From Piscirickettsiaceae bacterium (lineage in GTDB: Bacteria > Pseudomonadota > Gammaproteobacteria > Nitrosococcales > Methylophagaceae), in the NCBI GenBank assembly GCA_024685995.1, contig JAIBDY010000001.1, positions 1-64,000 on the forward strand: a DNA stretch of 64,000 bases. Reading direction: 5' to 3'. The position numbers were made by a program, and so were the translations under genes. The notes below the pieces were generated by a model that was given only the letters and a program-made list of their open reading frames with translations, made no database searches and was not told the DNA's origin. How positions within the stretch are numbered: the first letter of the stretch is position 1; each line of letters starts with the position of its first letter. Shown one piece after another: positions 1 to 64,000 of the stretch.

Positions 1-62
1 ACGCCAAAGTGTCTTAAATTCAAATACCGACAACTTGTCATATTTACCTGAAAATAGAACAC

Positions 63-111
63 AAAAATACAGCGCGGGCGCGGAGTCCTCGAAGCACTGC
101 GCGGTGTTTTT
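63..111 (-). terminator. Possible terminator hairpin downstream of slipin
   Basis: Bases 63-75 and 99-111 are inverted copies matching at 11 of 13 positions, around a 23-base loop. On the minus strand the second arm ends in five T. That fits a rho-independent terminator for the nfeD-slipin operon, though it lies 200 bases past the stop codon. It could equally serve a plus-strand transcript. Confidence 0.3.
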
Positions 112-130
112 ATATGCCCATATTAGTTCG

Positions 131-146
131 CATAATGTATATTATG
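131..146. repeat. Small perfect inverted repeat (CATAAT-N4-ATTATG)
   Basis: CATAAT at 131-136 is the exact reverse complement of ATTATG at 141-146, separated by GTAT. It could be an operator half-site pair, but no gene start lies next to it inside the window, so its role is unknown. Confidence 0.25.
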
Positions 147-311
147 TTAAATACTGTATGTATGAATAAGGATAAATTAATAAGTGTGTACTGACTATGA
201 TTTTGATCAAACAATTGTATGTTCAAGATTTACATCTATTCGTGTCTTAGACGACTAGATACCATTACATTTAAAACTCTCGTCCACTTAACGAACGTCG
301 GCCGAACGATG

Positions 312-1079
312 TTAAGGATTAGAAGACGATTCTTTATCCAGTTGCGTGACTAAGTTGAGCAAATTGCCTGGCAATGGAAACACAATAGTCGATGATTTAT
401 CACCGGCTATATCTGTTAAGGTTTGTAAATAACGTAATTGTATTGCTTGTGGTTGTTGTGCAAGTACCTTTGCTGCTGCCAACAGTTTTTCTGACGCTTG
501 TAACTCACCTTCGGCATGAATAATTTTAGCGCGCCGTTCACGCTCTGCCTCTGCTTGTTTCGCGATGGCTCGGATCATACTTTCATCGATGTCGACGTGT
601 TTGATTTCAACATTGGCAACCTTGATTCCCCAAGCATCGGTTTGCGAATCAAGTAGTGTTTGAATATCTATATTGAGCTTGTCGCGTTCTGCTAACATTT
701 CGTCTAGTTCGTGTTGGCCTAAGACTGAGCGTAGTGTGGTTTGTGATAATTGACTGATGGCATCATAAAAATGTTCAACTTGGATAATCGCTTTCTCTGG
801 ATCGATAACCCTAAAATACACCACGGCGTTCACTTTTACCGATACGTTATCTCGTGAGATAACATCTTGTGTTGGTACATCCATCACAATCGTACGTAAA
901 TCAACACGTACCATTTGTTGAATGAACGGTACGATAATAATGAACCCGGGTCCTTTGATGCTATAGAAACGGCCTAGTAAGAAAACGACGCCGCGTTCAT
1001 ACTCGCGGAGAATCCGAATGGCACTGACCAGTAAAGCCAGTACCACTAACGCTAGAATAGAAATAAATGACAATGTCAT
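312..1079 (-). CDS. Slipin (stomatin/SPFH family) membrane protein
   Basis: A 255-residue SPFH-domain protein expected to form oligomeric scaffolds on the inner membrane. Residues about 4-22 are one hydrophobic segment, followed by the SPFH domain (about 25-190, with the family-typical stretches PGFIIIVPF and [11 protein letters not shown]). A charged Ala/Glu/Lys-rich helix near residues 165-210 is likely coiled coil. The start is supported by AAGGAG eight bases upstream of ATG. It follows nfeD by 12 bases in the same operon; slipin-NfeD is a classic pair in which the NfeD protease is thought to act on or with the SPFH scaffold. QmcA is a related alternative, but the NfeD partner and length favour slipin. 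Confidence 0.9.
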
Positions 1080-1091
1080 GACAAATTCTCC

Positions 1092-2456
1092 TTAGTTATT
1101 GGGCGTGATATTCAGTATCAACCCATCAATCGCCTGTACCTGAGCCGTATCACCTTTCTTTATTGGTCGACTCGTCGTTGCATTCCATACTTCACTATGC
1201 GCCATTACCCTGCCCCGTTGGTCGAAATCTTCGATCGCGACACAGGTGATGCCAAGCATTTGTTCTTCGCCAGACACAATGGGATGTCGCCTAGCTTTGA
1301 ACACTAAACCAAGTGCTAGAATGAAAAATGCGGTTGTAGCGACGGTAAAGCCAGCAATAACACCGATATCAATGCCATATCCAGGCACATCTGTATCAAT
1401 TAAGATCACCGAGCCAGATACAAAAGAGATGACCCCGCCAAAGCCTAAGACACCAAAACTGGGCTGAAAAGCTTCGGCTGTCATTAAGCCGATTCCTAAA
1501 ATAATTAACGATAAGCCTGCATAATTAATCGGTAACACCTGGAAAGAAAATAAGGCTAACAAAAGACAGATTGATCCGACTGTGCCGGGTAAAATCGCGC
1601 CGGGGTTTGAGAACTCAAAGATAAGGCCATATATACCGACCAACATTAAGATATAAGCAATATTCGGATTGGTGATGACTTCTAATAATTGATTACGCCA
1701 ATCCGGTAAAATTTCGGTCACAATGAGCCCAGTGGTTGTCAGCGTTCTTTCTTCTCCTAGGACACGTACTTTTCTGCCGTCTAACTGTTTAAACAAATCG
1801 ACTTGACTACTTGCAACGATATCGATGACATTTTCTTTAAGGGCTTGTTCTGCTGGTAAACTGGCTGCTTCCCGAACGGCTTGTTCAGCCCACGCCGCAT
1901 TCCGGCCTCGCAACTCAGCCAAACTAGTAATATAAGCGACGGCGTCATTAATAATCTTTTTTGTCATCGCATCTTCAGCTTTCACCTCAGGGGGGGGGCT
2001 ATCTGTTGCCTCCTCCCCTTTTTTCATCGGTGTTTTACCTTTCTCAGGCAAGGGCGCTGAAGGCATCACTTGTACTGGCGTTGCCGCGCCAAGATTGGTA
2101 GCCGGACTCATTGCAGCTACGTGGCTTGCGTATAAGATATAAGTCCCAGCACTGGCAGCGCGCGCACCGCTAGGGGTGACATAGCTTACGACTGGAATGG
2201 GTGACGCTAAGATGGTTTTAATGATGCTACGCATAGACAAGTCTAGGCCACCAGGCGTGTCCATTTTTAGGAGAATGAACGCGGTATCTGCACGGTTTGC
2301 TTTTTCAAAGGAACGTTCGAAATAATCTGCTGTGGCAGGACCGATAACGCCATTAATTTCGATCACAAAGGCTTGTTTTGATTGTTCAGCTGGTGCTTGA
2401 GCAAAGGCTTGACTGAATAGCAAGCAACATAGTGTCAATACAGTGAGTAACTTCAT
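1092..2456 (-). CDS. NfeD family membrane-bound serine protease (ClpP class)
   Basis: A long-form NfeD protein of 454 residues. Residues 1-19 form a signal peptide. A ClpP-like protease domain (about 26-220) has the nucleophile Ser102 in GARAASAG and a candidate general-base lysine at 166/167 in MTKKIIND, as in the Ser-Lys dyad known for archaeal homologues. Then come several membrane helices (about 258-400) and a C-terminal OB-fold NfeD domain. GGAG seven bases before ATG supports the start. The low-complexity insert at about 130-160 is Pro/Lys-rich and is encoded partly by a run of nine C on the coding strand (1990-1998). First gene of the nfeD-slipin operon. Confidence 0.92.
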   Translation of the reverse strand: MKLLTVLTLCCLLFSQAFAQAPAEQSKQAFVIEINGVIGPATADYFERSFEKANRADTAFILLKMDTPGGLDLSMRSIIKTILASPIPVVSYVTPSGARAASAGTYILYASHVAAMSPATNLGAATPVQVMPSAPLPEKGKTPMKKGEEATDSPPPEVKAEDAMTKKIINDAVAYITSLAELRGRNAAWAEQAVREAASLPAEQALKENVIDIVASSQVDLFKQLDGRKVRVLGEERTLTTTGLIVTEILPDWRNQLLEVITNPNIAYILMLVGIYGLIFEFSNPGAILPGTVGSICLLLALFSFQVLPINYAGLSLIILGIGLMTAEAFQPSFGVLGFGGVISFVSGSVILIDTDVPGYGIDIGVIAGFTVATTAFFILALGLVFKARRHPIVSGEEQMLGITCVAIEDFDQRGRVMAHSEVWNATTSRPIKKGDTAQVQAIDGLILNITPNN

Positions 2457-2585
2457 GTCAGCACTCCTAGCGTATTTTTATCTATGTTTAGCTTACGCCT
2501 AAAAACAGCAATAGACAATTGATCACATCAATAGGCAGTCACACTAAATAGTTGTTTTAAATTGATTATTTAGCCTTTCATTCCC

Positions 2586-3407
2586 TTAACGGTGGGATAC
2601 CGCAACCGAGGTAGATTGCCATGCTGTTTGCATCCTATCGCGAAGCTTTTGTAAGTCTGCTTCGTTTCTAGCATTTGGAACAGTTTTAAGAATCGTCGTT
2701 AAGCCAATGGCCATGTAATTGGCTGTCGTCATTAACAATGTGAACATCGTGCCTATTTTTTGTTCATAGGTATTGATCGCTTCCACTTCATGGTGGTGAT
2801 TCATTTCTAAATCTGCTTCCAATGAATGCACAGCAGAGTGCACCGTTTCACTCAGTAAAGCATAAGTCGTACGGTATTCGTGCAACATCCCTGCTAAATC
2901 GGCCTTCATATACACTTTAAAATCACTCCGGTCGATGTCTTCAGCACTGGCTATTAATCTATCGAGTTCTTGTACCTCATCGGTCGTGAAACTCTGACGA
3001 TATTTTTGTTGCTCTCGAATCGTTTTAAAAAAGGCCAGCCTCTGCTGCGCATCACCTAAAATAAGTGTCTCAAAGAAATCATCATGGCGATGAAAAGCCA
3101 CTAGATCGAACAGGGTCTCAAGCATCGCCCGTAAGATAATCTCAGCCTGATGCGTCATTCCCCGCTCTGCTAATAATAAAATGGCTTGATAATGCGATAA
3201 CATCCTTTGAAAATACACCACTGCATAGACTTCTTTTCTATCATCTGGGTGAACAGAGGTATGATTTAAGACGGATTGTGCAATGGTATTTAAGTCGAAA
3301 CAGATTTTGTAACTTTCAGACTCCGTGACTTGTTGCGAAATCACATTGTTCACACTTTCATTGGATAAAAAGCCAATGTCATTAAACTTCGAATCAGTAT
3401 TATTCAT
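2586..3407 (-). CDS. DUF5677-like helical protein, function unknown
   Basis: A soluble, almost entirely helical protein of 273 residues without signal peptide or membrane segment. The region around ILRAMLETLFDLVAF (about residues 87-101) and a later YALLSETVHSAVHS block resemble the conserved Arg/Glu and Ser-x-x-x-His pattern of the DUF5677 family. The assignment is from memory of the family and moderately sure; no function is known. AAGGA lies seven bases upstream of the ATG. It sits alone between nfeD and gcvP on the same strand; the 54-base gap to gcvP makes it possibly the last gene of the gcvTP transcript or a separate unit. Confidence 0.6.
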   Translation of the reverse strand: MNNTDSKFNDIGFLSNESVNNVISQQVTESESYKICFDLNTIAQSVLNHTSVHPDDRKEVYAVVYFQRMLSHYQAILLLAERGMTHQAEIILRAMLETLFDLVAFHRHDDFFETLILGDAQQRLAFFKTIREQQKYRQSFTTDEVQELDRLIASAEDIDRSDFKVYMKADLAGMLHEYRTTYALLSETVHSAVHSLEADLEMNHHHEVEAINTYEQKIGTMFTLLMTTANYMAIGLTTILKTVPNARNEADLQKLRDRMQTAWQSTSVAVSHR

Positions 3408-3461
3408 ATCAGTCCTTTAAATGTGTCAAAGTAAGTAAATTGTTGTGGCATCTTGGCGTGT

Positions 3462-6341
3462 CTAAGGGCAGCAAAAAAACAAATGTTTGTCGCCATAGAG
3501 ATTATCAATACGTCCAATAGGCGGCCAATATTTATCATCATTTAGTTGACCATTAGGGAAGAAGGCTTGTTGTTTTGAATACGGCAAGCCCCACTCCTCT
3601 GCTAACAACAAATCATGGGTATGCGGTGCGTTCCTTAACAGGTTGTTATTTTTGTCGGCCTGCCCTTGTTCGATTGCTGAGATTTCTGCTCGAATGGCAA
3701 TCAAGGCGTCACAAAAGCGATCTATTTCGGCCTTATCCTCGCTTTCAGTGGGCTCGATCATTAAGGTGTCTGCCACAGGGAAAGAGACAGTTGGCGCATG
3801 AAAACCATAATCAATCAATCGTTTAGCTATATCTTCTACAGTGATACCACAAGATTGTTTAAAGCCCCTACAGTCGATGATGCACTCATGAGCGACCCAA
3901 CCGTCTTTGCCGGTGAATAGAATGCCGTAATGGGGCGACAATGTTTTGGCAATGTAATTAGCATTCAAAATAGCATTTAAGGTTGCACTTTTTAAACCGG
4001 CGGCACCCATCATGGCAATATATGCCCAAGAGATCGTCAGTATAGATGCTGACCCCCAGGGAGCTGCCGACACACTGCCAATCGTACCTCGTGTATCAGC
4101 ATAGGGGTTAACCCTTTTAATCACGGGATGATCAGGTAAATAAGGTGCCAAATGCTGACCCACGCCAATCGGTCCCACCCCTGGGCCACCACCACCATGC
4201 GGGATGCAAAACGTTTTGTGTAAATTCAGGTGCGCAACATCGGCCCCAATACGACCTGGGCGACATAAGCCGACTAAGGCATTAAAATTCGCGCCATCAA
4301 GGTACACTTGACCACCATAACGGTGGATAGTGTCGCAAATATCCCGAAAAGATTGCTCGAAGACGCCATGTGTTGAAGGGTAGGTAATCATTAATGCTGC
4401 CAAAGTATTTTGGTATTCGACTACCTTGTGCTCTAAATCCGTTGTGCTCACATTGCCCTTGTCATCGCAAGCTACCATAACAACTTTCAGTCCGGCCATG
4501 GCCGCACTGGCTGGGTTGGTGCCATGTGCGGATGCGGGAATGAGACAAATATTGCGTTGCCCCTGCCCTCGTTGTTGATGATATTTTTTGATCACCAATA
4601 AGCCAGCATACTCGCCTTGAGAGCCGGCATTTGGTTGTAATGAAAAAGCATCAAAGCCAGTCACATCACAGAGCATATCTTCTAATTCATCAAACAGTTG
4701 TTGGTAACCCAATGCTTGATAGACAGGCACAAATGGGTGTAAGCCGCTGAATTCTTGATATGAAATCGCTTGCATCTCTGTCGCAGAGTTTAATTTCATC
4801 GTACACGATCCCAATGGAATCATACTGCGATCCAAGGCGATATCTTTACGCGCCAGACGACGCATATAACGCATCATCTTGGTTTCAGAATGGTATTGTT
4901 CAAATACGGGGTGTTGTAAGAAAGTATCATCACGCAACAAATCAGTTGAGATACAGTCAGTAATAGATTGATCTAAAACATTAATATCTGGTATATCATC
5001 GTTGACGGTTGCGAATAAACGCCAAAGCTTCCTCAAGGTTTGACGATTAGTAGTTTCATTGAGCGATATGCCAATGGTGTCGTTATCAATAATGCGCAGG
5101 TTGATAGCGATTTCCTGTGCTTGATTAGCCATGCGTTTAGCGCGGCTTGGTAAGGAGATCGCAATGGTATCGAAGTACTGCTGGCTGGTGACATTATAGC
5201 CGAGGATTTTGAGCCCCTCTGCTAAGAGCTGGGTATATCGATGAACTCGGTTAGCAATTAACTTGAGTCCTCTGGGGCCGTGATAAATGGCATAAAAACC
5301 AGCAATCACTGCCAATAAAACTTGTGATGTACAAATATTACTGGTCGCCTTGTCTCTGCGAATATGCTGTTCTCGTGTTTGCAAGGCCATGCGATAAGCA
5401 GTCCGGCCTTGACGATCTTTCGACACCCCAATGATGCGACCTGGAACCGAACGTTTGTAGCGATCCTTGGTGGCGAAAAACGCCGCATGGGGTCCACCAT
5501 AGCCCATGGGTACGCCAAACCGTTGACTATTACCAACCACAATATCGACATCAAATTGACCTGGTGACTTTAAGACGACCAAGCTCAACAAATCTGCCGC
5601 CACCGTAACTAAAGCCGCTTGTTGATGCGCTATCTCAACTACGGGTGATAGATTGCGTATTTCACCCTGTGACCCCGGGTATTGTACCAATACAGCAAAA
5701 AAGTCCTGTTGTTGTAAATCTTGATACGGATCGCCCACAACCATGTCGAAACCCAAAGAATTGGCCCGGGTTTTCATTACTGCGATGGTTTGGGGGTGAC
5801 AGTCTGCATCCACAAACACTGTATTAGAGCTACTTTCGGTGACTCGCTTGGACATTGCCATGGCTTCAGCTGCGGCTGTCGCTTCATCTAATAATGATGC
5901 GTTAGCCAAACTCATTCCAGTTAAATCAATAATCATCTGTTGAAATGTCAGCAACGCTTCTAGCCGCCCTTGGCTGACTTCTGCTTGATACGGGGTATAG
6001 GCGGTATACCAACCGGGATTTTCCAACACATTTCGTTTAATTACCGCGGGCATGATCGTATCGTGATAACCCATACCTAGTAATGAGGTATAGGTTTTAT
6101 TTCGATTGCGGATTTGACGAAGGTGCTTAATTACTGCGCGTTCGCTAATGGTTTCAGTTAACTTGAGGGGTTGATTTTCAAGAATATTGTCTGGAAACAC
6201 CGCGGGGATCAGATCTTCGATGTTGTCGAGATTCAAGCTGGCGAGCATGCTGGCTATTTGTCGTTGATTACTACCAATATGGCGTCGAATAAAATTACCC
6301 GGCATTTCCAATTGTTTTAACGGTGTTCGCGCTGCTGCCAT
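3462..6341 (-). CDS. gcvP: Glycine dehydrogenase (decarboxylating), P protein
   Basis: The PLP-dependent P protein of the glycine cleavage system. It decarboxylates glycine and passes the aminomethyl group to lipoyl-GcvH. The 959 residues are the normal full length of the fused bacterial form. The C-terminal half holds the PLP-lysine motif NLHKTFCIPHGGGGPG and the glycine-rich block after it. The reading frame stays open 34 codons further upstream, but the start at 6341 is chosen because AGGAG precedes it, the N-terminus MAAARTPLKQ matches the family, and it forms a TAATG overlap with the gcvT stop. It is therefore translationally coupled to gcvT. No gcvH is present nearby. Confidence 0.96.
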   Translation of the reverse strand: MAAARTPLKQLEMPGNFIRRHIGSNQRQIASMLASLNLDNIEDLIPAVFPDNILENQPLKLTETISERAVIKHLRQIRNRNKTYTSLLGMGYHDTIMPAVIKRNVLENPGWYTAYTPYQAEVSQGRLEALLTFQQMIIDLTGMSLANASLLDEATAAAEAMAMSKRVTESSSNTVFVDADCHPQTIAVMKTRANSLGFDMVVGDPYQDLQQQDFFAVLVQYPGSQGEIRNLSPVVEIAHQQAALVTVAADLLSLVVLKSPGQFDVDIVVGNSQRFGVPMGYGGPHAAFFATKDRYKRSVPGRIIGVSKDRQGRTAYRMALQTREQHIRRDKATSNICTSQVLLAVIAGFYAIYHGPRGLKLIANRVHRYTQLLAEGLKILGYNVTSQQYFDTIAISLPSRAKRMANQAQEIAINLRIIDNDTIGISLNETTNRQTLRKLWRLFATVNDDIPDINVLDQSITDCISTDLLRDDTFLQHPVFEQYHSETKMMRYMRRLARKDIALDRSMIPLGSCTMKLNSATEMQAISYQEFSGLHPFVPVYQALGYQQLFDELEDMLCDVTGFDAFSLQPNAGSQGEYAGLLVIKKYHQQRGQGQRNICLIPASAHGTNPASAAMAGLKVVMVACDDKGNVSTTDLEHKVVEYQNTLAALMITYPSTHGVFEQSFRDICDTIHRYGGQVYLDGANFNALVGLCRPGRIGADVAHLNLHKTFCIPHGGGGPGVGPIGVGQHLAPYLPDHPVIKRVNPYADTRGTIGSVSAAPWGSASILTISWAYIAMMGAAGLKSATLNAILNANYIAKTLSPHYGILFTGKDGWVAHECIIDCRGFKQSCGITVEDIAKRLIDYGFHAPTVSFPVADTLMIEPTESEDKAEIDRFCDALIAIRAEISAIEQGQADKNNNLLRNAPHTHDLLLAEEWGLPYSKQQAFFPNGQLNDDKYWPPIGRIDNLYGDKHLFFCCP

Positions 6342-7426
6342 TATGAACTCCTGTAATAACGGTGTGGGACAAAAGGTAATGTTGTCCTGTGCAGACGAAT
6401 AGTGTGTCCACGGACATCCGCAAAAAATACCGATAGTTGACATGGCTGGTCAATCAAAGCGATGGCTATTGACTGGTTCAAGCTGGGAGAGAATCCCCCA
6501 CTGGTTATATAACCAATACGGTTGCCAGTATCATCGACGAGGTCGGCATTGGCCCTGACTGGGATTTTACCCTCGACGCGTAAACCAATTTTTTGCCTCG
6601 GTGCGCCATATTGTAATTGGCGGCTAAGTTCAGCAAAGCCTAAATAACCACCTTGTGAACGTAATAACCAACTTAAGCCAGCTTCAACGGGACTAATAGA
6701 TTCTGTTAACTCATGACCGTATAAGCTCAACCCCGCTTCTAATCTAAGGATATCTCTGGCACCCAGCCCGATAGGCTTAACCACGTCAAAATCAAGCAGT
6801 TGCTTAGCGAAGGCCGCCGCATCACGATTGGAGATAGAAATTTCAAAACCATCCTCGCCGGTGTAGCCACTACGGCTTACCACACAAGCGACATTCCCGA
6901 TCGTCGTTTCAATAGCGGATAAGAAGGCTAGCTTGGTCACTTCTGGACACAATTGTTCGATGACGGTATTGGCTTTCGGTCCTTGTAAGGCGAGTAAGGC
7001 TTGTTCCGTTAAATGTGTTAACTGACAATGTTCGGGTAAATATTGATTAAAATGAGCCTGATCTTTGTCCTGACAGCTAGCGTTGGTCACCACTAAAAAT
7101 CTTGAAGGTAATCGGGTAATAATAATATCGTCAATGACGCCACCATTGACATTAGTCATGACCGTATAAAGTTGCCGTCCGGAGCTTAAGGATGAAACAG
7201 GGCTAGTACAGATTGTGTCGAGGTCTGACGCACAATCTAATGATAATTCGAACTGGCCCATATGAGAGACATCAAATAAACCTGCTTGAGTACGGCAATG
7301 TAAAGTCTCTTTAATGATACCCAATGGGAACTGGACAGGCAGTTGGTAACCTGCAAAAGATACCATTTTGGCCTTGAGGCTCAGGTGCAACTCATAAAGC
7401 GCCGTTTTCCTATCTACCGTCATCAT
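6341..7426 (-). CDS. gcvT: Aminomethyltransferase, T protein of glycine cleavage
   Basis: GcvT takes the aminomethyl group from GcvH and, with tetrahydrofolate, releases ammonia and 5,10-methylene-THF. The 361 residues are normal length. Family features include FDVSHMGQFEL near the N-terminus, the folate-site block GYTGEDGFEI, and IGLGARDILRLEAG. Two adjacent ATG codons (7426 and 7423) are both possible starts. It is the first gene of a gcvT-gcvP unit. In a methylotroph the pathway could run in either direction to exchange glycine and one-carbon units; that is inference. I saw no glycine riboswitch in the 221 bases upstream. Confidence 0.95.
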   Translation of the reverse strand: MMTVDRKTALYELHLSLKAKMVSFAGYQLPVQFPLGIIKETLHCRTQAGLFDVSHMGQFELSLDCASDLDTICTSPVSSLSSGRQLYTVMTNVNGGVIDDIIITRLPSRFLVVTNASCQDKDQAHFNQYLPEHCQLTHLTEQALLALQGPKANTVIEQLCPEVTKLAFLSAIETTIGNVACVVSRSGYTGEDGFEISISNRDAAAFAKQLLDFDVVKPIGLGARDILRLEAGLSLYGHELTESISPVEAGLSWLLRSQGGYLGFAELSRQLQYGAPRQKIGLRVEGKIPVRANADLVDDTGNRIGYITSGGFSPSLNQSIAIALIDQPCQLSVFFADVRGHTIRLHRTTLPFVPHRYYRSS

Positions 7427-7647
7427 CCATCTCGTGTCAGTATCAAGCTCAGTGCGTTGTTGAAAACGACTATACCGAGCACAGCTTAGTCATTCAATTA
7501 CGCTATTCATGCACCTTTACTGTAACGAAATTAAGGTGACTTGAATAGTCCAAACTTAACCAGCTTTTATCGGAAAATCATTTGCTTGCAACCGATTACA
7601 GTTATGGGCTACTCTACTGATATATAGCCGAAGGAAGGAGAAAGGAC

Positions 7648-8031
7648 ATGGCTTGGCGAGAAACAGATGATGAAAAGACCTATAGCGATGAAGAAGTTGA
7701 AACCCGGCTAAAAGCTGAACTTCCACACTGGTATTTAGAAAACGGCTGGATACGCCGTAAGTATAAAACCAGTAGCTGGAAAAGTACCCTGATGGTTGTC
7801 AATACGGTCGGTCATCTAGCCGAGGCGGGATTCCATCACCCAGATATGGCGATTTCTTATGCCTTTGTCATCGTTAAATTGATGAACCATGCCGCGAAAG
7901 GCATCACCGATAAAGATTTTGAACTGGCAAAAAAAATCGAAGATGTCATTATGTGGCAGCCAGGAAAAGAAAATGGCGCGCTAACGGGCACCCCTGATGA
8001 TGCAAGGTTTAAATACATAAAATACGACTAA
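7648..8031 (+). CDS. phhB: Pterin-4a-carbinolamine dehydratase
   Basis: Dehydrates 4a-hydroxytetrahydrobiopterin to the quinonoid dihydropterin, recycling the cofactor of aromatic amino acid hydroxylases; homologues also act in pterin chemistry for molybdenum cofactor. The family signature is visible: Ala-Gly-Phe-His63-His64-Pro65, then Tyr71, His81 and an Asp a few residues on. Length (127 residues) is at the upper end of the family. A strong GGAAGGAG precedes the ATG. No phenylalanine hydroxylase gene is next to it, so the substrate in this organism is open. Divergent from gcvT. Confidence 0.92.
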   Translation: MAWRETDDEKTYSDEEVETRLKAELPHWYLENGWIRRKYKTSSWKSTLMVVNTVGHLAEAGFHHPDMAISYAFVIVKLMNHAAKGITDKDFELAKKIEDVIMWQPGKENGALTGTPDDARFKYIKYD

Positions 8032-8062
8032 CGCCATATTTTCAAGATATGGGAAGGAGTCT

Positions 8063-8272
8063 ATGATGAACGAAGACAAGCTGAATATGGCGGTTCGCCA
8101 ATATCTCAAAAAGGTTGGCATCACTTCACAAAGAGAAATCGAACAAGCAGTGATCAAAGCCATAGAAACGAACAAACTTACGGGTACAGAATCGCTGTCC
8201 GTCACGATGACCTTATCTGTGCCGAGCTTAGGTATTAACCATCAAATTGATGGCAAAATCAGCCTTGAATAA
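8063..8272 (+). CDS. Small conserved protein, DUF6494-like
   Basis: A 69-residue acidic/amphipathic protein with an N-terminal helix-turn-helix-like stretch (about residues 5-35) and a C-terminal part rich in alternating hydrophobic residues (SLSVTMTLSV), suggesting a short beta hairpin. It resembles the DUF6494 family as I recall it; function is unknown. GGAAGGAG precedes a double ATG; the second ATG (8066) has slightly better spacing. It follows the carbinolamine dehydratase by 31 bases on the same strand and is probably co-transcribed. Confidence 0.6.
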   Translation: MMNEDKLNMAVRQYLKKVGITSQREIEQAVIKAIETNKLTGTESLSVTMTLSVPSLGINHQIDGKISLE

Positions 8273-8320
8273 CCTGTCCTGATGAAGCTGTTGATAATTT
8301 TTTGCAAGTTCGTGTGAGCC

Positions 8321-8704
8321 ATGGCAATTGAAATAGCACCTTCCCTCAATGTGTTCGGTGAGTTATTACTGCCTTGCAATGAAGATCCTATAACGGGTTT
8401 CTTCCGTGACGGTTGTTGTAATACCAACGGTGATGATATTGGCTCTCACACGGTGTGTATTGAAGTGTCTAGAACGTTCCTCGAGTATTCTCGCTTCAAG
8501 GGTAATGACCTGTCGACACCCGTGCCAGAATTTGGCTTTCCTGGTTTGAAGCATGGCGATCGCTGGTGTCTATGCGCACAGCGATGGCTAGAAGCCTATC
8601 ATCAGGATATGGCGCCGCGGGTTCATTTGATGAGGACGCACCAGAAAGCAACAGAAGTCATTCCTTTGGCGTTGTTAAAACAATTTGCCGTCGATCTGAA
8701 TTAA
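8321..8704 (+). CDS. DUF2237 family protein
   Basis: A 127-residue cytosolic protein matching the DUF2237 pattern: NVFGELLLPCNEDPITGFFRDGCC near the N-terminus, with a Cys pair, then HTVCIEVSRTFLEYS, and GDRWCLCAQRW towards the C-terminus. The several conserved cysteines suggest metal binding or redox sensitivity, but no biochemical role is established. The ribosome-binding site is weak. The next gene starts two bases after this stop, so the two are likely translated as a pair. Confidence 0.85.
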   Translation: MAIEIAPSLNVFGELLLPCNEDPITGFFRDGCCNTNGDDIGSHTVCIEVSRTFLEYSRFKGNDLSTPVPEFGFPGLKHGDRWCLCAQRWLEAYHQDMAPRVHLMRTHQKATEVIPLALLKQFAVDLN

Positions 8705-8706
8705 CG

Positions 8707-9081
8707 ATGCATTTGGATCATACGATTATTCCAACACACGATGCCAGTATGGCCGCGGCATTTTATAGCGACATTCTCGGCCTTAAGCACCTTGGCGAGC
8801 ATGGTCACTTTGAGGCCGTTCAGGTGGATAACAATCTCACTTTATTATTTAGCAACAAAGCAGAATTTAGTCGTCTCCACTTTGCTTTCAAGGTCAGAGA
8901 GCAAGACTATACGGAGATCCTGATGCGGGTAAAAAGGGATCCTAAATTGGACTATGGTGATAGCCCATCGGAGAGAAGTAATTCTCGTGAGTATCATCAC
9001 GAATTTGAGATCGGCTTTTATTTTGACGATCTGGATAAGCACATTTTGGAAGTGTTCACCTCGCGTGTCAGTGCGGCCTAA
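8707..9081 (+). CDS. VOC family protein (glyoxalase/bleomycin-resistance fold)
   Basis: A 124-residue single-domain vicinal-oxygen-chelate protein. It opens with LDHTIIPTHDASMAAAFYSDILGL, a typical first beta-alpha unit with a possible metal-ligand His, and ends with the paired unit YFDDLDKHILEVFTSR, containing the His and Glu that usually complete the metal site. The substrate cannot be predicted. The open frame extends back to 8566, inside the DUF2237 gene, but the ATG at 8707, two bases after the DUF2237 stop, matches the family N-terminus. Confidence 0.85.
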   Translation: MHLDHTIIPTHDASMAAAFYSDILGLKHLGEHGHFEAVQVDNNLTLLFSNKAEFSRLHFAFKVREQDYTEILMRVKRDPKLDYGDSPSERSNSREYHHEFEIGFYFDDLDKHILEVFTSRVSAA

Positions 9082-9148
9082 AATAATCGTACATCTCTGG
9101 TCTGACCTTGTATCATAAGCCACTCTTAGACTGGCTTTGGGGTTGATA

Positions 9149-9574
9149 ATGAAAGTATGTGGTGTTGAATTGAAAGGCAATGATGCCGTGGTGTGTCTGA
9201 TGTCATTGGATGAGGGGCTATATACCTTACTCGAATGTCGCGTGAAAAAAATCAGCATTGATGATGCAAGTAATCAACAACAGCTGCAAAAATTCCAGTT
9301 CGATTTTGCAAAACTGATGACAGATTACCAAGTTGACCATATTGTGATTAAAGAGCGAATGACCCGGGGTAAATTTGCCGGTGGCGCTGCAAGCTTTAAG
9401 CTGGAATCAGCTATTCAATTGATAGCTGAAATCAATGTGAGTTTATTATCAGGCGCGACGATCAAAGATATTCTCAAAGAGAGTCATACCACAATGAATT
9501 TTAAAGATACCGGTTTAAAACAATTTCAAGAACAGGCGTTTACCACCGCATTTGCTTACTTAGAAAGCCGTTAA
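9149..9574 (+). CDS. DUF3010 family protein
   Basis: A 141-residue protein beginning MKVCGVELKGNDAVVCL, a beta-hairpin opening with an acidic residue like that of RNase H-fold proteins, and containing VDHIVIKERMTRGKFAGG and later ESAIQLIAE. This is the DUF3010 pattern, whose function is not known. ATG at 9149 is preferred over an in-frame TTG at 9137 because the family begins there and GGGG lies just upstream. Its last four bases overlap the end of the convergent yoaA gene. Confidence 0.8.
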   Translation: MKVCGVELKGNDAVVCLMSLDEGLYTLLECRVKKISIDDASNQQQLQKFQFDFAKLMTDYQVDHIVIKERMTRGKFAGGAASFKLESAIQLIAEINVSLLSGATIKDILKESHTTMNFKDTGLKQFQEQAFTTAFAYLESR

Positions 9575-11490
9575 TCTTTATCCGCTCTGTCTTTAAAAAA
9601 TGCCGCGACATCGGCATTATTTTGTGTGATCGGCATTGGCGGTAAACTTCGCAAAAATAGTTTGCCATACGGTTTGGTTAAAAAGCGCGGATCACATAAG
9701 ACTAAAACGCCATAATCAGTATGGTCACGGATTAAGCGGCCAATTCCTTGCTTGAGCTGGATGACGGCAGCCGGAATTTGAATAGACGCGAAAGGATTAC
9801 CGCCGCGCTGACGTAAATGGTCTATTTTGGCCTGTAAAATTGGATCGTCCGGCGCAGCAAATGGGATCTTATCAATCAAAACACAAGATAAAGCCTCACC
9901 CCGCACATCGACCCCTTCCCAAAAGCTATTGGTACCCAATAAAACGGCATTACCATGGTCACGAAACTCAGTTAACAAGTGACTTTTGGATGCCCTGCCT
10001 TGCACCATCAATGGATATTTCGAATCCGCTAATGCTTCTGCAACCGCATTCAATGCACGATAACTGGTAAATAACAAAAACGTACGGCCTTGGCTATGGG
10101 CGATCATGTCTTTACTAATTTCAATAATATGATCGATATAACTTGGATGGTTAGGCTCGACAGGAATAGCCGGCATATACAATAAGCTTTGTTTTTTATA
10201 ATCAAACGGACTCGGCCAAACCACACTCTCTGCTTCGCTGAGACCGAGTTGTTGACTAAAATTATTAAATTTTCCTGCAACGGTTAAGGTTGCTGAGGTA
10301 AATATCCAAGCTTGGCGTTTTTGGTCAACCCATTCATGAAAATAATCACTGACATTTTGCGGTGTCGCGTGCAAGGTCATACCCGAGCTACGAATATCCA
10401 CCCATAAGACTAACAAGTCATTTTGGTTTTCTTGATCAAAGAATCGTAATGTATCAAGTAAAGCTAAACTGCGCGTATGGCATTGGGCTAATCCTTTCCC
10501 GCGTTCGGCAGCTAGCGCCAATTGCTCCGATAAGTCTTCCAAGCTCTCCAATAAGTCGTTTAATTTATGTTCAACGCCCATCTTTTCAAGCAAACTCATC
10601 CAAGGGACGCGCTGTTCTTTATCGCCTAAAGTGAGCCTAAAGGCGCGTAAGCTAGCTTCTGTTTTATCGGCATGGTTTTGTAATGTGGCCATATCGGCTG
10701 CATCTTTTGCCATTTCTCGAACACTATCACGGCAGAATTCTTGTACTTGATGACTACTGATACGGTCACCTAAAAATTGGGTTGCAATATCAGGTAACTG
10801 GTGAGCCTCATCAATGATATAAGCATCAGCGCTAGGTAAGACTTCACCTTGCCCAGATGACTTTAATGCCATATCTGACATTAATAAGTGATGGTTGACC
10901 ACTAAAATATCGGCTTCTTGTGCTGTTTTTCTCGCTTCGTTGATAAAACATTCAGCGGCATTAGGACAAGTTTGTCCTAGACAATTATCTACAGTAGACG
11001 TCACTTTGGGCCATAATCCCGACCCTTCCTCCAACATGCCCTCTTCGCTTAAATCTCCCGTTCGTGTTTCGCCAGACCAGACTTGCAAGTCGTATAAGGT
11101 ATCCGAATATTGCACTTGCAATGGGTCATGTTGGGCCAAATCTAATCTGTAATGACACAGGTAATTACTGCGGCCTTTTAATAAAGCAGCTTGAAACGGC
11201 AAGGCCAAGGTTTTGCGTAGCGTAGGTAAGTCTCGACTAAATAATTGGTCTTGCAAATTCTTGGTGCCGGTCGAGATAATAACCTTTTGGCCCGATAAAA
11301 TAGCAGGGACAAGGTAAGCAAAGGTTTTACCGGTTCCTGTGCCAGCTTCAGCAATTAAAATGGTGCTTTTAGATAAGGCATCGGCAATTGTATTGGCCAT
11401 GTCTTGTTGTTGCTGACGAGGCGCATAGCCCTTGATATGCTGCGCTAGTAAACCGCCGTCACTAAAGACGTGCGTTATTTCTTCATGCAT
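9571..11490 (-). CDS. yoaA: ATP-dependent DNA helicase YoaA (DinG/XPD-like)
   Basis: A superfamily 2 iron-sulfur DNA helicase. Walker A is AEAGTGTGKT (Lys55). The four cysteines expected to hold a 4Fe-4S cluster fall between motifs I and II (NCLGQTCPNAAEC plus a preceding Cys, about residues 112-185). The DEAH box is IIDEAHQL, and helicase motif VI is seen near QGIGRLIRDH. At 639 residues it matches YoaA rather than the longer DinG. YoaA in E. coli works with the chi clamp-loader subunit in damage tolerance. It is the last gene of a four-gene unit, three bases after the GIDE-domain gene. Confidence 0.9.
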   Translation of the reverse strand: MHEEITHVFSDGGLLAQHIKGYAPRQQQQDMANTIADALSKSTILIAEAGTGTGKTFAYLVPAILSGQKVIISTGTKNLQDQLFSRDLPTLRKTLALPFQAALLKGRSNYLCHYRLDLAQHDPLQVQYSDTLYDLQVWSGETRTGDLSEEGMLEEGSGLWPKVTSTVDNCLGQTCPNAAECFINEARKTAQEADILVVNHHLLMSDMALKSSGQGEVLPSADAYIIDEAHQLPDIATQFLGDRISSHQVQEFCRDSVREMAKDAADMATLQNHADKTEASLRAFRLTLGDKEQRVPWMSLLEKMGVEHKLNDLLESLEDLSEQLALAAERGKGLAQCHTRSLALLDTLRFFDQENQNDLLVLWVDIRSSGMTLHATPQNVSDYFHEWVDQKRQAWIFTSATLTVAGKFNNFSQQLGLSEAESVVWPSPFDYKKQSLLYMPAIPVEPNHPSYIDHIIEISKDMIAHSQGRTFLLFTSYRALNAVAEALADSKYPLMVQGRASKSHLLTEFRDHGNAVLLGTNSFWEGVDVRGEALSCVLIDKIPFAAPDDPILQAKIDHLRQRGGNPFASIQIPAAVIQLKQGIGRLIRDHTDYGVLVLCDPRFLTKPYGKLFLRSLPPMPITQNNADVAAFFKDRADKD

Positions 11491-11493
11491 GGC

Positions 11494-12405
11494 TCAAAAC
11501 CCAAAACGAATATTAAAAATCCAGACAGCGCTAGCCCCGCTAGCAAAGAACAGTAATAGCGACCGTATAGCCCGCCATTGATATTGCCGAATCAGTACTG
11601 TTTCTGGTTCTGATGACAAGATATAAGCTTGATTAGCGATATGACTTTGGCTCATGACATTGAGCGGGGCTTCCTTTTCACACTGCCCATTCTGGTGTTT
11701 TATTTGCTGCTCAGCATGCTGTCGGGCTTGCTCCCATTCTTGTGAGTCTAATTGCTTATTTTGATTCCGGTCAAAGCGGTGCAATAAGTCTTTAGGGTCA
11801 TTTTTCCATTGCCGTAGTAATGCTGCGACTTGTTGTCGTGTTTTTTGATATTCAATTGTGGCGATGGTTCTAAAAAATCCAATCGCATATAAGGGTTCAC
11901 CATCATGAATAAGTTGTTCGGTATACCGTCGTGGTGGAGATCTGTGAGGTTGATGCCATGTCCGCTTATCTTGCACAATCACCTCGGCATTATCGGGATC
12001 GATGACACAACGTGCCGTGTCATCTTCAAGAAGGAATAAATCTTCACTGCGTTGTTGTTTAACAGTACGCCAATAGGAGTCTGAGCGGCCATAAGCCCGT
12101 GTCGTATTTACTTTTTCTTCAATTTTATAATGATACCAAACACAGGTTTTACCGGTTAAAGGTGAGACAATGAGTGGGCCATCCATCTGCTTAGCAACCC
12201 CAGACAATTCAACATAACCTTGGGCGGCACTGCGGATTTTTGCTGTTGGTACATTTTCAATTAGACGGGCATGTTGAAACCAACGGGACATACGATAAAA
12301 AGATCCCAAAGCAAGACCGCAGATGGCTAGCCAGCATACCCAAAAAAACCAAGACGGGAAATTTAATATATGTTCGGCTAGAGCGGCATCAAACTGATGT
12401 AGCAT
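11494..12405 (-). CDS. GIDE-domain membrane protein with an EF-hand-like loop
   Basis: A 303-residue protein with hydrophobic segments near residues 15-37 and at the C-terminus (about 280-300). Between them is a GIDE (E3 ubiquitin ligase-like, MULAN-type) domain: EL-SGVAKQMDGPLIVSPLTGKTCVWYHY and following beta-rich stretch to residue 185. Bacterial members lack the RING finger and are not known to be ligases. Residues 212-223 read as an EF-hand loop (Asp212, Asn214, Asn216, Gln218, Asp220, Glu223). It is six bases downstream of lemA; LemA and GIDE proteins recur as neighbours. A role in envelope signalling is inference. Confidence 0.8.
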   Translation of the reverse strand: MLHQFDAALAEHILNFPSWFFWVCWLAICGLALGSFYRMSRWFQHARLIENVPTAKIRSAAQGYVELSGVAKQMDGPLIVSPLTGKTCVWYHYKIEEKVNTTRAYGRSDSYWRTVKQQRSEDLFLLEDDTARCVIDPDNAEVIVQDKRTWHQPHRSPPRRYTEQLIHDGEPLYAIGFFRTIATIEYQKTRQQVAALLRQWKNDPKDLLHRFDRNQNKQLDSQEWEQARQHAEQQIKHQNGQCEKEAPLNVMSQSHIANQAYILSSEPETVLIRQYQWRAIRSLLLFFASGASAVWIFNIRFGF

Positions 12406-12411
12406 ATTGAT

Positions 12412-12984
12412 TTAGTCGAATAAGGTCTTGATATTCAGATCGCTGAGTTCTGGGTCCGCAAACTCGAGTAGATCGTGGGCATTAAAGTCGAACAGTCGCG
12501 CAATCAATAGATCTGGAAATTGTTCAATACGGACATTATTGATATTGACGCTGTCATTATAAAACTCTCGTCGATCGGCAATGGCATTTTCTAAGCCGGT
12601 AATGCGGGCTTGTAAATGTTGAAAAGTATCATCGGCTTTTAAATCAGGATAGGCTTCAGCAACAGCAAATAACCCCCCTAGACCAAGTCGTAATGCCCCT
12701 TCTGCTTGCCCTAATGCCCCTAGGTCGCCTTGCTGTTGTGCATCAGAAACAGAACGTCTGGCATCCATCACCTGTTCGAGGGTCTCTTGCTCATATTGCA
12801 TGTATTGTTTGCAGGTTTCGACTAATTTAGGCAATTCATCATGGCGTTGTTTTAATAACACATCAATATTGGCCCAAGCTTTACTCACGCTATGTTTTAA
12901 CGCAACAAGGTGGTTATAAATAATAATGAGATAAACGACAACCGTGGCTAACAAGCCCCAAACGATAAAATCATTGATTTGCAT
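12412..12984 (-). CDS. LemA family protein
   Basis: A 190-residue LemA protein: one N-terminal membrane helix (about residues 6-27), then the helical bundle with the hallmark KAWANIDVLLKQRHDELPKLV near residues 38-58 and the ITGLENAIADRREFYNDSVNINN block towards the C-terminus. Members are membrane-anchored with most of the chain outside the cytoplasm; the biochemical role is not settled. It lies 12 bases after the unknown gene upstream and six bases before the GIDE gene, so all are likely one operon. Confidence 0.93.
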   Translation of the reverse strand: MQINDFIVWGLLATVVVYLIIIYNHLVALKHSVSKAWANIDVLLKQRHDELPKLVETCKQYMQYEQETLEQVMDARRSVSDAQQQGDLGALGQAEGALRLGLGGLFAVAEAYPDLKADDTFQHLQARITGLENAIADRREFYNDSVNINNVRIEQFPDLLIARLFDFNAHDLLEFADPELSDLNIKTLFD

Positions 12985-12996
12985 CTTATTTGTCCT

Positions 12997-13536
12997 TTAT
13001 GAGTTGTGCTCGGGCTTGTTTGGACTATTTTGCCAAATAGCTGTGGTTTCACCCTCTTCTGCCGTCCAGACTAGTTCACCGATAATTTTAAATTGAGCAA
13101 CCGACATGGCACCGCGTTTTTTATTTTTACTGTCAGGCTTTCCTTGCAAGGCAGAGCGAATAGCTTCAGCACTGGCTTCATACATTTCTATCGGTAGGTA
13201 GTCATCATCAAACAACACCATCACCACGCTGTCCCAACGACCATCAGGGTTTAACTGGCCAAGACGAGGGCTTGAGTGGCTGTCCTCAAAAATAACCCGA
13301 CCTTTGATCAACACCTTCAAGCCATCACGCTGTTCTTGACCAAGGGCATCATAACCGAGAGTTACATCTTCACTCAGGGTTAAGTTGAGCGCTTTTGCAA
13401 CATCAAAGCGGGCGATTTCGCCGGTGATAGGTAGCGTATTCCCAGTCGTTTTACGGTAACGTGCCGCCAATTGACGCGTTTGTTGCATCAATAAATCAAT
13501 AGAATAAAGATCGGCGTTATCTTGTTGATCAGACAT
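12997..13536 (-). CDS. Conserved hypothetical protein, first gene of the LemA-GIDE-YoaA unit
   Basis: I do not recognise this 179-residue soluble protein with certainty. Residues 1-50 form a helix with a basic patch (ARYRKTTG), followed by GEIARFDVAKALNL, which reads like a short helix-turn-helix, then a beta-rich core (LKVLIKGRVIFED, DSVVMVLFDDDYLP) and a Lys-rich loop SKNKKRG. The layout could suit a nucleic-acid-binding or restriction-nuclease-like fold, but no catalytic motif is evident. It is followed after 12 bases by lemA and is transcribed with it. Low sequence complexity at the C-terminus. Confidence 0.75.
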   Translation of the reverse strand: MSDQQDNADLYSIDLLMQQTRQLAARYRKTTGNTLPITGEIARFDVAKALNLTLSEDVTLGYDALGQEQRDGLKVLIKGRVIFEDSHSSPRLGQLNPDGRWDSVVMVLFDDDYLPIEMYEASAEAIRSALQGKPDSKNKKRGAMSVAQFKIIGELVWTAEEGETTAIWQNSPNKPEHNS

Positions 13537-13616
13537 TGATTACTGTTCTCTTAAGCGCTGCGGTGGTCAGTATCTAAAAAATAAACGTCTCGTGAGCAAT
13601 TAGCAAGACATAAACA

Positions 13617-13656
13617 TAATAACGGCCCATATAGCATGCTATATGGGCCGTTATTA
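13617..13656. terminator. 40-bp perfect palindrome downstream of the Fae homologue
   Basis: The 20 bases at 13617-13636 are the exact reverse complement of 13637-13656, centred on GCATGC, with no spacer. As RNA it would fold into a very stable hairpin with a four-base loop, 20 bases past the stop of the minus-strand fae-like gene. There is no long T tract, only ATTATGTTT on the minus side. It may act as a terminator, an mRNA 3'-end stabiliser, or a protein-binding palindrome. Confidence 0.6.
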
Positions 13657-13675
13657 ATGCGGGTTTGAAACGCGT

Positions 13676-14218
13676 TTATTTAGCTAACGCTTTCTCATAG
13701 TACTTATGCACCAACTTATCTTGGTTTTCTAGCAAATAATCGATGCTTGGCTCATTATTCATCGCTTTTTCAAGCGCTTTACGAGTGGCTTCACGGTGAA
13801 TGTTAAATAAAGCCTCATGATCCAAATCCTCAACCGAAGTGATTTGAGGGTTTAACCACACAGAAACAATAATACCTAGCTCATTCGCACGCTCTTTTGG
13901 AATCGTGCCGTTACGAACGGCATCGAGTACACCGTTAGCGATCGCACCCTGAACAGTACCCATTAAAATAGTCGTATAAGCGTTACTTTTAACAGTTACT
14001 TTGCTGACCATTAATGTCGCTGGGCGAACCATGACATCAGTGTTCATCAATGCTAAAACACGAGAATGACCTTTGACTTGGTCGCCCATTAAATTAGCAA
14101 ACGCTGAGCCGAATGGACCATCTAATTCACCGATCAATACTTCAGGTTCAGCAGCGGTAAAAGGGGGACCACCTGCCAATAAACATTCACCGGCACGCAT
14201 TACAATTTTTTCACTCAT
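13676..14218 (-). CDS. Formaldehyde-activating enzyme homologue (Fae-like, catalytic His absent)
   Basis: Fae condenses formaldehyde with tetrahydromethanopterin in methylotrophs. This 180-residue protein aligns over its length: GECLLAGG, LDGPFGSAFANLM, then the conserved PATLMVSKVTVKS, GAIANGVLDAVRNGTIP and a helical C-terminus. At the position of the Fae active-site histidine (the AHIDLIIG region) it reads AEPEVLIG, placing a Glu there. It is therefore probably a Fae2/Fae3-type paralogue, perhaps a carrier or sensor rather than the enzyme. ATG at 14218 with GGAG six bases upstream is preferred to an in-frame TTG. Monocistronic, divergent from the globin gene. Confidence 0.85.
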   Translation of the reverse strand: MSEKIVMRAGECLLAGGPPFTAAEPEVLIGELDGPFGSAFANLMGDQVKGHSRVLALMNTDVMVRPATLMVSKVTVKSNAYTTILMGTVQGAIANGVLDAVRNGTIPKERANELGIIVSVWLNPQITSVEDLDHEALFNIHREATRKALEKAMNNEPSIDYLLENQDKLVHKYYEKALAK

Positions 14219-14283
14219 GGGAGACTCCAATAGGTTAATAAAAAATAACCAAGCTCAATCGCTCGTTGACTACAAAATTGCTT

Positions 14284-14303
14284 GGATAATCTGACAATTA
14301 TCC
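14284..14303. promoter_or_regulatory. Inverted repeat between the fae-like and globin genes, possible operator
   Basis: GGATAAT at 14284-14290 and ATTATCC at 14297-14303 are perfect inverted arms around CTGACA. The repeat sits in the shared 176-base divergent promoter region, 66 bases before the fae-like start. The size and spacing fit a dimeric repressor or activator site; no regulator is identifiable. Confidence 0.35.
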
Positions 14304-14394
14304 TTGTCTACAGCTTTGGTCGCAAGCCAGATCACTTTATAGAGTGCTTAAACAAGGTTAAGATCAACATTCTTTTGCTACGTCGAGTAACCCA

Positions 14395-14793
14395 ATGTCA
14401 GAACTAGAGACCCCTTATATCAGAATTGGTGGGGAACAAGCAGTTCGTCAATTGACGAAAACTTTTTATCAAATCATGTCTGAAACTGCGCAAACAAAAC
14501 TCATTCGCGATATGCATCCAGACGATATTGCGGTCAGCGAAGAGAAACTATATTTATTTCTGACGGGGTGGCTTGGTGGGCCTCAGCTGTATACAGATAA
14601 ATATGGTCATCCTCGCCTTCGTGGTCGCCATTTACCTTTTTCGATAGGATTGGAAGAACGAGATCAATGGTTGTATTGTATGGCGCAGGCGTTAGCAACT
14701 TTACATCTCGATACCTTATTTGCCGAACAGTTGATGGGATCTTTTGCTCAAACAGCAAATTTCATGCGAAATCGAGAAGAAACAACCTCATAA
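14395..14793 (+). CDS. Group II truncated haemoglobin
   Basis: A 132-residue 2-on-2 globin. It starts with YIRIGGEQAVRQLTKTFYQIM (helices A-B-C region), contains the LFLTGWLGGPQLY segment with the Trp/Tyr residues of the distal pocket, and the proximal haem-ligand His in RLRGRHLPF. Such proteins bind O2, NO or peroxide and are usually linked to stress protection; the ligand here is unknown. The ribosome-binding site is weak. The CinA-like gene follows after 15 bases on the same strand. Confidence 0.9.
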   Translation: MSELETPYIRIGGEQAVRQLTKTFYQIMSETAQTKLIRDMHPDDIAVSEEKLYLFLTGWLGGPQLYTDKYGHPRLRGRHLPFSIGLEERDQWLYCMAQALATLHLDTLFAEQLMGSFAQTANFMRNREETTS

Positions 14794-14808
14794 TATAAAG
14801 GTGTCATA

Positions 14809-15558
14809 ATGAATATTGGTGCATTAATTATCGGCGATGAATTACTCTCAGGTAAGCGCCAAGATCAACACTTCAATCACCTACAATCCGTTTTGGCCGA
14901 TCGTGGGTTGGAGTTAAGCTGGACAATTATTGTCGGTGACGAGGCGGCACAATTAGAACGGTTTCTAAGCTTCAGTATGGCCAGTGATGATCTGGTGTTT
15001 AGTTTCGGTGGTATTGGCGCGACGCCTGATGATAGAACTCGACAATCGGTCGCGAAAGTGGCTGGTGTAGAGCTTTATCCTCACCCAGACGCGGTAGTTG
15101 AAATCGAAAAACAATTTAGTGAGCAAGCCTACCCTAACCGTATCCTCATGAGCCATTTGCCTTTTGGTAGCAGAATTATTCCTAATATTATTAATCGTGT
15201 ACCTGGCTTTTCATTTAATCACCATCACTTTATGCCTGGTTTCCCGGAAATGTCGTGGCCCATGATCGAATGGGTACTCGATCATCATTATCCTGATTTA
15301 AAAAATCTTTCCCCACAAGACGAACAAATCATTTATGTCACGTATGGTAGGGAATCTGACCTATTACCGGTGATGATGAAAATTGTTGAAGATTATCCTA
15401 CCGTGCGTTTATCCAGCTTGCCGCATATCGGGGAAGTGCCTCATGTTGAATTGAGTCTTCGCGGTCATAGCGACTTAATTGAGGAAGCTATGGCGTTACT
15501 GAAAGTGGCGATAGAACAAGCTAACTTAACGTGGTCGACTCAATTAGATAAAAAGTAA
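14809..15558 (+). CDS. CinA-like molybdopterin-binding domain protein
   Basis: A 249-residue protein equal to the N-terminal (MoaB/MogA-like) half of CinA: IGALIIGDELLSGKRQDQH at the start, then DDLVFSFGGIGATPDDRTRQSVAKVAG, the signature loop of the molybdopterin-binding fold. The C-terminal nicotinamide-nucleotide amidase domain is absent, as in the short competence/damage-inducible-A group. Full-length CinA acts in pyridine nucleotide repair; the role of the short form is less clear. Its last 19 bases overlap the end of the convergent AEC transporter gene. Confidence 0.88.
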   Translation: MNIGALIIGDELLSGKRQDQHFNHLQSVLADRGLELSWTIIVGDEAAQLERFLSFSMASDDLVFSFGGIGATPDDRTRQSVAKVAGVELYPHPDAVVEIEKQFSEQAYPNRILMSHLPFGSRIIPNIINRVPGFSFNHHHFMPGFPEMSWPMIEWVLDHHYPDLKNLSPQDEQIIYVTYGRESDLLPVMMKIVEDYPTVRLSSLPHIGEVPHVELSLRGHSDLIEEAMALLKVAIEQANLTWSTQLDKK

Positions 15559-16472
15559 AACCAGATTGGCAAGGTAATTAAGCTCGTCAATGTCGTTATG
15601 GTTATCGCTGCTGCATATAAATCAGTATCCAGTTGGTAACGTTCGCTGATCACAACCCCAAACACCATTGTCGGCATCGCCGCCACAATCACGACCTGTT
15701 TGATTAAGTCGGGTTGTAGGCCAATCAGATGACTCAAACCCAACACGGTGAGAGGCACCAACAACAAGGTGATAATTATCACGGGCAATAGCAAGGGCAT
15801 AAATTGAATATGCAAGCTTTGCCAACGAATACTCATGCCTAATACGATAAGCATAAGCGGCACGACGCCACCGGCCAGAGTTTCTAAGGCAGAGTGCAGG
15901 AGTGCGGGTTGCGGAATACCGCCTAAATTCAATACAACCCCTAATGCGAGCGCCCACAACGGTGCAACTTTAGCCAACTCCTTAACAGGGTGAAGGCCGG
16001 TTTTATTGTCACCATAATAACGCGCGATCAACATGCCAAAGGATAATAAAATGGGGGTGCAAGCAAACAAGTCATACTGTATGACGGTTGCACGAGTATC
16101 AGGACCTATCACATGATTTAAGACAGGCAAGCCAAGGTAGGTGGCATTCGGAAATGACGAAGCCAATAACAACGCCCCTGTTTGTGTCGGTGTACATTTT
16201 AAACGATTGAGTACCAGCCAAGCGACGATTAAGCCTGTCGCCACGCCACTGGCTGCTAAAAGAGAAATAAATAAAGATGACTCATTGAGTGGTGCCTGCC
16301 AGATGACGTCTAATACCATCGCAGGCAACAAGATATAAAACACTAGATCCGTGAGCGCTCTGCGGTGTGCAAAAGGAGAAATATGCGTCGGGGCATAGGT
16401 TTTCCAAAAACTACCGCAAGCGATAAGCAAAGACATCTGAATAAGGGCCGTTAACATCGATAAAAGCGTCAC
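15540..16472 (-). CDS. AEC (auxin efflux carrier) family transporter
   Basis: A 310-residue polytopic membrane protein with about ten hydrophobic segments arranged as two halves. Typical family elements are the DLVFYILLPAMVLDVIW stretch and SFPNATYLGLPVL (an N-P-x-x-x-G type crossover) in the first half. Bacterial members export or import small organic acids or related compounds; the substrate cannot be read from the sequence. Transcribed away from lapD. Confidence 0.88.
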   Translation of the reverse strand: MTLLSMLTALIQMSLLIACGSFWKTYAPTHISPFAHRRALTDLVFYILLPAMVLDVIWQAPLNESSLFISLLAASGVATGLIVAWLVLNRLKCTPTQTGALLLASSFPNATYLGLPVLNHVIGPDTRATVIQYDLFACTPILLSFGMLIARYYGDNKTGLHPVKELAKVAPLWALALGVVLNLGGIPQPALLHSALETLAGGVVPLMLIVLGMSIRWQSLHIQFMPLLLPVIIITLLLVPLTVLGLSHLIGLQPDLIKQVVIVAAMPTMVFGVVISERYQLDTDLYAAAITITTLTSLITLPIWFYFLSN

Positions 16473-16681
16473 CTAAGGTTAATGTGTGATCTTATCAAGA
16501 ATTAGCCTAACAGAGTGGATTGTTCTGTGGGTTCAAATGATAATGCGCCCATTTAACCTTAGCGTGATTCGGTTAAAGCTTTCGCGTCAAACAATAGGCT
16601 ACAATGCAAAACATTTATCGTATTTTTACAAAATCAAATAGTGTCAGTGTCCTATCAAATTGAGGGCCTAAGGAATTAACT

Positions 16682-18589
16682 ATGTCTTTATCCAAACAAC
16701 TATTGCTCTTGTTGAGCTTGATTTTCTTTATTATTTTTTCCGTCAGTTTTATCTTAAGTATTGGCAATGTGAAAAATTATTTAGAAGTCGAATCTCAGTT
16801 TCATGTGCAAGATACCGCGACTTCCTTAGGCTTATCGATCAGCCCTCACATTGCGAATGAACAAGACCCTATCATTGCGACCATGATGGCCGCCATTTTT
16901 GATACTGGTTATTACCAAGAAATTCGCTTGGTGAATATCGAAGGCAAGGAGCTCGTCAAATTAACCAACCCAACACAAGCTATTGGTGTCCCAGACTGGT
17001 TGGTCACTCTTATTCCAATGCACGTTGCTACAGCAGTGTCAGAAATCAATTCTGGTTGGCAGATATCGGGCACACTTTATGTTACCGCCAATCCTAACTA
17101 TGGTTATATAAAATTATATCAACAAGCCAAAGCCACCCTGCTGTTTGCCGTAGTGATTTTCCTCATTGCCATTGCTTTATTAATCAGTGTCTTACGCTTT
17201 ACATTACGTCCCTTAAGCGATATCGAACGTCAAGCAACAGAGATATCAGCAGGCAACTTCACTACGACGACAAAACTTCCTTGGACCAAAGAAGTGAAAA
17301 ACGTCGCCATCTCAATGAATAGCATGTCTGACAAAATCGGCAACATCATTAATAGACTCAATAAACGTGTTGAAGTACTAAGTGAAACATTGAAACGCGA
17401 ACCGTTAACACAACTGCTGAATCAGGCTACATTTGAAGTGAATATCAGGCAAGCGTTATCAAACCCTAAGTCAACAGGGTATATAGCCTTAATCAAGTTT
17501 GATGATCTCTCGGCCTTGAGTAAAGACAAAGGCAATGAAGCTGTGGATGTATTACTACGTGAGTTTGCAGCTATTTTAAAGTCAACAGAACAATTCAGTA
17601 CCTCTGCCTATCGCCTCCATGGCTCCGAGTTCGCCCTATTCTTTCCTGATTTCTCACAAGCTGAGGTGCTACGTCTAATTGAGCAATTGAAGCATGATAT
17701 CAATACCCTTGGTAAAGCCCACAATCAACAAGACCTCGTTCATATTGGTATTGTCCGTTACAGTCGAAATAGCGAATTTAACAAGCTATACCCAGCGATG
17801 ATTGAAGCTTATGGGCAAGCAAAAAATATTGACAGTAATGGCTATTACCTAAATGAAGACTTGGCGAGCGCAATGACGGATATTGAGTGGAAATCACTTA
17901 TTATCAGCGCCATTGATAAAAACACACCGAACCCCGAAATTACGTTTACAGCAGAAGCTTATAATCATCAACAAGTCCCCACGCTTAAAGTGATGGAAGA
18001 AGTATTCACCGTCATCAAAGCTGAGGGTGGTAACGTGCTATCCATAGGGACTTTCTTTTCAATGGCTCAAGAATTTGAACTGGTTGAAGCACTCGACCAA
18101 TGTGTCGTTGATAAGGTTATTGCCTTGATGGAACAGACAAACAAATTGACACCAGTGACCATTAACCTGTCGATGTCTTCTGTCAGTTCTCATAGCTTTA
18201 ATAGTTGGTTAAAAGACCGTTTAGCAAACACAAAAGTCGATAACAGTTTACTCGCCTTTAGCATCACAGCCTATTCTGTAGCCAAAGATATTGCGGCCTT
18301 TGCCAACTTTGCACGTTTTGTGAATAGCTTGGGGGCTAAAGTCTTGATGAAACGTTATTCGCCCGACATTATTGGTATAGACCAATTGAAAACGCTCAAT
18401 ATTAATTATCTACGCTTGTCTCGAAATTTGACCAAAGACATAGCCAACGATCCGAATAAAACCCAGTTTTTAGATCTAATTCAAGAGGTTGCCACGCTAT
18501 TAGACATTAAAGTTCTAGCGGAAGGCGTCAGAGCTGAGAGCGATCTCGATATTCTCAAAGCCAAATCAGTTTATGGTATTAGCCGTTAG
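16682..18589 (+). CDS. lapD: LapD-like c-di-GMP receptor (degenerate GGDEF-EAL)
   Basis: An inner-membrane receptor that, when c-di-GMP is bound, holds the LapG protease and preserves cell-surface adhesins. The 635 residues give a membrane helix at about 6-27, a periplasmic LapD/MoxY N-terminal sensor domain (about 28-147), a second helix (148-172), HAMP (to about 222), a GGDEF-like domain with GSEFA instead of GGDEF, and an EAL-like domain. The EAL domain lacks the catalytic set: AEAYN replaces EAL, MKRYSPD replaces DDFGTG, and LRLS lacks the lysine; INLS keeps the Asn. It is therefore a binding, not a catalytic, domain. The chain ends early, at VYGISR, where EAL domains usually continue. 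LapG follows immediately. Confidence 0.9.
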   Translation: MSLSKQLLLLLSLIFFIIFSVSFILSIGNVKNYLEVESQFHVQDTATSLGLSISPHIANEQDPIIATMMAAIFDTGYYQEIRLVNIEGKELVKLTNPTQAIGVPDWLVTLIPMHVATAVSEINSGWQISGTLYVTANPNYGYIKLYQQAKATLLFAVVIFLIAIALLISVLRFTLRPLSDIERQATEISAGNFTTTTKLPWTKEVKNVAISMNSMSDKIGNIINRLNKRVEVLSETLKREPLTQLLNQATFEVNIRQALSNPKSTGYIALIKFDDLSALSKDKGNEAVDVLLREFAAILKSTEQFSTSAYRLHGSEFALFFPDFSQAEVLRLIEQLKHDINTLGKAHNQQDLVHIGIVRYSRNSEFNKLYPAMIEAYGQAKNIDSNGYYLNEDLASAMTDIEWKSLIISAIDKNTPNPEITFTAEAYNHQQVPTLKVMEEVFTVIKAEGGNVLSIGTFFSMAQEFELVEALDQCVVDKVIALMEQTNKLTPVTINLSMSSVSSHSFNSWLKDRLANTKVDNSLLAFSITAYSVAKDIAAFANFARFVNSLGAKVLMKRYSPDIIGIDQLKTLNINYLRLSRNLTKDIANDPNKTQFLDLIQEVATLLDIKVLAEGVRAESDLDILKAKSVYGISR

Positions 18590-18602
18590 CATTACGCTTA
18601 AC

Positions 18603-19262
18603 ATGACTGTTTATAAGCATCGATGGCAATGGATCGTGATTTTAGTCATAGGCTTGGCTATATCATGGCCATTGTTAGCAGAGTGGGATATTTCGCAAAA
18701 GCAACTCGATGATATTGAACTTCGCTACAATAAGTTTGCTCGCCAACGCGTTGCAGACTGGCAGTTACTCATTCACCGTTCGAAGGATCTGCCCGAAAGC
18801 GAAAAGCTAGAACAGGTGAATGCTTTTTTCAACGGCAATGTGCAATTTATCAGTGACCAACTTATATGGCAACAAAAGGATTATTGGGCGACGCCAATAG
18901 AAATGTTATCCATCGGGGCTGGGGATTGTGAAGATTATGCGGTAGCTAAATACTTCACCTTAAAAAAATTGGGCGTCGATGAAGATAAATTAAGATTGAC
19001 CTATGTTAAAGCCGTTACACTTAATCAAGCACATATGGTGTTAACGTACTTTGATCATAAGCGTGCTATTCCGCTTGTTTTAGATAATTTAATGATTGAG
19101 ATCAAACCGGCCAATCAACGACGAGATTTAATCCCCGTTTATAGCTTCAACGGTGCAGGCTTATGGCTAACAAAACAACGCGGCGGAGAGCAACGTGTTG
19201 GTGACGCATCACGATTGTCGTTATGGGAAAAGCTAATCTTTAGAATCAATAACGGCGAATAA
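18603..19262 (+). CDS. lapG: LapG-type periplasmic cysteine protease (transglutaminase-like)
   Basis: LapG cleaves the N-terminal region of giant adhesins such as LapA unless LapD sequesters it. This 219-residue protein has an N-terminal signal/anchor segment (about 8-26) and the catalytic triad Cys109 (GAGDCEDYA), His144 (QAHMVL) and Asp161 (VLDNL); the acidic residues around Cys109 match the calcium-binding site of the family. An earlier ATG at 18573 overlaps lapD, but 18603 gives a cleaner signal sequence; neither has a clear Shine-Dalgarno. No adhesin gene or lapBCE secretion genes lie in the window. Confidence 0.9.
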   Translation: MTVYKHRWQWIVILVIGLAISWPLLAEWDISQKQLDDIELRYNKFARQRVADWQLLIHRSKDLPESEKLEQVNAFFNGNVQFISDQLIWQQKDYWATPIEMLSIGAGDCEDYAVAKYFTLKKLGVDEDKLRLTYVKAVTLNQAHMVLTYFDHKRAIPLVLDNLMIEIKPANQRRDLIPVYSFNGAGLWLTKQRGGEQRVGDASRLSLWEKLIFRINNGE

Positions 19263-19494
19263 TAACTCGCCTGTCTGCGTATTAAAACTCATATTCAGTT
19301 AAAAACCGCCAGATATTGTCCGGTGAATCAGCCTCCAATCCAAACATAGCCCCCCACTTCACAATGTAGATTCGGACTAAGTGACAACCTCAAGCCGCCC
19401 ATCAAAACAAGGCCTAATTATGCATACTCCTAAAAGGCAATTAATGGACAGTGTATAAAGCCAAGCTTAAGTAAAGTTTAAGCGAGAGGATGAC

Positions 19495-22400
19495 TTATGA
19501 TGTTCTCGATTTTGCGGCGTCAGGTGACACCGTATTTCTGAGGTTCAATTTTTCGGCAACGCTTTCGTGGACCGATAATAAAGCGGGGATCACCAATAAA
19601 ACCAACACGGTAGCAAACATTAAGCCAAACGAAATAGAGACTGCCATAGGGATTAGAAACTGGGCTTGGCGTGAGGTTTCAAACAGCAGTGGCGTTAAGC
19701 CGCCGATGGTTGTTAATGACGTCAGTAGTACGGCCCTTAAACGATGCGTCGCTGCAGAGATAATGGCTTCTGTTGTTTCGATGCCTTTTTCACGCTGTTG
19801 TTTAAAGAAAGTCACTAAAATAATCGAATCATTGACCACAATCCCAGATAAGCCGAAAATGCCAAATAACGATAAGATGGTTAAATCAATTCCCATTACA
19901 GCATGGCCGATTAAAGCACCTATCAAGCCAAAGGGAATCGCAGCCATCACCACCAATGGCCAACCATAAGATGAGAACACCCAAGCCAAGATCAAGTAAA
20001 TCAGCACCATCGCCAATAGCAAACCCTGTTTCATTTCGCTTATTGTTTCCGCTTGATCTTCCGCCCTACCTTCAAATCCGGCTTTGACGCCATAACGCTG
20101 TGATAGCTCAGGTAATAACTCCGTTTTTAAATCGGCAATAATACTATTGGCATTATTGAGTTTTGTATCGACATTGGCCGTGATATGAATAGCCAGTTGA
20201 CTATCGGTATGTCGTAAGACATCGAAGCCACGTCGTGCCTCAAACTCAACAACCGAAGACAACGGTACACTGCCACCTTGCGGGATTCGAATCATAAAGT
20301 TTTCGAGTGTTGCTAACGTATTACGCTCACTATCAGGCAGCATAACACGGACTTCAACCTCATCATCACCATCTTGGAAAATCTGTATTAAACGACCGTC
20401 GAAAGCGGCGCGTAATTGTCGGCCAACATTATTCACAGTCAGGCCTAAGACTTCGCCTTGGCCTTTAATTTTGTAAATTAATTGCTCTTGACCATAAGGC
20501 ATATCATCTTCGATGGCATATATACCTGGCAGTCGTTTCAATGCTTCTGCAACATCCTGTCCTGCTTGTTTCAGTATGTCAGCTGAAGTACCGGTTAAGC
20601 GGATATCAATATCATTGCCTGGTGGTCCAGCTCTAGACTCAGAGATCGTGAACGTTTCTATTCCTGCGGGCAACACAATTCGCTCACGCCATTCGCGCAT
20701 AAAGTCAGCGTTTCTAACGTCTCGTACATCTGGCGACGTCATTTCTACTTGGATCGAGCCAAACCGTTCTGCGGTTTGTGCTGAGTTACTGCCAGAAGTA
20801 CTTGCACTGCCTAAGCGAGTGACATCTAATACGATAAGGTTACCGCCCAAGGCCGCCTCTGTTTCATCCAAGGTTTTATTTAAGTCGGCTAGAAACTCAG
20901 CAACCACGTCCGAGGGGGTGCCAGCGGTAAAGCGTGCATTAGCATAAATTTTTGGCCCTTCAGGTGACGGAAAAAAAGTAAATAGAATACGGCCGCCGGC
21001 TAACATGCCAATACAAATAATCAACAAGCCCAATGTCGCGGCAATGGTCGCGCCTCGGTAGCGAATTGCTTGCGTGACTAAGGGACGAAAATAATCATCG
21101 CGCAGTGTATTGAATTTGGTATCTAACCATTGACGCCGCCTAGGTGGTCGTTGGTGATGTATTTTATGAAAAGCATGTCGTAAGTGACCGGGAAGTATCA
21201 AAAAACTCTCAAATAATGAGGCGATAATAACGCATACTACAACGAAAGGAATGTCGAATAATATATTGCCGATGGTGCCGCCAATCAACATTAAGGGTAA
21301 AAAAGATGCTATTGTCGTCAAAGAAGACGCAATAACCGGTGCCAGCATACGCCTTGCCCCGCCCTCAGCCGCCATCAATGAGCCTTCCCCCATTTGATAA
21401 TGAGATAAGCCGTCTTCACCGACGACAATGGCATCATCTACGATAATCCCCAACGCCATAATTAAACCAAAGAGGCTGATCATATTGATCGTACCGCCAA
21501 ATAAGTACATCACAAACAACGTCGCCATGAACGATACGGGGATACCAACCGCGACCCAGATAGCAACACGGCCATGTAAAAATAAAAATAAAATCCCAAC
21601 AACCAAGACCAAACCGCCAAGCCCATTGGTCAACAATAAATTCATTCTTTCTTCAATAAGCTCCCAACTGGCATCGTAAACTTGTAATGTCACGCCCTTG
21701 GGTAAGTGAGGTACGGTATCGGCAACCCAGGCTTCTAAAATCTTAGCCGATTTTAAAGAATCGGCGCTTTCGGTTCTTTGTAAATGAATTTCAACGGCAG
21801 GCTTATCTTGATAAAATAGACTGACTTGATTTCGCATTGGACGGCGCTCGATATCAGCGACATCATCCAACAATACCAAACGGCCCGCATAATCGGTTTT
21901 TAACGGTAATTGTGCAAATGCTTCGGCATCTCGGCGTTGGTCTAGGCTTCGTAGCAACCGTGCAGTATCGGCATTGCCTATTTCGCCTGCAGGCAAATCG
22001 CGACTGAGTTCGGAAATACGGTCACCAACATCATCTAGGTCTAAGCCTAAGGACTCTAGTTTCTGTGTTGATAATTGAATGGCCATTTCTTCTTCAGGTA
22101 AGCCGGTGATTGTCACCCGAGAAATACCACGGTCTAAAAGTTCATGCTCGGCTTCATGGACGAAATAACGTAATTCATCCAACTCGCCTTCAGTGGTAAT
22201 AAGGAGCCGAGCAATCGGTTCATAGGCGCTAACCAATGTGACTTTGGGGATTTCTGAATCGGTGGGTAGGTTCCTTAATTGAGCAACTTGTTCTTTAACC
22301 TGATCTAAGGCCGTTCCCATTTCAGTGCCTTCTTCAAACTCTAAGGCCACCACAGCACTACCAAATGATGAAGTAGAAGTCATTTTCTTTACGAAATCTA

Positions 22401-22635
22401 CCGTACGGAGCTCTTGTTCTAGTCGTGATGAAATGGCATCTTCAACATCTTCAGCACTCGCACCACGCCACTCTACCCGCACTGTGATGGTATCTAAAAC
22501 AAAATTAGGGAAAAACTGGGTATTAAGTCGTGTTAATGAGACCAAGCCTGCCAAGACTAAAATCAGCATTAACAGATTGGCAGCAACCTTGTGTTGAGCA
22601 AACAGGCCAATAAAATCACGCTTATTGTCTGTCAT
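19495..22635 (-). CDS. RND efflux pump inner-membrane permease (HAE1/AcrB family)
   Basis: A proton-driven RND transporter of about 1046 residues with the two-fold layout of the family: one helix, a large periplasmic loop, six helices, then a repeat. The transmembrane block FGLIMALGIIVDDAIVVGED carries the proton-relay Asp pair. Compared with AcrB, the divergence and lack of a TolC gene fit the broad HAE1/MdtB-like bacterial group; substrate unknown. ATG at 22635 with GAGG upstream is preferred to an in-frame TTG at 22647. It overlaps the last 14 bases of the adaptor gene, so the two are coupled. Confidence 0.93.
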   Translation of the reverse strand: MTDNKRDFIGLFAQHKVAANLLMLILVLAGLVSLTRLNTQFFPNFVLDTITVRVEWRGASAEDVEDAISSRLEQELRTVDFVKKMTSTSSFGSAVVALEFEEGTEMGTALDQVKEQVAQLRNLPTDSEIPKVTLVSAYEPIARLLITTEGELDELRYFVHEAEHELLDRGISRVTITGLPEEEMAIQLSTQKLESLGLDLDDVGDRISELSRDLPAGEIGNADTARLLRSLDQRRDAEAFAQLPLKTDYAGRLVLLDDVADIERRPMRNQVSLFYQDKPAVEIHLQRTESADSLKSAKILEAWVADTVPHLPKGVTLQVYDASWELIEERMNLLLTNGLGGLVLVVGILFLFLHGRVAIWVAVGIPVSFMATLFVMYLFGGTINMISLFGLIMALGIIVDDAIVVGEDGLSHYQMGEGSLMAAEGGARRMLAPVIASSLTTIASFLPLMLIGGTIGNILFDIPFVVVCVIIASLFESFLILPGHLRHAFHKIHHQRPPRRRQWLDTKFNTLRDDYFRPLVTQAIRYRGATIAATLGLLIICIGMLAGGRILFTFFPSPEGPKIYANARFTAGTPSDVVAEFLADLNKTLDETEAALGGNLIVLDVTRLGSASTSGSNSAQTAERFGSIQVEMTSPDVRDVRNADFMREWRERIVLPAGIETFTISESRAGPPGNDIDIRLTGTSADILKQAGQDVAEALKRLPGIYAIEDDMPYGQEQLIYKIKGQGEVLGLTVNNVGRQLRAAFDGRLIQIFQDGDDEVEVRVMLPDSERNTLATLENFMIRIPQGGSVPLSSVVEFEARRGFDVLRHTDSQLAIHITANVDTKLNNANSIIADLKTELLPELSQRYGVKAGFEGRAEDQAETISEMKQGLLLAMVLIYLILAWVFSSYGWPLVVMAAIPFGLIGALIGHAVMGIDLTILSLFGIFGLSGIVVNDSIILVTFFKQQREKGIETTEAIISAATHRLRAVLLTSLTTIGGLTPLLFETSRQAQFLIPMAVSISFGLMFATVLVLLVIPALLSVHESVAEKLNLRNTVSPDAAKSRTS

Positions 22636-23863
22636 TGAATGCCTCAACCCTCAGGCCTGTAATTGCGTTCGGTAGTTGCGTACTAATTACGCGATCCCCT
22701 GCTTGTAAAGCATCACTACGGATCAGCATCTGCGTTTGACCGTTACTATCCTGATATTCGCCCAAGCGGGTAATGTTGACGGCTTCTAAATAGCCGTCTT
22801 TAATACGATAAACACGGTTAAGGCCATATAAAGCATTAAACGGTACCACCACTACATTGTCTTTTGTGCCCAATGCCAAGGAGAGTTCGAGAAAAGTGCC
22901 TAAGGCTAAAGTGTGGTTTCCACCCGTTAATGTAAACAAGCCATCGACGCCCCCGCTGTCTTGTCGTGTTTCTCCAGATAAGCGGGTTAATGCAAACACA
23001 AGTGACTTATCCTCAAGCTCGGCAGTCGCTTTGGCATGCTCCCCTTGTAATAAGCCATCTCTAACCTGTTTCAGATAGCGCCCCGGAATTTGGGCACGAA
23101 CTTCTAAATTATCGAGGTCATAAATCGATAATAAATTATCGCCAACACGCACCCTATCCCCTAAAGATACATTTAGATTAGCAATGCGGCCGTTAAAAGG
23201 CGCTTTAATCAGAGAACGGTCGAGATCTAATTGAGCTTGTTCAAGTAAGGCTTTAGCGCGCGTTTGGCGCGCTTTTAAGCCTGCTAAACGTGCGGGGTGT
23301 TCGGCAATATCATGTTGCAGACGCTTTAACGTCACCACTTGTCGCTGTTGGTTGGCAATGGCATCATCCAAGGATGAACGTGTCACTAAACGAGATGCAT
23401 CTAATTTCTGTGCTCGGGTTACCGCCTTTTCTGCCAGCGTCAACAGGGATCTTTCATGGGTTAGTAAGCCTTTATCTCGTTGATAACGTGATTGTTCGCT
23501 AACGATAAGGGCGTCGATTTCAGCCAAGTCAGCTTCACGTTGACTGAACAATAAAGCGGCATCACTATTATCTAACGTTAATAAAACATCCCCTGCCTTG
23601 ACGACATCTCCTTCTAAAACGTTCACTTGTGTAATATCAGCAGATAAAGCTGCATTTAATGTTGCGCGTCTAGGCGTCTCGACACGACCATAGAGTGTAA
23701 TGATAGGGGCAATTTGTTCGAATTGTACTGAAATCGTATTGACCCGCCATACTTTTTCAGGTCGTTCAACCGTTTGGCGTTCAGGTTTTGAGAGACTTAG
23801 GGCGGCAAATATCGCAATCGCGGTCGCTAAAATAACAACGGGTAATAAAACACGCTTTAACAA
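22622..23863 (-). CDS. RND efflux periplasmic adaptor (membrane fusion protein)
   Basis: The 413-residue partner of the downstream permease. An N-terminal membrane anchor (about 5-25) is followed by the first lipoyl half (ADITQVNVLEGDVVKAGDVLLTLD), a long alpha-helical hairpin (about 100-215, rich in Ala/Leu/Arg/Gln), the second lipoyl half (LIKAPFNGRIANLNVSLGDRV) and beta-barrel and membrane-proximal domains. It would link the permease to an outer-membrane channel encoded elsewhere. The first gene of the pump operon; 111 bases separate it from the ATP-grasp gene upstream on the same strand. Confidence 0.93.
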   Translation of the reverse strand: MLKRVLLPVVILATAIAIFAALSLSKPERQTVERPEKVWRVNTISVQFEQIAPIITLYGRVETPRRATLNAALSADITQVNVLEGDVVKAGDVLLTLDNSDAALLFSQREADLAEIDALIVSEQSRYQRDKGLLTHERSLLTLAEKAVTRAQKLDASRLVTRSSLDDAIANQQRQVVTLKRLQHDIAEHPARLAGLKARQTRAKALLEQAQLDLDRSLIKAPFNGRIANLNVSLGDRVRVGDNLLSIYDLDNLEVRAQIPGRYLKQVRDGLLQGEHAKATAELEDKSLVFALTRLSGETRQDSGGVDGLFTLTGGNHTLALGTFLELSLALGTKDNVVVVPFNALYGLNRVYRIKDGYLEAVNITRLGEYQDSNGQTQMLIRSDALQAGDRVISTQLPNAITGLRVEAFNDRQ

Positions 23864-23974
23864 ATGTCTCTCCTAATCACACTCGGGGTTAAATTATGCT
23901 GAATTTTTAACAGCGTTGTTATTGCACCATGATTCCATTGAAACGTCCTTATTAATCATCAAACCCTTTGTGAC

Positions 23975-25012
23975 TTAAAACTGTTGGCTGGTGTTAATCT
24001 GCAAGGTTTTTGCTAAAGCAATACGATCATCGATACTATTTGGCAACTCGATCATCGCTTCTATCTGATTCAGTCGTGTTAATAAACCACATTGATTAGC
24101 AATTTGGATGCTCAGTCCGGGTCGGGCATTCATCTCTAGCATTAACGGGCCAAGGTTACGATCTAAAATGATATCTACTCCGATATAGCCTAAGCCAACC
24201 AAGTCATAGCATTGCGCTGTCAGCTTTAGAATCAAGTCCCAATCAGGAATTTGTACATCGGTGATTGGAAACCCGGTGTCAGGGTGTAGTGCAACCGCTT
24301 GCTCATGCATTACCCCGCCTAATGTCTTACCGGTATTTAAATCGATGCCAACACCGATGGCGCCTTGATGTAGATTAGCCTTGCCGTCTGATGCATGCGT
24401 TGGTAAGCGAAGCATTGCCATCACAGGGACACCTTTGAGTACGATAGTGCGAATATCAGGTACACCTTGATAACTGATATCGGCGAAAACGGGATCAAAC
24501 TGTACGCGTTGTTCAATTAACGCGGTATCGGGTAAGCCACCCAAGCTATACATACCACTTAAAATATTCGAAATATGGTGCTCTATGCCTTGCTCAGACA
24601 CGATTTGACCACTACTTTTACGAAAACCGTGCTGGGTTACCCCGATAACGACTAGAATGCCTTCCCCACCACTACCGTGGGCAGGCTTAATCACAAAATC
24701 GCCATAGCTTATTAACTTCTTGACTAATTCGGGGATATCTTTTTCTATTTTGACCGTACCGTACAGTTTAGGTACGGCTAAACCAGCATCTTCGGCGAGT
24801 CGCTTCGTCTGCAATTTATCATCAACCAAAGGATATTTAGCGCGTGGGTTATATTTAGCAATAAAGTCACCGTTGCGTTTATTCATCCCTAAAATGCCGA
24901 GCTTCTCTAAGCGCCGCCATGGCATTTTTGCATCAAATGCTTTGAGCCAGTTTAAGCGGCTTGATTTCTGCTCGAACAATGGGCTCGGATTATCCTGTCG
25001 TTGAGAAGTCAT
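23975..25012 (-). CDS. RimK-like ATP-grasp ligase (alpha-L-glutamate ligase-like)
   Basis: A 345-residue ATP-grasp enzyme of the group annotated as alpha-L-glutamate ligase-related. The ATP-grasp core is visible: VIKPAHGSGGEGILVV (ATP-binding loop and lysine), GYIGVDIILD and LMLEMNARPGLSIQIANQ, which carries the magnesium-binding Glu and Asn. These enzymes join an amino acid to a carboxylate, and the acceptor for this group is unknown. It is six bases after the inactive-transglutaminase/7TM gene and is the third gene of a conserved trio with it and a retropepsin-like protease. Start ATG at 25012. Confidence 0.9.
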   Translation of the reverse strand: MTSQRQDNPSPLFEQKSSRLNWLKAFDAKMPWRRLEKLGILGMNKRNGDFIAKYNPRAKYPLVDDKLQTKRLAEDAGLAVPKLYGTVKIEKDIPELVKKLISYGDFVIKPAHGSGGEGILVVIGVTQHGFRKSSGQIVSEQGIEHHISNILSGMYSLGGLPDTALIEQRVQFDPVFADISYQGVPDIRTIVLKGVPVMAMLRLPTHASDGKANLHQGAIGVGIDLNTGKTLGGVMHEQAVALHPDTGFPITDVQIPDWDLILKLTAQCYDLVGLGYIGVDIILDRNLGPLMLEMNARPGLSIQIANQCGLLTRLNQIEAMIELPNSIDDRIALAKTLQINTSQQF

Positions 25013-25018
25013 AAAGCG

Positions 25019-26572
25019 TTAGGACTGTTTACGCCAGATTGCTCGAAATCGCCACAACTCGGTCAAACGATAACCGGTATAGCGACCCAACAATAAGGTT
25101 AATGCAAGGATAATCAGTAACAGTTCAGGGAACACAAAAATCATGTGATCCAACAGATCATTACTCATCACTAAAAAGCCAATCGAGGCCACGAATAGAC
25201 TACCAACACCCTGCGTCAGGGCTTCAGAAGGCCCCTTTTCTTCCCAGATTAAGGACATGCGCTCAATCGTCATCGCCAAAATAACCATCGGGAATAATGC
25301 CACCGACAGCCCGTGGCTAAAGCCAAGTTTGTGACTAAAAATCGTCATCATCGTCATTAAGATAATCACTATGATCAGCACGGCCGCCAGTCGAGGTACC
25401 AACAACAGTTGTAGGTATTCGAGGTAAAACCGAATCGCCAGCCCTAATGCCACTATCACGCTAAACAATACAATGCCCCAGATTAATTCAGTTTCTCGAA
25501 ATGCCAATGCAATCAAAATTGGCATAAACGTCCCGAAAGTTTTAATGCCTATGACGTTACGGAGCAGTACGATCAGAAAGGCACCTAACGGTACCATCAA
25601 TAAGATGCGGTACACGTTTTGTGTTTGAATTGGCAAGCTATAGAGTGAAAACTCCATCGCATGAGAATTAAGCTTACGTGCCCGCTGCTCAGCAAGTGAA
25701 ATAGGTTCCTGAGTATGGCGACTAATGGAAAAGTCGATATCGGCCTGCCTCCCTCCGCTAACCTCGAGTAAGGCCTGGTCGCCGACTTTCCACACCACGG
25801 CATTTTCGGGCAATTTGGCTACGCCATTGCTCGGGTTAAAAGACAGCCATTGATTGCCATCATGAACCTGTAACCAAGGCTCTAGCTTGCCATGACGGAC
25901 GCCATCATGGAGTAATAAGATATCTGCGGTACGAGATGGAATCCGTGCACCCGCTAAGACAACGCGCAATAGTTCAACGCGTGCTTTTTCTGTCTTAATA
26001 TTACTTAATAAAACTTGCACATTTTCATCGAGGTCTTCAGCGATAAATCGAAGTAAGAGTTCACGGGTAAATGTTTTGATATCGGCAGACTTCTGACGAA
26101 CCTCATCTAATAACGCCTCAACAATCGTCGCCGTGGCTTCAGAGTAGCCGGGCACTTTTGGGAAATATACGGCTTGATTCTGTTGATGAGCCATATTTAG
26201 TTTAGCTTCGGCGGATTGATTGTCATCGCGCGCCAGATGTAACTGATAATAAAGGACTTGTTCGCCACTGGCGCGGCGCACCGCCCACTCTGCGATGCGA
26301 TTATCATCAACATTTTCAAACGCCAAGCCATATTTTCCCGACACATAGTTTTCATCGGCAATAACAAAGCCTTCGGGTGAATTTGGTAAAGCGAAACGTA
26401 CCTTTACAGGTCCTTCTTTAGGACGAAAAGCAACACGGGCCTCCACGCTCCAGACCTCAAGTTCCTCACTGGGGAAAAGGGGTAGGCCAAGAGTATTGGC
26501 TTTATAAAACATAAGACCAGATGCAAACAGCAGTAAGGCCAGGGCTAACAGTTTGACATGTAGGTCTTTCAA
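25019..26572 (-). CDS. Inactive transglutaminase-like domain fused to a 7TM domain
   Basis: A 517-residue membrane protein. Residues 8-27 are an N-terminal helix, then a periplasmic part (about 30-310). That part includes a transglutaminase-like fold around LLRVVLAGARIPSRTADIL and WLQVHDGNQWLSFNPSNG, in which the usual catalytic Cys is missing (Ala-Gly-Ala at the expected place). About seven transmembrane helices follow at residues 325-510. This is the family named inactive transglutaminase fused to 7 transmembrane helices. It is flanked by its usual partners, the retropepsin-like protease and the ATP-grasp ligase. A role as a periplasmic peptide-binding sensor or scaffold is inference. Confidence 0.88.
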   Translation of the reverse strand: MKDLHVKLLALALLLFASGLMFYKANTLGLPLFPSEELEVWSVEARVAFRPKEGPVKVRFALPNSPEGFVIADENYVSGKYGLAFENVDDNRIAEWAVRRASGEQVLYYQLHLARDDNQSAEAKLNMAHQQNQAVYFPKVPGYSEATATIVEALLDEVRQKSADIKTFTRELLLRFIAEDLDENVQVLLSNIKTEKARVELLRVVLAGARIPSRTADILLLHDGVRHGKLEPWLQVHDGNQWLSFNPSNGVAKLPENAVVWKVGDQALLEVSGGRQADIDFSISRHTQEPISLAEQRARKLNSHAMEFSLYSLPIQTQNVYRILLMVPLGAFLIVLLRNVIGIKTFGTFMPILIALAFRETELIWGIVLFSVIVALGLAIRFYLEYLQLLLVPRLAAVLIIVIILMTMMTIFSHKLGFSHGLSVALFPMVILAMTIERMSLIWEEKGPSEALTQGVGSLFVASIGFLVMSNDLLDHMIFVFPELLLIILALTLLLGRYTGYRLTELWRFRAIWRKQS

Positions 26573-26587
26573 GCCACTTTCTCCTGT

Positions 26588-27148
26588 TTATTGACGTATG
26601 TTGTCAAGAAGTCGTTCACATCGTTGTTGCTCAATAGGCAATGTAAAAGTTGTGGACGAATCTACGATTATACCTTGCTTTAATATTCTTCTCCCTAATA
26701 ACACCGCATAATTGAACTGACTTCGGTCAACGAGGCTGAATTCACCATGATAAATATGGCCATTTAAACAAAAACTCAGTTCAACGACAGGTCGTACAGC
26801 GGGATCATGATGATGCGATTTTATTTTAACATCCCGTTTGATTGGCAGTTCAATTGGTTTGGTAGTAATTTCGTTTTGTTTGCCTTCTGTACTAAAGCGC
26901 ACCCAAGGTTGACCATCACGCTCAAAACGCTGAAGGTCAAGCGCATGAAGAGAGGATGTCTTCGCGCCAGTATCTAACTTGGCTCTGAGTTTGATTTGCC
27001 AAGGTTCTAGCACCACATATTCCAACCAGCCGGCGGTCAGGTGTTTATCCTCAACGTTTATCGTTGCCGATTTAGCCACGGTAACGCCAATGGGCATCAT
27101 CAACAAAGAGATGACCCAGAATGTCCAAGCTGACTTAATTCCCATCAT
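26588..27148 (-). CDS. Retropepsin-like protease (annotated ATP-dependent zinc protease family)
   Basis: A 186-residue protein with a signal peptide or anchor (about 8-27) and a single retropepsin-like domain. The aspartic-protease motif Asp59-Thr60-Gly61-Ala62 lies in RAKLDTGAKTSSLHAL, and a second conserved block YAVLLGRRILKQGIIVDSS ends the fold, as in one half of a pepsin. Although the family name says zinc protease, no HExxH motif is present. It would act in the periplasm. It begins the trio with the transglutaminase-like/7TM and ATP-grasp genes, 26 bases after rapA. Confidence 0.88.
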   Translation of the reverse strand: MMGIKSAWTFWVISLLMMPIGVTVAKSATINVEDKHLTAGWLEYVVLEPWQIKLRAKLDTGAKTSSLHALDLQRFERDGQPWVRFSTEGKQNEITTKPIELPIKRDVKIKSHHHDPAVRPVVELSFCLNGHIYHGEFSLVDRSQFNYAVLLGRRILKQGIIVDSSTTFTLPIEQQRCERLLDNIRQ

Positions 27149-27174
27149 TTAACCTCAACAATTCTCATATAAAC

Positions 27175-30033
27175 CTAAGACGCCGTAACAATCGCAACAC
27201 GGACTGCATCTAAGACTAATTGGGCAGAACCTAAAGCCTCAGCCAAAGTCGCTTCCGAAGATTCTAGATGTGCTAATTCTTCGGGTCGAATGGTTTTATT
27301 GACTTCAGCTAACCGTCCTAACCTTGCTTGTTCTGGCAACATCGCCGCATGCATATCCGCAATCGCACCCTTAATAATGGCGTCTTGTTGAGATTTTGCA
27401 AGTGTTTTAGCTTGTGTTACTAAGCTATTAATCATAGGTCGTGCTCGTTTCACTAGTTCTAGTTTAGTAATTTTTGGAATACGGCCAACATATTGATTAA
27501 AGGTCACTTCATCTAATATCGTATTAAAATTATGTCCTTCGTCATCTGTCACGACACGCAAATATGAATGCGATAAAAAGCGACCTACTTGCAGAGCCTT
27601 CGGCGCAGGTACACTGATTTTAAATATTGCCTCGAGCAGTAAGGTCCCAGCGGTTAAACCATCGTAAGCTAAAGTACAAAACGCCGTATTACCAAAATCG
27701 CTACGGGTTATCATATCAAGACTACCCAATACCATCGGGTGTTCCCAACTTAAAAAAGCCATATCTTCACGATGTAATGCACGATGTCGCTTATAGGTCG
27801 CTGTCAGGCCATCTTCGGGCAGGCTTGGAAAGTGACTTTCCAGCATCTCAGCGCCTGGGGTTAAGATTACACTGTCAGCACTATGGCTTTGTTGTTCAAC
27901 GCCATATTCATCAAAAACCTTTTCCATAAAAGAGGTTAATTCGAGACTTAGACTGCTATCTTCTAAGTCAGCAATTAATTCATTCGCCACCGGCAATTTG
28001 CAAGAATTCAATTCTAATAAGCGGTTACGACCTTGTGTTAATGATGTCATTGCCGTGGCAACCAGTTCTTGAGTAAGGGTAATCAAACCAGTTAATAAGG
28101 CGGGATCGTGTGCATCACTTAAGCAGCGCGCTAATGCCTGCTCAACGCTTTGGTAAACACTACCTCCAGCCGGGAACACTCGCTCAAAGGCATTTAACCC
28201 TTCGTGATACCAGCGTAACAGGACTTCTTGCGCAGAATTTTCATAATAAGGCACATGAATTTGCACATCTTGTTGTTGCCCAATTCGATCCAAACGGCCG
28301 ATACGTTGTTCTAATAAATCAGGGTTTAAAGGTAAATCAAACAAGATTAAATGGTGCGAAAATTGGAAATTACGTCCTTCACTGCCAATTTCAGAACAAA
28401 TCAGGACTTGTGCGCCTTCTTCTTCATCAGCAAAATACGCTGCGGCTCTATCGCGGTTAATCAGTGATAATCCTTCATGAAAGACCGAGCTACGCTTGCC
28501 ATGTTGTAAGCGTAGACATTGTTCTAAATCTTGTGCTGTTTCTGCTTGGGCACAGATAACCAATACCTTTTCTTGCCGGTGTTCAGATAACCAGGTAACC
28601 AACCAAGGCACGCGCGAATCCGTATTAAGCCAATCATCGCCTAGCAACTGCTCGGGTTGTAATAGAGCGTCGGGCTCTCCGCCTAAAGCTTGATCATCAT
28701 ATGAACTTGGCGAACTGAGTGCATGCGCATGTAAGTGCCGTTCGGGAAAGCCAGTGACGACATCACGGGTGTTCCTGAATAATAAACGGCCTGTACCGTG
28801 CAGGTCTAATAAAGCATCGACAACACTTTGTTTTTCAGTCTCGAAGCTGTCTAGGTCTGCCATGGCCTTAGCCGCATCTTGTCCAAGGTAACTTTCAATC
28901 TCTGGCTTTAACGCAGCGACAGCCTCAGCATTGTCACAAGCCAATAAGGCTGATACTAAGGTACTGACAGGCTGGTAGGCGGCTTCTTGGCGCTGAAATT
29001 CAGCGAGGTCATAGTAACGTTCAGGGTCGAGTAAACGTAAACGTGCAAAATGACTTTCAATGCCCAATTGCTCCGGTGTTGCGGTTAATAATAAAAGTCC
29101 CGCGACTTCACGTGCCAAACCTTCAATACACTGATACTCAATGCTGACTTCTTGCATCGACCATTGCAGATGATGCGCCTCATCCACGATCATCAAATCC
29201 CAATCAGCGGCACAAGCTTGGCGATAAATATCTGGATTATCTTGATCAGCGAGCATCGACAGTTGACATAACACGAGCTGTGCACTGTCAAAGGGGTTAC
29301 CTTCATCGGCTTCTGTAATGGCATCAAAGCGCTCGTAGTCCATAATCGTAAAGTGCAGGTTAAACCGACGCAACAACTCGACTAGCCATTGATGCACAAG
29401 ACTATCCGGCACGACCACTAATATGCGTTGCGCTCGTCCAGTTAACAATTGTTGATGGGCAATTAAGCCGGCCTCAATGGTTTTGCCTAAACCAACTTCG
29501 TCGGCCAATAAGACCCGCGGTGCAAAGCGTTGTGCCACCTGATGTGCAATATAAATTTGATGCGGCAATAATTGTACGCGAGGGCCCATCAAACCAAAAA
29601 CCGAAGACTGCTCTAAACGGTATTGGTGCGCTAATGCTTCGGTGCGTAATTCGAACTGACGATTTTTATCAATTTGGCCAGCAAATAAGCGGTCTTGTGG
29701 CTGACTAAATTGCACATGGCTACTTAAATCAAGCTCATGAATACTAATTTCTTGGCCGGCTTCATCGGTGCCATGGTAAATAATACAATGATTTAATTCG
29801 TGCAATGCCGTAATGGTGACGCTGACATTATCTTGTGTCTTTACCGCATCCCCTACGGGATAAATAACACGACTTAGTGGCGCGTTATCAGCCGCATAAG
29901 TCCGCTCTTCATTGGCCGCTGGAAAACTGATAACAACACGCCGTCCACTATTTTCTTTAACAATTCCTAACCCTAACTCTGCTTCGCTATTACTAATCCA
30001 GCGTTGCCCAATGGCAAATGTTGACTCTGACAA
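27175..30033 (-). CDS. rapA: RNA polymerase-associated Swi2/Snf2 ATPase RapA
   Basis: RapA binds core RNA polymerase and helps it recycle after transcription. The 952 residues match the enterobacterial protein. N-terminal Tudor-like domains (about 1-110) are followed by the Snf2 helicase core: LLADEVGLGKTIEAGLI (Walker A), LMIVDEAHHL (DEAH), LLLLTATPEQLG (motif III) and, in the second lobe, EQRIGRLDRIGQ (motif VI). The C-terminal spacer and Rpb2-binding parts cover the rest. It starts 15 bases after dbpA and is probably co-transcribed with it. Confidence 0.95.
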   Translation of the reverse strand: MSESTFAIGQRWISNSEAELGLGIVKENSGRRVVISFPAANEERTYAADNAPLSRVIYPVGDAVKTQDNVSVTITALHELNHCIIYHGTDEAGQEISIHELDLSSHVQFSQPQDRLFAGQIDKNRQFELRTEALAHQYRLEQSSVFGLMGPRVQLLPHQIYIAHQVAQRFAPRVLLADEVGLGKTIEAGLIAHQQLLTGRAQRILVVVPDSLVHQWLVELLRRFNLHFTIMDYERFDAITEADEGNPFDSAQLVLCQLSMLADQDNPDIYRQACAADWDLMIVDEAHHLQWSMQEVSIEYQCIEGLAREVAGLLLLTATPEQLGIESHFARLRLLDPERYYDLAEFQRQEAAYQPVSTLVSALLACDNAEAVAALKPEIESYLGQDAAKAMADLDSFETEKQSVVDALLDLHGTGRLLFRNTRDVVTGFPERHLHAHALSSPSSYDDQALGGEPDALLQPEQLLGDDWLNTDSRVPWLVTWLSEHRQEKVLVICAQAETAQDLEQCLRLQHGKRSSVFHEGLSLINRDRAAAYFADEEEGAQVLICSEIGSEGRNFQFSHHLILFDLPLNPDLLEQRIGRLDRIGQQQDVQIHVPYYENSAQEVLLRWYHEGLNAFERVFPAGGSVYQSVEQALARCLSDAHDPALLTGLITLTQELVATAMTSLTQGRNRLLELNSCKLPVANELIADLEDSSLSLELTSFMEKVFDEYGVEQQSHSADSVILTPGAEMLESHFPSLPEDGLTATYKRHRALHREDMAFLSWEHPMVLGSLDMITRSDFGNTAFCTLAYDGLTAGTLLLEAIFKISVPAPKALQVGRFLSHSYLRVVTDDEGHNFNTILDEVTFNQYVGRIPKITKLELVKRARPMINSLVTQAKTLAKSQQDAIIKGAIADMHAAMLPEQARLGRLAEVNKTIRPEELAHLESSEATLAEALGSAQLVLDAVRVAIVTAS

Positions 30034-30048
30034 GTGACTACCTCAAAA

Positions 30049-31431
30049 CTAACGGATTTTACGGGCACGAACACTGCGCCCTTTTACTTTACCTTGCGCC
30101 AAATAATTCATGGCTTGTCGTAATGCTGTCCGTTCTACGGCAACATAACTCGACAGTTCAAATATATCTATTTTACCAATTTGCGACCCCATTAAACCGG
30201 CTTCGCCTGTTAATGCACCCAAAATATCGCCTGGGCGGAGTTTATTTTTTCGCCCTGCATCGAGTTGGATTGTCACCATTTGAGGTTGCAAGCTGAAATT
30301 GGCATCACGATTTAATGACGCAGGATGGTCAATAATGCTTGGTTTTTTTTGATAATCAGCAACAGCTTTAACGCGGACCTGTTCTGATTCAGTAAATAAA
30401 CTCAATGCAATACCTTTTTCACCCGCCCGGCCTGTACGTCCAATCCGATGCACATAAATCTCCGGATCACGGGGTAACTCATAATTAATGACCGCCTGTA
30501 GTGCTTTGATATCTAAACCTCGAGCGGCCACATCGGTGGCCACCAGTACCGAGCAGCTATTATTGGCAAACCGCACAAGGACTTGATCGCGCTCACGTTG
30601 CTCTAAATCACCATGAATGGCCAAAGCCTCTATCTCATGATCGCGCAACCAAACAGCCACTTCGTCGCATTGCTTTTTGGTATGACAAAACACTACCGTT
30701 GATTCCGGTTGATAATGTTCAAATAAGGCTAATAGCGTATTATTGCGTTCATGTTTATTGATTTCATAAAACAACTGTTCAATCACGCTCGCTTGATGGT
30801 CTGATTCCACTGTCACCATCAACGGAGTTTGTTGAAAACGACGACTGATTTGTTGGATTGTGTCTGGGTAAGTGGCAGAAAACAATAAGGTTTGGCGCGA
30901 CGAGGGCGTTTGCTCAATAATGTCTTGCATCACATCAATAAAGCCCATATCTAACATCCGATCGGCTTCGTCCAACACTAATGTGGTTAAACCATCTAAC
31001 TTTAAAGTCGACTTGCGTAAATGATCTTGTATCCGCCCAGGCGTGCCGACGACGATATGCGCACCATGTTCTAACGAACCAACCTGCGGCCCGAGAGGTT
31101 TACCCCCACACAACACCACCAGTTTGATATTAGATGTGGCGCGCGCCAAGCGACGAATTTCTTTACCTACTTGGTCAGCCAACTCACGGGTCGGGCACAA
31201 GACCAAAGCTTGCACACCAAAAAAGCGAGGGTTGATTTTATTGAGTAAGCCCAAGCCAAAAGCCGCGGTCTTGCCGCTGCCGGTCTTGGCTTTCGCAATC
31301 ACATCCTTGCCCTGCAAAATGGCCGGTAAGCTTTGCGCTTGGATCGGCGTCATGGTGTGATATCCCAAAGACGTTAAGTTAGTCAGTTGCGCTTTAGATA
31401 ATGAAAGAGATGAAAAAGCCGCCTGAGCCAT
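30049..31431 (-). CDS. dbpA: ATP-dependent RNA helicase DbpA
   Basis: A DEAD-box helicase that acts on 23S rRNA hairpin 92 during 50S assembly. Residues 1-370 carry the DEAD core: Q motif, AKTGSGKT (Lys54), LDEADRML, SATYP and HRIGRTGRAG. The last 75 residues form the specific RNA-binding domain (MVTIQLDAGRKNKLRPGDIL, then IGKIDIFELSSYVAVE). The 460-residue length and N-terminus fit E. coli DbpA. No Shine-Dalgarno is seen before the ATG; a strong hairpin lies at 31437-31467, only five bases from the start codon. Confidence 0.95.
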   Translation of the reverse strand: MAQAAFSSLSLSKAQLTNLTSLGYHTMTPIQAQSLPAILQGKDVIAKAKTGSGKTAAFGLGLLNKINPRFFGVQALVLCPTRELADQVGKEIRRLARATSNIKLVVLCGGKPLGPQVGSLEHGAHIVVGTPGRIQDHLRKSTLKLDGLTTLVLDEADRMLDMGFIDVMQDIIEQTPSSRQTLLFSATYPDTIQQISRRFQQTPLMVTVESDHQASVIEQLFYEINKHERNNTLLALFEHYQPESTVVFCHTKKQCDEVAVWLRDHEIEALAIHGDLEQRERDQVLVRFANNSCSVLVATDVAARGLDIKALQAVINYELPRDPEIYVHRIGRTGRAGEKGIALSLFTESEQVRVKAVADYQKKPSIIDHPASLNRDANFSLQPQMVTIQLDAGRKNKLRPGDILGALTGEAGLMGSQIGKIDIFELSSYVAVERTALRQAMNYLAQGKVKGRSVRARKIR

Positions 31432-31436
31432 AAAAT

Positions 31437-31467
31437 ATGATCACTGTCGAAAAAAAACAGTGATCAT
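31437..31467 (-). promoter_or_regulatory. Hairpin immediately upstream of the dbpA start codon
   Basis: Bases 31437-31447 and 31457-31467 are perfect 11-base inverted arms around a nine-base loop. On the minus strand the loop is TTTTTTTCG. The hairpin ends five bases before the dbpA ATG, occupying the whole ribosome-binding region. It could be the terminator of the upstream rhodanese-like gene, but its position also suits translational control of dbpA. Confidence 0.55.
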
Positions 31468-31492
31468 ACCAGAGCACACAATCAGTTTTAAT

Positions 31493-31915
31493 TTAATTGT
31501 CTACAGAAAGTCCAGCTGCTTGCCATTCTTTGAGGCCGCCTTTGAATATATAAACATCTGTCACCCCAACGCTGTCCAAGAACTGTACCACTGGCATGGG
31601 GATTAAGCCCTTCATAGGAATCAAAATAACAGGTTTTGAACTATCTTTTAAACTTGCAGTGCCATCAATAAATGTAATCCCCGGCATATTGATAGCACCT
31701 GGAATATGGCCTTTTTCATAGGTTCGTTTTTCAGCTAGGTCGATAAGCAACGCTTGTTGTTGCTCAATCAAATCTAAGACTTGTTCGGCTTTAATCTCAA
31801 CGGTGCTGCCACCAAAACTTTTGTCTAGTCGTTTAACCGCAAAAATAATAATCAACCCTATTAAAAGCAGCACTGCCCACCAATAATGAGCAACTAGCTC
31901 AGAAAAATTCTCCAT
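31493..31915 (-). CDS. Membrane-anchored rhodanese-like protein without catalytic cysteine
   Basis: A 140-residue protein with one N-terminal membrane helix (about 11-27) and a rhodanese domain (about 40-137). LLIDLAEKRTYEKGHIPGAINMPG and the C-terminal FKGGLKEWQAAGL are typical. The active-site loop, which normally begins with Cys, reads VILIPMKG, placing Pro100 where the sulfur-carrying Cys should be. It is therefore unlikely to be a sulfurtransferase and may serve as a binding or anchoring module. The 258-base gap upstream contains an inverted repeat. Confidence 0.85.
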   Translation of the reverse strand: MENFSELVAHYWWAVLLLIGLIIIFAVKRLDKSFGGSTVEIKAEQVLDLIEQQQALLIDLAEKRTYEKGHIPGAINMPGITFIDGTASLKDSSKPVILIPMKGLIPMPVVQFLDSVGVTDVYIFKGGLKEWQAAGLSVDN

Positions 31916-32077
31916 CTTAATCCTTTGTCTAATAAGTATTTTTTCAACCGAGCCAAACCTTGAATATAACGTCTATTGAGTTGGGTGTGTATATTGGCCA
32001 TTTAGATTGTTGGGTTAGATCTTTCGCATTAATTAACAGACAAGTTGATTCGGCCGTCATTTCTGTTTTGGTTGTCA

Positions 32078-32096
32078 GCTATGGTTTGGCCATAGC
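32078..32096. repeat. Short inverted repeat in the rhodanese-yigZ divergent region
   Basis: GCTATGG at 32078-32084 and CCATAGC at 32090-32096 form perfect seven-base arms around TTTGG. It lies 78 bases before the yigZ start in a divergent promoter region, so an operator is possible; there is no further support. Confidence 0.25.
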
Positions 32097-32173
32097 GTCA
32101 CTTTCATTATCCAGTACAACTCAGATTGTAAAATGAGATTCAAAAATGCGCTTCAAAATTATAAACTAACCTA

Positions 32174-32755
32174 ATGACAACCCCTTTACAAACTCTTTAT
32201 AAGCAGACCTCAGCTGAATTTGAAATTAAGAAATCACGTTTTATAGGCGCTATTTACCCGTGCGCAACTCAACAACAAGCAGTACAACACTTAAATCAAC
32301 TCGCTAACCAACACCCTAATGCCAGTCACCTTGCTTTCGCCTGGCGTATTCGCCAGCCTGACGGTTTCATCATTGAACGATGCCATGATGCCGGTGAACC
32401 GTCGGGGACGGCAGGTCGCCCTATTCTCGCTCCACTTGAAGGCGAAAATATTATTAATGCAGTGGTCGGTGTTATTCGCTACTTTGGCGGCGTAAAACTC
32501 GGTACAGGCGGCTTGACCCGAGCTTATGGCAATGCGGCTAAAATGGCGATAGCACAAGCCGTGTTTCAACCTTGGGTTGAAATGACCGAGTTTGAGTTGG
32601 ACGTGGACTATAGCGAATTGCAAAGATTAGAATACCAAATCAACAAATGTCAGGGTCAGATTATTGACCAGCAGTTTAGTGACCAGGTGAAAGTGCGAAT
32701 ATTATTGCCGTTAGCTGAAAAGCAGGCCTTGATGCAGCAGTTTGTTGCTTACTAA
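32174..32755 (+). CDS. yigZ: YigZ family protein (IMPACT-like)
   Basis: A 193-residue member of the YigZ/IMPACT family. The N-terminal UPF0029 domain has SEFEIKKSRFIG-type residues, ASHLAFAWRI, the conserved DAGEPSGTAGRPILAPL, and YFGGVKLGTGGLTRAYG. A smaller C-terminal domain (about 135-193, DUF1949-like) follows. Eukaryotic IMPACT regulates Gcn2; the bacterial protein's role is not established. Its last four bases overlap the end of the convergent PilZ gene. Confidence 0.93.
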   Translation: MTTPLQTLYKQTSAEFEIKKSRFIGAIYPCATQQQAVQHLNQLANQHPNASHLAFAWRIRQPDGFIIERCHDAGEPSGTAGRPILAPLEGENIINAVVGVIRYFGGVKLGTGGLTRAYGNAAKMAIAQAVFQPWVEMTEFELDVDYSELQRLEYQINKCQGQIIDQQFSDQVKVRILLPLAEKQALMQQFVAY

Positions 32756-33048
32756 ATAAACTCGATAGCAAAGCCGACATTATCTTCTAAGCGTACCACT
32801 TTCGCATCCAGAATAGGCGCACCTTCGAACTCTAACGTCTGAACTCTAACCCGTTGTTGTAACTTAATAAATCGAGTGTCTGAGCAAAATAGATACAAAC
32901 CTGACTCTGAAAAATCACGCATTTCAAAAGTATAGACTTCGGTTTCAGCACTGACCTGTATATTGGCTTGATGCTTTATACGCTCATGTTTGCGTAGATC
33001 CTGCTTCGCCATCTTTGGCGCATTTTTGCGGTAATCGTTTGCAGTCAT
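32752..33048 (-). CDS. Single-domain PilZ protein
   Basis: A 98-residue PilZ domain. The c-di-GMP-binding pattern is present in part: KHERIKHQANIQV carries Arg/Lys residues where RxxxR is expected, and RDFSESGLYLF fits the D/N-x-S-x-x-G motif. The first motif is not a perfect RxxxR, so binding strength is uncertain. Together with lapD it implies c-di-GMP signalling in this organism. Single gene, convergent with yigZ. Confidence 0.88.
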   Translation of the reverse strand: MTANDYRKNAPKMAKQDLRKHERIKHQANIQVSAETEVYTFEMRDFSESGLYLFCSDTRFIKLQQRVRVQTLEFEGAPILDAKVVRLEDNVGFAIEFI

Positions 33049-33193
33049 TAAAAGCTACCTTTTATTTTAATAAATCAATAAAAATACTGATTACAATGGC
33101 TTACCTTTACAACGTCTAGTCGATTATAAACATAAACACCTAACTTGACTACCTTTGTGAATCAACGAATTTCAATCAGGCGGACAGGAGTGC

Positions 33194-33916
33194 CTAAAAA
33201 GCGATTAGGCTCGTAATTAAACCAATCCCCCCCCCAAACACCCCACCCCAAACGACCAACCAGCCTAGATGTTGACGTATCATCGTTTGAATAATGTCTT
33301 TGACCATGTGAGGCGTAAGTTCATTTAAGCGAGCTGTGACAATATGCTCAACTTGTAGAAATAACTCTTCGCTGACCGGTGCACTACTTAATTTTGTTTT
33401 GACACTGTGTTGAAATGAAGGACTATGGGCCACGTCATTTAATGCTACTTTCATTTTGGTGATAAAGGGCTCTTTTAATGGCGTGATTGCGGCTTCCCCG
33501 CCGACCATGGCTAACATACCGCCAAACGATGAATTCATAATGGTGTCAACCAAGCCGGCAAATGTTGGAGATAAATCCGTTTCGTTAATCACTTGCGAAA
33601 AATCCAGCGTATGATGATCATCTTCTGTCACCATCTCTGTGAAAAAACGGTCCAAGTTTTCTTGGCTAAAAAACTGTTCCATGACCAACGCATGAATACC
33701 CGCTTTAAAATCTTCAAAACGGGCACTGATAACACCTGACCCGTAGAGGCCAGGTACTTTCTCAAACAGCATATGTACAGCAAGCCAATTGGTCACACCG
33801 CCGGCGAGTGCAAACAAGCCCGTGGTGATCAATACCTCTTTTAACTGTCCTTCAGATGCTGTTCCTGCCACTATTAAACTGGCAGCAACAACGTTGGTGA
33901 TAATGCTCTTATTCAT
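33194..33916 (-). CDS. DUF445 family membrane protein
   Basis: A 240-residue protein with hydrophobic segments at the N-terminus (about 7-45, including LFALAGGVTNWLAVHMLFEKVPGLYGSG, typical of DUF445) and at the C-terminus (WLVVWGGVFGGGIGL). A helical middle region lies between them. The function is unknown; relatives are inner-membrane proteins. A run of nine C on the plus strand (33227-33235) encodes the C-terminal glycines. It overlaps the upstream small gene by eight bases and so is translationally coupled. Confidence 0.85.
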   Translation of the reverse strand: MNKSIITNVVAASLIVAGTASEGQLKEVLITTGLFALAGGVTNWLAVHMLFEKVPGLYGSGVISARFEDFKAGIHALVMEQFFSQENLDRFFTEMVTEDDHHTLDFSQVINETDLSPTFAGLVDTIMNSSFGGMLAMVGGEAAITPLKEPFITKMKVALNDVAHSPSFQHSVKTKLSSAPVSEELFLQVEHIVTARLNELTPHMVKDIIQTMIRQHLGWLVVWGGVFGGGIGLITSLIAF

Positions 33917-34193
33917 TTGTCCACTTAGTTAATGCATCAATCACAGCTTTTGCTTGATCTTTACTTGAAATATTAAATTTTGAACGCTGAGTATATTCAC
34001 CATTACGTTTTTGGTAACGGCGGATGGTATATTTATCAGGACCAAACTCTCCTTTTTTACGATCAAGATCTTGGTAACGGAACATCAGGGTTGCCCATGC
34101 GCCTTTAGTCAATACGACTTTATCAAGTTCTTTAACGGTCATTTCTTCGCCTTCCATGTATTCGACCGTGAGTTCATCTACTGTTTCTGCCAT
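33909..34193 (-). CDS. Small conserved hypothetical protein
   Basis: A 94-residue soluble, strongly charged protein. The middle is a run of alternating basic and aromatic residues (TIRRYQKRNGEYTQRSKFNI), preceded by LTKGAWATLMFRYQDLD, suggesting a small beta sheet that could bind nucleic acid, and followed by an amphipathic helix. I have seen similar short proteins annotated as hypothetical in proteobacteria but cannot name the family. It precedes and overlaps the DUF445 gene and follows the M18 aminopeptidase gene by 14 bases. Confidence 0.75.
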   Translation of the reverse strand: MAETVDELTVEYMEGEEMTVKELDKVVLTKGAWATLMFRYQDLDRKKGEFGPDKYTIRRYQKRNGEYTQRSKFNISSKDQAKAVIDALTKWTNE

Positions 34194-34207
34194 TTTAAAT
34201 CCTTAGT

Positions 34208-35515
34208 TTAAATTGAATAATTATAAAATTGTGTCATGACCCGGCAAAGTTGATAAGCATCTCGGCTACCGGCCAATTCTCTGATCGAATGCATTGCATA
34301 ACTCGGTAAACCGACATCAAGCGTTCTGACGCCCAAGCTGCCAGCCGTAATCGGACCAATCGTACTTCCACAGCTCATATCACTACGCACGACGAAATCT
34401 TGCACTGGCACCGCAACTTGCTGACAAAGTCGACGAAAAATAGCACTGGTTTCGCTATTCGTCGCATAACGTTGATTTGCATTGCTTTTAATGACGGGCC
34501 CTTGATTGAGTTTTGGGCCATGTTCTGCATCATGTTTCTCTGCGAAGTTGGGGTGAATGGCATGGGCATTATCGACCGAAATCATGAGTGACCGTTGAAT
34601 CGCGCGATGGTAATGCTCATTATCTTGGCATAAGCGCAGTAACACGGATTCTAAAAATGGCCCTTGAGCCCCCGAGCTTGATTGACTGCCGACTTCTTCG
34701 TGGTCACTACAGACCAAGATATTGGCTTGGTCTAGGCCACTATTGATGATGGCTTCTAAGCCGACAAAACAGCTTAATAAGTTATCCAAACGCGCGCTAC
34801 TGATGAAGTCGTCATGTAAGCCCGTTACTGCAGCGCCTTGGGTATCATAAAAGCAAATTTCATAATCTAATACAGTGTGGATCTCAAGATCGGAGCTTTG
34901 TATTGAGAGTTGTTGCTGCAATAGGGTTCTAAAATCAGTAGTGTCATCCGCTACACCATGCATCAAAATAGGCGGTAATTGTTCTTGTGCATTGACCGTT
35001 TTATTACTGTTCGCTTCTCGATCAAGGTGAATGGCTAAGCTCGGGATGGTGGCGATGGCTTTTTTAAAGTCAACCAAGGTGTGTTGTAGAGTGTGATTGT
35101 TATCGAGGTAACTCACGCGCCCAGCCATGGATAGGTCACGATCGAACCATGGATTTAATAACGCCCCACCATAGACCTCGACGGCCAACTGATATAAACC
35201 TTGTTCTACTTTCTCTGGATTAGGCTTCACTTTCAAACAGGGACTATCGGTATGGGCCCCCATCATTTTAAAGCCCGTTTCAGCCAAATCGGTTTCGGGT
35301 AAGGTCAATGCGATAATTGAGGATGCGTTACGCGTCACGAAATAACGCCCCGGCGCCAGGTCGCGCCAGCTGTCCCGTTCGTCCAAGCGTGTAAAACCCT
35401 CCGACTCAAGCTTCGACGCCATTGTCATCACTGCGTGGAAAGGTGTCGGCGAGGCATCTAAAAACTCACACAATGCGTGATTAAAAGCCGATGTTTTATC
35501 TTTGTCCGTCATCAT
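34208..35515 (-). CDS. M18 family metalloaminopeptidase (ApeB-like)
   Basis: A 435-residue aspartyl-type aminopeptidase of family M18. Zinc-site motifs include [14 protein letters not shown] (His and Asp), [11 protein letters not shown] (the Asp-His-Glu-Glu run), [12 protein letters not shown] and, near the end, the metal-ligand His in [14 protein letters not shown]. These dinuclear zinc enzymes are large cytosolic oligomers that remove N-terminal acidic or neutral residues. Two adjacent ATG codons begin the frame; no clear ribosome-binding site. Probably leads the unit with the 94-residue and DUF445 genes. Confidence 0.93.
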
Positions 35516-35566
35516 AACGTGTGTTGTATGCCTAAAAAGTGCTAATGATACCGAAAATCAGCGACT

Positions 35567-35992
35567 TTATTCATCATTATCGTCGACTTTCTTTCGTCTT
35601 ATCCTTCGTGCTAAGCCACCATGTATCCGACATCGATCTGCTAAGCAACCGCGATCCCAGCCTTCTGGTGGACGGATGGCCACGGAGTTTTTGCAGCGTT
35701 TGCCATTATTCAATGGTGCGCCACATTCTGGTCGGTATCGTTTTATTTTTTCCCAACCTTCTAATATCTGGGTCGCACGGCGAATGGTTTTCGCTTGTTT
35801 GGGCGTTGGGGATAACGCGTCATACGGTGATGTCTCTTGATCGCTGTTACGCCACCAGTATCGTACGACAGGTAATGGCAAGCCAAATCGTCGGGCCAAA
35901 TCGTCGGGTTTTCGAAAAACTTCTAACGTCATTAAAGCGAGTGCCGCTTTTTCTAAGCTGGCTGTGAAAACTTTACTTTCTTCAGGCTTCAT
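35567..35992 (-). CDS. Putative zinc-binding protein with HTH-like N-terminus and HGG motif
   Basis: A 141-residue basic protein that I cannot assign to a named function. Residues about 10-55 look like a helix-turn-helix ([20 protein letters not shown]). Residues 90-125 hold a Cys/His cluster, [13 protein letters not shown] then [11 protein letters not shown], resembling the small C-x(n)-C...RCRxHGG zinc-binding motif common in phage and mobile-element proteins. The C-terminus is Arg/Lys-rich. It overlaps the end of ycgN by 11 bases and is co-transcribed. DNA binding is inference. A plus-strand open frame over the same bases has no family resemblance and is taken as a shadow. Confidence 0.65.
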
Positions 35993-36461
35993 CTACAGCG
36001 ACTTTTATCGCATCACGCAATAAAATAATTTCATCGGTTAAATCGGTCACGTCAGACAAAGGTTTGGCAATGTCTCTCACCGATACGCCTGCTTTAACGA
36101 CACTGTCAGGATCATGGGTGATGAGCGGGTGCCAACGGGGTAACGTTTCCCCTTCCGCTAATAGGCGATAGGCGCAGGTCGGTGGCAACCAGTCAAAATA
36201 TTGCGCTTGTTCGACACTCAGCTGCACACAGTTGGGCATCCGTTGTTGGCGGTGCTGATAATCTTTACATCGACATGCTGCAATATCTAATAATTCGCAG
36301 GCGGCACGGGTGTAATAGACTTCACCGTCATCAGCATCTTCGAGTTTGTGCAAACAACATCGGCCACAACCATCACATAAACTTTCCCATTCTTCGTGAT
36401 TCATTTGACTTAGGCGTTTATGTTCCCAGAACGCCCCAGATGTTTTATCCTGCTCAGTCAT
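35982..36461 (-). CDS. ycgN: YcgN/UPF0260 cysteine-cluster protein
   Basis: A 159-residue protein of the YkgJ/UPF0260 family. The cysteine cluster [16 protein letters not shown] and a further NC match the likely metal- or Fe-S-binding core, and [14 protein letters not shown] and WHPLITHDP are as in E. coli YcgN. The open frame extends to 36608, but ATG at 36461 reproduces the family N-terminus ([20 protein letters not shown]). That ATG shares the palindrome CATG with the start codon of the plus-strand gene at 36460, an unusual head-to-head arrangement. Confidence 0.9.
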
Positions 36462-36936
36462 GACAGTCTCATCAGATTTATCAAAAATTATTTTACCTTT
36501 TGTCGAACAGTTTAAAGGACGCCAGCAGTTGTTCGCTGGAGACACCGCTAAGACGGCATGTCGAGCCGTGCACGATAACAGATCACGCATTTTGACGACA
36601 CCATTCACGCTCAGTCAACTGGATACCATGCCGTTGATAGACGTGGCTGTAGTCAGCGATCTTATTGAAAGCTTACCACAACAACAAGCGATTCAATGGC
36701 TCAGTAAACTGCGCAATCAATACGCTCAACATATCTTAATGATTGTCAATGAACCTGAAATCGAATCACAGCCTTGGGCTCTCACCGATTTTTTAGCGCT
36801 CGGCTTAAAACGGCGTGGCTATGTAGCAGACTTCACCTTGTATACTTATGAGATAGAAAGTTACCAATTCAAGAAGGATTGGCTAAATAGTCGTTATTGG
36901 GCTAACCCAGAAAATTTTGATAAATACCGTTGGTGA
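36460..36936 (+). CDS. DUF6231-like protein of unknown function
   Basis: A 158-residue soluble protein. The order of beta strands and helices ([10 protein letters not shown], then [26 protein letters not shown], then HILMIVN) is reminiscent of the second half of a Rossmann-type methyltransferase, but a glycine-rich SAM motif is lacking. I recall similar proteins as DUF6231; function unknown. The C-terminus [22 protein letters not shown] is rich in aromatics. The ATG overlaps the ycgN ATG on the other strand; no ribosome-binding site is evident, and MPLIDVAV is an in-frame but less likely start. Confidence 0.7.
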
Positions 36937-37029
36937 ATGTGCACATTGCGCCCGCTTTGGAAATCTGAATAAACGTTATATCATCCATCAGACAATCTCA
37001 TTGCAGGTCGAAACGGGGAAAAACTGGCC

Positions 37030-37047
37030 TTGTCATCGTTTTGCCAC
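37030..37047 (+). promoter_or_regulatory. Candidate Pho box upstream of ppk1
   Basis: TTGTCAT (37030-37036) and TTGCCAC (37041-37047) are direct repeats spaced by four bases, as in PhoB sites; they match the CTGTCA-type half-site at 6/7 and 5/7 positions. A weak minus-10 (CATTAT, 37059-37064) lies 11 bases on, the spacing expected for PhoB-activated promoters. The implied transcription start would be only a few bases from the ATG, which weakens the case. Confidence 0.35.
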
Positions 37048-37072
37048 ATAAATAATTCATTATAGGTAAGTT

Positions 37073-39172
37073 ATGACTACTGAAGATAACACAGCGCAAA
37101 CGGTTGACCTCACCAACCCCGACCTCTACCTCAATAGGGATTTAAGCCTATTAGAATTCAATTGGCGCGTATTACAGCAAGCATTGGATAAATCCGTACC
37201 GTTATTAGAACGGCTTAACTATATGTGTATTTCCAGTACAAATTTAGACGAGTTTTTTGAAGTCCGTGTTGCAGGGTTAATCCAACAAATCGAGATTAGC
37301 GATCTCTATATCGAAGCCGACCAAGTCACACCTCAAGAGGCATTGAAACTCATCAAGGCGCGTGCCCATGAGATTGTGGAAGAACAATACCAAGTATTCA
37401 ATGATGTTTTATTGCCTGAACTTGAACAAGAAGGAATTCAAGTTTTGTCACGTGCGAAATGGACGCCAGAGCAAACTCAATGGTTACATACTTATTTCCT
37501 GGAAGAAATTGCACCGATTCTGAGCCCGATGGGATTAGATTCTGCCCACCCCTTCCCTCGTCTATTAAATAAAAGTTTAAATTTTATCGTGTCGTTGATC
37601 GGCAAAGATGCCTTTGGACGTAACCGCGGTTTTGCGATTCTCCAAGCGCCAAGGGCTTTACCAAGAATCATCGAATTACCCAAAGAAGATGATAAAACAG
37701 AAACGCACCGCTTTGCCTTCTTATCATCGATTATCCATGCCTTTGCTGAAGACTTGTTTTATGGCATGAAAGTCAAAGGCTGTTATCAGTTCCGCGTCAC
37801 ACGTAACAGTGATCTTGCAATCGATACAGAAGAAACCAGCGACTTATTGTCTGCCATTTCTGATGAATTAACACACCGTAATTATGGTGACGAAGTCCGT
37901 CTCGAAATTGCCCACAATTGTCCGGCCTTAATGGTCGATTTTCTGCGTGTGCAGTGTGGTATGGAAGAAGATAATGTCTACCTAGTACAGGGGCCGGTTA
38001 ACTTAAGCCGTATTCAGGCAATTTATCGCCTTATCGATCGCCCTGAATTAAAGTTCAAACCTTTCACCCAAGGTTTACCAGGCGCCCTGTCGTCAAATGC
38101 TGATATTTTCACGGTCATTCGTAAGCAGGATGTCTTACTGCACCACCCATATCAATCTTTTAACCCTGTTATAGACTTACTCAAACAAGCCGCCACCGAT
38201 TCGACTGTTTTGGCGATTAAACAAACCCTTTATAGGACAGGCGCCAAATCACCGATTGTCGATGCTTTAGTCGCAGCTTCCAAAGCGGGTAAAGAAGTCA
38301 CAGTTGTGATTGAACTACGCGCGCGTTTTGATGAGGCTGAGAATGTGGGCTTAGCCTCTCGATTACAACAAGCAGCTGTTCATGTGGTTTATGGCATTGT
38401 TGGCTATAAAACGCATGCCAAAATGTTGTTAATCCTACGCCGCGAAAACAATAAACTCCGCCAATATGTACATCTAGGCACGGGAAATTATCACCCTAGT
38501 ACTTCTCGGATCTACACCGACTACGGTTTACTGACTTCAGACAAACAAATTACCGAAGATGTCAGTCACCTTTTTGTTCAGCTAACAAGTTTAGGTAAAG
38601 TACCAAAAACAAATAAACTATTGCAGGCACCTTTTACCTTAATGGATGGCTTATTAAGCCGAATTGATAGAGAAATCGCCAATGCGCAAGCAGGAAAAGC
38701 GGGCCATATCATTATCAAAGTGAATTCGCTGGTTGAGCCCACAATGATTGCCGCGTTTTATCGGGCCTCAATGGCAGGCGTCAAGGTTGACCTCATTATT
38801 CGCGGCATCTGTTGTCTCAAACCGGGTATTTCAGGTTTATCTGACAACATCCACGTCCGGAGTGTTATCGGACGTTTCTTAGAGCATACGCGCATCTATT
38901 ATTTCGAGAATGATGGTGACCATGAAGTCTGGGCAGCCAGTGCTGACTTGATGAAACGAAATTTATTACGTCGTGTAGAAGCGTGTTTCCCGATCCAGTC
39001 TAAACAACTCAAACAGCAAATTATCGACGATTTGAAAATATACTTATCTGACAATGTTCAAGCATGGAATCTTGCGCCTGATGGCCGTTATCAGCGTATA
39101 AAGCCTAATAAAGAAGCACTAGAAATTTGCGCGCAATCAACCCTGTTAAAGCAAATGGCCAAAACATACTAG
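37073..39172 (+). CDS. ppk1: Polyphosphate kinase 1
   Basis: PPK1 reversibly polymerises the gamma phosphate of ATP into inorganic polyphosphate. The 699 residues include the N-terminal domain (YLNRDLSLLEFNWRVLQQA), the head domain and the two phospholipase-D-like catalytic domains. The phospho-accepting histidine lies in VGYKTHAKMLLI, and a second conserved stretch is IYYFENDG. A weak AGG precedes the ATG by six bases. The upstream region has a possible Pho box. A ParA-type ATPase gene follows after 20 bases. A PPK2 gene lies at the right end of the window; no exopolyphosphatase gene is nearby. Confidence 0.96.
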   Translation: MTTEDNTAQTVDLTNPDLYLNRDLSLLEFNWRVLQQALDKSVPLLERLNYMCISSTNLDEFFEVRVAGLIQQIEISDLYIEADQVTPQEALKLIKARAHEIVEEQYQVFNDVLLPELEQEGIQVLSRAKWTPEQTQWLHTYFLEEIAPILSPMGLDSAHPFPRLLNKSLNFIVSLIGKDAFGRNRGFAILQAPRALPRIIELPKEDDKTETHRFAFLSSIIHAFAEDLFYGMKVKGCYQFRVTRNSDLAIDTEETSDLLSAISDELTHRNYGDEVRLEIAHNCPALMVDFLRVQCGMEEDNVYLVQGPVNLSRIQAIYRLIDRPELKFKPFTQGLPGALSSNADIFTVIRKQDVLLHHPYQSFNPVIDLLKQAATDSTVLAIKQTLYRTGAKSPIVDALVAASKAGKEVTVVIELRARFDEAENVGLASRLQQAAVHVVYGIVGYKTHAKMLLILRRENNKLRQYVHLGTGNYHPSTSRIYTDYGLLTSDKQITEDVSHLFVQLTSLGKVPKTNKLLQAPFTLMDGLLSRIDREIANAQAGKAGHIIIKVNSLVEPTMIAAFYRASMAGVKVDLIIRGICCLKPGISGLSDNIHVRSVIGRFLEHTRIYYFENDGDHEVWAASADLMKRNLLRRVEACFPIQSKQLKQQIIDDLKIYLSDNVQAWNLAPDGRYQRIKPNKEALEICAQSTLLKQMAKTY

Positions 39173-39192
39173 CTAGCAAGATTTAATACATT

Positions 39193-39957
39193 ATGGAAAC
39201 TATCGCTTTTTTCAATCTAAAAGGCGGCGTAGGTAAAACAACATCAGCCGTCAATATTGCTTGGCATGCCGCCAATGAAGGCATTCCAACGCTGCTATGG
39301 GATCTAGACCCTCAAGGAGCGTCAACATGGTTGTTTCGCGCTAAAGTCAAAGCCGGCTCGGGACTCAAGCGCTATTTAAGTGGTAAAACCCCGATTGGCA
39401 AGCGGATACAAGCGACCGAGTACACCAATTTAGATATTATCCCTACACATTTTTCGCATCGCCACATTGAACATTTATTGGCCAAACAAAGTGAACAAGG
39501 ACGACACCACATTATCCACGAGTTGATGAAGCCATTGGGCGAGAAATACGCTTTGTTGATTCTAGATTGTCCACCAAGTTTTTCATTGCTGTCAGAACAA
39601 ATATTCGAAACAGCAGATGCCATATTTTTACCCATCATTCCAAGTCATTTATCACTCCGAACATTTGAACAAATCCGTGATTTTTTTAAAGAAAACAAGC
39701 TTAAACCTAAACGGCTACATGGTTTTTTCACCATGGTCGATAGGCGTAGAACCCTGCATAAAACCATCTTGGCACACCCACCCCGTCATTTGAAAAATAA
39801 TTTGATAAGCGCTATTCCCTACGCGGCAGCGATTGAACAAATGGGCGTATATCGCGCACCACTTCCAGCCTTTAACCCTGATTCTGATGTCAGCCTCGCT
39901 TATGCTCAGTTGTGGGTGGACATTAAGGCGACTTTAAAAGACTTTAAAGCAAGCTAA
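39193..39957 (+). CDS. Orphan ParA/MinD-type ATPase
   Basis: A 254-residue ParA-family ATPase with the deviant Walker A KGGVGKTT (signature Lys10 and Lys15), the switch I region DLDPQGASTW and Walker B LLILDCPPSFS. There is no parB, no parS-like repeats and no N-terminal DNA-binding domain, so it is not the chromosome-partition ParA and resembles the small McdA/cargo-positioning class. It follows ppk1 by 20 bases without a visible terminator and is probably co-transcribed; a link to polyphosphate granule positioning is speculation. Its last four bases overlap the end of rlmKL. Confidence 0.88.
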   Translation: METIAFFNLKGGVGKTTSAVNIAWHAANEGIPTLLWDLDPQGASTWLFRAKVKAGSGLKRYLSGKTPIGKRIQATEYTNLDIIPTHFSHRHIEHLLAKQSEQGRHHIIHELMKPLGEKYALLILDCPPSFSLLSEQIFETADAIFLPIIPSHLSLRTFEQIRDFFKENKLKPKRLHGFFTMVDRRRTLHKTILAHPPRHLKNNLISAIPYAAAIEQMGVYRAPLPAFNPDSDVSLAYAQLWVDIKATLKDFKAS

Positions 39958-42158
39958 CTTTGCACCTGTTCAATTAACCAACAAGCATGAATTTTGTCAT
40001 TGCGCTTAAAGTCCAAAGGCAAGGTCTCATGACTGACATCTTGCATGTTCAGGGTTTCCGACAGCATCATATCCATTTTAAAGTCACGACGATTTGTCGA
40101 AAACACCAACTTCCCATCGTCGGTTAGCAGTGCTGCCGCTAAGGTAATCAAGGAGGCATGATCCCGCTGAATATCAAATACGCCATCCATTCGACTAGAA
40201 TTCGAAAAGGTGGGAGGATCTAGAAAAATCAAGCCGAAACGCTGCTGTTCTTGTTGCGCCGCTTGCAGCCATTCTAAGCAATTCGCTCGGATAAACCGAT
40301 GCTGTTCACCTACAAACCCATTCAGCGCTAAGTTATCTTGTGCCCATGCTAAGTAGGTATTCGACATATCAACCGTTGTTGTTGACGCTGCTTGCCCCAT
40401 GGCGGCATAGACTGTTGCAGATCCGGTATAAGCAAATAAGTTCAGGAAATCTTGTCCTGCCGCGAGTGTGGCAATTTTTTGTCTCGTAATCCGATGGTCC
40501 AGAAACAAACCGGTATCTAAATAATCCGTTAAGTTAACCCAGAATGCCAAGCCCGACTCCATCACTTTTAAGCGTTGTTTTTGGGATGCTTGTGCTTCGT
40601 ATTGCTGTCGCCCCCGTTGTTTCTGGCGTAACTTCAATACCACTTGCGCAGCTGGGATATTCAGAATAGTCGGGATTAAGTGCATGACATCATTGAGCCT
40701 TTGTAAGGCTTTGTCAGGATCAATGTTTTTCGGTGCCGCATATTCTTGTACGTGGACATGATCACCATACATATCAATCGCCACTGCATAATCTGGTAAA
40801 TCAGCATCATAAACACGGTAGCATTCAATATCATTTTTCTTCGCCCATTTCGCCATATGTTTGACGTTTTTCTTAAAGCGATTGGCAAACATTTCACCAT
40901 GTTCAGAAACGATGTAGCCCGCTTGATGCGTGAATTCTGGCACGATGGGTTCGGCTACAGGCGCATGCCGTTCTTGAGACTGCGCTGACAACGGCCTAAC
41001 TGCGCGATAATGTAAGACTTGACATGCAATAGGGCCATTATCAAAGGGTTGGCTATCAAACAGGGTTAGGCCCGTATATTTACCCAGCTCCGCATTGTCG
41101 GTAATCAATGTTGTTCGCCAAGCGGGTAATGATTCACTGACAATATTGCCGAGGCTTCCATATAAATGATGAAGCTCAGCGACAGTACCCATCCGCTCAC
41201 CATACGGTGGGTTGCACACAATTAAGCCTGTTGCCGGTAACTGTTTGGCTTGTGATGGCCAGTCTAATAAATTACGTTGTTCAACTAAGATCCTATCGGC
41301 CAAGCCCGCTTCAGCGATATTGTCTTGTGCAGCTTTCACTGCTGAGGGATCAGCGTCACCGCCGCGTAACTTAGGTAGCCTCGCCAAACCGCTATGACGG
41401 CGGCGTTCTGCTTCGGCTTTCAGTTGTTTCCAAACGGCTTTGTCATGTTGTTTCCAATACAAAAAGCCAAAATAATCTCGATGACCGCCGGGTGCGATAT
41501 CCGCCGCGATCATCGCCGCTTCAATTAAAAAGGTACCCGAACCACACATTGGATCTAATAAACCCCAGCCTTGTCTCGCCAACTGCGCCCAATTCGCCGA
41601 CATCAAAATAGCCGCAGCCAAATGTTCTTTTAGCGGTGCAGCCGTTGAGGACACGCGATAACCTCGTTTATGCAAACTCTCCCCTGACAGGTCAATACTG
41701 ACCGTCGCTTGATTATGTTTAACGTAGACATTGATTCTTAAATCCGGCTGATGAAGATCAACCGATGGCCTCAAGCCACTTTGGTCACGGAAGCGGTCAA
41801 CGATGGCATCTTTGACACGTTGCGCACCATACTGCGTATGGTGAATTTTAGAGCGGAAGCTATTAAAGTCAACGGCAATAGTACTGCCTTCAGCATCGAT
41901 ATGGTCTTCCCAAGCTAGCGCGGCAATACCGGCGTACAAGGCATCGGTGGTCTCGGCGTTGAATTGTGCGATAGGTAACAATACCCGTATCGCGACTCTG
42001 GACCACAAACAGACACGATAGGCATCTTCCAAGCTGCCGGTAAAGCGAATATTCCCTTGTTCTTGTTTGGTATCTTTAATAGCCATTTCGGCCAACTCTT
42101 TAGCGAGTAACGGTAGCATGCCGCGAGCAGCGGTGACGGTAAACTTATGTGGGGTCAT
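39954..42158 (-). CDS. rlmL: Bifunctional 23S rRNA methyltransferase RlmKL (m2G2445 / m7G2069)
   Basis: The fused RlmL-RlmK enzyme typical of gammaproteobacteria, 734 residues. An N-terminal THUMP domain (about 40-160) precedes the RlmL methyltransferase with LLDPMCGSGTFLIEAA and the catalytic NPPY (IVCNPPYGERMG). The C-terminal RlmK domain has LNLFAYTGSATVYA and LIFLDPPTFSNS. AGGAAG lies before the ATG. It diverges from yhbY, another large-subunit rRNA gene, across a 49-base region. Confidence 0.96.
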   Translation of the reverse strand: MTPHKFTVTAARGMLPLLAKELAEMAIKDTKQEQGNIRFTGSLEDAYRVCLWSRVAIRVLLPIAQFNAETTDALYAGIAALAWEDHIDAEGSTIAVDFNSFRSKIHHTQYGAQRVKDAIVDRFRDQSGLRPSVDLHQPDLRINVYVKHNQATVSIDLSGESLHKRGYRVSSTAAPLKEHLAAAILMSANWAQLARQGWGLLDPMCGSGTFLIEAAMIAADIAPGGHRDYFGFLYWKQHDKAVWKQLKAEAERRRHSGLARLPKLRGGDADPSAVKAAQDNIAEAGLADRILVEQRNLLDWPSQAKQLPATGLIVCNPPYGERMGTVAELHHLYGSLGNIVSESLPAWRTTLITDNAELGKYTGLTLFDSQPFDNGPIACQVLHYRAVRPLSAQSQERHAPVAEPIVPEFTHQAGYIVSEHGEMFANRFKKNVKHMAKWAKKNDIECYRVYDADLPDYAVAIDMYGDHVHVQEYAAPKNIDPDKALQRLNDVMHLIPTILNIPAAQVVLKLRQKQRGRQQYEAQASQKQRLKVMESGLAFWVNLTDYLDTGLFLDHRITRQKIATLAAGQDFLNLFAYTGSATVYAAMGQAASTTTVDMSNTYLAWAQDNLALNGFVGEQHRFIRANCLEWLQAAQQEQQRFGLIFLDPPTFSNSSRMDGVFDIQRDHASLITLAAALLTDDGKLVFSTNRRDFKMDMMLSETLNMQDVSHETLPLDFKRNDKIHACWLIEQVQS

Positions 42159-42167
42159 GAGTGGCTT

Positions 42168-42196
42168 CCTGTATAATCGGTTTATTTTAATACAGG
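42168..42196. promoter_or_regulatory. Shared promoter region of rlmKL and yhbY with an inverted repeat
   Basis: CCTGTAT at 42168-42174 and ATACAGG at 42190-42196 are perfect seven-base arms. A consensus minus-10 TATAAT sits on the plus strand at 42172-42177, overlapping the left arm, with no good minus-35. The short divergent gap means both promoters must lie here. Confidence 0.4.
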
Positions 42197-42207
42197 TACA
42201 CCCTCAC

Positions 42208-42501
42208 ATGGCAGTTAATGATAAGCAAAGGCGTTATTTACGCGGTTTAGCCCACGACCTAAAACCTGTCGTACTGGTCGGCAATAAAGGTTTAACGGAG
42301 TCCGTTTTAGCTGAAATCGATAACGCACTTGATCATCATGAACTCATCAAAGTCAAAGTCAGCGGCGCAGAAAAAGCCCAACGACTCGATATGATCAATA
42401 CTATCGCCTCTACAACCAAGGCGGAGCTCATTATGACAATCGGTCATGTTGCCGCTTTGTATCGACCCGCTAAACAACCCATGATCCAACTGCCTAGATA
42501 G
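42208..42501 (+). CDS. yhbY: YhbY family RNA-binding (CRM domain) protein
   Basis: A 97-residue CRM-domain protein that associates with pre-50S ribosomal particles. It shows the whole family pattern: RRYLRGLAHDLKPVVLVGNKGLTESVLAEID, the GNKGLT loop near residue 24-29, and KVKVSGAEKAQR later. The frame is open further upstream into the rlmKL gene, but ATG at 42208 gives the correct family N-terminus. Divergent from rlmKL; both act on the large ribosomal subunit. Confidence 0.95.
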   Translation: MAVNDKQRRYLRGLAHDLKPVVLVGNKGLTESVLAEIDNALDHHELIKVKVSGAEKAQRLDMINTIASTTKAELIMTIGHVAALYRPAKQPMIQLPR

Positions 42502-42550
42502 ACTTGAATAGCCTTAAATAGATCTTTTAGAATAGTTCACCGCACAACGG

Positions 42551-42576
42551 GGAACTAAACCAAATCTACCGCCGTC
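42551..42576 (+). promoter_or_regulatory. Possible ECF sigma-type promoter before the pentapeptide-repeat gene
   Basis: GGAAC at 42551-42555 and CGTC at 42573-42576 are separated by 17 bases, the textbook spacing of ECF sigma-factor promoters. It would give a leader of about 55 bases before the ATG at 42638. Nine matching bases in a short search space are suggestive but not conclusive; chance is not excluded. Confidence 0.3.
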
Positions 42577-42637
42577 CATTATCAATAGCCAGATAAGAAT
42601 AAAGGTCTATCGGGTTTGCTTAATTCAGGAGAATAGA

Positions 42638-43099
42638 ATGAAATTAGCTGTAGTATTGACCAGCTTATTTATGGCATCTACGGCCATTGCATTTGAACAA
42701 CTAGAGCTCGAAAAGTTATTGGACAGTCACCAATGTCTTCGCTGTGATCTCAGCCATAGTGATTTAAGTCATCATCAGTTAAGCCAAGCAGATTTTACCG
42801 GTGCAAACCTGTCGCGGGCGACATTACAAAAAGCCACTTTAACGGGAGCTTGGTTCGCCCATGCTAAGTTACATGAGGCCAATCTTGAAAGCGCTGACCT
42901 GTCCAAAGCCATTTTAGATTACGCGTCATTTAACAGCGCTAATTTGCGTCATGCCAATTTAGCAAAAGCGCAGTTAATTTTCACAGACTTCACCAATGCT
43001 GATCTGACCGGTGCTAAGCTAGAAGGGAGTCATCAGCGTGGTGTGGTGTTTTGTCAAACCATCATGCCTAATGGTCAGCTCAATAATAGCAACTGTTAA
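42638..43099 (+). CDS. Exported pentapeptide-repeat protein
   Basis: A 153-residue protein with a signal peptide (about 1-18, cleavage after AIA) and then pentapeptide repeats of the A(D/N)LxX type from about residue 35 to 130. They are SDLSH, ADFTG, ANLSR, ATLQK, ANLES, ADLSK, ANLRH, ANLAK and ADLTG, which stack into a right-handed quadrilateral beta helix. A Cys pair (CLRC) precedes the repeats and two cysteines lie near the C-terminus, possibly disulfide-bonded in the periplasm. A strong CAGGAGA ribosome-binding site lies upstream. Function unknown. Confidence 0.9.
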   Translation: MKLAVVLTSLFMASTAIAFEQLELEKLLDSHQCLRCDLSHSDLSHHQLSQADFTGANLSRATLQKATLTGAWFAHAKLHEANLESADLSKAILDYASFNSANLRHANLAKAQLIFTDFTNADLTGAKLEGSHQRGVVFCQTIMPNGQLNNSNC

Positions 43100-43184
43100 A
43101 GCGAATCTTCATCAGCAGACATCACCGGTTTTTCCGTCCATACTAACGCGCTTATCAACACCCAAAGACGCCTGATCACCCATC

Positions 43185-46100
43185 GTGAAAAATAGCCTTA
43201 TACAACTTGAAAAGATGATCGGCGATGCGATGTTGGTCGACCAGTTCCCACTACGTAAAAGCATTCAGAATTTACGTAAAAATTCTAATGCATCTCTCAA
43301 ACAGTTTGCAACGATAGAGAACAGACTGAAAGCATCTATTGAACGCTGTCATTATCGACAACAACAACTGCCGAAACCCATTTTCAATAGCGAGCTACCG
43401 GTTATCGAGCGGCGTGATGAAATTGCCAAGGCAATTGCAGACAATCAAGTGATTATTCTGAGTGGAGAAACCGGCTCAGGTAAAACGACACAATTACCTA
43501 AAATCTGTTTAGCGCTCGGCCGAGGCGTGAAAGGCTTGATTGGTCATACGCAGCCACGACGCATAGCAGCACGTACTGTCGCGACTCGTATTGCGGAAGA
43601 ACTCAATAGTGAATTGGGCGATATCGTGGGCTATAAAGTCCGTTTTCATGACCAAGTGAAGGCCGATAAAAGCTATATTAAACTCATGACCGATGGGATT
43701 TTATTGGCAGAAACACAAAACGATAAGTTTCTGAATCAATATGACACTCTGATTATCGATGAAGCGCATGAACGTAGCCTCAACATTGATTTTCTACTCG
43801 GTTATTTAAAGCAATTATTGTCAAAACGTCCCGATTTAAAAGTCATTATCACCTCCGCTACCATCGACACCGATCGCTTTTCTAGCCATTTCAACCATGC
43901 CCCAGTAATCGAAGTCAGCGGAAGGACCTATCCTGTCGAGGTGCGTTACCGCCCCCCGATCGGCGCGGATGAAGAACAACGTGATTACGACATGGTAAGG
44001 GGTATTGTCGAAGCCACGGATGAATTATGTCGAGAAGGACACGGCGATATCCTCGTCTTTTTGTCGGGCGAACGAGATATTCGTGATGTCTCAGAAGCAT
44101 TACGAAAACATCACCCGCCACAAACTGAAGTGCTTCCCCTGTTCGCGAGACAATCTGCCGCCGAACAAAACCGAGTATTTAAAACCGGGGGGCAACGCCG
44201 AATCGTTTTAGCCACCAATGTCGCTGAAACCTCTTTAACCGTGCCCGGCATTCGTTATGTTGTAGACCCGGGTTATGCACGTATTAGCCGATATAGCGTC
44301 CGTAATAAAGTACAAAGATTACCGATAGAGAAGATTTCACAATCGAGCGCCAACCAACGGTCGGGTCGTTGTGGCCGTGTCGCGGCGGGTGTTGCCATAC
44401 GCCTATTTGATGAAGATGACTTTAATAGTCGGCCGGCGTTTACCGACCCAGAAGTCCTACGCACCAACTTAGCGTCTGTTATTTTACAAATGGCGGCACT
44501 GCGCTTGGGCGACCCAGCGCAGTTTCCTTTTATTAACCCCCCGCCACAAAAAGTCATTAATGACGGTTTTAGATTATTAGAAGAACTCGGGGCGGTGAAT
44601 AAACAACATCGTCTCACTGGTATTGGCCAACAACTGGCCAAACTGCCAATCGATCCACGTATTGCCCGTATGATCTTGTCGGCGGATAAGAACAGCTGTC
44701 TCACCGAAGTATTGGTTATTGCCAGTGCCTTGAGTATTCAAGACCCTCGCGAACGCCCGATGGATAAGCAACAAGCCGCAGATCAAGCACACAGTCAATT
44801 CAAGGATGAACGCTCTGATTTCCTAGCATACCTAAAACTATGGGCCCATTACCACGATAAAAAAAAGCATCTCAGCCAAAATAAATTACGTAAATATTGC
44901 AAGGAAAATTTCTTGTCATTCTTACGACTGCGAGAATGGCACGATATTCATCAACAATTGCATATCCAAGTGTCGCAGATGGGCTTTAAACCCAATTCAC
45001 AAGTCGCTGATTACCAGTCTATCCATCAGGCTTTATTGTCAGGTTTACTCAGTAATATTGCCGTAAAGACCGATAAGTCGGAGTATACCGGTACCCGGAA
45101 TCTAAAACTTCATGTTTTCCCTGGGTCGGCTTTACATAAAAAAAGTCCTAAATGGATCATGGCTGCTGAGCTTGTTGAAACCGGCCGTTTATATGCCCGC
45201 ATTGTCGCGAAAATCGAACCGGAATGGATAGAAGCGATTGCAGGCAACTTAGTGAAGAAACAGTATAGCGACCCGCATTGGGAGAAGAAGCCGGCGCAGG
45301 TCGTGGCTTTCGAACAAGTCTCACTCTACAGCCTCCCCATCGTCCCAAGACGCCGTGTTCATTTCGGGACGATTGACCCCTCATTATCCAATGAAATATT
45401 CATTCGTGACGCCTTAGTACAGGGTGATTGGCATTGTCGCGCCCCCTTCTTTAAACACAATCTAGCATTAATACAAAGCATCGAGTTACTCGAACAAAAA
45501 GCACGAAGACGAGATGTTTTAGTCGATGATGACGTACTGTTCGAGTTTTACAAGCAAAAAATACCTAACCATATAGTCAATGGCGCTGGCTTCGAGAAGT
45601 GGCGAAAACAAGCCGAAAAAGAACATGACAAGCTATTATTCTTAAGCCGTGAAGAATTGATGCAACATCAAGCCGAACATATCACCGCAGATAGTTTTCC
45701 AGATCAGGTCTTAGTCAACCGCGTACCATTGAGTTTAGAATATCACTTTGAACCGGGTAAAACACAAGATGGCATCACCCAAACCATCCCTTTATCCTTA
45801 TTAAATCAAACCAACCCAGAACGCTATCAATGGCTGGTGCCAGGCCTATTACGTGACAAAGTGATTTTTTTAATCAAAAGCCTACCCAAATCACAACGCC
45901 GACATTTTATTCCTGTGCCTACTTATGCCGATAATTGCTTAAAGAATATGTCGCCAGAAGACGGTGATTTATTAACGGCGTTATCTCGGCAATTGCATCG
46001 GTTAAGCGGTATCGAAATAATGCATGCCGACTGGCAGTTAGATGAACTGCCCAATTATTTACAGATGAATTTCAAACTGGTTGATGAACATGGCACCTTA

Positions 46101-47075
46101 CTAGAACAAAGCCGCGATTTAGCTGAATTGAAACAACGTTGGACACAACAAGCTGCAGCGAGTTTTCAAGCTATTCCTGATAGTGAATTTGAGCAACAAG
46201 GGCTGACCAGTTGGTCTTTTGGTCAATTACCTAGCCAGATTACCTTGCAGCAAAATCAACTCGACATCACGGCGTACCCCGCCTTAATCGATCGAGAACA
46301 ACATGTTGATCTCACCTTATTGGACACCGCAAAACAAGCGCAAATGCAAACACATTTAGGGCTAAGAAGACTCTTCATGCTAGCGCAAGCCGATAGTATC
46401 AAATACCTGCATAAGAACTTACCTAATATCCAACAAATGTGCTTGCATTATGTCAGCGTCCCTGAAAACTTATTTAACGAACAAGCACGGCAGCAAACGC
46501 CGTGTGAACAACTCAAAACAGACCTGATCTATATAGCGTTTGATCGGTGTTTTCTCAATGAGCAACCCCCGATTACGAATCAAGTCGAATTTGAACAACG
46601 ACTGCAGCAAAAACGTAGCGAACTGGTTGAAATAGCCAATAAACTCGCACAACAAGTGGCCAAGCCTTTGGCTGAATATCACCTTATCGCTAAGCGCTTA
46701 AATTCTAAACTCCCACTCACAGCAATTCATGCTGTTAAAGACATTCAGTCTCAATTATCACATTTAATCTATCAGGGCTTTGCTCACCATACCCCCGATG
46801 ATGCTATCAGGCGACTGCCTTTTTATTGCCAAGCGATTGGGCAACGTTTAGATAAGCTAGTTAGTGACCCAACGCGAGATACCCAATGGATGAATGCGGT
46901 TAAACCACATTGGCAACGTTATCTTTCACAGGCCAATAAACAACCTACAGAAGCATTACAACAATACCGTTGGATGATTGAAGAGTTCAGAATATCGTTA
47001 TTTGCACAAGGTATAAAGACTGCCTACCCTATCTCGGCTAAGCGTTTAGACAAGCAATGGACACTGTGTCAATAG
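43185..47075 (+). CDS. hrpA: ATP-dependent RNA helicase HrpA
   Basis: A DEAH-box RNA helicase of 1296 residues, close to the length of E. coli HrpA (implicated in mRNA processing and rescue of stalled ribosomes). The core motifs are SGETGSGKTT (Lys100), IDEAHERSLN, TSATIDTDRF, TNVAETSLTVPGIRYVVDPG and QRSGRCGRVAAG; a long C-terminal HrpA-specific region (DUF3418-like) follows from about residue 640. The start is GTG at 43185 with no clear Shine-Dalgarno; it gives an N-terminus that aligns with the family, while the next in-frame ATG at 43215 is a possible alternative. Confidence 0.95.
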   Translation: MKNSLIQLEKMIGDAMLVDQFPLRKSIQNLRKNSNASLKQFATIENRLKASIERCHYRQQQLPKPIFNSELPVIERRDEIAKAIADNQVIILSGETGSGKTTQLPKICLALGRGVKGLIGHTQPRRIAARTVATRIAEELNSELGDIVGYKVRFHDQVKADKSYIKLMTDGILLAETQNDKFLNQYDTLIIDEAHERSLNIDFLLGYLKQLLSKRPDLKVIITSATIDTDRFSSHFNHAPVIEVSGRTYPVEVRYRPPIGADEEQRDYDMVRGIVEATDELCREGHGDILVFLSGERDIRDVSEALRKHHPPQTEVLPLFARQSAAEQNRVFKTGGQRRIVLATNVAETSLTVPGIRYVVDPGYARISRYSVRNKVQRLPIEKISQSSANQRSGRCGRVAAGVAIRLFDEDDFNSRPAFTDPEVLRTNLASVILQMAALRLGDPAQFPFINPPPQKVINDGFRLLEELGAVNKQHRLTGIGQQLAKLPIDPRIARMILSADKNSCLTEVLVIASALSIQDPRERPMDKQQAADQAHSQFKDERSDFLAYLKLWAHYHDKKKHLSQNKLRKYCKENFLSFLRLREWHDIHQQLHIQVSQMGFKPNSQVADYQSIHQALLSGLLSNIAVKTDKSEYTGTRNLKLHVFPGSALHKKSPKWIMAAELVETGRLYARIVAKIEPEWIEAIAGNLVKKQYSDPHWEKKPAQVVAFEQVSLYSLPIVPRRRVHFGTIDPSLSNEIFIRDALVQGDWHCRAPFFKHNLALIQSIELLEQKARRRDVLVDDDVLFEFYKQKIPNHIVNGAGFEKWRKQAEKEHDKLLFLSREELMQHQAEHITADSFPDQVLVNRVPLSLEYHFEPGKTQDGITQTIPLSLLNQTNPERYQWLVPGLLRDKVIFLIKSLPKSQRRHFIPVPTYADNCLKNMSPEDGDLLTALSRQLHRLSGIEIMHADWQLDELPNYLQMNFKLVDEHGTLLEQSRDLAELKQRWTQQAAASFQAIPDSEFEQQGLTSWSFGQLPSQITLQQNQLDITAYPALIDREQHVDLTLLDTAKQAQMQTHLGLRRLFMLAQADSIKYLHKNLPNIQQMCLHYVSVPENLFNEQARQQTPCEQLKTDLIYIAFDRCFLNEQPPITNQVEFEQRLQQKRSELVEIANKLAQQVAKPLAEYHLIAKRLNSKLPLTAIHAVKDIQSQLSHLIYQGFAHHTPDDAIRRLPFYCQAIGQRLDKLVSDPTRDTQWMNAVKPHWQRYLSQANKQPTEALQQYRWMIEEFRISLFAQGIKTAYPISAKRLDKQWTLCQ

Positions 47076-47241
47076 ATTAAAAATACCGCATCATAGCGGC
47101 CACATCTTTAACCTCAATAAGCCGCCCTCCCGGTCAACATCATCTCTCTAAGAATATTCTCAAAACGACCTCATATTCAGCACTGATTCAGCTAAGCCGC
47201 TTTACACTTTGTCTTAATATTCATAAATAGGAACACAGTTA

Positions 47242-47694
47242 ATGATTACCAAGACATTTAAGGCCACATTGCTCAGTATCTTATTAATCTGTTCATCGTC
47301 AGTTATGGCCAATAAACACAAACCGACGAAATCAACACACCAGCATCATGATAAAGCGCGTGTTATCCATGTTGAACCCCATTTTATCTATACCAATCGC
47401 TATGAAAAATGTCACCGAGCACAAGTCCACAGCAATCGGCACCGGTCTTCGACGTCTCATGCGAACACCCTTGTCGGTAGCGCCGTGGGGGGGCTGTTAG
47501 GCCATCAACATTCTCAAAGAAAAATACATCAGCACGCGTGTTATGGCGAGCGACCAAGACACTATAAGCAACAGCAAGGTTATGACGTCACCTATCGTTA
47601 TCACGGTAAAATACACCATACGCACCTTTACTATCGGCCCGGAAAATATATTCCTGTTGAGGTTAGAGTTCGCCCATTAACAAGACATCATTAA
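47242..47694 (+). CDS. Exported His-rich glycine-zipper (17 kDa antigen-like) protein
   Basis: A 150-residue protein with a signal peptide (about 1-23, after MANKHK). A short glycine zipper (TLVGSAVGGLLGHQ, about 76-89) and the C-terminal block GYDVTYRYHGKIHHT followed by PGKYIPVEVRVRP resemble 17 kDa surface-antigen/Rickettsia-type outer-membrane proteins. Histidine is strikingly frequent (more than 20 residues), which could reflect metal binding. No lipobox Cys is seen. A weak GGA precedes the ATG. Separate from hrpA by 166 bases. Confidence 0.75.
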   Translation: MITKTFKATLLSILLICSSSVMANKHKPTKSTHQHHDKARVIHVEPHFIYTNRYEKCHRAQVHSNRHRSSTSHANTLVGSAVGGLLGHQHSQRKIHQHACYGERPRHYKQQQGYDVTYRYHGKIHHTHLYYRPGKYIPVEVRVRPLTRHH

Positions 47695-47792
47695 AGTAAA
47701 ATCTTATCTAAGTCGGCTTAATTGAGTATCGTCACTTGCCCAACACGTATGAATAGTTTTTAATGTCCGTTACCTTTTACTCGGAGTAACCC

Positions 47793-48209
47793 ATGCTAGC
47801 TACTAAGACATCCACTGGTTTTGCCGCCGTTTTAGCCTTACTATTCATGATGGCTTGGACGCCAAGCCATGCTGACACGCCTTATACTGTTACCAATGGC
47901 AATGAGTTAGATATTCAAAGCTACCAAGGTTTCAAAGTGTTTCGTAACTGGTGTGCACGCTGCCATGGTACTTATGGTCAAGGCATGAGAGCACCAAACC
48001 TAGCGGAAAGCATTGCGGTCATTAGCAAAGCAGAATATGTCGACGTGATGATGTCAGGCAAGGTCACGGCCAAAGCAAAAAAAATGGGCAGAATGCCGGG
48101 TTGGAAAGGTAATGCGCAAGTAATGGACAACCTAGACAATATTTATAGTTACTTAAAAGCGCGAGCCGACGGTAAAATTGGCGCCGTGGCACCACAAAGT
48201 GCCAATTAA
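47793..48209 (+). CDS. Periplasmic mono-haem c-type cytochrome
   Basis: A 138-residue class I cytochrome c. A signal peptide (about 1-27, cleavage after SHA) precedes the haem motif Cys54-Ala-Arg-Cys57-His58, and the axial Met is likely Met101 in MGRMPGW. The spacing and GMRAPNL stretch recall small electron acceptors of periplasmic dehydrogenases such as the methanol dehydrogenase cytochromes, but no dehydrogenase gene is nearby, so the partner is unknown. It starts a tight unit with the PepSY gene (7 bases on) and the response regulator and kinase genes. A CGGAGTAA ribosome-binding site is present. Confidence 0.9.
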   Translation: MLATKTSTGFAAVLALLFMMAWTPSHADTPYTVTNGNELDIQSYQGFKVFRNWCARCHGTYGQGMRAPNLAESIAVISKAEYVDVMMSGKVTAKAKKMGRMPGWKGNAQVMDNLDNIYSYLKARADGKIGAVAPQSAN

Positions 48210-48216
48210 GATACCG

Positions 48217-48459
48217 ATGAAATGGTATCAAACACTCTTTACTGTACTGGTACTAGTCCAGACACCTTTACTTTATGCCGAGCCATTGACCAAAGCGTCG
48301 GCAGCCCAGCAGGTGAAAAGTCAGTCTGGCGGTAAAGTGTTGTCCGTTGATGAGAAACAACGACATGGACAGACACTCTATCGTGTCAAAGTACTGCATG
48401 AAGACGGTAAAGTGAAAATTTACCAACTCGATGCAACAACAGGTAAATCAATAGATTAA
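48217..48459 (+). CDS. Small exported PepSY-domain protein
   Basis: An 80-residue protein: signal peptide (about 1-21, cleavage after LLYA) then one PepSY domain (SAAQQVKSQSGGKVLSVD, LYRVKVLHEDGKVKIYQLDATTG). PepSY proteins inhibit peptidases or act as periplasmic sensing partners and are often encoded beside two-component systems. ATG at 48217 is chosen because it gives the signal peptide; an in-frame TTG at 48178 inside the cytochrome gene is rejected. Nine bases separate it from the response regulator gene. Confidence 0.85.
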   Translation: MKWYQTLFTVLVLVQTPLLYAEPLTKASAAQQVKSQSGGKVLSVDEKQRHGQTLYRVKVLHEDGKVKIYQLDATTGKSID

Positions 48460-48468
48460 GTCGATATC

Positions 48469-49137
48469 ATGAGAATCTTACTCATTGAGGACGAGGCGCA
48501 GCTGCGCGAACAAACGAAACAAGCATTACAAAAACAAAACCTAACGGTGGACGCCGCCTCTGATGGCAAAGAAGGATTATACTTAGGCTTAGAATATCAA
48601 TATGATGTCGCCATTATTGACTTAGGCCTCCCATTTATCCCAGGCATTGAGATTATCCAGCGCCTGAGAGCTGCCAAGAAAGCCTTTCCTATCCTGGTTC
48701 TCACCGCTCGTGGACGCTGGCAAGATAAGGTGGAAGGCTTAGAGTCTGGTGCGGATGATTATTTAGTTAAGCCTTTCCACATTCAAGAATTATCAGCAAG
48801 GATCCACGCTTTAGCGAGGCGCGCCTCTGGTTGGTCAACGCCAACATTACGTTGCGGTGAGATCATGCTTAACCCGTCGAGTCAAAAGGTCACTAAAGCA
48901 GACTTGGAAATTGAACTGACCGCTTATGAGTACCGTCTGTTACATTTTTTGATGCTACATGCCGGGGAAGTCATTTCAAAAACAACATTAACAGACCATA
49001 TCTACGAACAAGGCCATGATCGAGATAGCAATGTCATTGAAGTCTTTATCAAACGGCTACGAAGCAAGCTCGATCCCGATAAAACACTCAATCCTATTGA
49101 AACCCTACGTGGGCGTGGTTATCGGTTTAACGAATGA
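48469..49137 (+). CDS. OmpR/PhoP-family response regulator
   Basis: A 222-residue transcription factor with a receiver domain (acidic pocket Glu7-Asp8, phosphorylated Asp51 in AIIDLGLP, and the switch Lys in DDYLVKPF) and a winged-helix DNA-binding domain (about 125-220, ending VFIKRLRSKL, LRGRGYRF). It is most like PhoP/QseB/PmrA regulators. The gene lies between the PepSY and kinase genes with gaps of nine and seven bases. Target genes are unknown; its own operon and the glycine-zipper gene are natural candidates. Confidence 0.93.
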   Translation: MRILLIEDEAQLREQTKQALQKQNLTVDAASDGKEGLYLGLEYQYDVAIIDLGLPFIPGIEIIQRLRAAKKAFPILVLTARGRWQDKVEGLESGADDYLVKPFHIQELSARIHALARRASGWSTPTLRCGEIMLNPSSQKVTKADLEIELTAYEYRLLHFLMLHAGEVISKTTLTDHIYEQGHDRDSNVIEVFIKRLRSKLDPDKTLNPIETLRGRGYRFNE

Positions 49138-49144
49138 AATAATA

Positions 49145-50488
49145 ATGAAACGACTTTCCCTCAATAGTCGGCTACTTTTCGCCATTAGTCTCGGGCTCAC
49201 CATTTTTCTGGGCTTTTCGGCATTTAGCTTAGATAAAGCCTTTCGTGCCAGCAGTGATGTTGCCCACAAGAAACAGTTAAAAAACCATATTTACATGCTA
49301 TTAACCGCCGCTGACTTTGTTGAGTCCGGTGCTATCATCATGCCTTCTGCCTTAGCAGAACCCGCTTTTTCCACACCCAACTCAGGCTTATACGCCCAAA
49401 TTACCAATAAAACAACGACAGTCTGGCAATCACAATCATTGCTAGGCTTAAGTCTTAACCTGCCCGTAAATACCCAAGCTTCAGAACAAAAATTTTCGGT
49501 TATACAATCCCACGGCACAGAACTACTCCACTTAGCTTACGGTATCGTCTGGGAAAATAATCAAGGCCAAGAGTTTGAATATACCTTGCATGTAACCGAA
49601 GACTTGACCGCCAGTTTGCATGAAAAAGCCAGTTTTCGTCGTAGTTTATGGTATTGGTTAGGTGGCACGGGCCTGATGTTATTAATAATTCAAGCTGGGA
49701 TCCTACGTTGGGGCTTGAAGCCACTGACAGACGTGGCCGAAGACCTTAGCGCCATTGAAGATGGCACGCAAAACAGGTTGTCCAAAGATTATCCAACAGA
49801 GCTTAATCGACTGACACGGAATATTAATACCCTACTTGACCAAGAGCAAAGCCGACAACAGCGTTATAAAAATGCCTTAGCGGACCTTGCTCATAGCATT
49901 AAAACACCGTTAGCCGTGTTGCGTAATGAGTTAACGTTAGATAAGCCATTGCCCGACTTAAGAACACAAAGCCAAATTCAGCTCAAGCAAGTCACTGACT
50001 TAATTGACTATCAACTTCAAAGAGCGGCAACCGAAGGTCGTACAACATTGCAAGCGCCTATCGCACTGGAAGCCATTATCACAAAAATTGTCTCTTCATT
50101 AGATAAAGTCTACCAAGCCAAGAATATTCATCACCTTAGTCGAATTGAGCCAGATATTCGGATCAGCGCCAATGAAGGTGATATGTACGAATTGTTAGGA
50201 AACTTACTAGAAAATGCTTATAAATATTGTCAAGGGCATGTGATCACGACTGTCATGACTGATGACAAGGACATCACGATAACGATTGAAAATGATGGTA
50301 ACGGTATTCCTTACGGTGCCGAAAGAAATATTCTACAACGTGGTAAACGAATGGATAGCCAAACAGAAGGTCAAGGTATTGGTCTCGCGATTGTCAGTGA
50401 TATTGTTGATGCTTATCAAGGCACGATTGCGTTGGCGAAAACCGAACTCGGCGGTGCCTGTTTTATTGTGAGCTTACCCAAACGTTAA
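49145..50488 (+). CDS. Membrane sensor histidine kinase (PhoQ-like)
   Basis: A 447-residue kinase, partner of the regulator seven bases upstream. Residues about 9-29 and 170-192 are membrane helices bounding a periplasmic sensor of about 140 residues; a HAMP-like linker follows. The H-box is LADLAHSIKTPLAVL, the N-box LLGNLLENAYKY, and the G-boxes DGNGIP and GQGIGLAIV. The open frame begins at 49016 in the regulator gene, but ATG at 49145 gives the normal KRLSLNSRLLF start. The HK sub-type and the PepSY neighbour suggest PhoQ-like sensing; the signal is not evident. Confidence 0.93.
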   Translation: MKRLSLNSRLLFAISLGLTIFLGFSAFSLDKAFRASSDVAHKKQLKNHIYMLLTAADFVESGAIIMPSALAEPAFSTPNSGLYAQITNKTTTVWQSQSLLGLSLNLPVNTQASEQKFSVIQSHGTELLHLAYGIVWENNQGQEFEYTLHVTEDLTASLHEKASFRRSLWYWLGGTGLMLLIIQAGILRWGLKPLTDVAEDLSAIEDGTQNRLSKDYPTELNRLTRNINTLLDQEQSRQQRYKNALADLAHSIKTPLAVLRNELTLDKPLPDLRTQSQIQLKQVTDLIDYQLQRAATEGRTTLQAPIALEAIITKIVSSLDKVYQAKNIHHLSRIEPDIRISANEGDMYELLGNLLENAYKYCQGHVITTVMTDDKDITITIENDGNGIPYGAERNILQRGKRMDSQTEGQGIGLAIVSDIVDAYQGTIALAKTELGGACFIVSLPKR

Positions 50489-50489
50489 A

Positions 50490-51002
50490 TTAACTCATGT
50501 CGGACTGGCATTGTTGTAAGTATTTAAATAATAAACGGGCTGATTTAGCAGGCTTGTCTTGCTCCGCTTCCTTTTTAGCATTACGCACTAGCTGGCGAAC
50601 ATATTGGCCATCGAAGTCGTTAAATTGATGATGTAACACGGTCATTATGTCGGACTGGCCTGACAGCAAGGCATCTCGCCATGTTTCAACCTGGTGAAAT
50701 TGTTTCACCTCGCCGTGGTGAACTTGTTTTAATTTATCTACATTCTGCCCGATGGCATCAAAATCTTCCTCGGCAATCAAACGTCCGATATAACCTACTT
50801 CGCGTTTGAAGGCGCCATGAGAAAGTGATTGCGCCTTAATGACGGCATCAAATAGCTTTTCAGGTAACGCCAGTTTATGTAAATCTTTGACCGGTAGCGC
50901 AATTAAGGCTTTCCCAAGATCCTTTAACGCCTGTAGTTCACGTTTAACCTGTGACTTACTTTTTTCTTCGTTATCATCATATTCGTCTTCATAGTCAATC
51001 AT
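50490..51002 (-). CDS. darP: Ribosome biogenesis factor DarP (YjgA)
   Basis: A 170-residue charged, helical protein of the DarP/YjgA family, involved in late 50S assembly. It has the acidic N-terminus, SKSQVKRELQALKDLGKALI, AVIKAQSLSHGAFKREVGYIGRL and the C-terminal RQLVRNAKKE region. It ends one base after the convergent kinase gene. It lies 58 bases downstream of the arsenosugar operon on the same strand. Confidence 0.95.
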   Translation of the reverse strand: MIDYEDEYDDNEEKSKSQVKRELQALKDLGKALIALPVKDLHKLALPEKLFDAVIKAQSLSHGAFKREVGYIGRLIAEEDFDAIGQNVDKLKQVHHGEVKQFHQVETWRDALLSGQSDIMTVLHHQFNDFDGQYVRQLVRNAKKEAEQDKPAKSARLLFKYLQQCQSDMS

Positions 51003-51060
51003 GTTTTTATTGTTTACTCACAGGTTTAGATCAAATCGCACAGTTAGCATGTATTTTACG

Positions 51061-51681
51061 TTATTCTAAATCACAAAAGCGTTGCCAATCTGCAATAGTA
51101 TCAATATCCCATTGCATCCGAATACGCGATAAGCTCAGTTCGGCTTGTTCGGCACGTTGTAAGGTGTCATAAAACACATGGTCAGTACCCCATTCCATAT
51201 CGACAAAAAGCGTCGGATAATCATCGTTACAGCCTATCATGACATAGCCGCCATCCTCAGCAGGTGCAATTACAACTTGATCCCCTAACAGTAACCGTTC
51301 AATGCTGTCGGAGAGATCGAATATCGTTAACGATGCTGAATCACAACCGACTAATAAGACGCTCGACGCCTCCACTAAACTGGTCGCGATAGCATGACGC
51401 ATCCGCTCTCCCAGCTCTCTGCCCTTTTGGTTATGTAATGACAGTTCATAATCATCGGCACACTTTTGAAAAAATGGGTGTTCAGAGTTTGGACTACACC
51501 AAAGTTGAACAGGACAAAGCTGTGCCGCATTTAAGCGGCTTAATAATTGACGGGTTAACAAACAGTGTACTTCTACCGCTTGTTGTGCAGACATCTCTGG
51601 CATTAAACGGGTTTTCACTTGGCCGGCAACCGGTGCTTTACAAAACACCAACAGCCGCGCTTGAGGATAACGATACGTCAT
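51061..51681 (-). CDS. Arsenosugar-type glycosyltransferase (TIGR04282 family)
   Basis: A 206-residue CofC-like nucleotidyl/glycosyl transferase of the family long linked to ArsS neighbourhoods (transferase 1, rSAM-associated). Family features are ARLLVFCKAPVAGQVKTRLMP at the N-terminus, the DCD-like acidic motif LLVGCDSASL, and APAEDGGYVMIGC. By family knowledge it helps build the ribose aglycone or glycan of oxo-arsenosugars; the exact step is not defined here. It is the last gene of the arsenosugar unit and overlaps the desaturase-like gene by four bases. Confidence 0.88.
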   Translation of the reverse strand: MTYRYPQARLLVFCKAPVAGQVKTRLMPEMSAQQAVEVHCLLTRQLLSRLNAAQLCPVQLWCSPNSEHPFFQKCADDYELSLHNQKGRELGERMRHAIATSLVEASSVLLVGCDSASLTIFDLSDSIERLLLGDQVVIAPAEDGGYVMIGCNDDYPTLFVDMEWGTDHVFYDTLQRAEQAELSLSRIRMQWDIDTIADWQRFCDLE

Positions 51682-52463
51682 TGTTGCCGTCGAAAAGGCA
51701 TCATTAATAATTGTTTAATGCCAACCTCAGGAGTGTATTGGTATTGTGCTAAACCGATGACCATTTTATCGTGACCCAATGCCGGTTGATCAATATAGGT
51801 AGCGAATAATCGATCCCAAATACTAATTGAAAAGCCAAAATTACTGTCTGTTTCTCGTTGAGTTGTTGAGTGGTGAACGCGATGCATATCCGGCGTCACG
51901 ATCCCCAACCGCAGCCACCGATCCACTTTAATAGGGATAAACACATTGCCATGGTTGAATAAAGCGGTCGTACTTAAGATGACTTCAAAGGCTATCACGG
52001 CGACAGGGCTTGCACCTATAATATAGATTGCAACAACCTTGTAACACATTGATATTACTATTTCTAAAGGGTGAAATCGAATCCCAGTAGTGACATCAAA
52101 GTCCAAGTCGGTATGATGTACTTTATGAAACCGCCATAGCCATTTCCAGCGATGAGAGGCAATATGTTGACCATAAATAGCAAGATCGAGCGCCAACAAG
52201 GTAAGCATAATTGATAACCAAGTCGGCAATGGAAATTGGTTCAACAAGCCAACTTGTTCTGTTGTTGCTGACATTGCGGAAAGGTATGCCACACCGCCAA
52301 CGGTGAAACGAATCAGCAACATGCCTAGAATCGATAAGGTAAAATTAATTGGCCAGCGTTGAATACGTTGGTAGCCTAAAGTCCGTCGAGGCAACGCATA
52401 TTCCCATATCATCATCAGTAATAAAACACCAACGAATGCCGATAAGCGAATTAAGGCTTCCAA
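51678..52463 (-). CDS. Sterol desaturase/fatty acid hydroxylase family membrane protein
   Basis: An integral-membrane di-iron oxygenase of about 261 residues with four or more hydrophobic segments and three histidine clusters: HIASHRWKW, RFHKVHH, and DMHRVHHS, with a further HGN. Members hydroxylate or desaturate lipids (for example alkylglycerol monooxygenase). The start is uncertain: TTG at 52463 with AGAGG upstream gives the usual short N-terminus, while an ATG at 52538 would overlap the glycosyltransferase gene by 88 bases. Its position inside the arsenosugar operon suggests, as inference, modification of an arsenic-containing or membrane lipid. Confidence 0.85.
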   Translation of the reverse strand: MEALIRLSAFVGVLLLMMIWEYALPRRTLGYQRIQRWPINFTLSILGMLLIRFTVGGVAYLSAMSATTEQVGLLNQFPLPTWLSIMLTLLALDLAIYGQHIASHRWKWLWRFHKVHHTDLDFDVTTGIRFHPLEIVISMCYKVVAIYIIGASPVAVIAFEVILSTTALFNHGNVFIPIKVDRWLRLGIVTPDMHRVHHSTTQRETDSNFGFSISIWDRLFATYIDQPALGHDKMVIGLAQYQYTPEVGIKQLLMMPFRRQQ

Positions 52464-53143
52464 AACTGGCCTCTTTGATATTGTTGTGCCAATTGCTGGG
52501 GCGAGACACCTAAAAAGTATAGCAACCGTAGCCACCACATCAATAGCATCGTTTTATAAATACCAAACTGTTGCCAGCGCCGGGCAGAACTTTCAACACG
52601 GCTGACAATACGATAAGCTTGCCGTTGTTTTTTTAACTTTTTTGACAGCGCGATATCTTCCATAATCGCAATATCAGGATAAGCACCGACTTGATAAAAT
52701 AAGGTTTTATCCACAAAGATAGCTTGATCTCCGGTCGCAATATCGGTGATCGCAGAACGTAAGTTCATAAAACGACTAATGACAGCCAACAACCAGTGTT
52801 GTCCCATCAAACGGATATCAAACCGCCCCCATTTGTAGCCTTTTGCCATAGCATACTCAATCTGCGTCAGCGCATCCTCGGGTAAAAACGTATCGGCATG
52901 TAAAAAGAGTAAACAATCGCCCGAGGCGTGCTGTGCTCCCTGATTCATTTGTACTGAACGCCCGGGTTTTGACTGAATGACTAAATCCACTAATGGTGTA
53001 GCAATCTGAACCGTATCATCAACACTGCCACCATCAACGACAATAATTTCGCACTGCCCACGTAAGCCCTGCAGTCGATCTAAGAAAAAGCAAATGCCCT
53101 GTTGCTCATTCAAACACGGAATAATAATGCTGAATTCAGTCAT
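52451..53143 (-). CDS. Arsenosugar-type glycosyltransferase (TIGR04283 family)
   Basis: A 230-residue family 2-like glycosyltransferase (transferase 2, rSAM-associated group). It opens with EFSIIIPCLNEQQG, followed by CEIIVVDGGSVDDTV and a DxD-type acidic stretch in FLHADTFLP. A C-terminal hydrophobic segment suggests membrane association. ATG at 53143, eight bases after the methyltransferase stop, is preferred over the longer frame beginning at 53209 inside that gene. With the TIGR04282 enzyme it is expected to elaborate the 5'-deoxy-dimethylarsinoyl-ribose product of ArsS. Confidence 0.9.
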   Translation of the reverse strand: MTEFSIIIPCLNEQQGICFFLDRLQGLRGQCEIIVVDGGSVDDTVQIATPLVDLVIQSKPGRSVQMNQGAQHASGDCLLFLHADTFLPEDALTQIEYAMAKGYKWGRFDIRLMGQHWLLAVISRFMNLRSAITDIATGDQAIFVDKTLFYQVGAYPDIAIMEDIALSKKLKKQRQAYRIVSRVESSARRWQQFGIYKTMLLMWWLRLLYFLGVSPQQLAQQYQRGQFWKP

Positions 53144-53150
53144 AATGTTA

Positions 53151-54272
53151 CTAACAACAAGCGCCTTCTGATGCTGCCGAAGCACGATGCACAGCACCTT
53201 TAGTTTCACTAGCAGGCCTTAATGTGCCAGCTGGCGCGCACCAACTGACCGCTGCTTTTAAGGTTGCCGGTGTGATACCAATAAAGTCGTCGCCATAAAC
53301 ACCTTCCGTTAATAAAGCGTAAGAACGCGCACATGTCGCAATGCGTTGCCCTCGTGGATAAACATGGCCTTCATCATCATACACTTCCGAAAAAGGACCG
53401 CGATAAATTACCGCATGGCCGACATCTAAACAGGATTCATCCTGAGGTTTAACCGCTGTAATGGTAACAGAACGAAACTCAATATCCTCGACCACTTGCC
53501 ATGGTTCGCTTTCCCATTTGTCATATGCCACTGCAACAAATCCAGCTTTGACAAACGCGTCTAGCATTTCTTGCTCTTGCAAGGCGCCAGATATGCAGCC
53601 ACTCCAGAGCATCGGATCCGATTTAAGATGTGCCGGTACAATTTCATCGCTGACAATATCGGATATCGCCACGCGACCGCCAGGTTTAACAACACGAAAT
53701 ATCTCGTCAATCATTTTCGTTTTATCGCTATCTTGGACTAAATTCAATACACAATTAGACACCACCAAATCGATTGAGTTGTCTTTAACTAATGGGGTTT
53801 GTTGTGCTTGTTGTTGCTGCCAAGATCGCAATCGCAATAATGACGCTGTATCCACCACAGGATGTTGTGTTAATTGCGCGTCCAACGCCGTCAGATCTAC
53901 CGCCAAATCTTGTATTAAGCCTTTTACAAACGCGACACGATCATTGCCTAGTTTGATTGCCATCTCAGGCTGATATTGACGCGCTAAGGCGAGCATATCA
54001 TCATTCGTATCGACGCCAATGACACGACCTTTGTCGCCCACTAGCTGCGCGGCCATATAACAAATTTTACCCGAGCCTGATCCTAAGTCGAGGACGACAT
54101 CTCCTTCACGAACATAACGGGAAGGATCGCCACAACCATAGTCTTTATCGATGATTTCTTGCGGTAATAATGCGAGTAAAGATGCGTCATAATCAACAGG
54201 GCAACATAAATCTGGCTGACGTTGTTCCGCCCCTTCTGAATAACGATCTAACACACTATGCTCTAACGCCAT
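53151..54272 (-). CDS. ArsM-like SAM-dependent arsenic methyltransferase
   Basis: A 373-residue methyltransferase. SAM motif I is VVLDLGSGSGK (about residues 59-69). The family cysteines are visible: an N-terminal pair Cys23-Cys24 (LCCPVDYD), one in SNCVLNLV, and one in SGCISGALQEQE, matching the arsenite-binding cysteines of ArsM. A C-terminal extension with the final pair ...GACC is unusual compared with short ArsM proteins and may hold another thiol site. AGGAG before the ATG at 54272 fixes the start. It would supply methylated arsenic for ArsS. Confidence 0.9.
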   Translation of the reverse strand: MALEHSVLDRYSEGAEQRQPDLCCPVDYDASLLALLPQEIIDKDYGCGDPSRYVREGDVVLDLGSGSGKICYMAAQLVGDKGRVIGVDTNDDMLALARQYQPEMAIKLGNDRVAFVKGLIQDLAVDLTALDAQLTQHPVVDTASLLRLRSWQQQQAQQTPLVKDNSIDLVVSNCVLNLVQDSDKTKMIDEIFRVVKPGGRVAISDIVSDEIVPAHLKSDPMLWSGCISGALQEQEMLDAFVKAGFVAVAYDKWESEPWQVVEDIEFRSVTITAVKPQDESCLDVGHAVIYRGPFSEVYDDEGHVYPRGQRIATCARSYALLTEGVYGDDFIGITPATLKAAVSWCAPAGTLRPASETKGAVHRASAASEGACC

Positions 54273-54298
54273 TTTTACACTCCTAATAGATTCATTGT

Positions 54299-55255
54299 TT
54301 ATGATAAAGCCCCACCACAACTACTCCCCTGTCCTGCTGTACATCCATAGCAGTGTTGACGCGTTGCAATCGTCTGTCCGGTGAGTCTGTGCGCATTCAA
54401 GTTAGTAATATGCGTCTTCGCTTGATTGGCAAGCGGTAAATTTAACATCTGATTAAAATCGCAGTCATAAACATAGCCTTGCCAATCAATACTGATCAGG
54501 TTACGACACATCACATCGTTCAGCGTGTCGGCGTTATAACTTGCGACGAGCAATGCCATATAGTCATCAAATAAGCCTTTGCTTATCAAGGTACTTCCGA
54601 AACGTTGAATCGGCATGTTGGCAATAGTATAGAGATGATTAAACACCACATCGTATTCCTGTGCGAGATGTGTTTTATAGCTGGCCTCTAAGGCTTGCTG
54701 CGTAGGTGGTAAGTGGATACCTTGAGGGTTAAACACCAAATCGAGTTGCAACCCCGTCCCTTGTTGACCATAACCTAAATCATTTAATTGCTTTAAGGCC
54801 GCAAGGCTTTGTTGAAACACCCCATTCCCACGTTGTTTATCGACGTTATCTTCAATATAACAAGGTAATGAGGCGACAATATCAACGCCTTGTTCAGCCA
54901 AGAAAGTGGCCAAGCCCGGATAGGCAGGCTCTTCTAAAATGACGAGGTTACAACGGTCAATCACGCGATAACCTCTCGTTCTAGCTTGTTTCACAAAATA
55001 CTCAAAATGAGGATTCATTTCCGGTGCGCCGCCCGTTAGATCCAGTGTCGTCACCTTCGCTTTATCGGCAAAAGCCAAGATCTGGTCAATCGTTTGTTTG
55101 GACATTAATTCGGTGCGTTTGGGTCCTGCGTTGACATGACAATGTACACAACTTAAATTGCACAAATAGCCCAAGTTGACCTGTATCGTTTTGAGTTCTG
55201 TACGCTGCAAAGCAGGAAAAGTACTATGTTCTAGTAATGGTTTTGAATCTAACAT
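54299..55255 (-). CDS. arsS: ArsS, arsenosugar biosynthesis radical SAM protein
   Basis: A 318-residue radical SAM enzyme. The 4Fe-4S motif is Cys32-x3-Cys36-x2-Cys39 (LCNLSCVHCH). A C-terminal Cys-rich tail (CYGCTAGQGSSCGG) is the hallmark of this family. ArsS-type enzymes transfer the 5'-deoxyadenosyl group of SAM to dimethylarsenite, giving 5'-deoxy-5'-dimethylarsinoyl-adenosine, the precursor of arsenosugars. It lies between the TVP38 gene (7 bases upstream) and the ArsM-like gene (26 bases downstream). Confidence 0.94.
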   Translation of the reverse strand: MLDSKPLLEHSTFPALQRTELKTIQVNLGYLCNLSCVHCHVNAGPKRTELMSKQTIDQILAFADKAKVTTLDLTGGAPEMNPHFEYFVKQARTRGYRVIDRCNLVILEEPAYPGLATFLAEQGVDIVASLPCYIEDNVDKQRGNGVFQQSLAALKQLNDLGYGQQGTGLQLDLVFNPQGIHLPPTQQALEASYKTHLAQEYDVVFNHLYTIANMPIQRFGSTLISKGLFDDYMALLVASYNADTLNDVMCRNLISIDWQGYVYDCDFNQMLNLPLANQAKTHITNLNAHRLTGQTIATRQHCYGCTAGQGSSCGGALS

Positions 55256-55262
55256 AAGGTGA

Positions 55263-55949
55263 TTACTTTTTATCCAATACTTGTTGGCGGCGATTAAAAA
55301 TGACTGGTAATAGCATCAACAGCCCCAATAAAATAAAAGCCAGTAATAATGACGGTGACAGTAACTGTTCTATTGACGTAATCTCAGCCAATGATTGCCC
55401 TAAGTTTGCAAATACAAAACAGCCAGGCATGATGCCAAAAAAAGTGCCCAAGGCATATCGACTCGTTTTTATTGTTGTAAAAGCCATCGTCAAATTCACC
55501 AACCAAAATGGAAATAAAGGGACTAACCGTAAAAACAATAAATAATTCAAAGCATGCTGTTCAAACTCACTCATGATTTTCTTTGTGACAGCGATTTTTT
55601 CCAGTTTGGCCTTTGCCCAATCATAGAATAAATAACGCGCCAACCAAAAAACTATAACCGCGCCAATTGTTGCAGAGACTAATAACAATGACCACGCTAA
55701 CCAACGACCAAAAATAAACCCCATCACTAACGATAAAAACGTCGCGCCCGGTAAACTTAAAGCAACAGCTAAAATATAAATGAACATCGCCAGCATAATC
55801 GATATGCCATAGTGATTGTCAACAAAATGTAATAACGTCACTTTGTGCGTGTGCAACGTAGACAAGGTTAAATAATCAGGCCCGCCTACAACAAAAAATA
55901 CAGTCATCAGGACAGCTAACAGGAAAACAATAATCAGCCTGGCTGTCAT
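55263..55949 (-). CDS. TVP38/TMEM64 (DedA-like) family membrane protein
   Basis: A 228-residue inner-membrane protein with about five or six hydrophobic segments. The SNARE-associated/TVP38 signature is present: VALSLPGATFLSLVMGFIFG, and RLVPLFPFWLVNLTMAF followed by a GIMPGCF region. Relatives act in lipid or small-molecule movement across membranes. It starts one base after the flavoprotein gene, and flavoprotein-TVP38 pairs recur. A function in arsenic or lipid transport in this operon is inference. Confidence 0.88.
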   Translation of the reverse strand: MTARLIIVFLLAVLMTVFFVVGGPDYLTLSTLHTHKVTLLHFVDNHYGISIMLAMFIYILAVALSLPGATFLSLVMGFIFGRWLAWSLLLVSATIGAVIVFWLARYLFYDWAKAKLEKIAVTKKIMSEFEQHALNYLLFLRLVPLFPFWLVNLTMAFTTIKTSRYALGTFFGIMPGCFVFANLGQSLAEITSIEQLLSPSLLLAFILLGLLMLLPVIFNRRQQVLDKK

Positions 55950-55950
55950 A

Positions 55951-57378
55951 TCAGTCTTGGCCTCTCAAGCCAAATAAACGTTTGATCCACTTTTTTCGAC
56001 TCGGTGTCAGCCCAGCTTTTAAACGTTGATCGGCGACTCTACGATTCAATTGTGCCAAAGTCGGATAGATATGAATTGTTTTACTCAATGCCGATAATTT
56101 TAAACCGGCTGACATGGCCAAGGCATACTCTGCGATTAACTCCCCTGCTTTCGCACCAACAATACACACCCCCAAAATTTTGCCGTTGGGGCGGGTAATC
56201 ACTTTTGCTTTGCCCAATGTTTGTCCATCCGTAATAGCCCGATCGATTTCATCAAACGGAAAACTGTAGACATGGTGTTGAATTCCTTCAGCTCTCGCTT
56301 CTTGCTCAGAGATCCCGACTCTAGCCAGTTCTGGCGACGTAAAAGTACACCACGGAATACCTTTGGTTTGTGCTTTAGCCGGCAAGTGAAACAAGGTATT
56401 TCGTAACACTACCCCCGCTTGATGTTCAGCCATATGGGTAAATAAATAAGGTCCAGCAACATCACCACAAGCAAAGATAGTACGGTTAGTCGTTCGCAAA
56501 CGACTATCCAAAACCAATTGTCCATCAATGATATCAACCCCCGCTTGTGCCAAGCCAAGGTGCTCGATATTGGCCTGACGTCCAGCGGCAATTAATAAGT
56601 GACTACCCTTAATAGTGGTTTTGTAGGCATCATTTAATTGCGCCGTAAGACCATGGTCCTGTTTCAAGACTTGCGCAACCTCACACCCTAAATGCACCTC
56701 AATGCCCTCTAGGGCAAATTGTTGCTCTATCACGCTCGTCATATCCTCATCTTCATGAGTCAACAAACCTGAACGGGCCACAATAGAGACCCTTGCCCCT
56801 AAGCGTGAGAAACTCTGTCCTAATTCACAGGCAATTGGGCCGCCCCCTACGATGATTAAGTGCGATATCGTATCTTCAATGCCAAAGATAGTTTCATGGG
56901 TCAGGTAATCAACCGTGTCTAAACCAACAATCTCAGGGATGGCCGGTCGTGTCCCCGTAGCCAATACAAAACGTCGCGCTGTGATTATCCGCTCGCCAGC
57001 AGATAAGGTTTTCGAGTCTATAAACTTGGCGGCCGACAATACGACCTCGACACCCAAAGCGTTAAACCGCTCTGGGCTATCATTGGGTTCAATGATTTTT
57101 ATGACATCTGCCACCCGTTGCATGACGCTCTCTTGGGCAACCTGATCCAATGTTGCAGAGAGTCCGGCTTGCGTTGACATTCGAATGTCATGGGCCAAAT
57201 TCGCAGAATGTATCAATGTCTTACTGGGCACACAACCAGTGTATAAACAGTCGCCCCCCAGTTTGTTTTTTTCAACCAAAATGACTTTTGCACCCAACGC
57301 AGCAGCGCCAGCTGCGGCAACTAAACCTGCAGCGCCACCGCCGATTACACAAAGGTCATACTCTGATTCTCGTGACAT
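55951..57378 (-). CDS. Mercuric reductase-like FAD/NAD(P) disulfide oxidoreductase
   Basis: A 475-residue flavoprotein of the dihydrolipoamide dehydrogenase/mercuric reductase class. The FAD-binding motif is GGGAAGLVAAAGAAALG (about 13-29), the redox-active disulfide is Cys44-x4-Cys49 (GGDCLYTGCVPSK), and the NAD(P) site is IVGGGPIACE. The C-terminal dimer region has HIYPTL. It has neither the N-terminal metal-binding domain nor the C-terminal Cys pair of true MerA, so mercury reduction is not implied. Thiol or arsenic redox chemistry is possible but inferred. First gene of the arsenosugar operon. Confidence 0.9.
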   Translation of the reverse strand: MSRESEYDLCVIGGGAAGLVAAAGAAALGAKVILVEKNKLGGDCLYTGCVPSKTLIHSANLAHDIRMSTQAGLSATLDQVAQESVMQRVADVIKIIEPNDSPERFNALGVEVVLSAAKFIDSKTLSAGERIITARRFVLATGTRPAIPEIVGLDTVDYLTHETIFGIEDTISHLIIVGGGPIACELGQSFSRLGARVSIVARSGLLTHEDEDMTSVIEQQFALEGIEVHLGCEVAQVLKQDHGLTAQLNDAYKTTIKGSHLLIAAGRQANIEHLGLAQAGVDIIDGQLVLDSRLRTTNRTIFACGDVAGPYLFTHMAEHQAGVVLRNTLFHLPAKAQTKGIPWCTFTSPELARVGISEQEARAEGIQHHVYSFPFDEIDRAITDGQTLGKAKVITRPNGKILGVCIVGAKAGELIAEYALAMSAGLKLSALSKTIHIYPTLAQLNRRVADQRLKAGLTPSRKKWIKRLFGLRGQD

Positions 57379-57472
57379 TAATACAATCCTATTGGGGCGT
57401 TGACGAACAAAAATGCAAAATGCTACAAATTCACTCCCTTTTTATTCCTATTTTGCACCAACATAGATAAAA

Positions 57473-57503
57473 AAGCCTCTAGTGCGTTAACAACCAGAGG
57501 CTT
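57473..57503 (-). terminator. Terminator of the sulP-usp transcript
   Basis: AAGCCTCT at 57473-57480 and AGAGGCTT at 57496-57503 form an eight-base perfect stem around a 15-base loop. On the minus strand it is followed by TTTTTT. It sits 20 bases past the stop of the universal stress protein gene and is a convincing rho-independent terminator, insulating the arsenosugar operon downstream. Confidence 0.8.
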
Positions 57504-57522
57504 CAAGTCGATGTTATATCGT

Positions 57523-58392
57523 TTATCTCACCAATAAAAACTGCGTCTGACTTTCTAACAACATTTGGGTCGTAAAACTGCCGAAAATAAAACCATGCAG
57601 CTTGCCATGACTAAAAGCCCCCATCATCGTAATATCAATATCATGATATTGTTGATATTGGGTCAATAAAGATAAGGGATCACCCGCTAAGGCTTCGGTG
57701 ACGACGTCGATATTTGCTTCTTGTAAAACTGCTCGCGCATCTTCAACTAAGTTCATGGCTTCGCGTAAGTCTTTCGACACACTCACTACATGAATCTCGA
57801 TATCTTCATGCAATAACGCTTCTGACCTTAATAAGTTCAGCGCTTTATGTGATGTTGGACTACCGTTATAAGCAAACATCAACTTTTTCGGCGTTGTAAA
57901 GTCAGACTTGACGATAAAGATAGGCTTACTGACCACCCGAATAGCGTCTTCTAATTGGGTTCCCAAGCCGGCTTGTTCGCCATGGTGATCTTGTCCTGTC
58001 GCGCCAATCACGACCATCGCTAACTCAGCTTGTAAGTCAATTAGAGCCTCGGGTAAACTGCCATGCCGTTGTTTTGCTATTAAATCTATGACGCCAGCGT
58101 CTTGAGCTTTTTGCTTGGCTTGGTTTAAGATTTGTTTTCCCTTAGCAATTAGCTGCTTACTTTCTACCCGCTCTTCATCGGAGAGCTCATCTAATAAATG
58201 TTCTTTACTATTCGGCGTTAAGTTACCTTCGTGGTGGACTTGTTCACTATAATGCGAATGCTCGATAGTATGTAATAGCTTTAATGGTGCCCGTCCTTTT
58301 TTAGCCAACCAAATCGCATAATCAATAACAGCATCACCACTTTCTGAGCCATCTACACCAGCGAGTATAAGCCCTCGTTTTGTTATCGACAT
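57523..58392 (-). CDS. Tandem universal stress protein (UspA family)
   Basis: A 289-residue protein with two Usp domains. The first opens LILAGVDGSESGDAVIDYAIWLA and ends with the ATP-site-like VIGATGQDHHG; the second begins KLMFAYNGSPTSHKAL and ends MMGAFSHGKLHGFIFGS. ATP-binding motifs G-x2-G-x9-G(S/T) are partly kept. It is two bases after the sulP gene and shares its promoter; SulP-Usp pairs are common and may link anion uptake to stress control (inference). Confidence 0.9.
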   Translation of the reverse strand: MSITKRGLILAGVDGSESGDAVIDYAIWLAKKGRAPLKLLHTIEHSHYSEQVHHEGNLTPNSKEHLLDELSDEERVESKQLIAKGKQILNQAKQKAQDAGVIDLIAKQRHGSLPEALIDLQAELAMVVIGATGQDHHGEQAGLGTQLEDAIRVVSKPIFIVKSDFTTPKKLMFAYNGSPTSHKALNLLRSEALLHEDIEIHVVSVSKDLREAMNLVEDARAVLQEANIDVVTEALAGDPLSLLTQYQQYHDIDITMMGAFSHGKLHGFIFGSFTTQMLLESQTQFLLVR

Positions 58393-58394
58393 CC

Positions 58395-59885
58395 TTAGTG
58401 TCCTCCCAACATTTTTTCTACCTCTTCAGGTTTATCATGAACAGCAAACTTGTCCAATAAGGTTTCACTCGCTTCATTCAAACCTACAATGCTGACATCA
58501 GCGCCTTCGCGCCGTAACTTAATGACCACTTTATCTAAAGCCGCGACGCCTGTGATATCCCAAAAATGCGCACGGTGGACATCAATCACGACTTTGTCGA
58601 CAGCTTCTTTAAAGTCGAAAAAGCCTATAAATCTATCAGAGGAGTTAAAGAATACTTGACCGACAACTTGGTAAGTCCGGGTATCTGTTGCGTCATCATA
58701 GTGGCTTTCGACCAGCAAAAACTGGCTGAGCCGTTGTGCCATAAACAATGAGCCAATCAAAATGCCGGTAAAGACGCCAAAAGCCAAATTATGCGTCCAA
58801 ACCACCACGATAACTGTCGCCACCATCACGCTCGAAGCACTCGCCGGATTGGTTTTCAACTCTTTGAGCGAGGTCCAATTAAAAGTACCGATAGAAACCA
58901 TAATCATCACAGCGACCAATGCTGCCATCGGTACAATAGATAAAATATCACTTAAAAATACGACTAGAATCAACAATAGTACACCGGCCGTCATGGTCGA
59001 TAAACGCCCCCGCCCGCCTGACTTTACATTGATGATAGATTGACCGATCATCGCACAACCCGCCATGCCGCCAATCAACCCTGAACCAATATTTGCCACG
59101 CCTTGCCCTTTACACTCCCGTTTTTTATCACTTTCAGTATCGGTCAATTCATCGATCACATTCGCGGTCATTAAAGATTCTAATAAGCCGACAATGGCAA
59201 TCGAAATAGAGTATGGGAAAACAATACCCAATGTTTCAAAGGTAAAGGGTACGTCAGGCCATAAGAAAATAGGTAAGGTATCAGGTAATTCACCCATATC
59301 ACCGATAGTTCTAACATCAATATCGAACAGATAGACTATCAAGGTCAACACCACAATATTGACTAAAGGTGAAGGCAATAACTGACCCACTTTCGGCACA
59401 TAAGGAAATAAATAAATCATCCCTAACCCTGCTGCTGTTAAGGCATATACATGCCAAGTGACATTGGTTAATTCTGGTAGCTGTGCCATAAAAATCAAGA
59501 TAGCCAGGGCATTGAGAAACCCGGTCATCACGGACTTAGAGATAAAGCTCATAAACTTGTGTAGGTTTAAGTAGCCTGCAATAATCTGTAGTACGCCAGC
59601 AAGAATGGTCGCGACTAAGAGGTACTGTAGGCCATGGTCTTTTACTAGTGTGACCATTAATAAAGCCGTGGCAGCAGTCGCGGCTGAAATCATCCCCGCT
59701 CGACCACCAACAATGGCAATAATCACGGCAATAGCAAATGAGGCATACAAACCAACTTTAGGATCGACACCGGCAATAATTGAAAAAGCGATCGCTTCGG
59801 GCACTAAGGCTAACGCCACAACAATCCCAGCTAAAATATCGTTACGTACATTACCTAGCCAGTCTTGCTTAGCAGATAGCAGCAT
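58395..59885 (-). CDS. SulP/SLC26 family anion transporter with STAS domain
   Basis: A 496-residue transporter with about 10-12 membrane segments; the family motif [22 protein letters not shown] is at the N-terminus. A C-terminal STAS domain (about 410-495, [28 protein letters not shown]) follows. SulP proteins carry sulfate, bicarbonate or organic anions; sequence alone does not decide, and no carbonic anhydrase or sulfate gene is adjacent. Its coding start is ATG at 59885 with a weak ribosome-binding site. The universal stress protein gene follows. Confidence 0.92.
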
Positions 59886-60137
59886 TATGTTAAGTTCCTT
59901 GTGAAGCGAATGAAATTAAATCTAATAGTGTTCGTCGTGAGCGCTTATTTTACATAGCCATAGGTCTTATATGAAAAATAAACAAGGCGACACAGTATAC
60001 AATAAAAACACAAGATAATGGCTAACCGCTGTCCCCACGGGTAGTCACTTTGTGTTATCGCACAAGCGCTTAGACCGAGATGCAGTGCTATTGTTAAAAC
60101 TTAGCACGAGATCCCATTAGCACTAGCCGAAGTTAGA

Positions 60138-60590
60138 TCAGACCCGTGTTTGATAAGCCTTAATCATGCTGGTCGTCCAAATATGGCGATACATGGTCCA
60201 ATGACCTGCTGTTTTTTGCCAAGTCACGATGTATTTGCCAAAATCAATCATTTTGCCATCAGAGGAATGAATCGTATAACGGCCCACTTCATAAGCATGT
60301 TGCCCCATACCTTCGACTTCAAGCGTTTCAAGCTTGACCGCTGCAATCCCTAGTTGCATCAAACCTTGCCAAAACGCTTGAATAGCGGGTTGGCCAGAAA
60401 CGAATTCGTGGTTAGCAGGTAGTAATTGTGCATCACGCCCATATAACGCTGCGATGCGAGAAGCATCACCTTGCTCAAAGGCAGCCATGAATTGTTGTTC
60501 AACCGACACAATCTCGTCGTAAATAGTTTTGCCTTCATCGATTGGAGAGCAAGCTGCTATCAATAAACAAGCGATAATAATACTTCTCAC
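60138..60590 (-). CDS. Lipoprotein with NTF2/SnoaL-like (DUF4440) fold
   Basis: A 150-residue small cone-shaped-fold protein: EQQFMAAFEQGDASRIAALYGRDAQLLP, then FWQGLMQLGI, and GKYIVTWQKTAGHWTMYRHIW at the end. This is the SnoaL-like/DUF4440 pattern. GTG at 60590 is chosen as start because it gives a bacterial lipoprotein signal (LLIAAC, lipid-bearing Cys at residue 14) and GGGA lies upstream; the longer GTG start at 60626 would overlap the alcohol dehydrogenase gene. It is probably periplasmic and membrane-anchored. Function unknown. Confidence 0.75.
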   Translation of the reverse strand: MRSIIIACLLIAACSPIDEGKTIYDEIVSVEQQFMAAFEQGDASRIAALYGRDAQLLPANHEFVSGQPAIQAFWQGLMQLGIAAVKLETLEVEGMGQHAYEVGRYTIHSSDGKMIDFGKYIVTWQKTAGHWTMYRHIWTTSMIKAYQTRV

Positions 60591-60618
60591 TTGATTGCTT
60601 CCCTGGATGAAGACACGA

Positions 60619-61623
60619 TTAATCACGTGTTAACACCAGCCTATAATGTGCCTCACCCGCTCTTAAGCGGTTCACCGCCGCATTGATATCGTCGAATCGA
60701 AACATTTCCACCGTCGGCTTAACATCATGACGTTGGGCAAAATCCAACATATCGGCAATGACGGCCGGGCTCCCGATAGGTGAGCCAGAGACCGAGCGTT
60801 GCCCCATCAGCAAACTGAAAACATTAATATCTAAAGGTTCGAGCGTTGCCCCCACAAAATGTAGTCGACCACGTGCATTTAAAGTACTTAAATATAAATT
60901 CCAATCCAATTTCACATTCACCGTTGAAATAATCAAATCAAATTGACCAGCTGCCGCGGCCACTGCCGCTTCATCACGTGAATTGAGAGTATGATGAGCG
61001 CCTAACTTTAGCGCTTCTTGTTGCTTTGCGTCATGTGAAGTGAATGCCGTCACTTCACATCCCCAAGCATTTAGAAATTGTAACGCTAAATGTCCTAGGC
61101 CACCGATACCGATAACACCTACTTTGTCAGTAGGCTTAATATTGAACTGTACCAAAGGGTTAAATACCGTAATCCCTGCACAGAATAACGGCCCTGCTGA
61201 AGCGAGGTCTATCCCGTCAGGGATCGGGACAACACTGTTGCCATCGGCACGCACTTTATCGGCAAAACCACCATAATGTCCCACAACAGTGCCTTGTGCA
61301 GAAGCGCATAGATTATGATCGTTACTATCGCAATGTTGACAATCATTACAGAAGCCCGAGTGCCAACCTAGCCCAACGGTTTGGCCCAAGGTTAAATGGC
61401 GCACATCGTCTCCCAGTTGGACAATGGTACCGACAACCTCATGACCCGGAACAAGAGGATATTGCGTCATGCCCCAAGCATCATCAATCATACTGATATC
61501 ACTATGGCAGATCCCACAATAAAGCACTTCAATTTCTACTTGTTGTGCTAATAACTCACCGGGATCGTATTCAAAAGGCTTTAGTTCACCATTGGGTTCA
61601 AAGACTGCATAGGCTTTTATCAT
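60619..61623 (-). CDS. Zinc-dependent alcohol dehydrogenase (medium-chain, CAD-like)
   Basis: A 334-residue medium-chain dehydrogenase. Catalytic-zinc motif: LYCGICHSDISM (Cys36) and VPGHEVVGTIVQLG (His-Glu). The structural zinc site is the four-Cys run FCNDCQHCDSNDHNLC. The cofactor motif GIGGLGHLALQ precedes the NAD(P)-binding sheet. The class is close to cinnamyl/aryl alcohol or general NADP aldehyde reductases (AdhC/YahK-type). The ATG has GGAG seven bases upstream. The substrate in this organism is open; aldehyde detoxification is plausible. Followed by the lipoprotein gene. Confidence 0.92.
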   Translation of the reverse strand: MIKAYAVFEPNGELKPFEYDPGELLAQQVEIEVLYCGICHSDISMIDDAWGMTQYPLVPGHEVVGTIVQLGDDVRHLTLGQTVGLGWHSGFCNDCQHCDSNDHNLCASAQGTVVGHYGGFADKVRADGNSVVPIPDGIDLASAGPLFCAGITVFNPLVQFNIKPTDKVGVIGIGGLGHLALQFLNAWGCEVTAFTSHDAKQQEALKLGAHHTLNSRDEAAVAAAAGQFDLIISTVNVKLDWNLYLSTLNARGRLHFVGATLEPLDINVFSLLMGQRSVSGSPIGSPAVIADMLDFAQRHDVKPTVEMFRFDDINAAVNRLRAGEAHYRLVLTRD

Positions 61624-62075
61624 AATATTTCTCCACTTGTATCATAGGCCAGTTACGGCTCGATCAATGTCAGAGTGAATCAACTGATGACTTAATTGTA
61701 CTCCCGAAAGTTATCTTGCGATCCCTTTATTGTCGGTTCTCAACTGCTTTTCTCTTTGCCAGTATTGTTCGCTATCAGACTGATCAAGTTGTTCAGTCTA
61801 GTTTCTAAAATACGCGGTCACCGATATCGGTATACAGGGCCATCACGCAACATCAATATCTTTAGACCCGCGTGCGCTGCTAATTATGTTCACACATAAA
61901 CGATTTACCTCGGCTTGGGCCACGTTAAGCTGGGCATCCCAAGCTGCCATCGCAACAAAAAAGAATAATTGCAAGTCACTCAAGCAATCAAACTTTTTTG
62001 CCGCGATGGCATCTCTTTAGCTAACTGACTTCGTTAAGACAACTTCATTGAAATAAAGAAATCACGCCACCGTTA
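61624..62075. other. 452-base intergenic region with large hairpin
   Basis: Between the alcohol dehydrogenase and MAPEG genes, both on the minus strand. It holds no conserved gene that I recognise. It contains a strong inverted repeat at 61945-62011 and, overlapping it on the minus strand, an open stretch of about 60 codons ending near 61842 without a good start codon, which may be a gene remnant. The promoter of the dehydrogenase must lie near its right-hand edge of 61624-61700. Confidence 0.5.
61945..62011. repeat. Long imperfect inverted repeat, large hairpin
   Basis: The 19 bases at 61945-61963 and 61993-62011 are inverted copies differing at two positions, and inside the loop ATTGC (61968-61972) pairs with GCAAT (61984-61988), so the whole element can fold as a two-part hairpin of 67 bases. 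An A6/T6 run lies in the arms. It might be a terminator of the MAPEG transcript or a mobile repeat unit; no second copy was found in this window. Confidence 0.6.
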
Positions 62076-62471
62076 TTACATCAAACCTAAAGCGGTCATA
62101 CCTAAAAGCAGTTGACATGCAAAGCCAACTGCAAAGGCCAATGTTCTGATCAGTGGGATACCAAATGTGTAAACAATATAATGCGTCACACGTGCCCAGA
62201 AATAGACCATACAAGCCAACGTTGTCATTTCATTGCTCGTTCCAGATAGGTGTACGACAAATACCAGCGGGGCAAACACGACTAAATTCTCAACCGCATT
62301 ACTATGGGCTTTTTTCATCCGGTCTGCCCAAGGTGACAATGGTAATGGGCTTTCAGGATAACCAACTGTGTCCAAAAGGCCTCTTACCCCGATCGTATTC
62401 AAAATATACAATACCCACATTACACCCGTGAATAAACTCACCCATGTTAAATACATTAGTTCCATTGTCAT
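62076..62471 (-). CDS. MAPEG family membrane protein
   Basis: A 131-residue protein with four hydrophobic segments, as in the MAPEG family (membrane-associated proteins in eicosanoid and glutathione metabolism). The features are KKAHSNAVENLVVFAPLVF and YFWARVTHYIVYTFGIPLIRTLAF, which carry the Arg/Asn/Glu residues of the glutathione-binding site. AGGAG lies seven bases before the ATG. Bacterial members have glutathione transferase or peroxidase activity in some cases; the activity here is not known. Confidence 0.9.
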   Translation of the reverse strand: MTMELMYLTWVSLFTGVMWVLYILNTIGVRGLLDTVGYPESPLPLSPWADRMKKAHSNAVENLVVFAPLVFVVHLSGTSNEMTTLACMVYFWARVTHYIVYTFGIPLIRTLAFAVGFACQLLLGMTALGLM

Positions 62472-62590
62472 TCGCTATCTCCTGATTAATACTGATTTAT
62501 GATTGCATTAGAGTCCGCCTTTGATTGGCGATACTCGTCATGGCTCGTTACATACTGACATAACAGCGAGGTTATGCCGCCAGATCAAAT

Positions 62591-62611
62591 AAAAAATCGC
62601 TTCGATTTTTA
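62591..62611 (-). terminator. Terminator-like hairpin downstream of ppk2
   Basis: AAAAATCG (62592-62599) and CGATTTTT (62603-62610) pair around CTT; on the minus strand the arm runs into TTTTTTATTT. It lies about 40 bases past the ppk2 stop. The stem is AT-rich and so only moderately stable. Confidence 0.5.
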
Positions 62612-62648
62612 TTCTGACCATTTAGTATAGATAAATAATATCGTACAA

Positions 62649-63527
62649 TCAATATGCATCATTAAGGCGGTTTTTATACTCCTCAAAACGGGCTTTGACC
62701 GTGTCATCGACCGTTGGGTAATGTAAATCAAGCGATTGCATTGTTTTTAAAATGATTTCAGCAACTTTGAGCCGCATAAAAGGTTTATTGTCTGCAGGAA
62801 TAGCATACCAAGGTGCCCAAGGACGAGAAGTCTCTCTCAACGCAATATCAAAAGCATGCATATAACTATCCCAGTAGTCACGTTGATCGATATCAGCTTC
62901 TGAAAACTTCCAATGCTTATCTGGTTCTTTCAAGCGAGATAAAAAACGGTTTTTTTGCTCATCTTTCGATACATTCAACCAAAATTTAATCACGACCGTG
63001 CCATTTGTCGCAATATGCTTTTCCATCTCATTAATAGAGTTATAACGACTCTGCCACAGCGTGTCCATATTGATATTGGGTAATCGTTGTAAGTTAATGA
63101 TATCGGGATGAACACGCGCCACTAACACTTCTTCATAATGACTACGGTTAAAGATGCCAATACGTCCACGCTCGGGGAGGGCTTTATTACTACGCCATAA
63201 GAAATCATGATCCAGTTCAGCAGTGCTCGGCTTTTTAAAAGAATGTACCTGACAGCCAGCAGGGTTTAATCCCCTAGTCACCGCTCGAATCGTACTGTCC
63301 TTGCCGCCCGCATCCATTGCTTGAAAAACCAGCAAAATGGAGTGATGGTCATGGGCGTACATCATCTGTTGAAGCGCATCAATTTCTGCAACGATTTCTT
63401 TTAACTGCTTTTTACAAGCCTTTTTTGTCGGTACCTCACCATACGCATCCGCAGAAGTATGTGTTTGAGCAATATTGAAATGCCCATCAAAAGGCACTAA
63501 AAAAGGGCTTTTCACGAACGACTTCAT
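62649..63527 (-). CDS. ppk2: Polyphosphate kinase 2 family protein
   Basis: A 292-residue PPK2-fold enzyme. It transfers phosphate between polyphosphate and nucleoside mono- or diphosphates. Walker A is FQAMDAGGKDST (about 69-80) and Walker B-like and lid features appear in GRIGIFNRSHYEEVLVARVHP; HSFKKPSTAELDHDFLWR is diagnostic of the group. ATG at 63527 is chosen over an in-frame TTG. The sub-class (nucleotide specificity) cannot be decided. With ppk1 at 37-39 kb the window holds both polyphosphate-making and polyphosphate-using routes. Confidence 0.92.
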   Translation of the reverse strand: MKSFVKSPFLVPFDGHFNIAQTHTSADAYGEVPTKKACKKQLKEIVAEIDALQQMMYAHDHHSILLVFQAMDAGGKDSTIRAVTRGLNPAGCQVHSFKKPSTAELDHDFLWRSNKALPERGRIGIFNRSHYEEVLVARVHPDIINLQRLPNINMDTLWQSRYNSINEMEKHIATNGTVVIKFWLNVSKDEQKNRFLSRLKEPDKHWKFSEADIDQRDYWDSYMHAFDIALRETSRPWAPWYAIPADNKPFMRLKVAEIILKTMQSLDLHYPTVDDTVKARFEEYKNRLNDAY

Positions 63528-63567
63528 CTCTCTCAAACTCCAAGTTATTTAAGAATTTGGTGCAAAC

Positions 63568-64000
63568 CTAACCATGCTCAGCTACCTCTGATTTTTTGCC
63601 CATTCGTAATAAGCTATAACCCAAAACACCAGATGCAAAAGAACCTAACAAAATAGCCAGTTTATCGGTAAATTGGAATGCTTGATCATCAACAAAGGCC
63701 AATGATGCAATAAATAAACTCATCGTGAAGCCGATACCTGTTAATACCGATACGCCGTAGAGTTGCATCCAGTTACTGCCTTCGGGCAATACGGCCAATT
63801 TTAGTTTAATCGCAATATAACTAAACCCAAACACGCCTAATTGCTTACCGACAAATAAGCCAAGCATAATACCTAAAGGAACCTGACTGGTCATTTGTGT
63901 CAGTGATATTTCGGTCACATTCACCCCAGCATTCACAAAAGCAAACAAAGGCAAAATCAAAAAAGCCACCCAGAAATGTAAGTCATGCTCCAACTCTTTC
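63568..64000 (-). CDS. nhaA: Na+/H+ antiporter NhaA, C-terminal part (cut by window edge)
   Basis: The visible residues are the C-terminal third of NhaA: LEHDLHFWVAFLILPLFAFVNAGV (typical of transmembrane helix VIII-IX region), VGKQLGVFGFSY and GIGFTMSLFIASLAF, followed by the last helix and a short basic tail. The codon at the apparent start is TTG inside the sequence K-E-L-E-H, and the frame is still open at the window edge, so the 5' two thirds of the gene lie beyond 64000. NhaA exchanges Na+ for H+ and fits a marine or alkaline habitat. Confidence 0.9.
   Translation of the reverse strand, partial: KELEHDLHFWVAFLILPLFAFVNAGVNVTEISLTQMTSQVPLGIMLGLFVGKQLGVFGFSYIAIKLKLAVLPEGSNWMQLYGVSVLTGIGFTMSLFIASLAFVDDQAFQFTDKLAILLGSFASGVLGYSLLRMGKKSEVAEHG

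Follow-up and report, generated by a model that had tools for sequence, protein, structure and literature searches.

Seven tightly packed genes at 51061-57378, on the minus strand of the window (the whole 64,000-nucleotide stretch analysed here, from an uncultured gammaproteobacterium), probably form a single operon that detoxifies arsenic by way of an arsenosugar-type compound; from the sequence evidence, the probability of this reading is put at roughly 0.7. It draws on family scores, intact residues, the co-inheritance and co-location of the genes, gene fusions, a cluster on a cyanobacterial plasmid and the fold of the TIGR04282 protein. An arsenosugar-type operon had been proposed in the first-pass annotation, and at the family level this is supported, the ArsS and ArsM signatures both being intact. 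What is new is the class-wide recurrence of the extra genes with arsS in varied orders, the presence of TVP38 and a MerA-like enzyme around arsM-arsS in a cyanobacterium, the TIGR04282 fold, the type of ArsM, and the substitution of tyrosine for histidine in the flavoprotein. If the reading is correct, heterotrophic Gammaproteobacteria, besides algae and cyanobacteria, may supply arsenosugars to the sea and to food webs.

Layout and likely 5' boundary of the operon

ORF coordinates and family scans of the window confirmed the seven head-to-tail genes on one strand, and the families to which they had been assigned:

57469..57501, minus strand: terminator-like hairpin, GCCTCT...AGAGGC followed by T6, read directly from the sequence
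55951..57378, minus strand: gene 1, pyridine-nucleotide disulfide oxidoreductase of the MerA/LPD superfamily, 475 aa (PF07992/PF02852)
55263..55949, minus strand: gene 2, TVP38/TMEM64 membrane protein (VTT, DedA superfamily), 228 aa (PF09335, 80.3 bits)
54299..55255, minus strand: gene 3, arsS, radical SAM arsenosugar enzyme, 318 aa (TIGR04167, 468.6 bits; PF12345, DUF3641)
53151..54320, minus strand: gene 4, arsM-like arsenite methyltransferase, likely start Met-17 (54272) (NF040538, 346.6 bits)
52451..53209, minus strand: gene 5, TIGR04283 GT2-type glycosyltransferase, likely start Met-22 (MTEFSIIIPCLNE) (273.2 bits)
51678..52538, minus strand: gene 6, fatty-acid-hydroxylase (FAH)/sterol-desaturase-type diiron membrane enzyme (PF04116, 95.4 bits)
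51061..51681, minus strand: gene 7, TIGR04282/DUF2064, nucleotidyltransferase fold from a structure model (178.8 bits)

With the longest starts the successive junctions measure +1, +7, -22, -59, -88 and -4 bp. If ArsM starts at Met-17 the ArsS-ArsM gap becomes 26 bp, which matches the maximum spacing given earlier, the other junctions being short or overlapping. The hairpin lies between usp and the operon, with usp-sulP on its far side, and is likely to be the 5' boundary of the transcription unit; a similar hairpin and T-run is visible at a related locus (L004). A consensus terminator scan, which allows loops of at most 8, does not pick it up, its loop being longer, and a consensus scan for sigma-70 promoters found no more across the region than in shuffled sequences. 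None of the ars genes of a classical resistance operon (ArsR plus arsB/acr3/arsC) occurs within the seven-gene operon.

Comparison with other ArsS loci, as had been suggested, showed the gene order to be conserved in relatives. The complete seven genes occur in identical order at six other loci (L002, L003, L004, L006, L010 and L128), so that the set is not a matter of chance, and other genomes of the same genus keep this order as far as their short loci extend.

ArsS and the type of ArsM

ArsS clears the TIGR04167 cut-off (468.6 versus 300 bits) over positions 2-303 of the 303-position profile, and its C-terminal PF12345 domain scores 196 bits. Among 161 aligned sequences, Cys32, Cys36 and Cys39 of the radical SAM CxxxCxxC motif are invariant, as are Cys132, 250, 265, 302, 305 and 313. 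In ArsM, Cys40 (which adjoins Cys39), Cys63, Cys190 and Cys242, lying in CCPVD, YGCG, SNCVLN and SGCISGA respectively, are kept in 51 of 51 sequences; the last three align with the CmArsM structures 4kw7/4fr0 (E 7e-32), and there is also a C-terminal CC. The earlier statement that the residues of both enzymes are intact therefore holds.

Judged by its sequence, the window's ArsM is not of the cyanobacterial arsenosugar type and is closer to arsinothricin ArsM. When all models were scanned, the best was that for arsinothricin ArsM, NF040538, at 346.6 bits, under its cut-off of 500; against AsSugarArsM (NF038099) the score was 128.7 bits, and the cut-off of 400 was not reached. The protein is 39.5% identical to P. 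amygdali ArsM, and the tree places it together with arsinothricin ArsM (support 86/84). Its substrate and the number of methylations are therefore uncertain. These scores and this grouping would suit an alternative in which a different organoarsenical is made, for example an arsinothricin-like or monomethylated adenosyl arsenical, with ArsM acting on the ArsS product and not on arsenite. The position of ArsM after ArsS in the operon points the same way, since in arsinothricin synthesis the radical SAM step comes first and the methyltransferase later (PMC8552651). The arsinothricin arsQML genes of Burkholderia gladioli (where they adjoin arsR) and of a Pseudomonas amygdali plasmid share with the operon the broad ArsM subgroup and the radical SAM plus methyltransferase logic, but their radical SAM enzyme is ArsL, whereas the operon has ArsS and neither an ArsQ permease nor ArsN. 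Moreover, arsinothricin ArsM sits on a long branch of the tree, and a staphylococcal arsenic plasmid carries an ArsM of the same kind as the window's (44% identical) next to a permease and a gene of the ArsR family, with no annotated ArsS in the vicinity, an arrangement that fits a general arsenite methyltransferase. This alternative is judged unlikely.

Proposed pathway and candidate late enzymes

In the preferred, arsenosugar-type reading, arsenite would, by homology, be methylated by ArsM to dimethylarsenite, and ArsS would join the 5'-deoxyadenosyl group of SAM to arsenic, giving 5'-deoxy-5'-dimethylarsinoyl-adenosine. After loss of adenine, TIGR04282, as a nucleotidyltransferase, would activate the arsinoyl-ribose phosphate or its partner, and TIGR04283 might hand the sugar on to a glycerol or lipid acceptor. 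The MerA-like flavoprotein and the VTT protein could keep arsenicals trivalent, move substrate or product, or both, and the diiron hydroxylase may tailor or cleave a lipid-linked acceptor. The description of the gene set as complete was not borne out: a PF01048 nucleosidase/phosphorylase was not found in the genome (82% complete), and ArsM falls under the AsSugarArsM cut-off. In the literature library searched, no paper was found that describes the route from the ArsS product to arsenosugar; for these undescribed late steps the helper genes that recur offer good, testable candidates.

TIGR04283 exceeds its cut-off (273.2 versus 182 bits) with motifs DGGS, HAD, GDQ and ED conserved, as does TIGR04282 (178.8 versus 134 bits), whose motifs VKTRL, GxD and DGGY are conserved among its relatives. 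The structure model of TIGR04282 (pLDDT 97.4) has 3cgx, 7p97, Rv2983 and MM2497 as Foldseek neighbours; among structures whose reaction is known, the closest are guanylyl- and cytidylyltransferases, with glycosyltransferases ranked far lower. Because the modelled fold is that of a nucleotidyltransferase, the name 'glycosyltransferase' given to TIGR04282 is doubtful and probably wrong. The fold resembles that of CofC/FbiD and 3-phosphoglycerate guanylyltransferases (7p97, 6bwh, 2i5e; TM-score about 0.7-0.75), but identity is only 16-19% and the score against the CofC model is far under its cut-off (27.8 versus 105). A TIGR04283-TIGR04282 fusion was found among the loci compared. The fusions and the nucleotidyltransferase fold suggest concrete enzyme roles. 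Tentatively, the two proteins are proposed to be the missing late enzymes, TIGR04282 forming an arsinoyl-ribose activated by a nucleotide (or an activated glycerol phosphate) and TIGR04283 then attaching it to the lipid or glycerol acceptor, with the hydroxylase, VTT protein and MerA-like enzyme as an accessory arsenosugar/arsenolipid module and the core pathway present in about half of Gammaproteobacteria.

The flavoprotein has an intact redox pair (CLYTGC), but Tyr438 (YPT) replaces the catalytic His of the HPT motif of LPD/GR disulfide reductases, a tyrosine found in 49 of 51 sequences. It falls below the MerA TIGR02053 cut-off (349.7 versus 454.45) and lacks the C-terminal vicinal Cys pair of MerA, ending ...RLFGLRGQD. 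In relatives it is fused to VTT (domains checked in L061; 21 of the 50 flavoprotein ORFs have a length matching the fusion). Genes 1 and 2 are the split form of the COG0398 DedA (VTT)-pyridine nucleotide-disulfide oxidoreductase fusion, fused forms of which lie near arsS in relatives; the portion of the published description consulted draws no tie to arsenic (PMC10127716). A literature search combining TVP38, mercuric reductase and arsenic gave no match. In the hydroxylase, HX3H, HX2HH, HX2HH, RFHP and NHxN are present and the histidines are invariant where aligned; its structure model is poor (pLDDT 66.5).

A sub-case that overlaps the preferred reading is that the end product is an arsenolipid, in which the arsenosugar is carried by a phosphatidylglycerol or alkyl-glycerol acceptor and stays in the membrane instead of being exported. 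The presence of a membrane diiron hydroxylase together with a VTT protein is consistent with this, as are the lipid flippase or scramblase activities that PMC10127716 ascribes to some VTT relatives, the report of arsenolipids in Synechocystis (a title cited in PMC12159101), and the occurrence of a PHO4-family phosphate transporter close to arsS at 6 of the 80 loci. The hydroxylase, however, lies near just 18 of 80 arsS loci, and in several loci FAH-VTT has its own ArsR-rhodanese regulator and may therefore be a separate, co-locating module; the arsenolipid outcome is possible but somewhat doubtful.

Distribution and other arsenic genes

ArsS over the cut-off was found in 135 of 274 evenly sampled Gammaproteobacteria genomes, and public plasmid records already carry the name 'arsenosugar biosynthesis radical SAM (seleno)protein ArsS', so the suggestion that such genes are unusual in bacteria is not supported; they are common in the class. 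TIGR04283 is present in 138/138 genomes with arsS and in 16/136 of those that lack it (Fisher p 1e-60, with no correction for relatedness). Among 80 sampled arsS loci, FAH was found in 18, VTT in 25 and the flavoprotein in 18; each is missing from most loci, and they are therefore accessory and not essential. In 6 of the 80, all seven families are found no more than 9 kb from arsS, in several orders; 31 have three families only, usually ArsS-TIGR04283-TIGR04282.

The sparseness of such loci could mean that FAH, VTT and the flavoprotein are unrelated neighbours, with only ArsS, ArsM, TIGR04283 and TIGR04282 making up the pathway, and the VTT-flavoprotein fusion is already known as a general COG0398 architecture (PMC10127716). 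Against this, the three families cluster within 6 kb of arsS (VTT 19/23, FAH 18/20, flavoprotein (FADox) 17/18; p 0.03, 0.006 and 0.002 versus all ORFs), in varied orders and different families across the class, and VTT (22/23) and FAH (20/20) nearly always share its strand. A sterol desaturase adjoins arsS on a Thiodictyon plasmid, and VTT and a MerA-like enzyme are again found together in a cyanobacterium. Fortuitous neighbours are distinctly unlikely, and the extra genes probably do belong to the set.

The cyanobacterial locus, on a Pseudanabaena galeata plasmid, reads TVP38 - MerA-like - arsM - TVP38 - arsS. Its ArsS is 47% and its flavoprotein 41% identical to those of the window, and the latter likewise has Tyr at the His position. 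In contrast, its ArsM belongs to NF038099 (570 bits, versus 128.7 for the window's), and the annotation within 5 kb of that arsM shows neither a hydroxylase nor TIGR04283 or TIGR04282. The arsM of Synechocystis, from the same kind of cyanobacterial locus, is slr0303.

The idea that the operon replaces the Acr3 pump was rejected as a rule. No Acr3 was found in the genome, and Acr3 is scarcer with the operon than without it, both in the GTDB family (2/18 versus 30/39 genomes; p 5e-6) and within the genus (2/18 versus 8/11; p 0.001), but when an rpoB tree is taken into account only three independent contrasts remain, and across the class Acr3 shows no negative association with arsS (59/138 arsS+ versus 43/136 arsS-). 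The first-pass annotation had drawn attention to the lack of an arsenic-responsive regulator alongside; the nearest ArsR gene found does lie on another contig, but this is not remarkable, the absence of an adjoining ArsR being the norm among arsS loci. No operator shared between arsR and the operon was detected (no 16-mer with 12 matches). Nor is the genome without other arsenic defence: contig C34 carries arsR together with genes for an ArsJ-associated GAPDH (529.7, above the cut-off of 450) and ArsJ (570.5, above 400).

The operon and its distribution

The seven-gene operon described by the first-pass annotation was confirmed in the window sequence, with gene assignments from family scans:

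57378-51061, minus strand: seven genes, 5' to 3' a MerA/lipoamide-dehydrogenase-like flavoprotein, a TVP38/TMEM64 (VTT) protein, ArsS, an ArsM-like methyltransferase, TIGR04283, a fatty-acid-hydroxylase-family protein and TIGR04282
57501-57469: terminator-like hairpin with a T-run, between the operon and usp-sulP
57523-59885, minus strand: usp and sulP, directly upstream

If the longest starts are taken, the intergenic junctions are +1, +7, -22, -59, -88 and -4 bp; Met-17 of ArsM and Met-22 of TIGR04283 are more likely starts, with which junctions become small positive gaps. A comparable terminator-like hairpin occurs at locus L004, and yjgA lies 58 bp downstream of the operon and may be transcribed by read-through from it. 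The usp-sulP pair has the same position and orientation relative to the operon in the closest relatives, SulP being about 94% identical in L002-L004.

Those closest relatives whose sequence reaches far enough (L002, L003, L004, L006, L010 and L128) share the identical seven-gene order. In the GTDB-family sample arsS scored above cut-off in 22 of 57 genomes, and 18 of these 22 carry this operon type, as judged for some genomes from short loci. Across the evenly drawn class sample (Gammaproteobacteria) arsS was above cut-off in 135 of 274 genomes, and TIGR04283 (E <= 1e-30) was present in all 138 arsS-positive genomes (arsS E <= 1e-50) but in only 16 of 136 others. On these two results the operon is one copy of a widespread system, and the view that such a system is rare in bacteria is not supported. 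Its earlier interpretation as arsenosugar-type is well supported by family membership. The name arsS is already in use in public records.

Accessory genes and regulation around arsS

Class-wide neighbourhoods were taken as 20-kb stretches around arsS, shorter at contig ends, at 80 places. All seven families lie within 9 kb of arsS at six of these loci, and six of the seven at a further four, with several gene orders represented. Of the VTT, hydroxylase and flavoprotein homologues, 19 of 23, 18 of 20 and 17 of 18, respectively, stand no more than about 6 kb from arsS, compared with 889 of 1428 ORFs overall. Some 21 to 22 of 50 flavoprotein ORFs are of VTT-fusion length (710 aa or more), and a VTT-flavoprotein fusion was confirmed by Pfam at L061; fusions of this kind are described for COG0398 DedA proteins (PMC10127716). 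A TIGR04283-TIGR04282 fusion occurs at L154 (263.5 and 213.5 bits). In the cyanobacterium Pseudanabaena galeata a plasmid has the order TVP38, mercuric-reductase-like, arsM, TVP38, arsS, and on a Thiodictyon plasmid nucleoside-recognition protein, GT2, sterol desaturase, arsS, TIGR04282. It might be argued that the accessory genes are accidental neighbours of arsS, each family being absent at most arsS loci, but this is unlikely in view of the independent arrangements in class loci, fusions and the two plasmids.

No ArsR gene adjoins the operon, as had been noted; this absence is usual at arsS loci. The only ArsR-type genes among recurrent neighbours are rhodanese fusions, transcribed divergently from a hydroxylase-VTT pair, at 6 or 7 of the 80 loci (L135, L136, L146, L154, L174, L182). 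An ECF sigma factor gene, mostly with a small zf-HC2-like (zinc-finger-like) partner, lies near arsS at 13 of 80 (for example L116:11465-12055 and L137:15648-16226; also L216:2888-3478, on a Burkholderia glumae plasmid), which suggests that some lineages place their arsenosugar genes under ECF control. For Synechocystis arsM (slr0303), one study found no arsenic induction, contrary to an earlier report (PMC4010505).

A PHO4/PiT-type phosphate transporter gene stands directly upstream of arsS, at about 1.1 kb, at L123, L137, L145, L147 and L160, and is a plausible route of arsenate entry.

Family searches of the window's genome found no Acr3, ArsB or PF03960 ArsC. Contig C34 (3234-7361) carries a second arsenic locus, with arsR, an ArsJ-associated GAPDH, the ArsJ MFS exporter and a thioredoxin-type ArsC-like reductase scoring under its cut-off. 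Within the genus, raw Acr3 counts differ strikingly between operon-positive and operon-negative genomes, but the difference rests on too few independent events, and the contrast is absent class-wide.

Protein features and a proposed pathway

Every ArsS cysteine is retained in 161 of 161 sequences, and the four catalytic cysteines and C-terminal CC of ArsM in 51 of 51. The window ArsM falls under the cut-offs of NF038099 (arsenosugar-type), NF040538 (arsinothricin) and NF008823. Its nearest type is arsinothricin ArsM, with which, and with a staphylococcal arsenic-plasmid enzyme, it groups in a tree (moderate support, 86/84; long branches). Quite different ArsMs occur at other arsS loci, so the methyltransferase was probably recruited more than once. 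A 44% relative of the window ArsM on Staphylococcus aureus plasmid pSA159 (L217:5001-6056), annotated only as 'methyltransferase domain-containing protein', has a permease and an ArsR-family gene as neighbours, with arsB-arsR close by.

The flavoprotein has an intact CLYTGC redox pair and is without MerA's C-terminal cysteine pair; the position of the catalytic His is occupied by Tyr in 49 of 51 sequences, as it is in the cyanobacterial homologue. These residues lead us to infer that the enzyme reduces a metal(loid) or some other non-disulfide substrate. The His clusters of the hydroxylase are intact. A high-confidence structure model of TIGR04282 has a nucleotidyltransferase-like fold, closest to the DUF2064 structure 3cgx, then to 3-phosphoglycerate guanylyltransferase, FbiD (Rv2983) and CofC-like MM2497; on this modelled resemblance its database name 'glycosyltransferase' is doubtful.

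Bacterial C-As bonds are formed by SAM-dependent enzymes, and in oxo-arsenosugar synthesis the radical SAM enzyme ArsS adenosylates arsenic (PMC12159101). Adenine would then be lost, TIGR04282 might provide nucleotide activation and TIGR04283 a transfer step; the VTT/flavoprotein pair would give redox support, and the hydroxylase would carry out a lipid-related hydroxylation. The main uncertainty lies in the product after ArsS and the part played by each accessory gene. The adenine-removing enzyme is a gap in this scheme: no member of the nucleosidase/phosphorylase family PF01048 was found in the 82%-complete genome. The Burkholderia glumae plasmid carries an S-methyl-5'-thioadenosine phosphorylase gene about 6 kb away from arsS, and genes for an ECF sigma factor, zf-HC2, CcdA and thioredoxin occupy the interval; the phosphorylase gene is a weak hint of phosphorolysis. 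On Candidatus Thiodictyon syntrophicum pTs417, the nucleoside-recognition family protein (L214:4072-5010) adjoining the GT2 to TIGR04282 run could act on an arsenic nucleoside.
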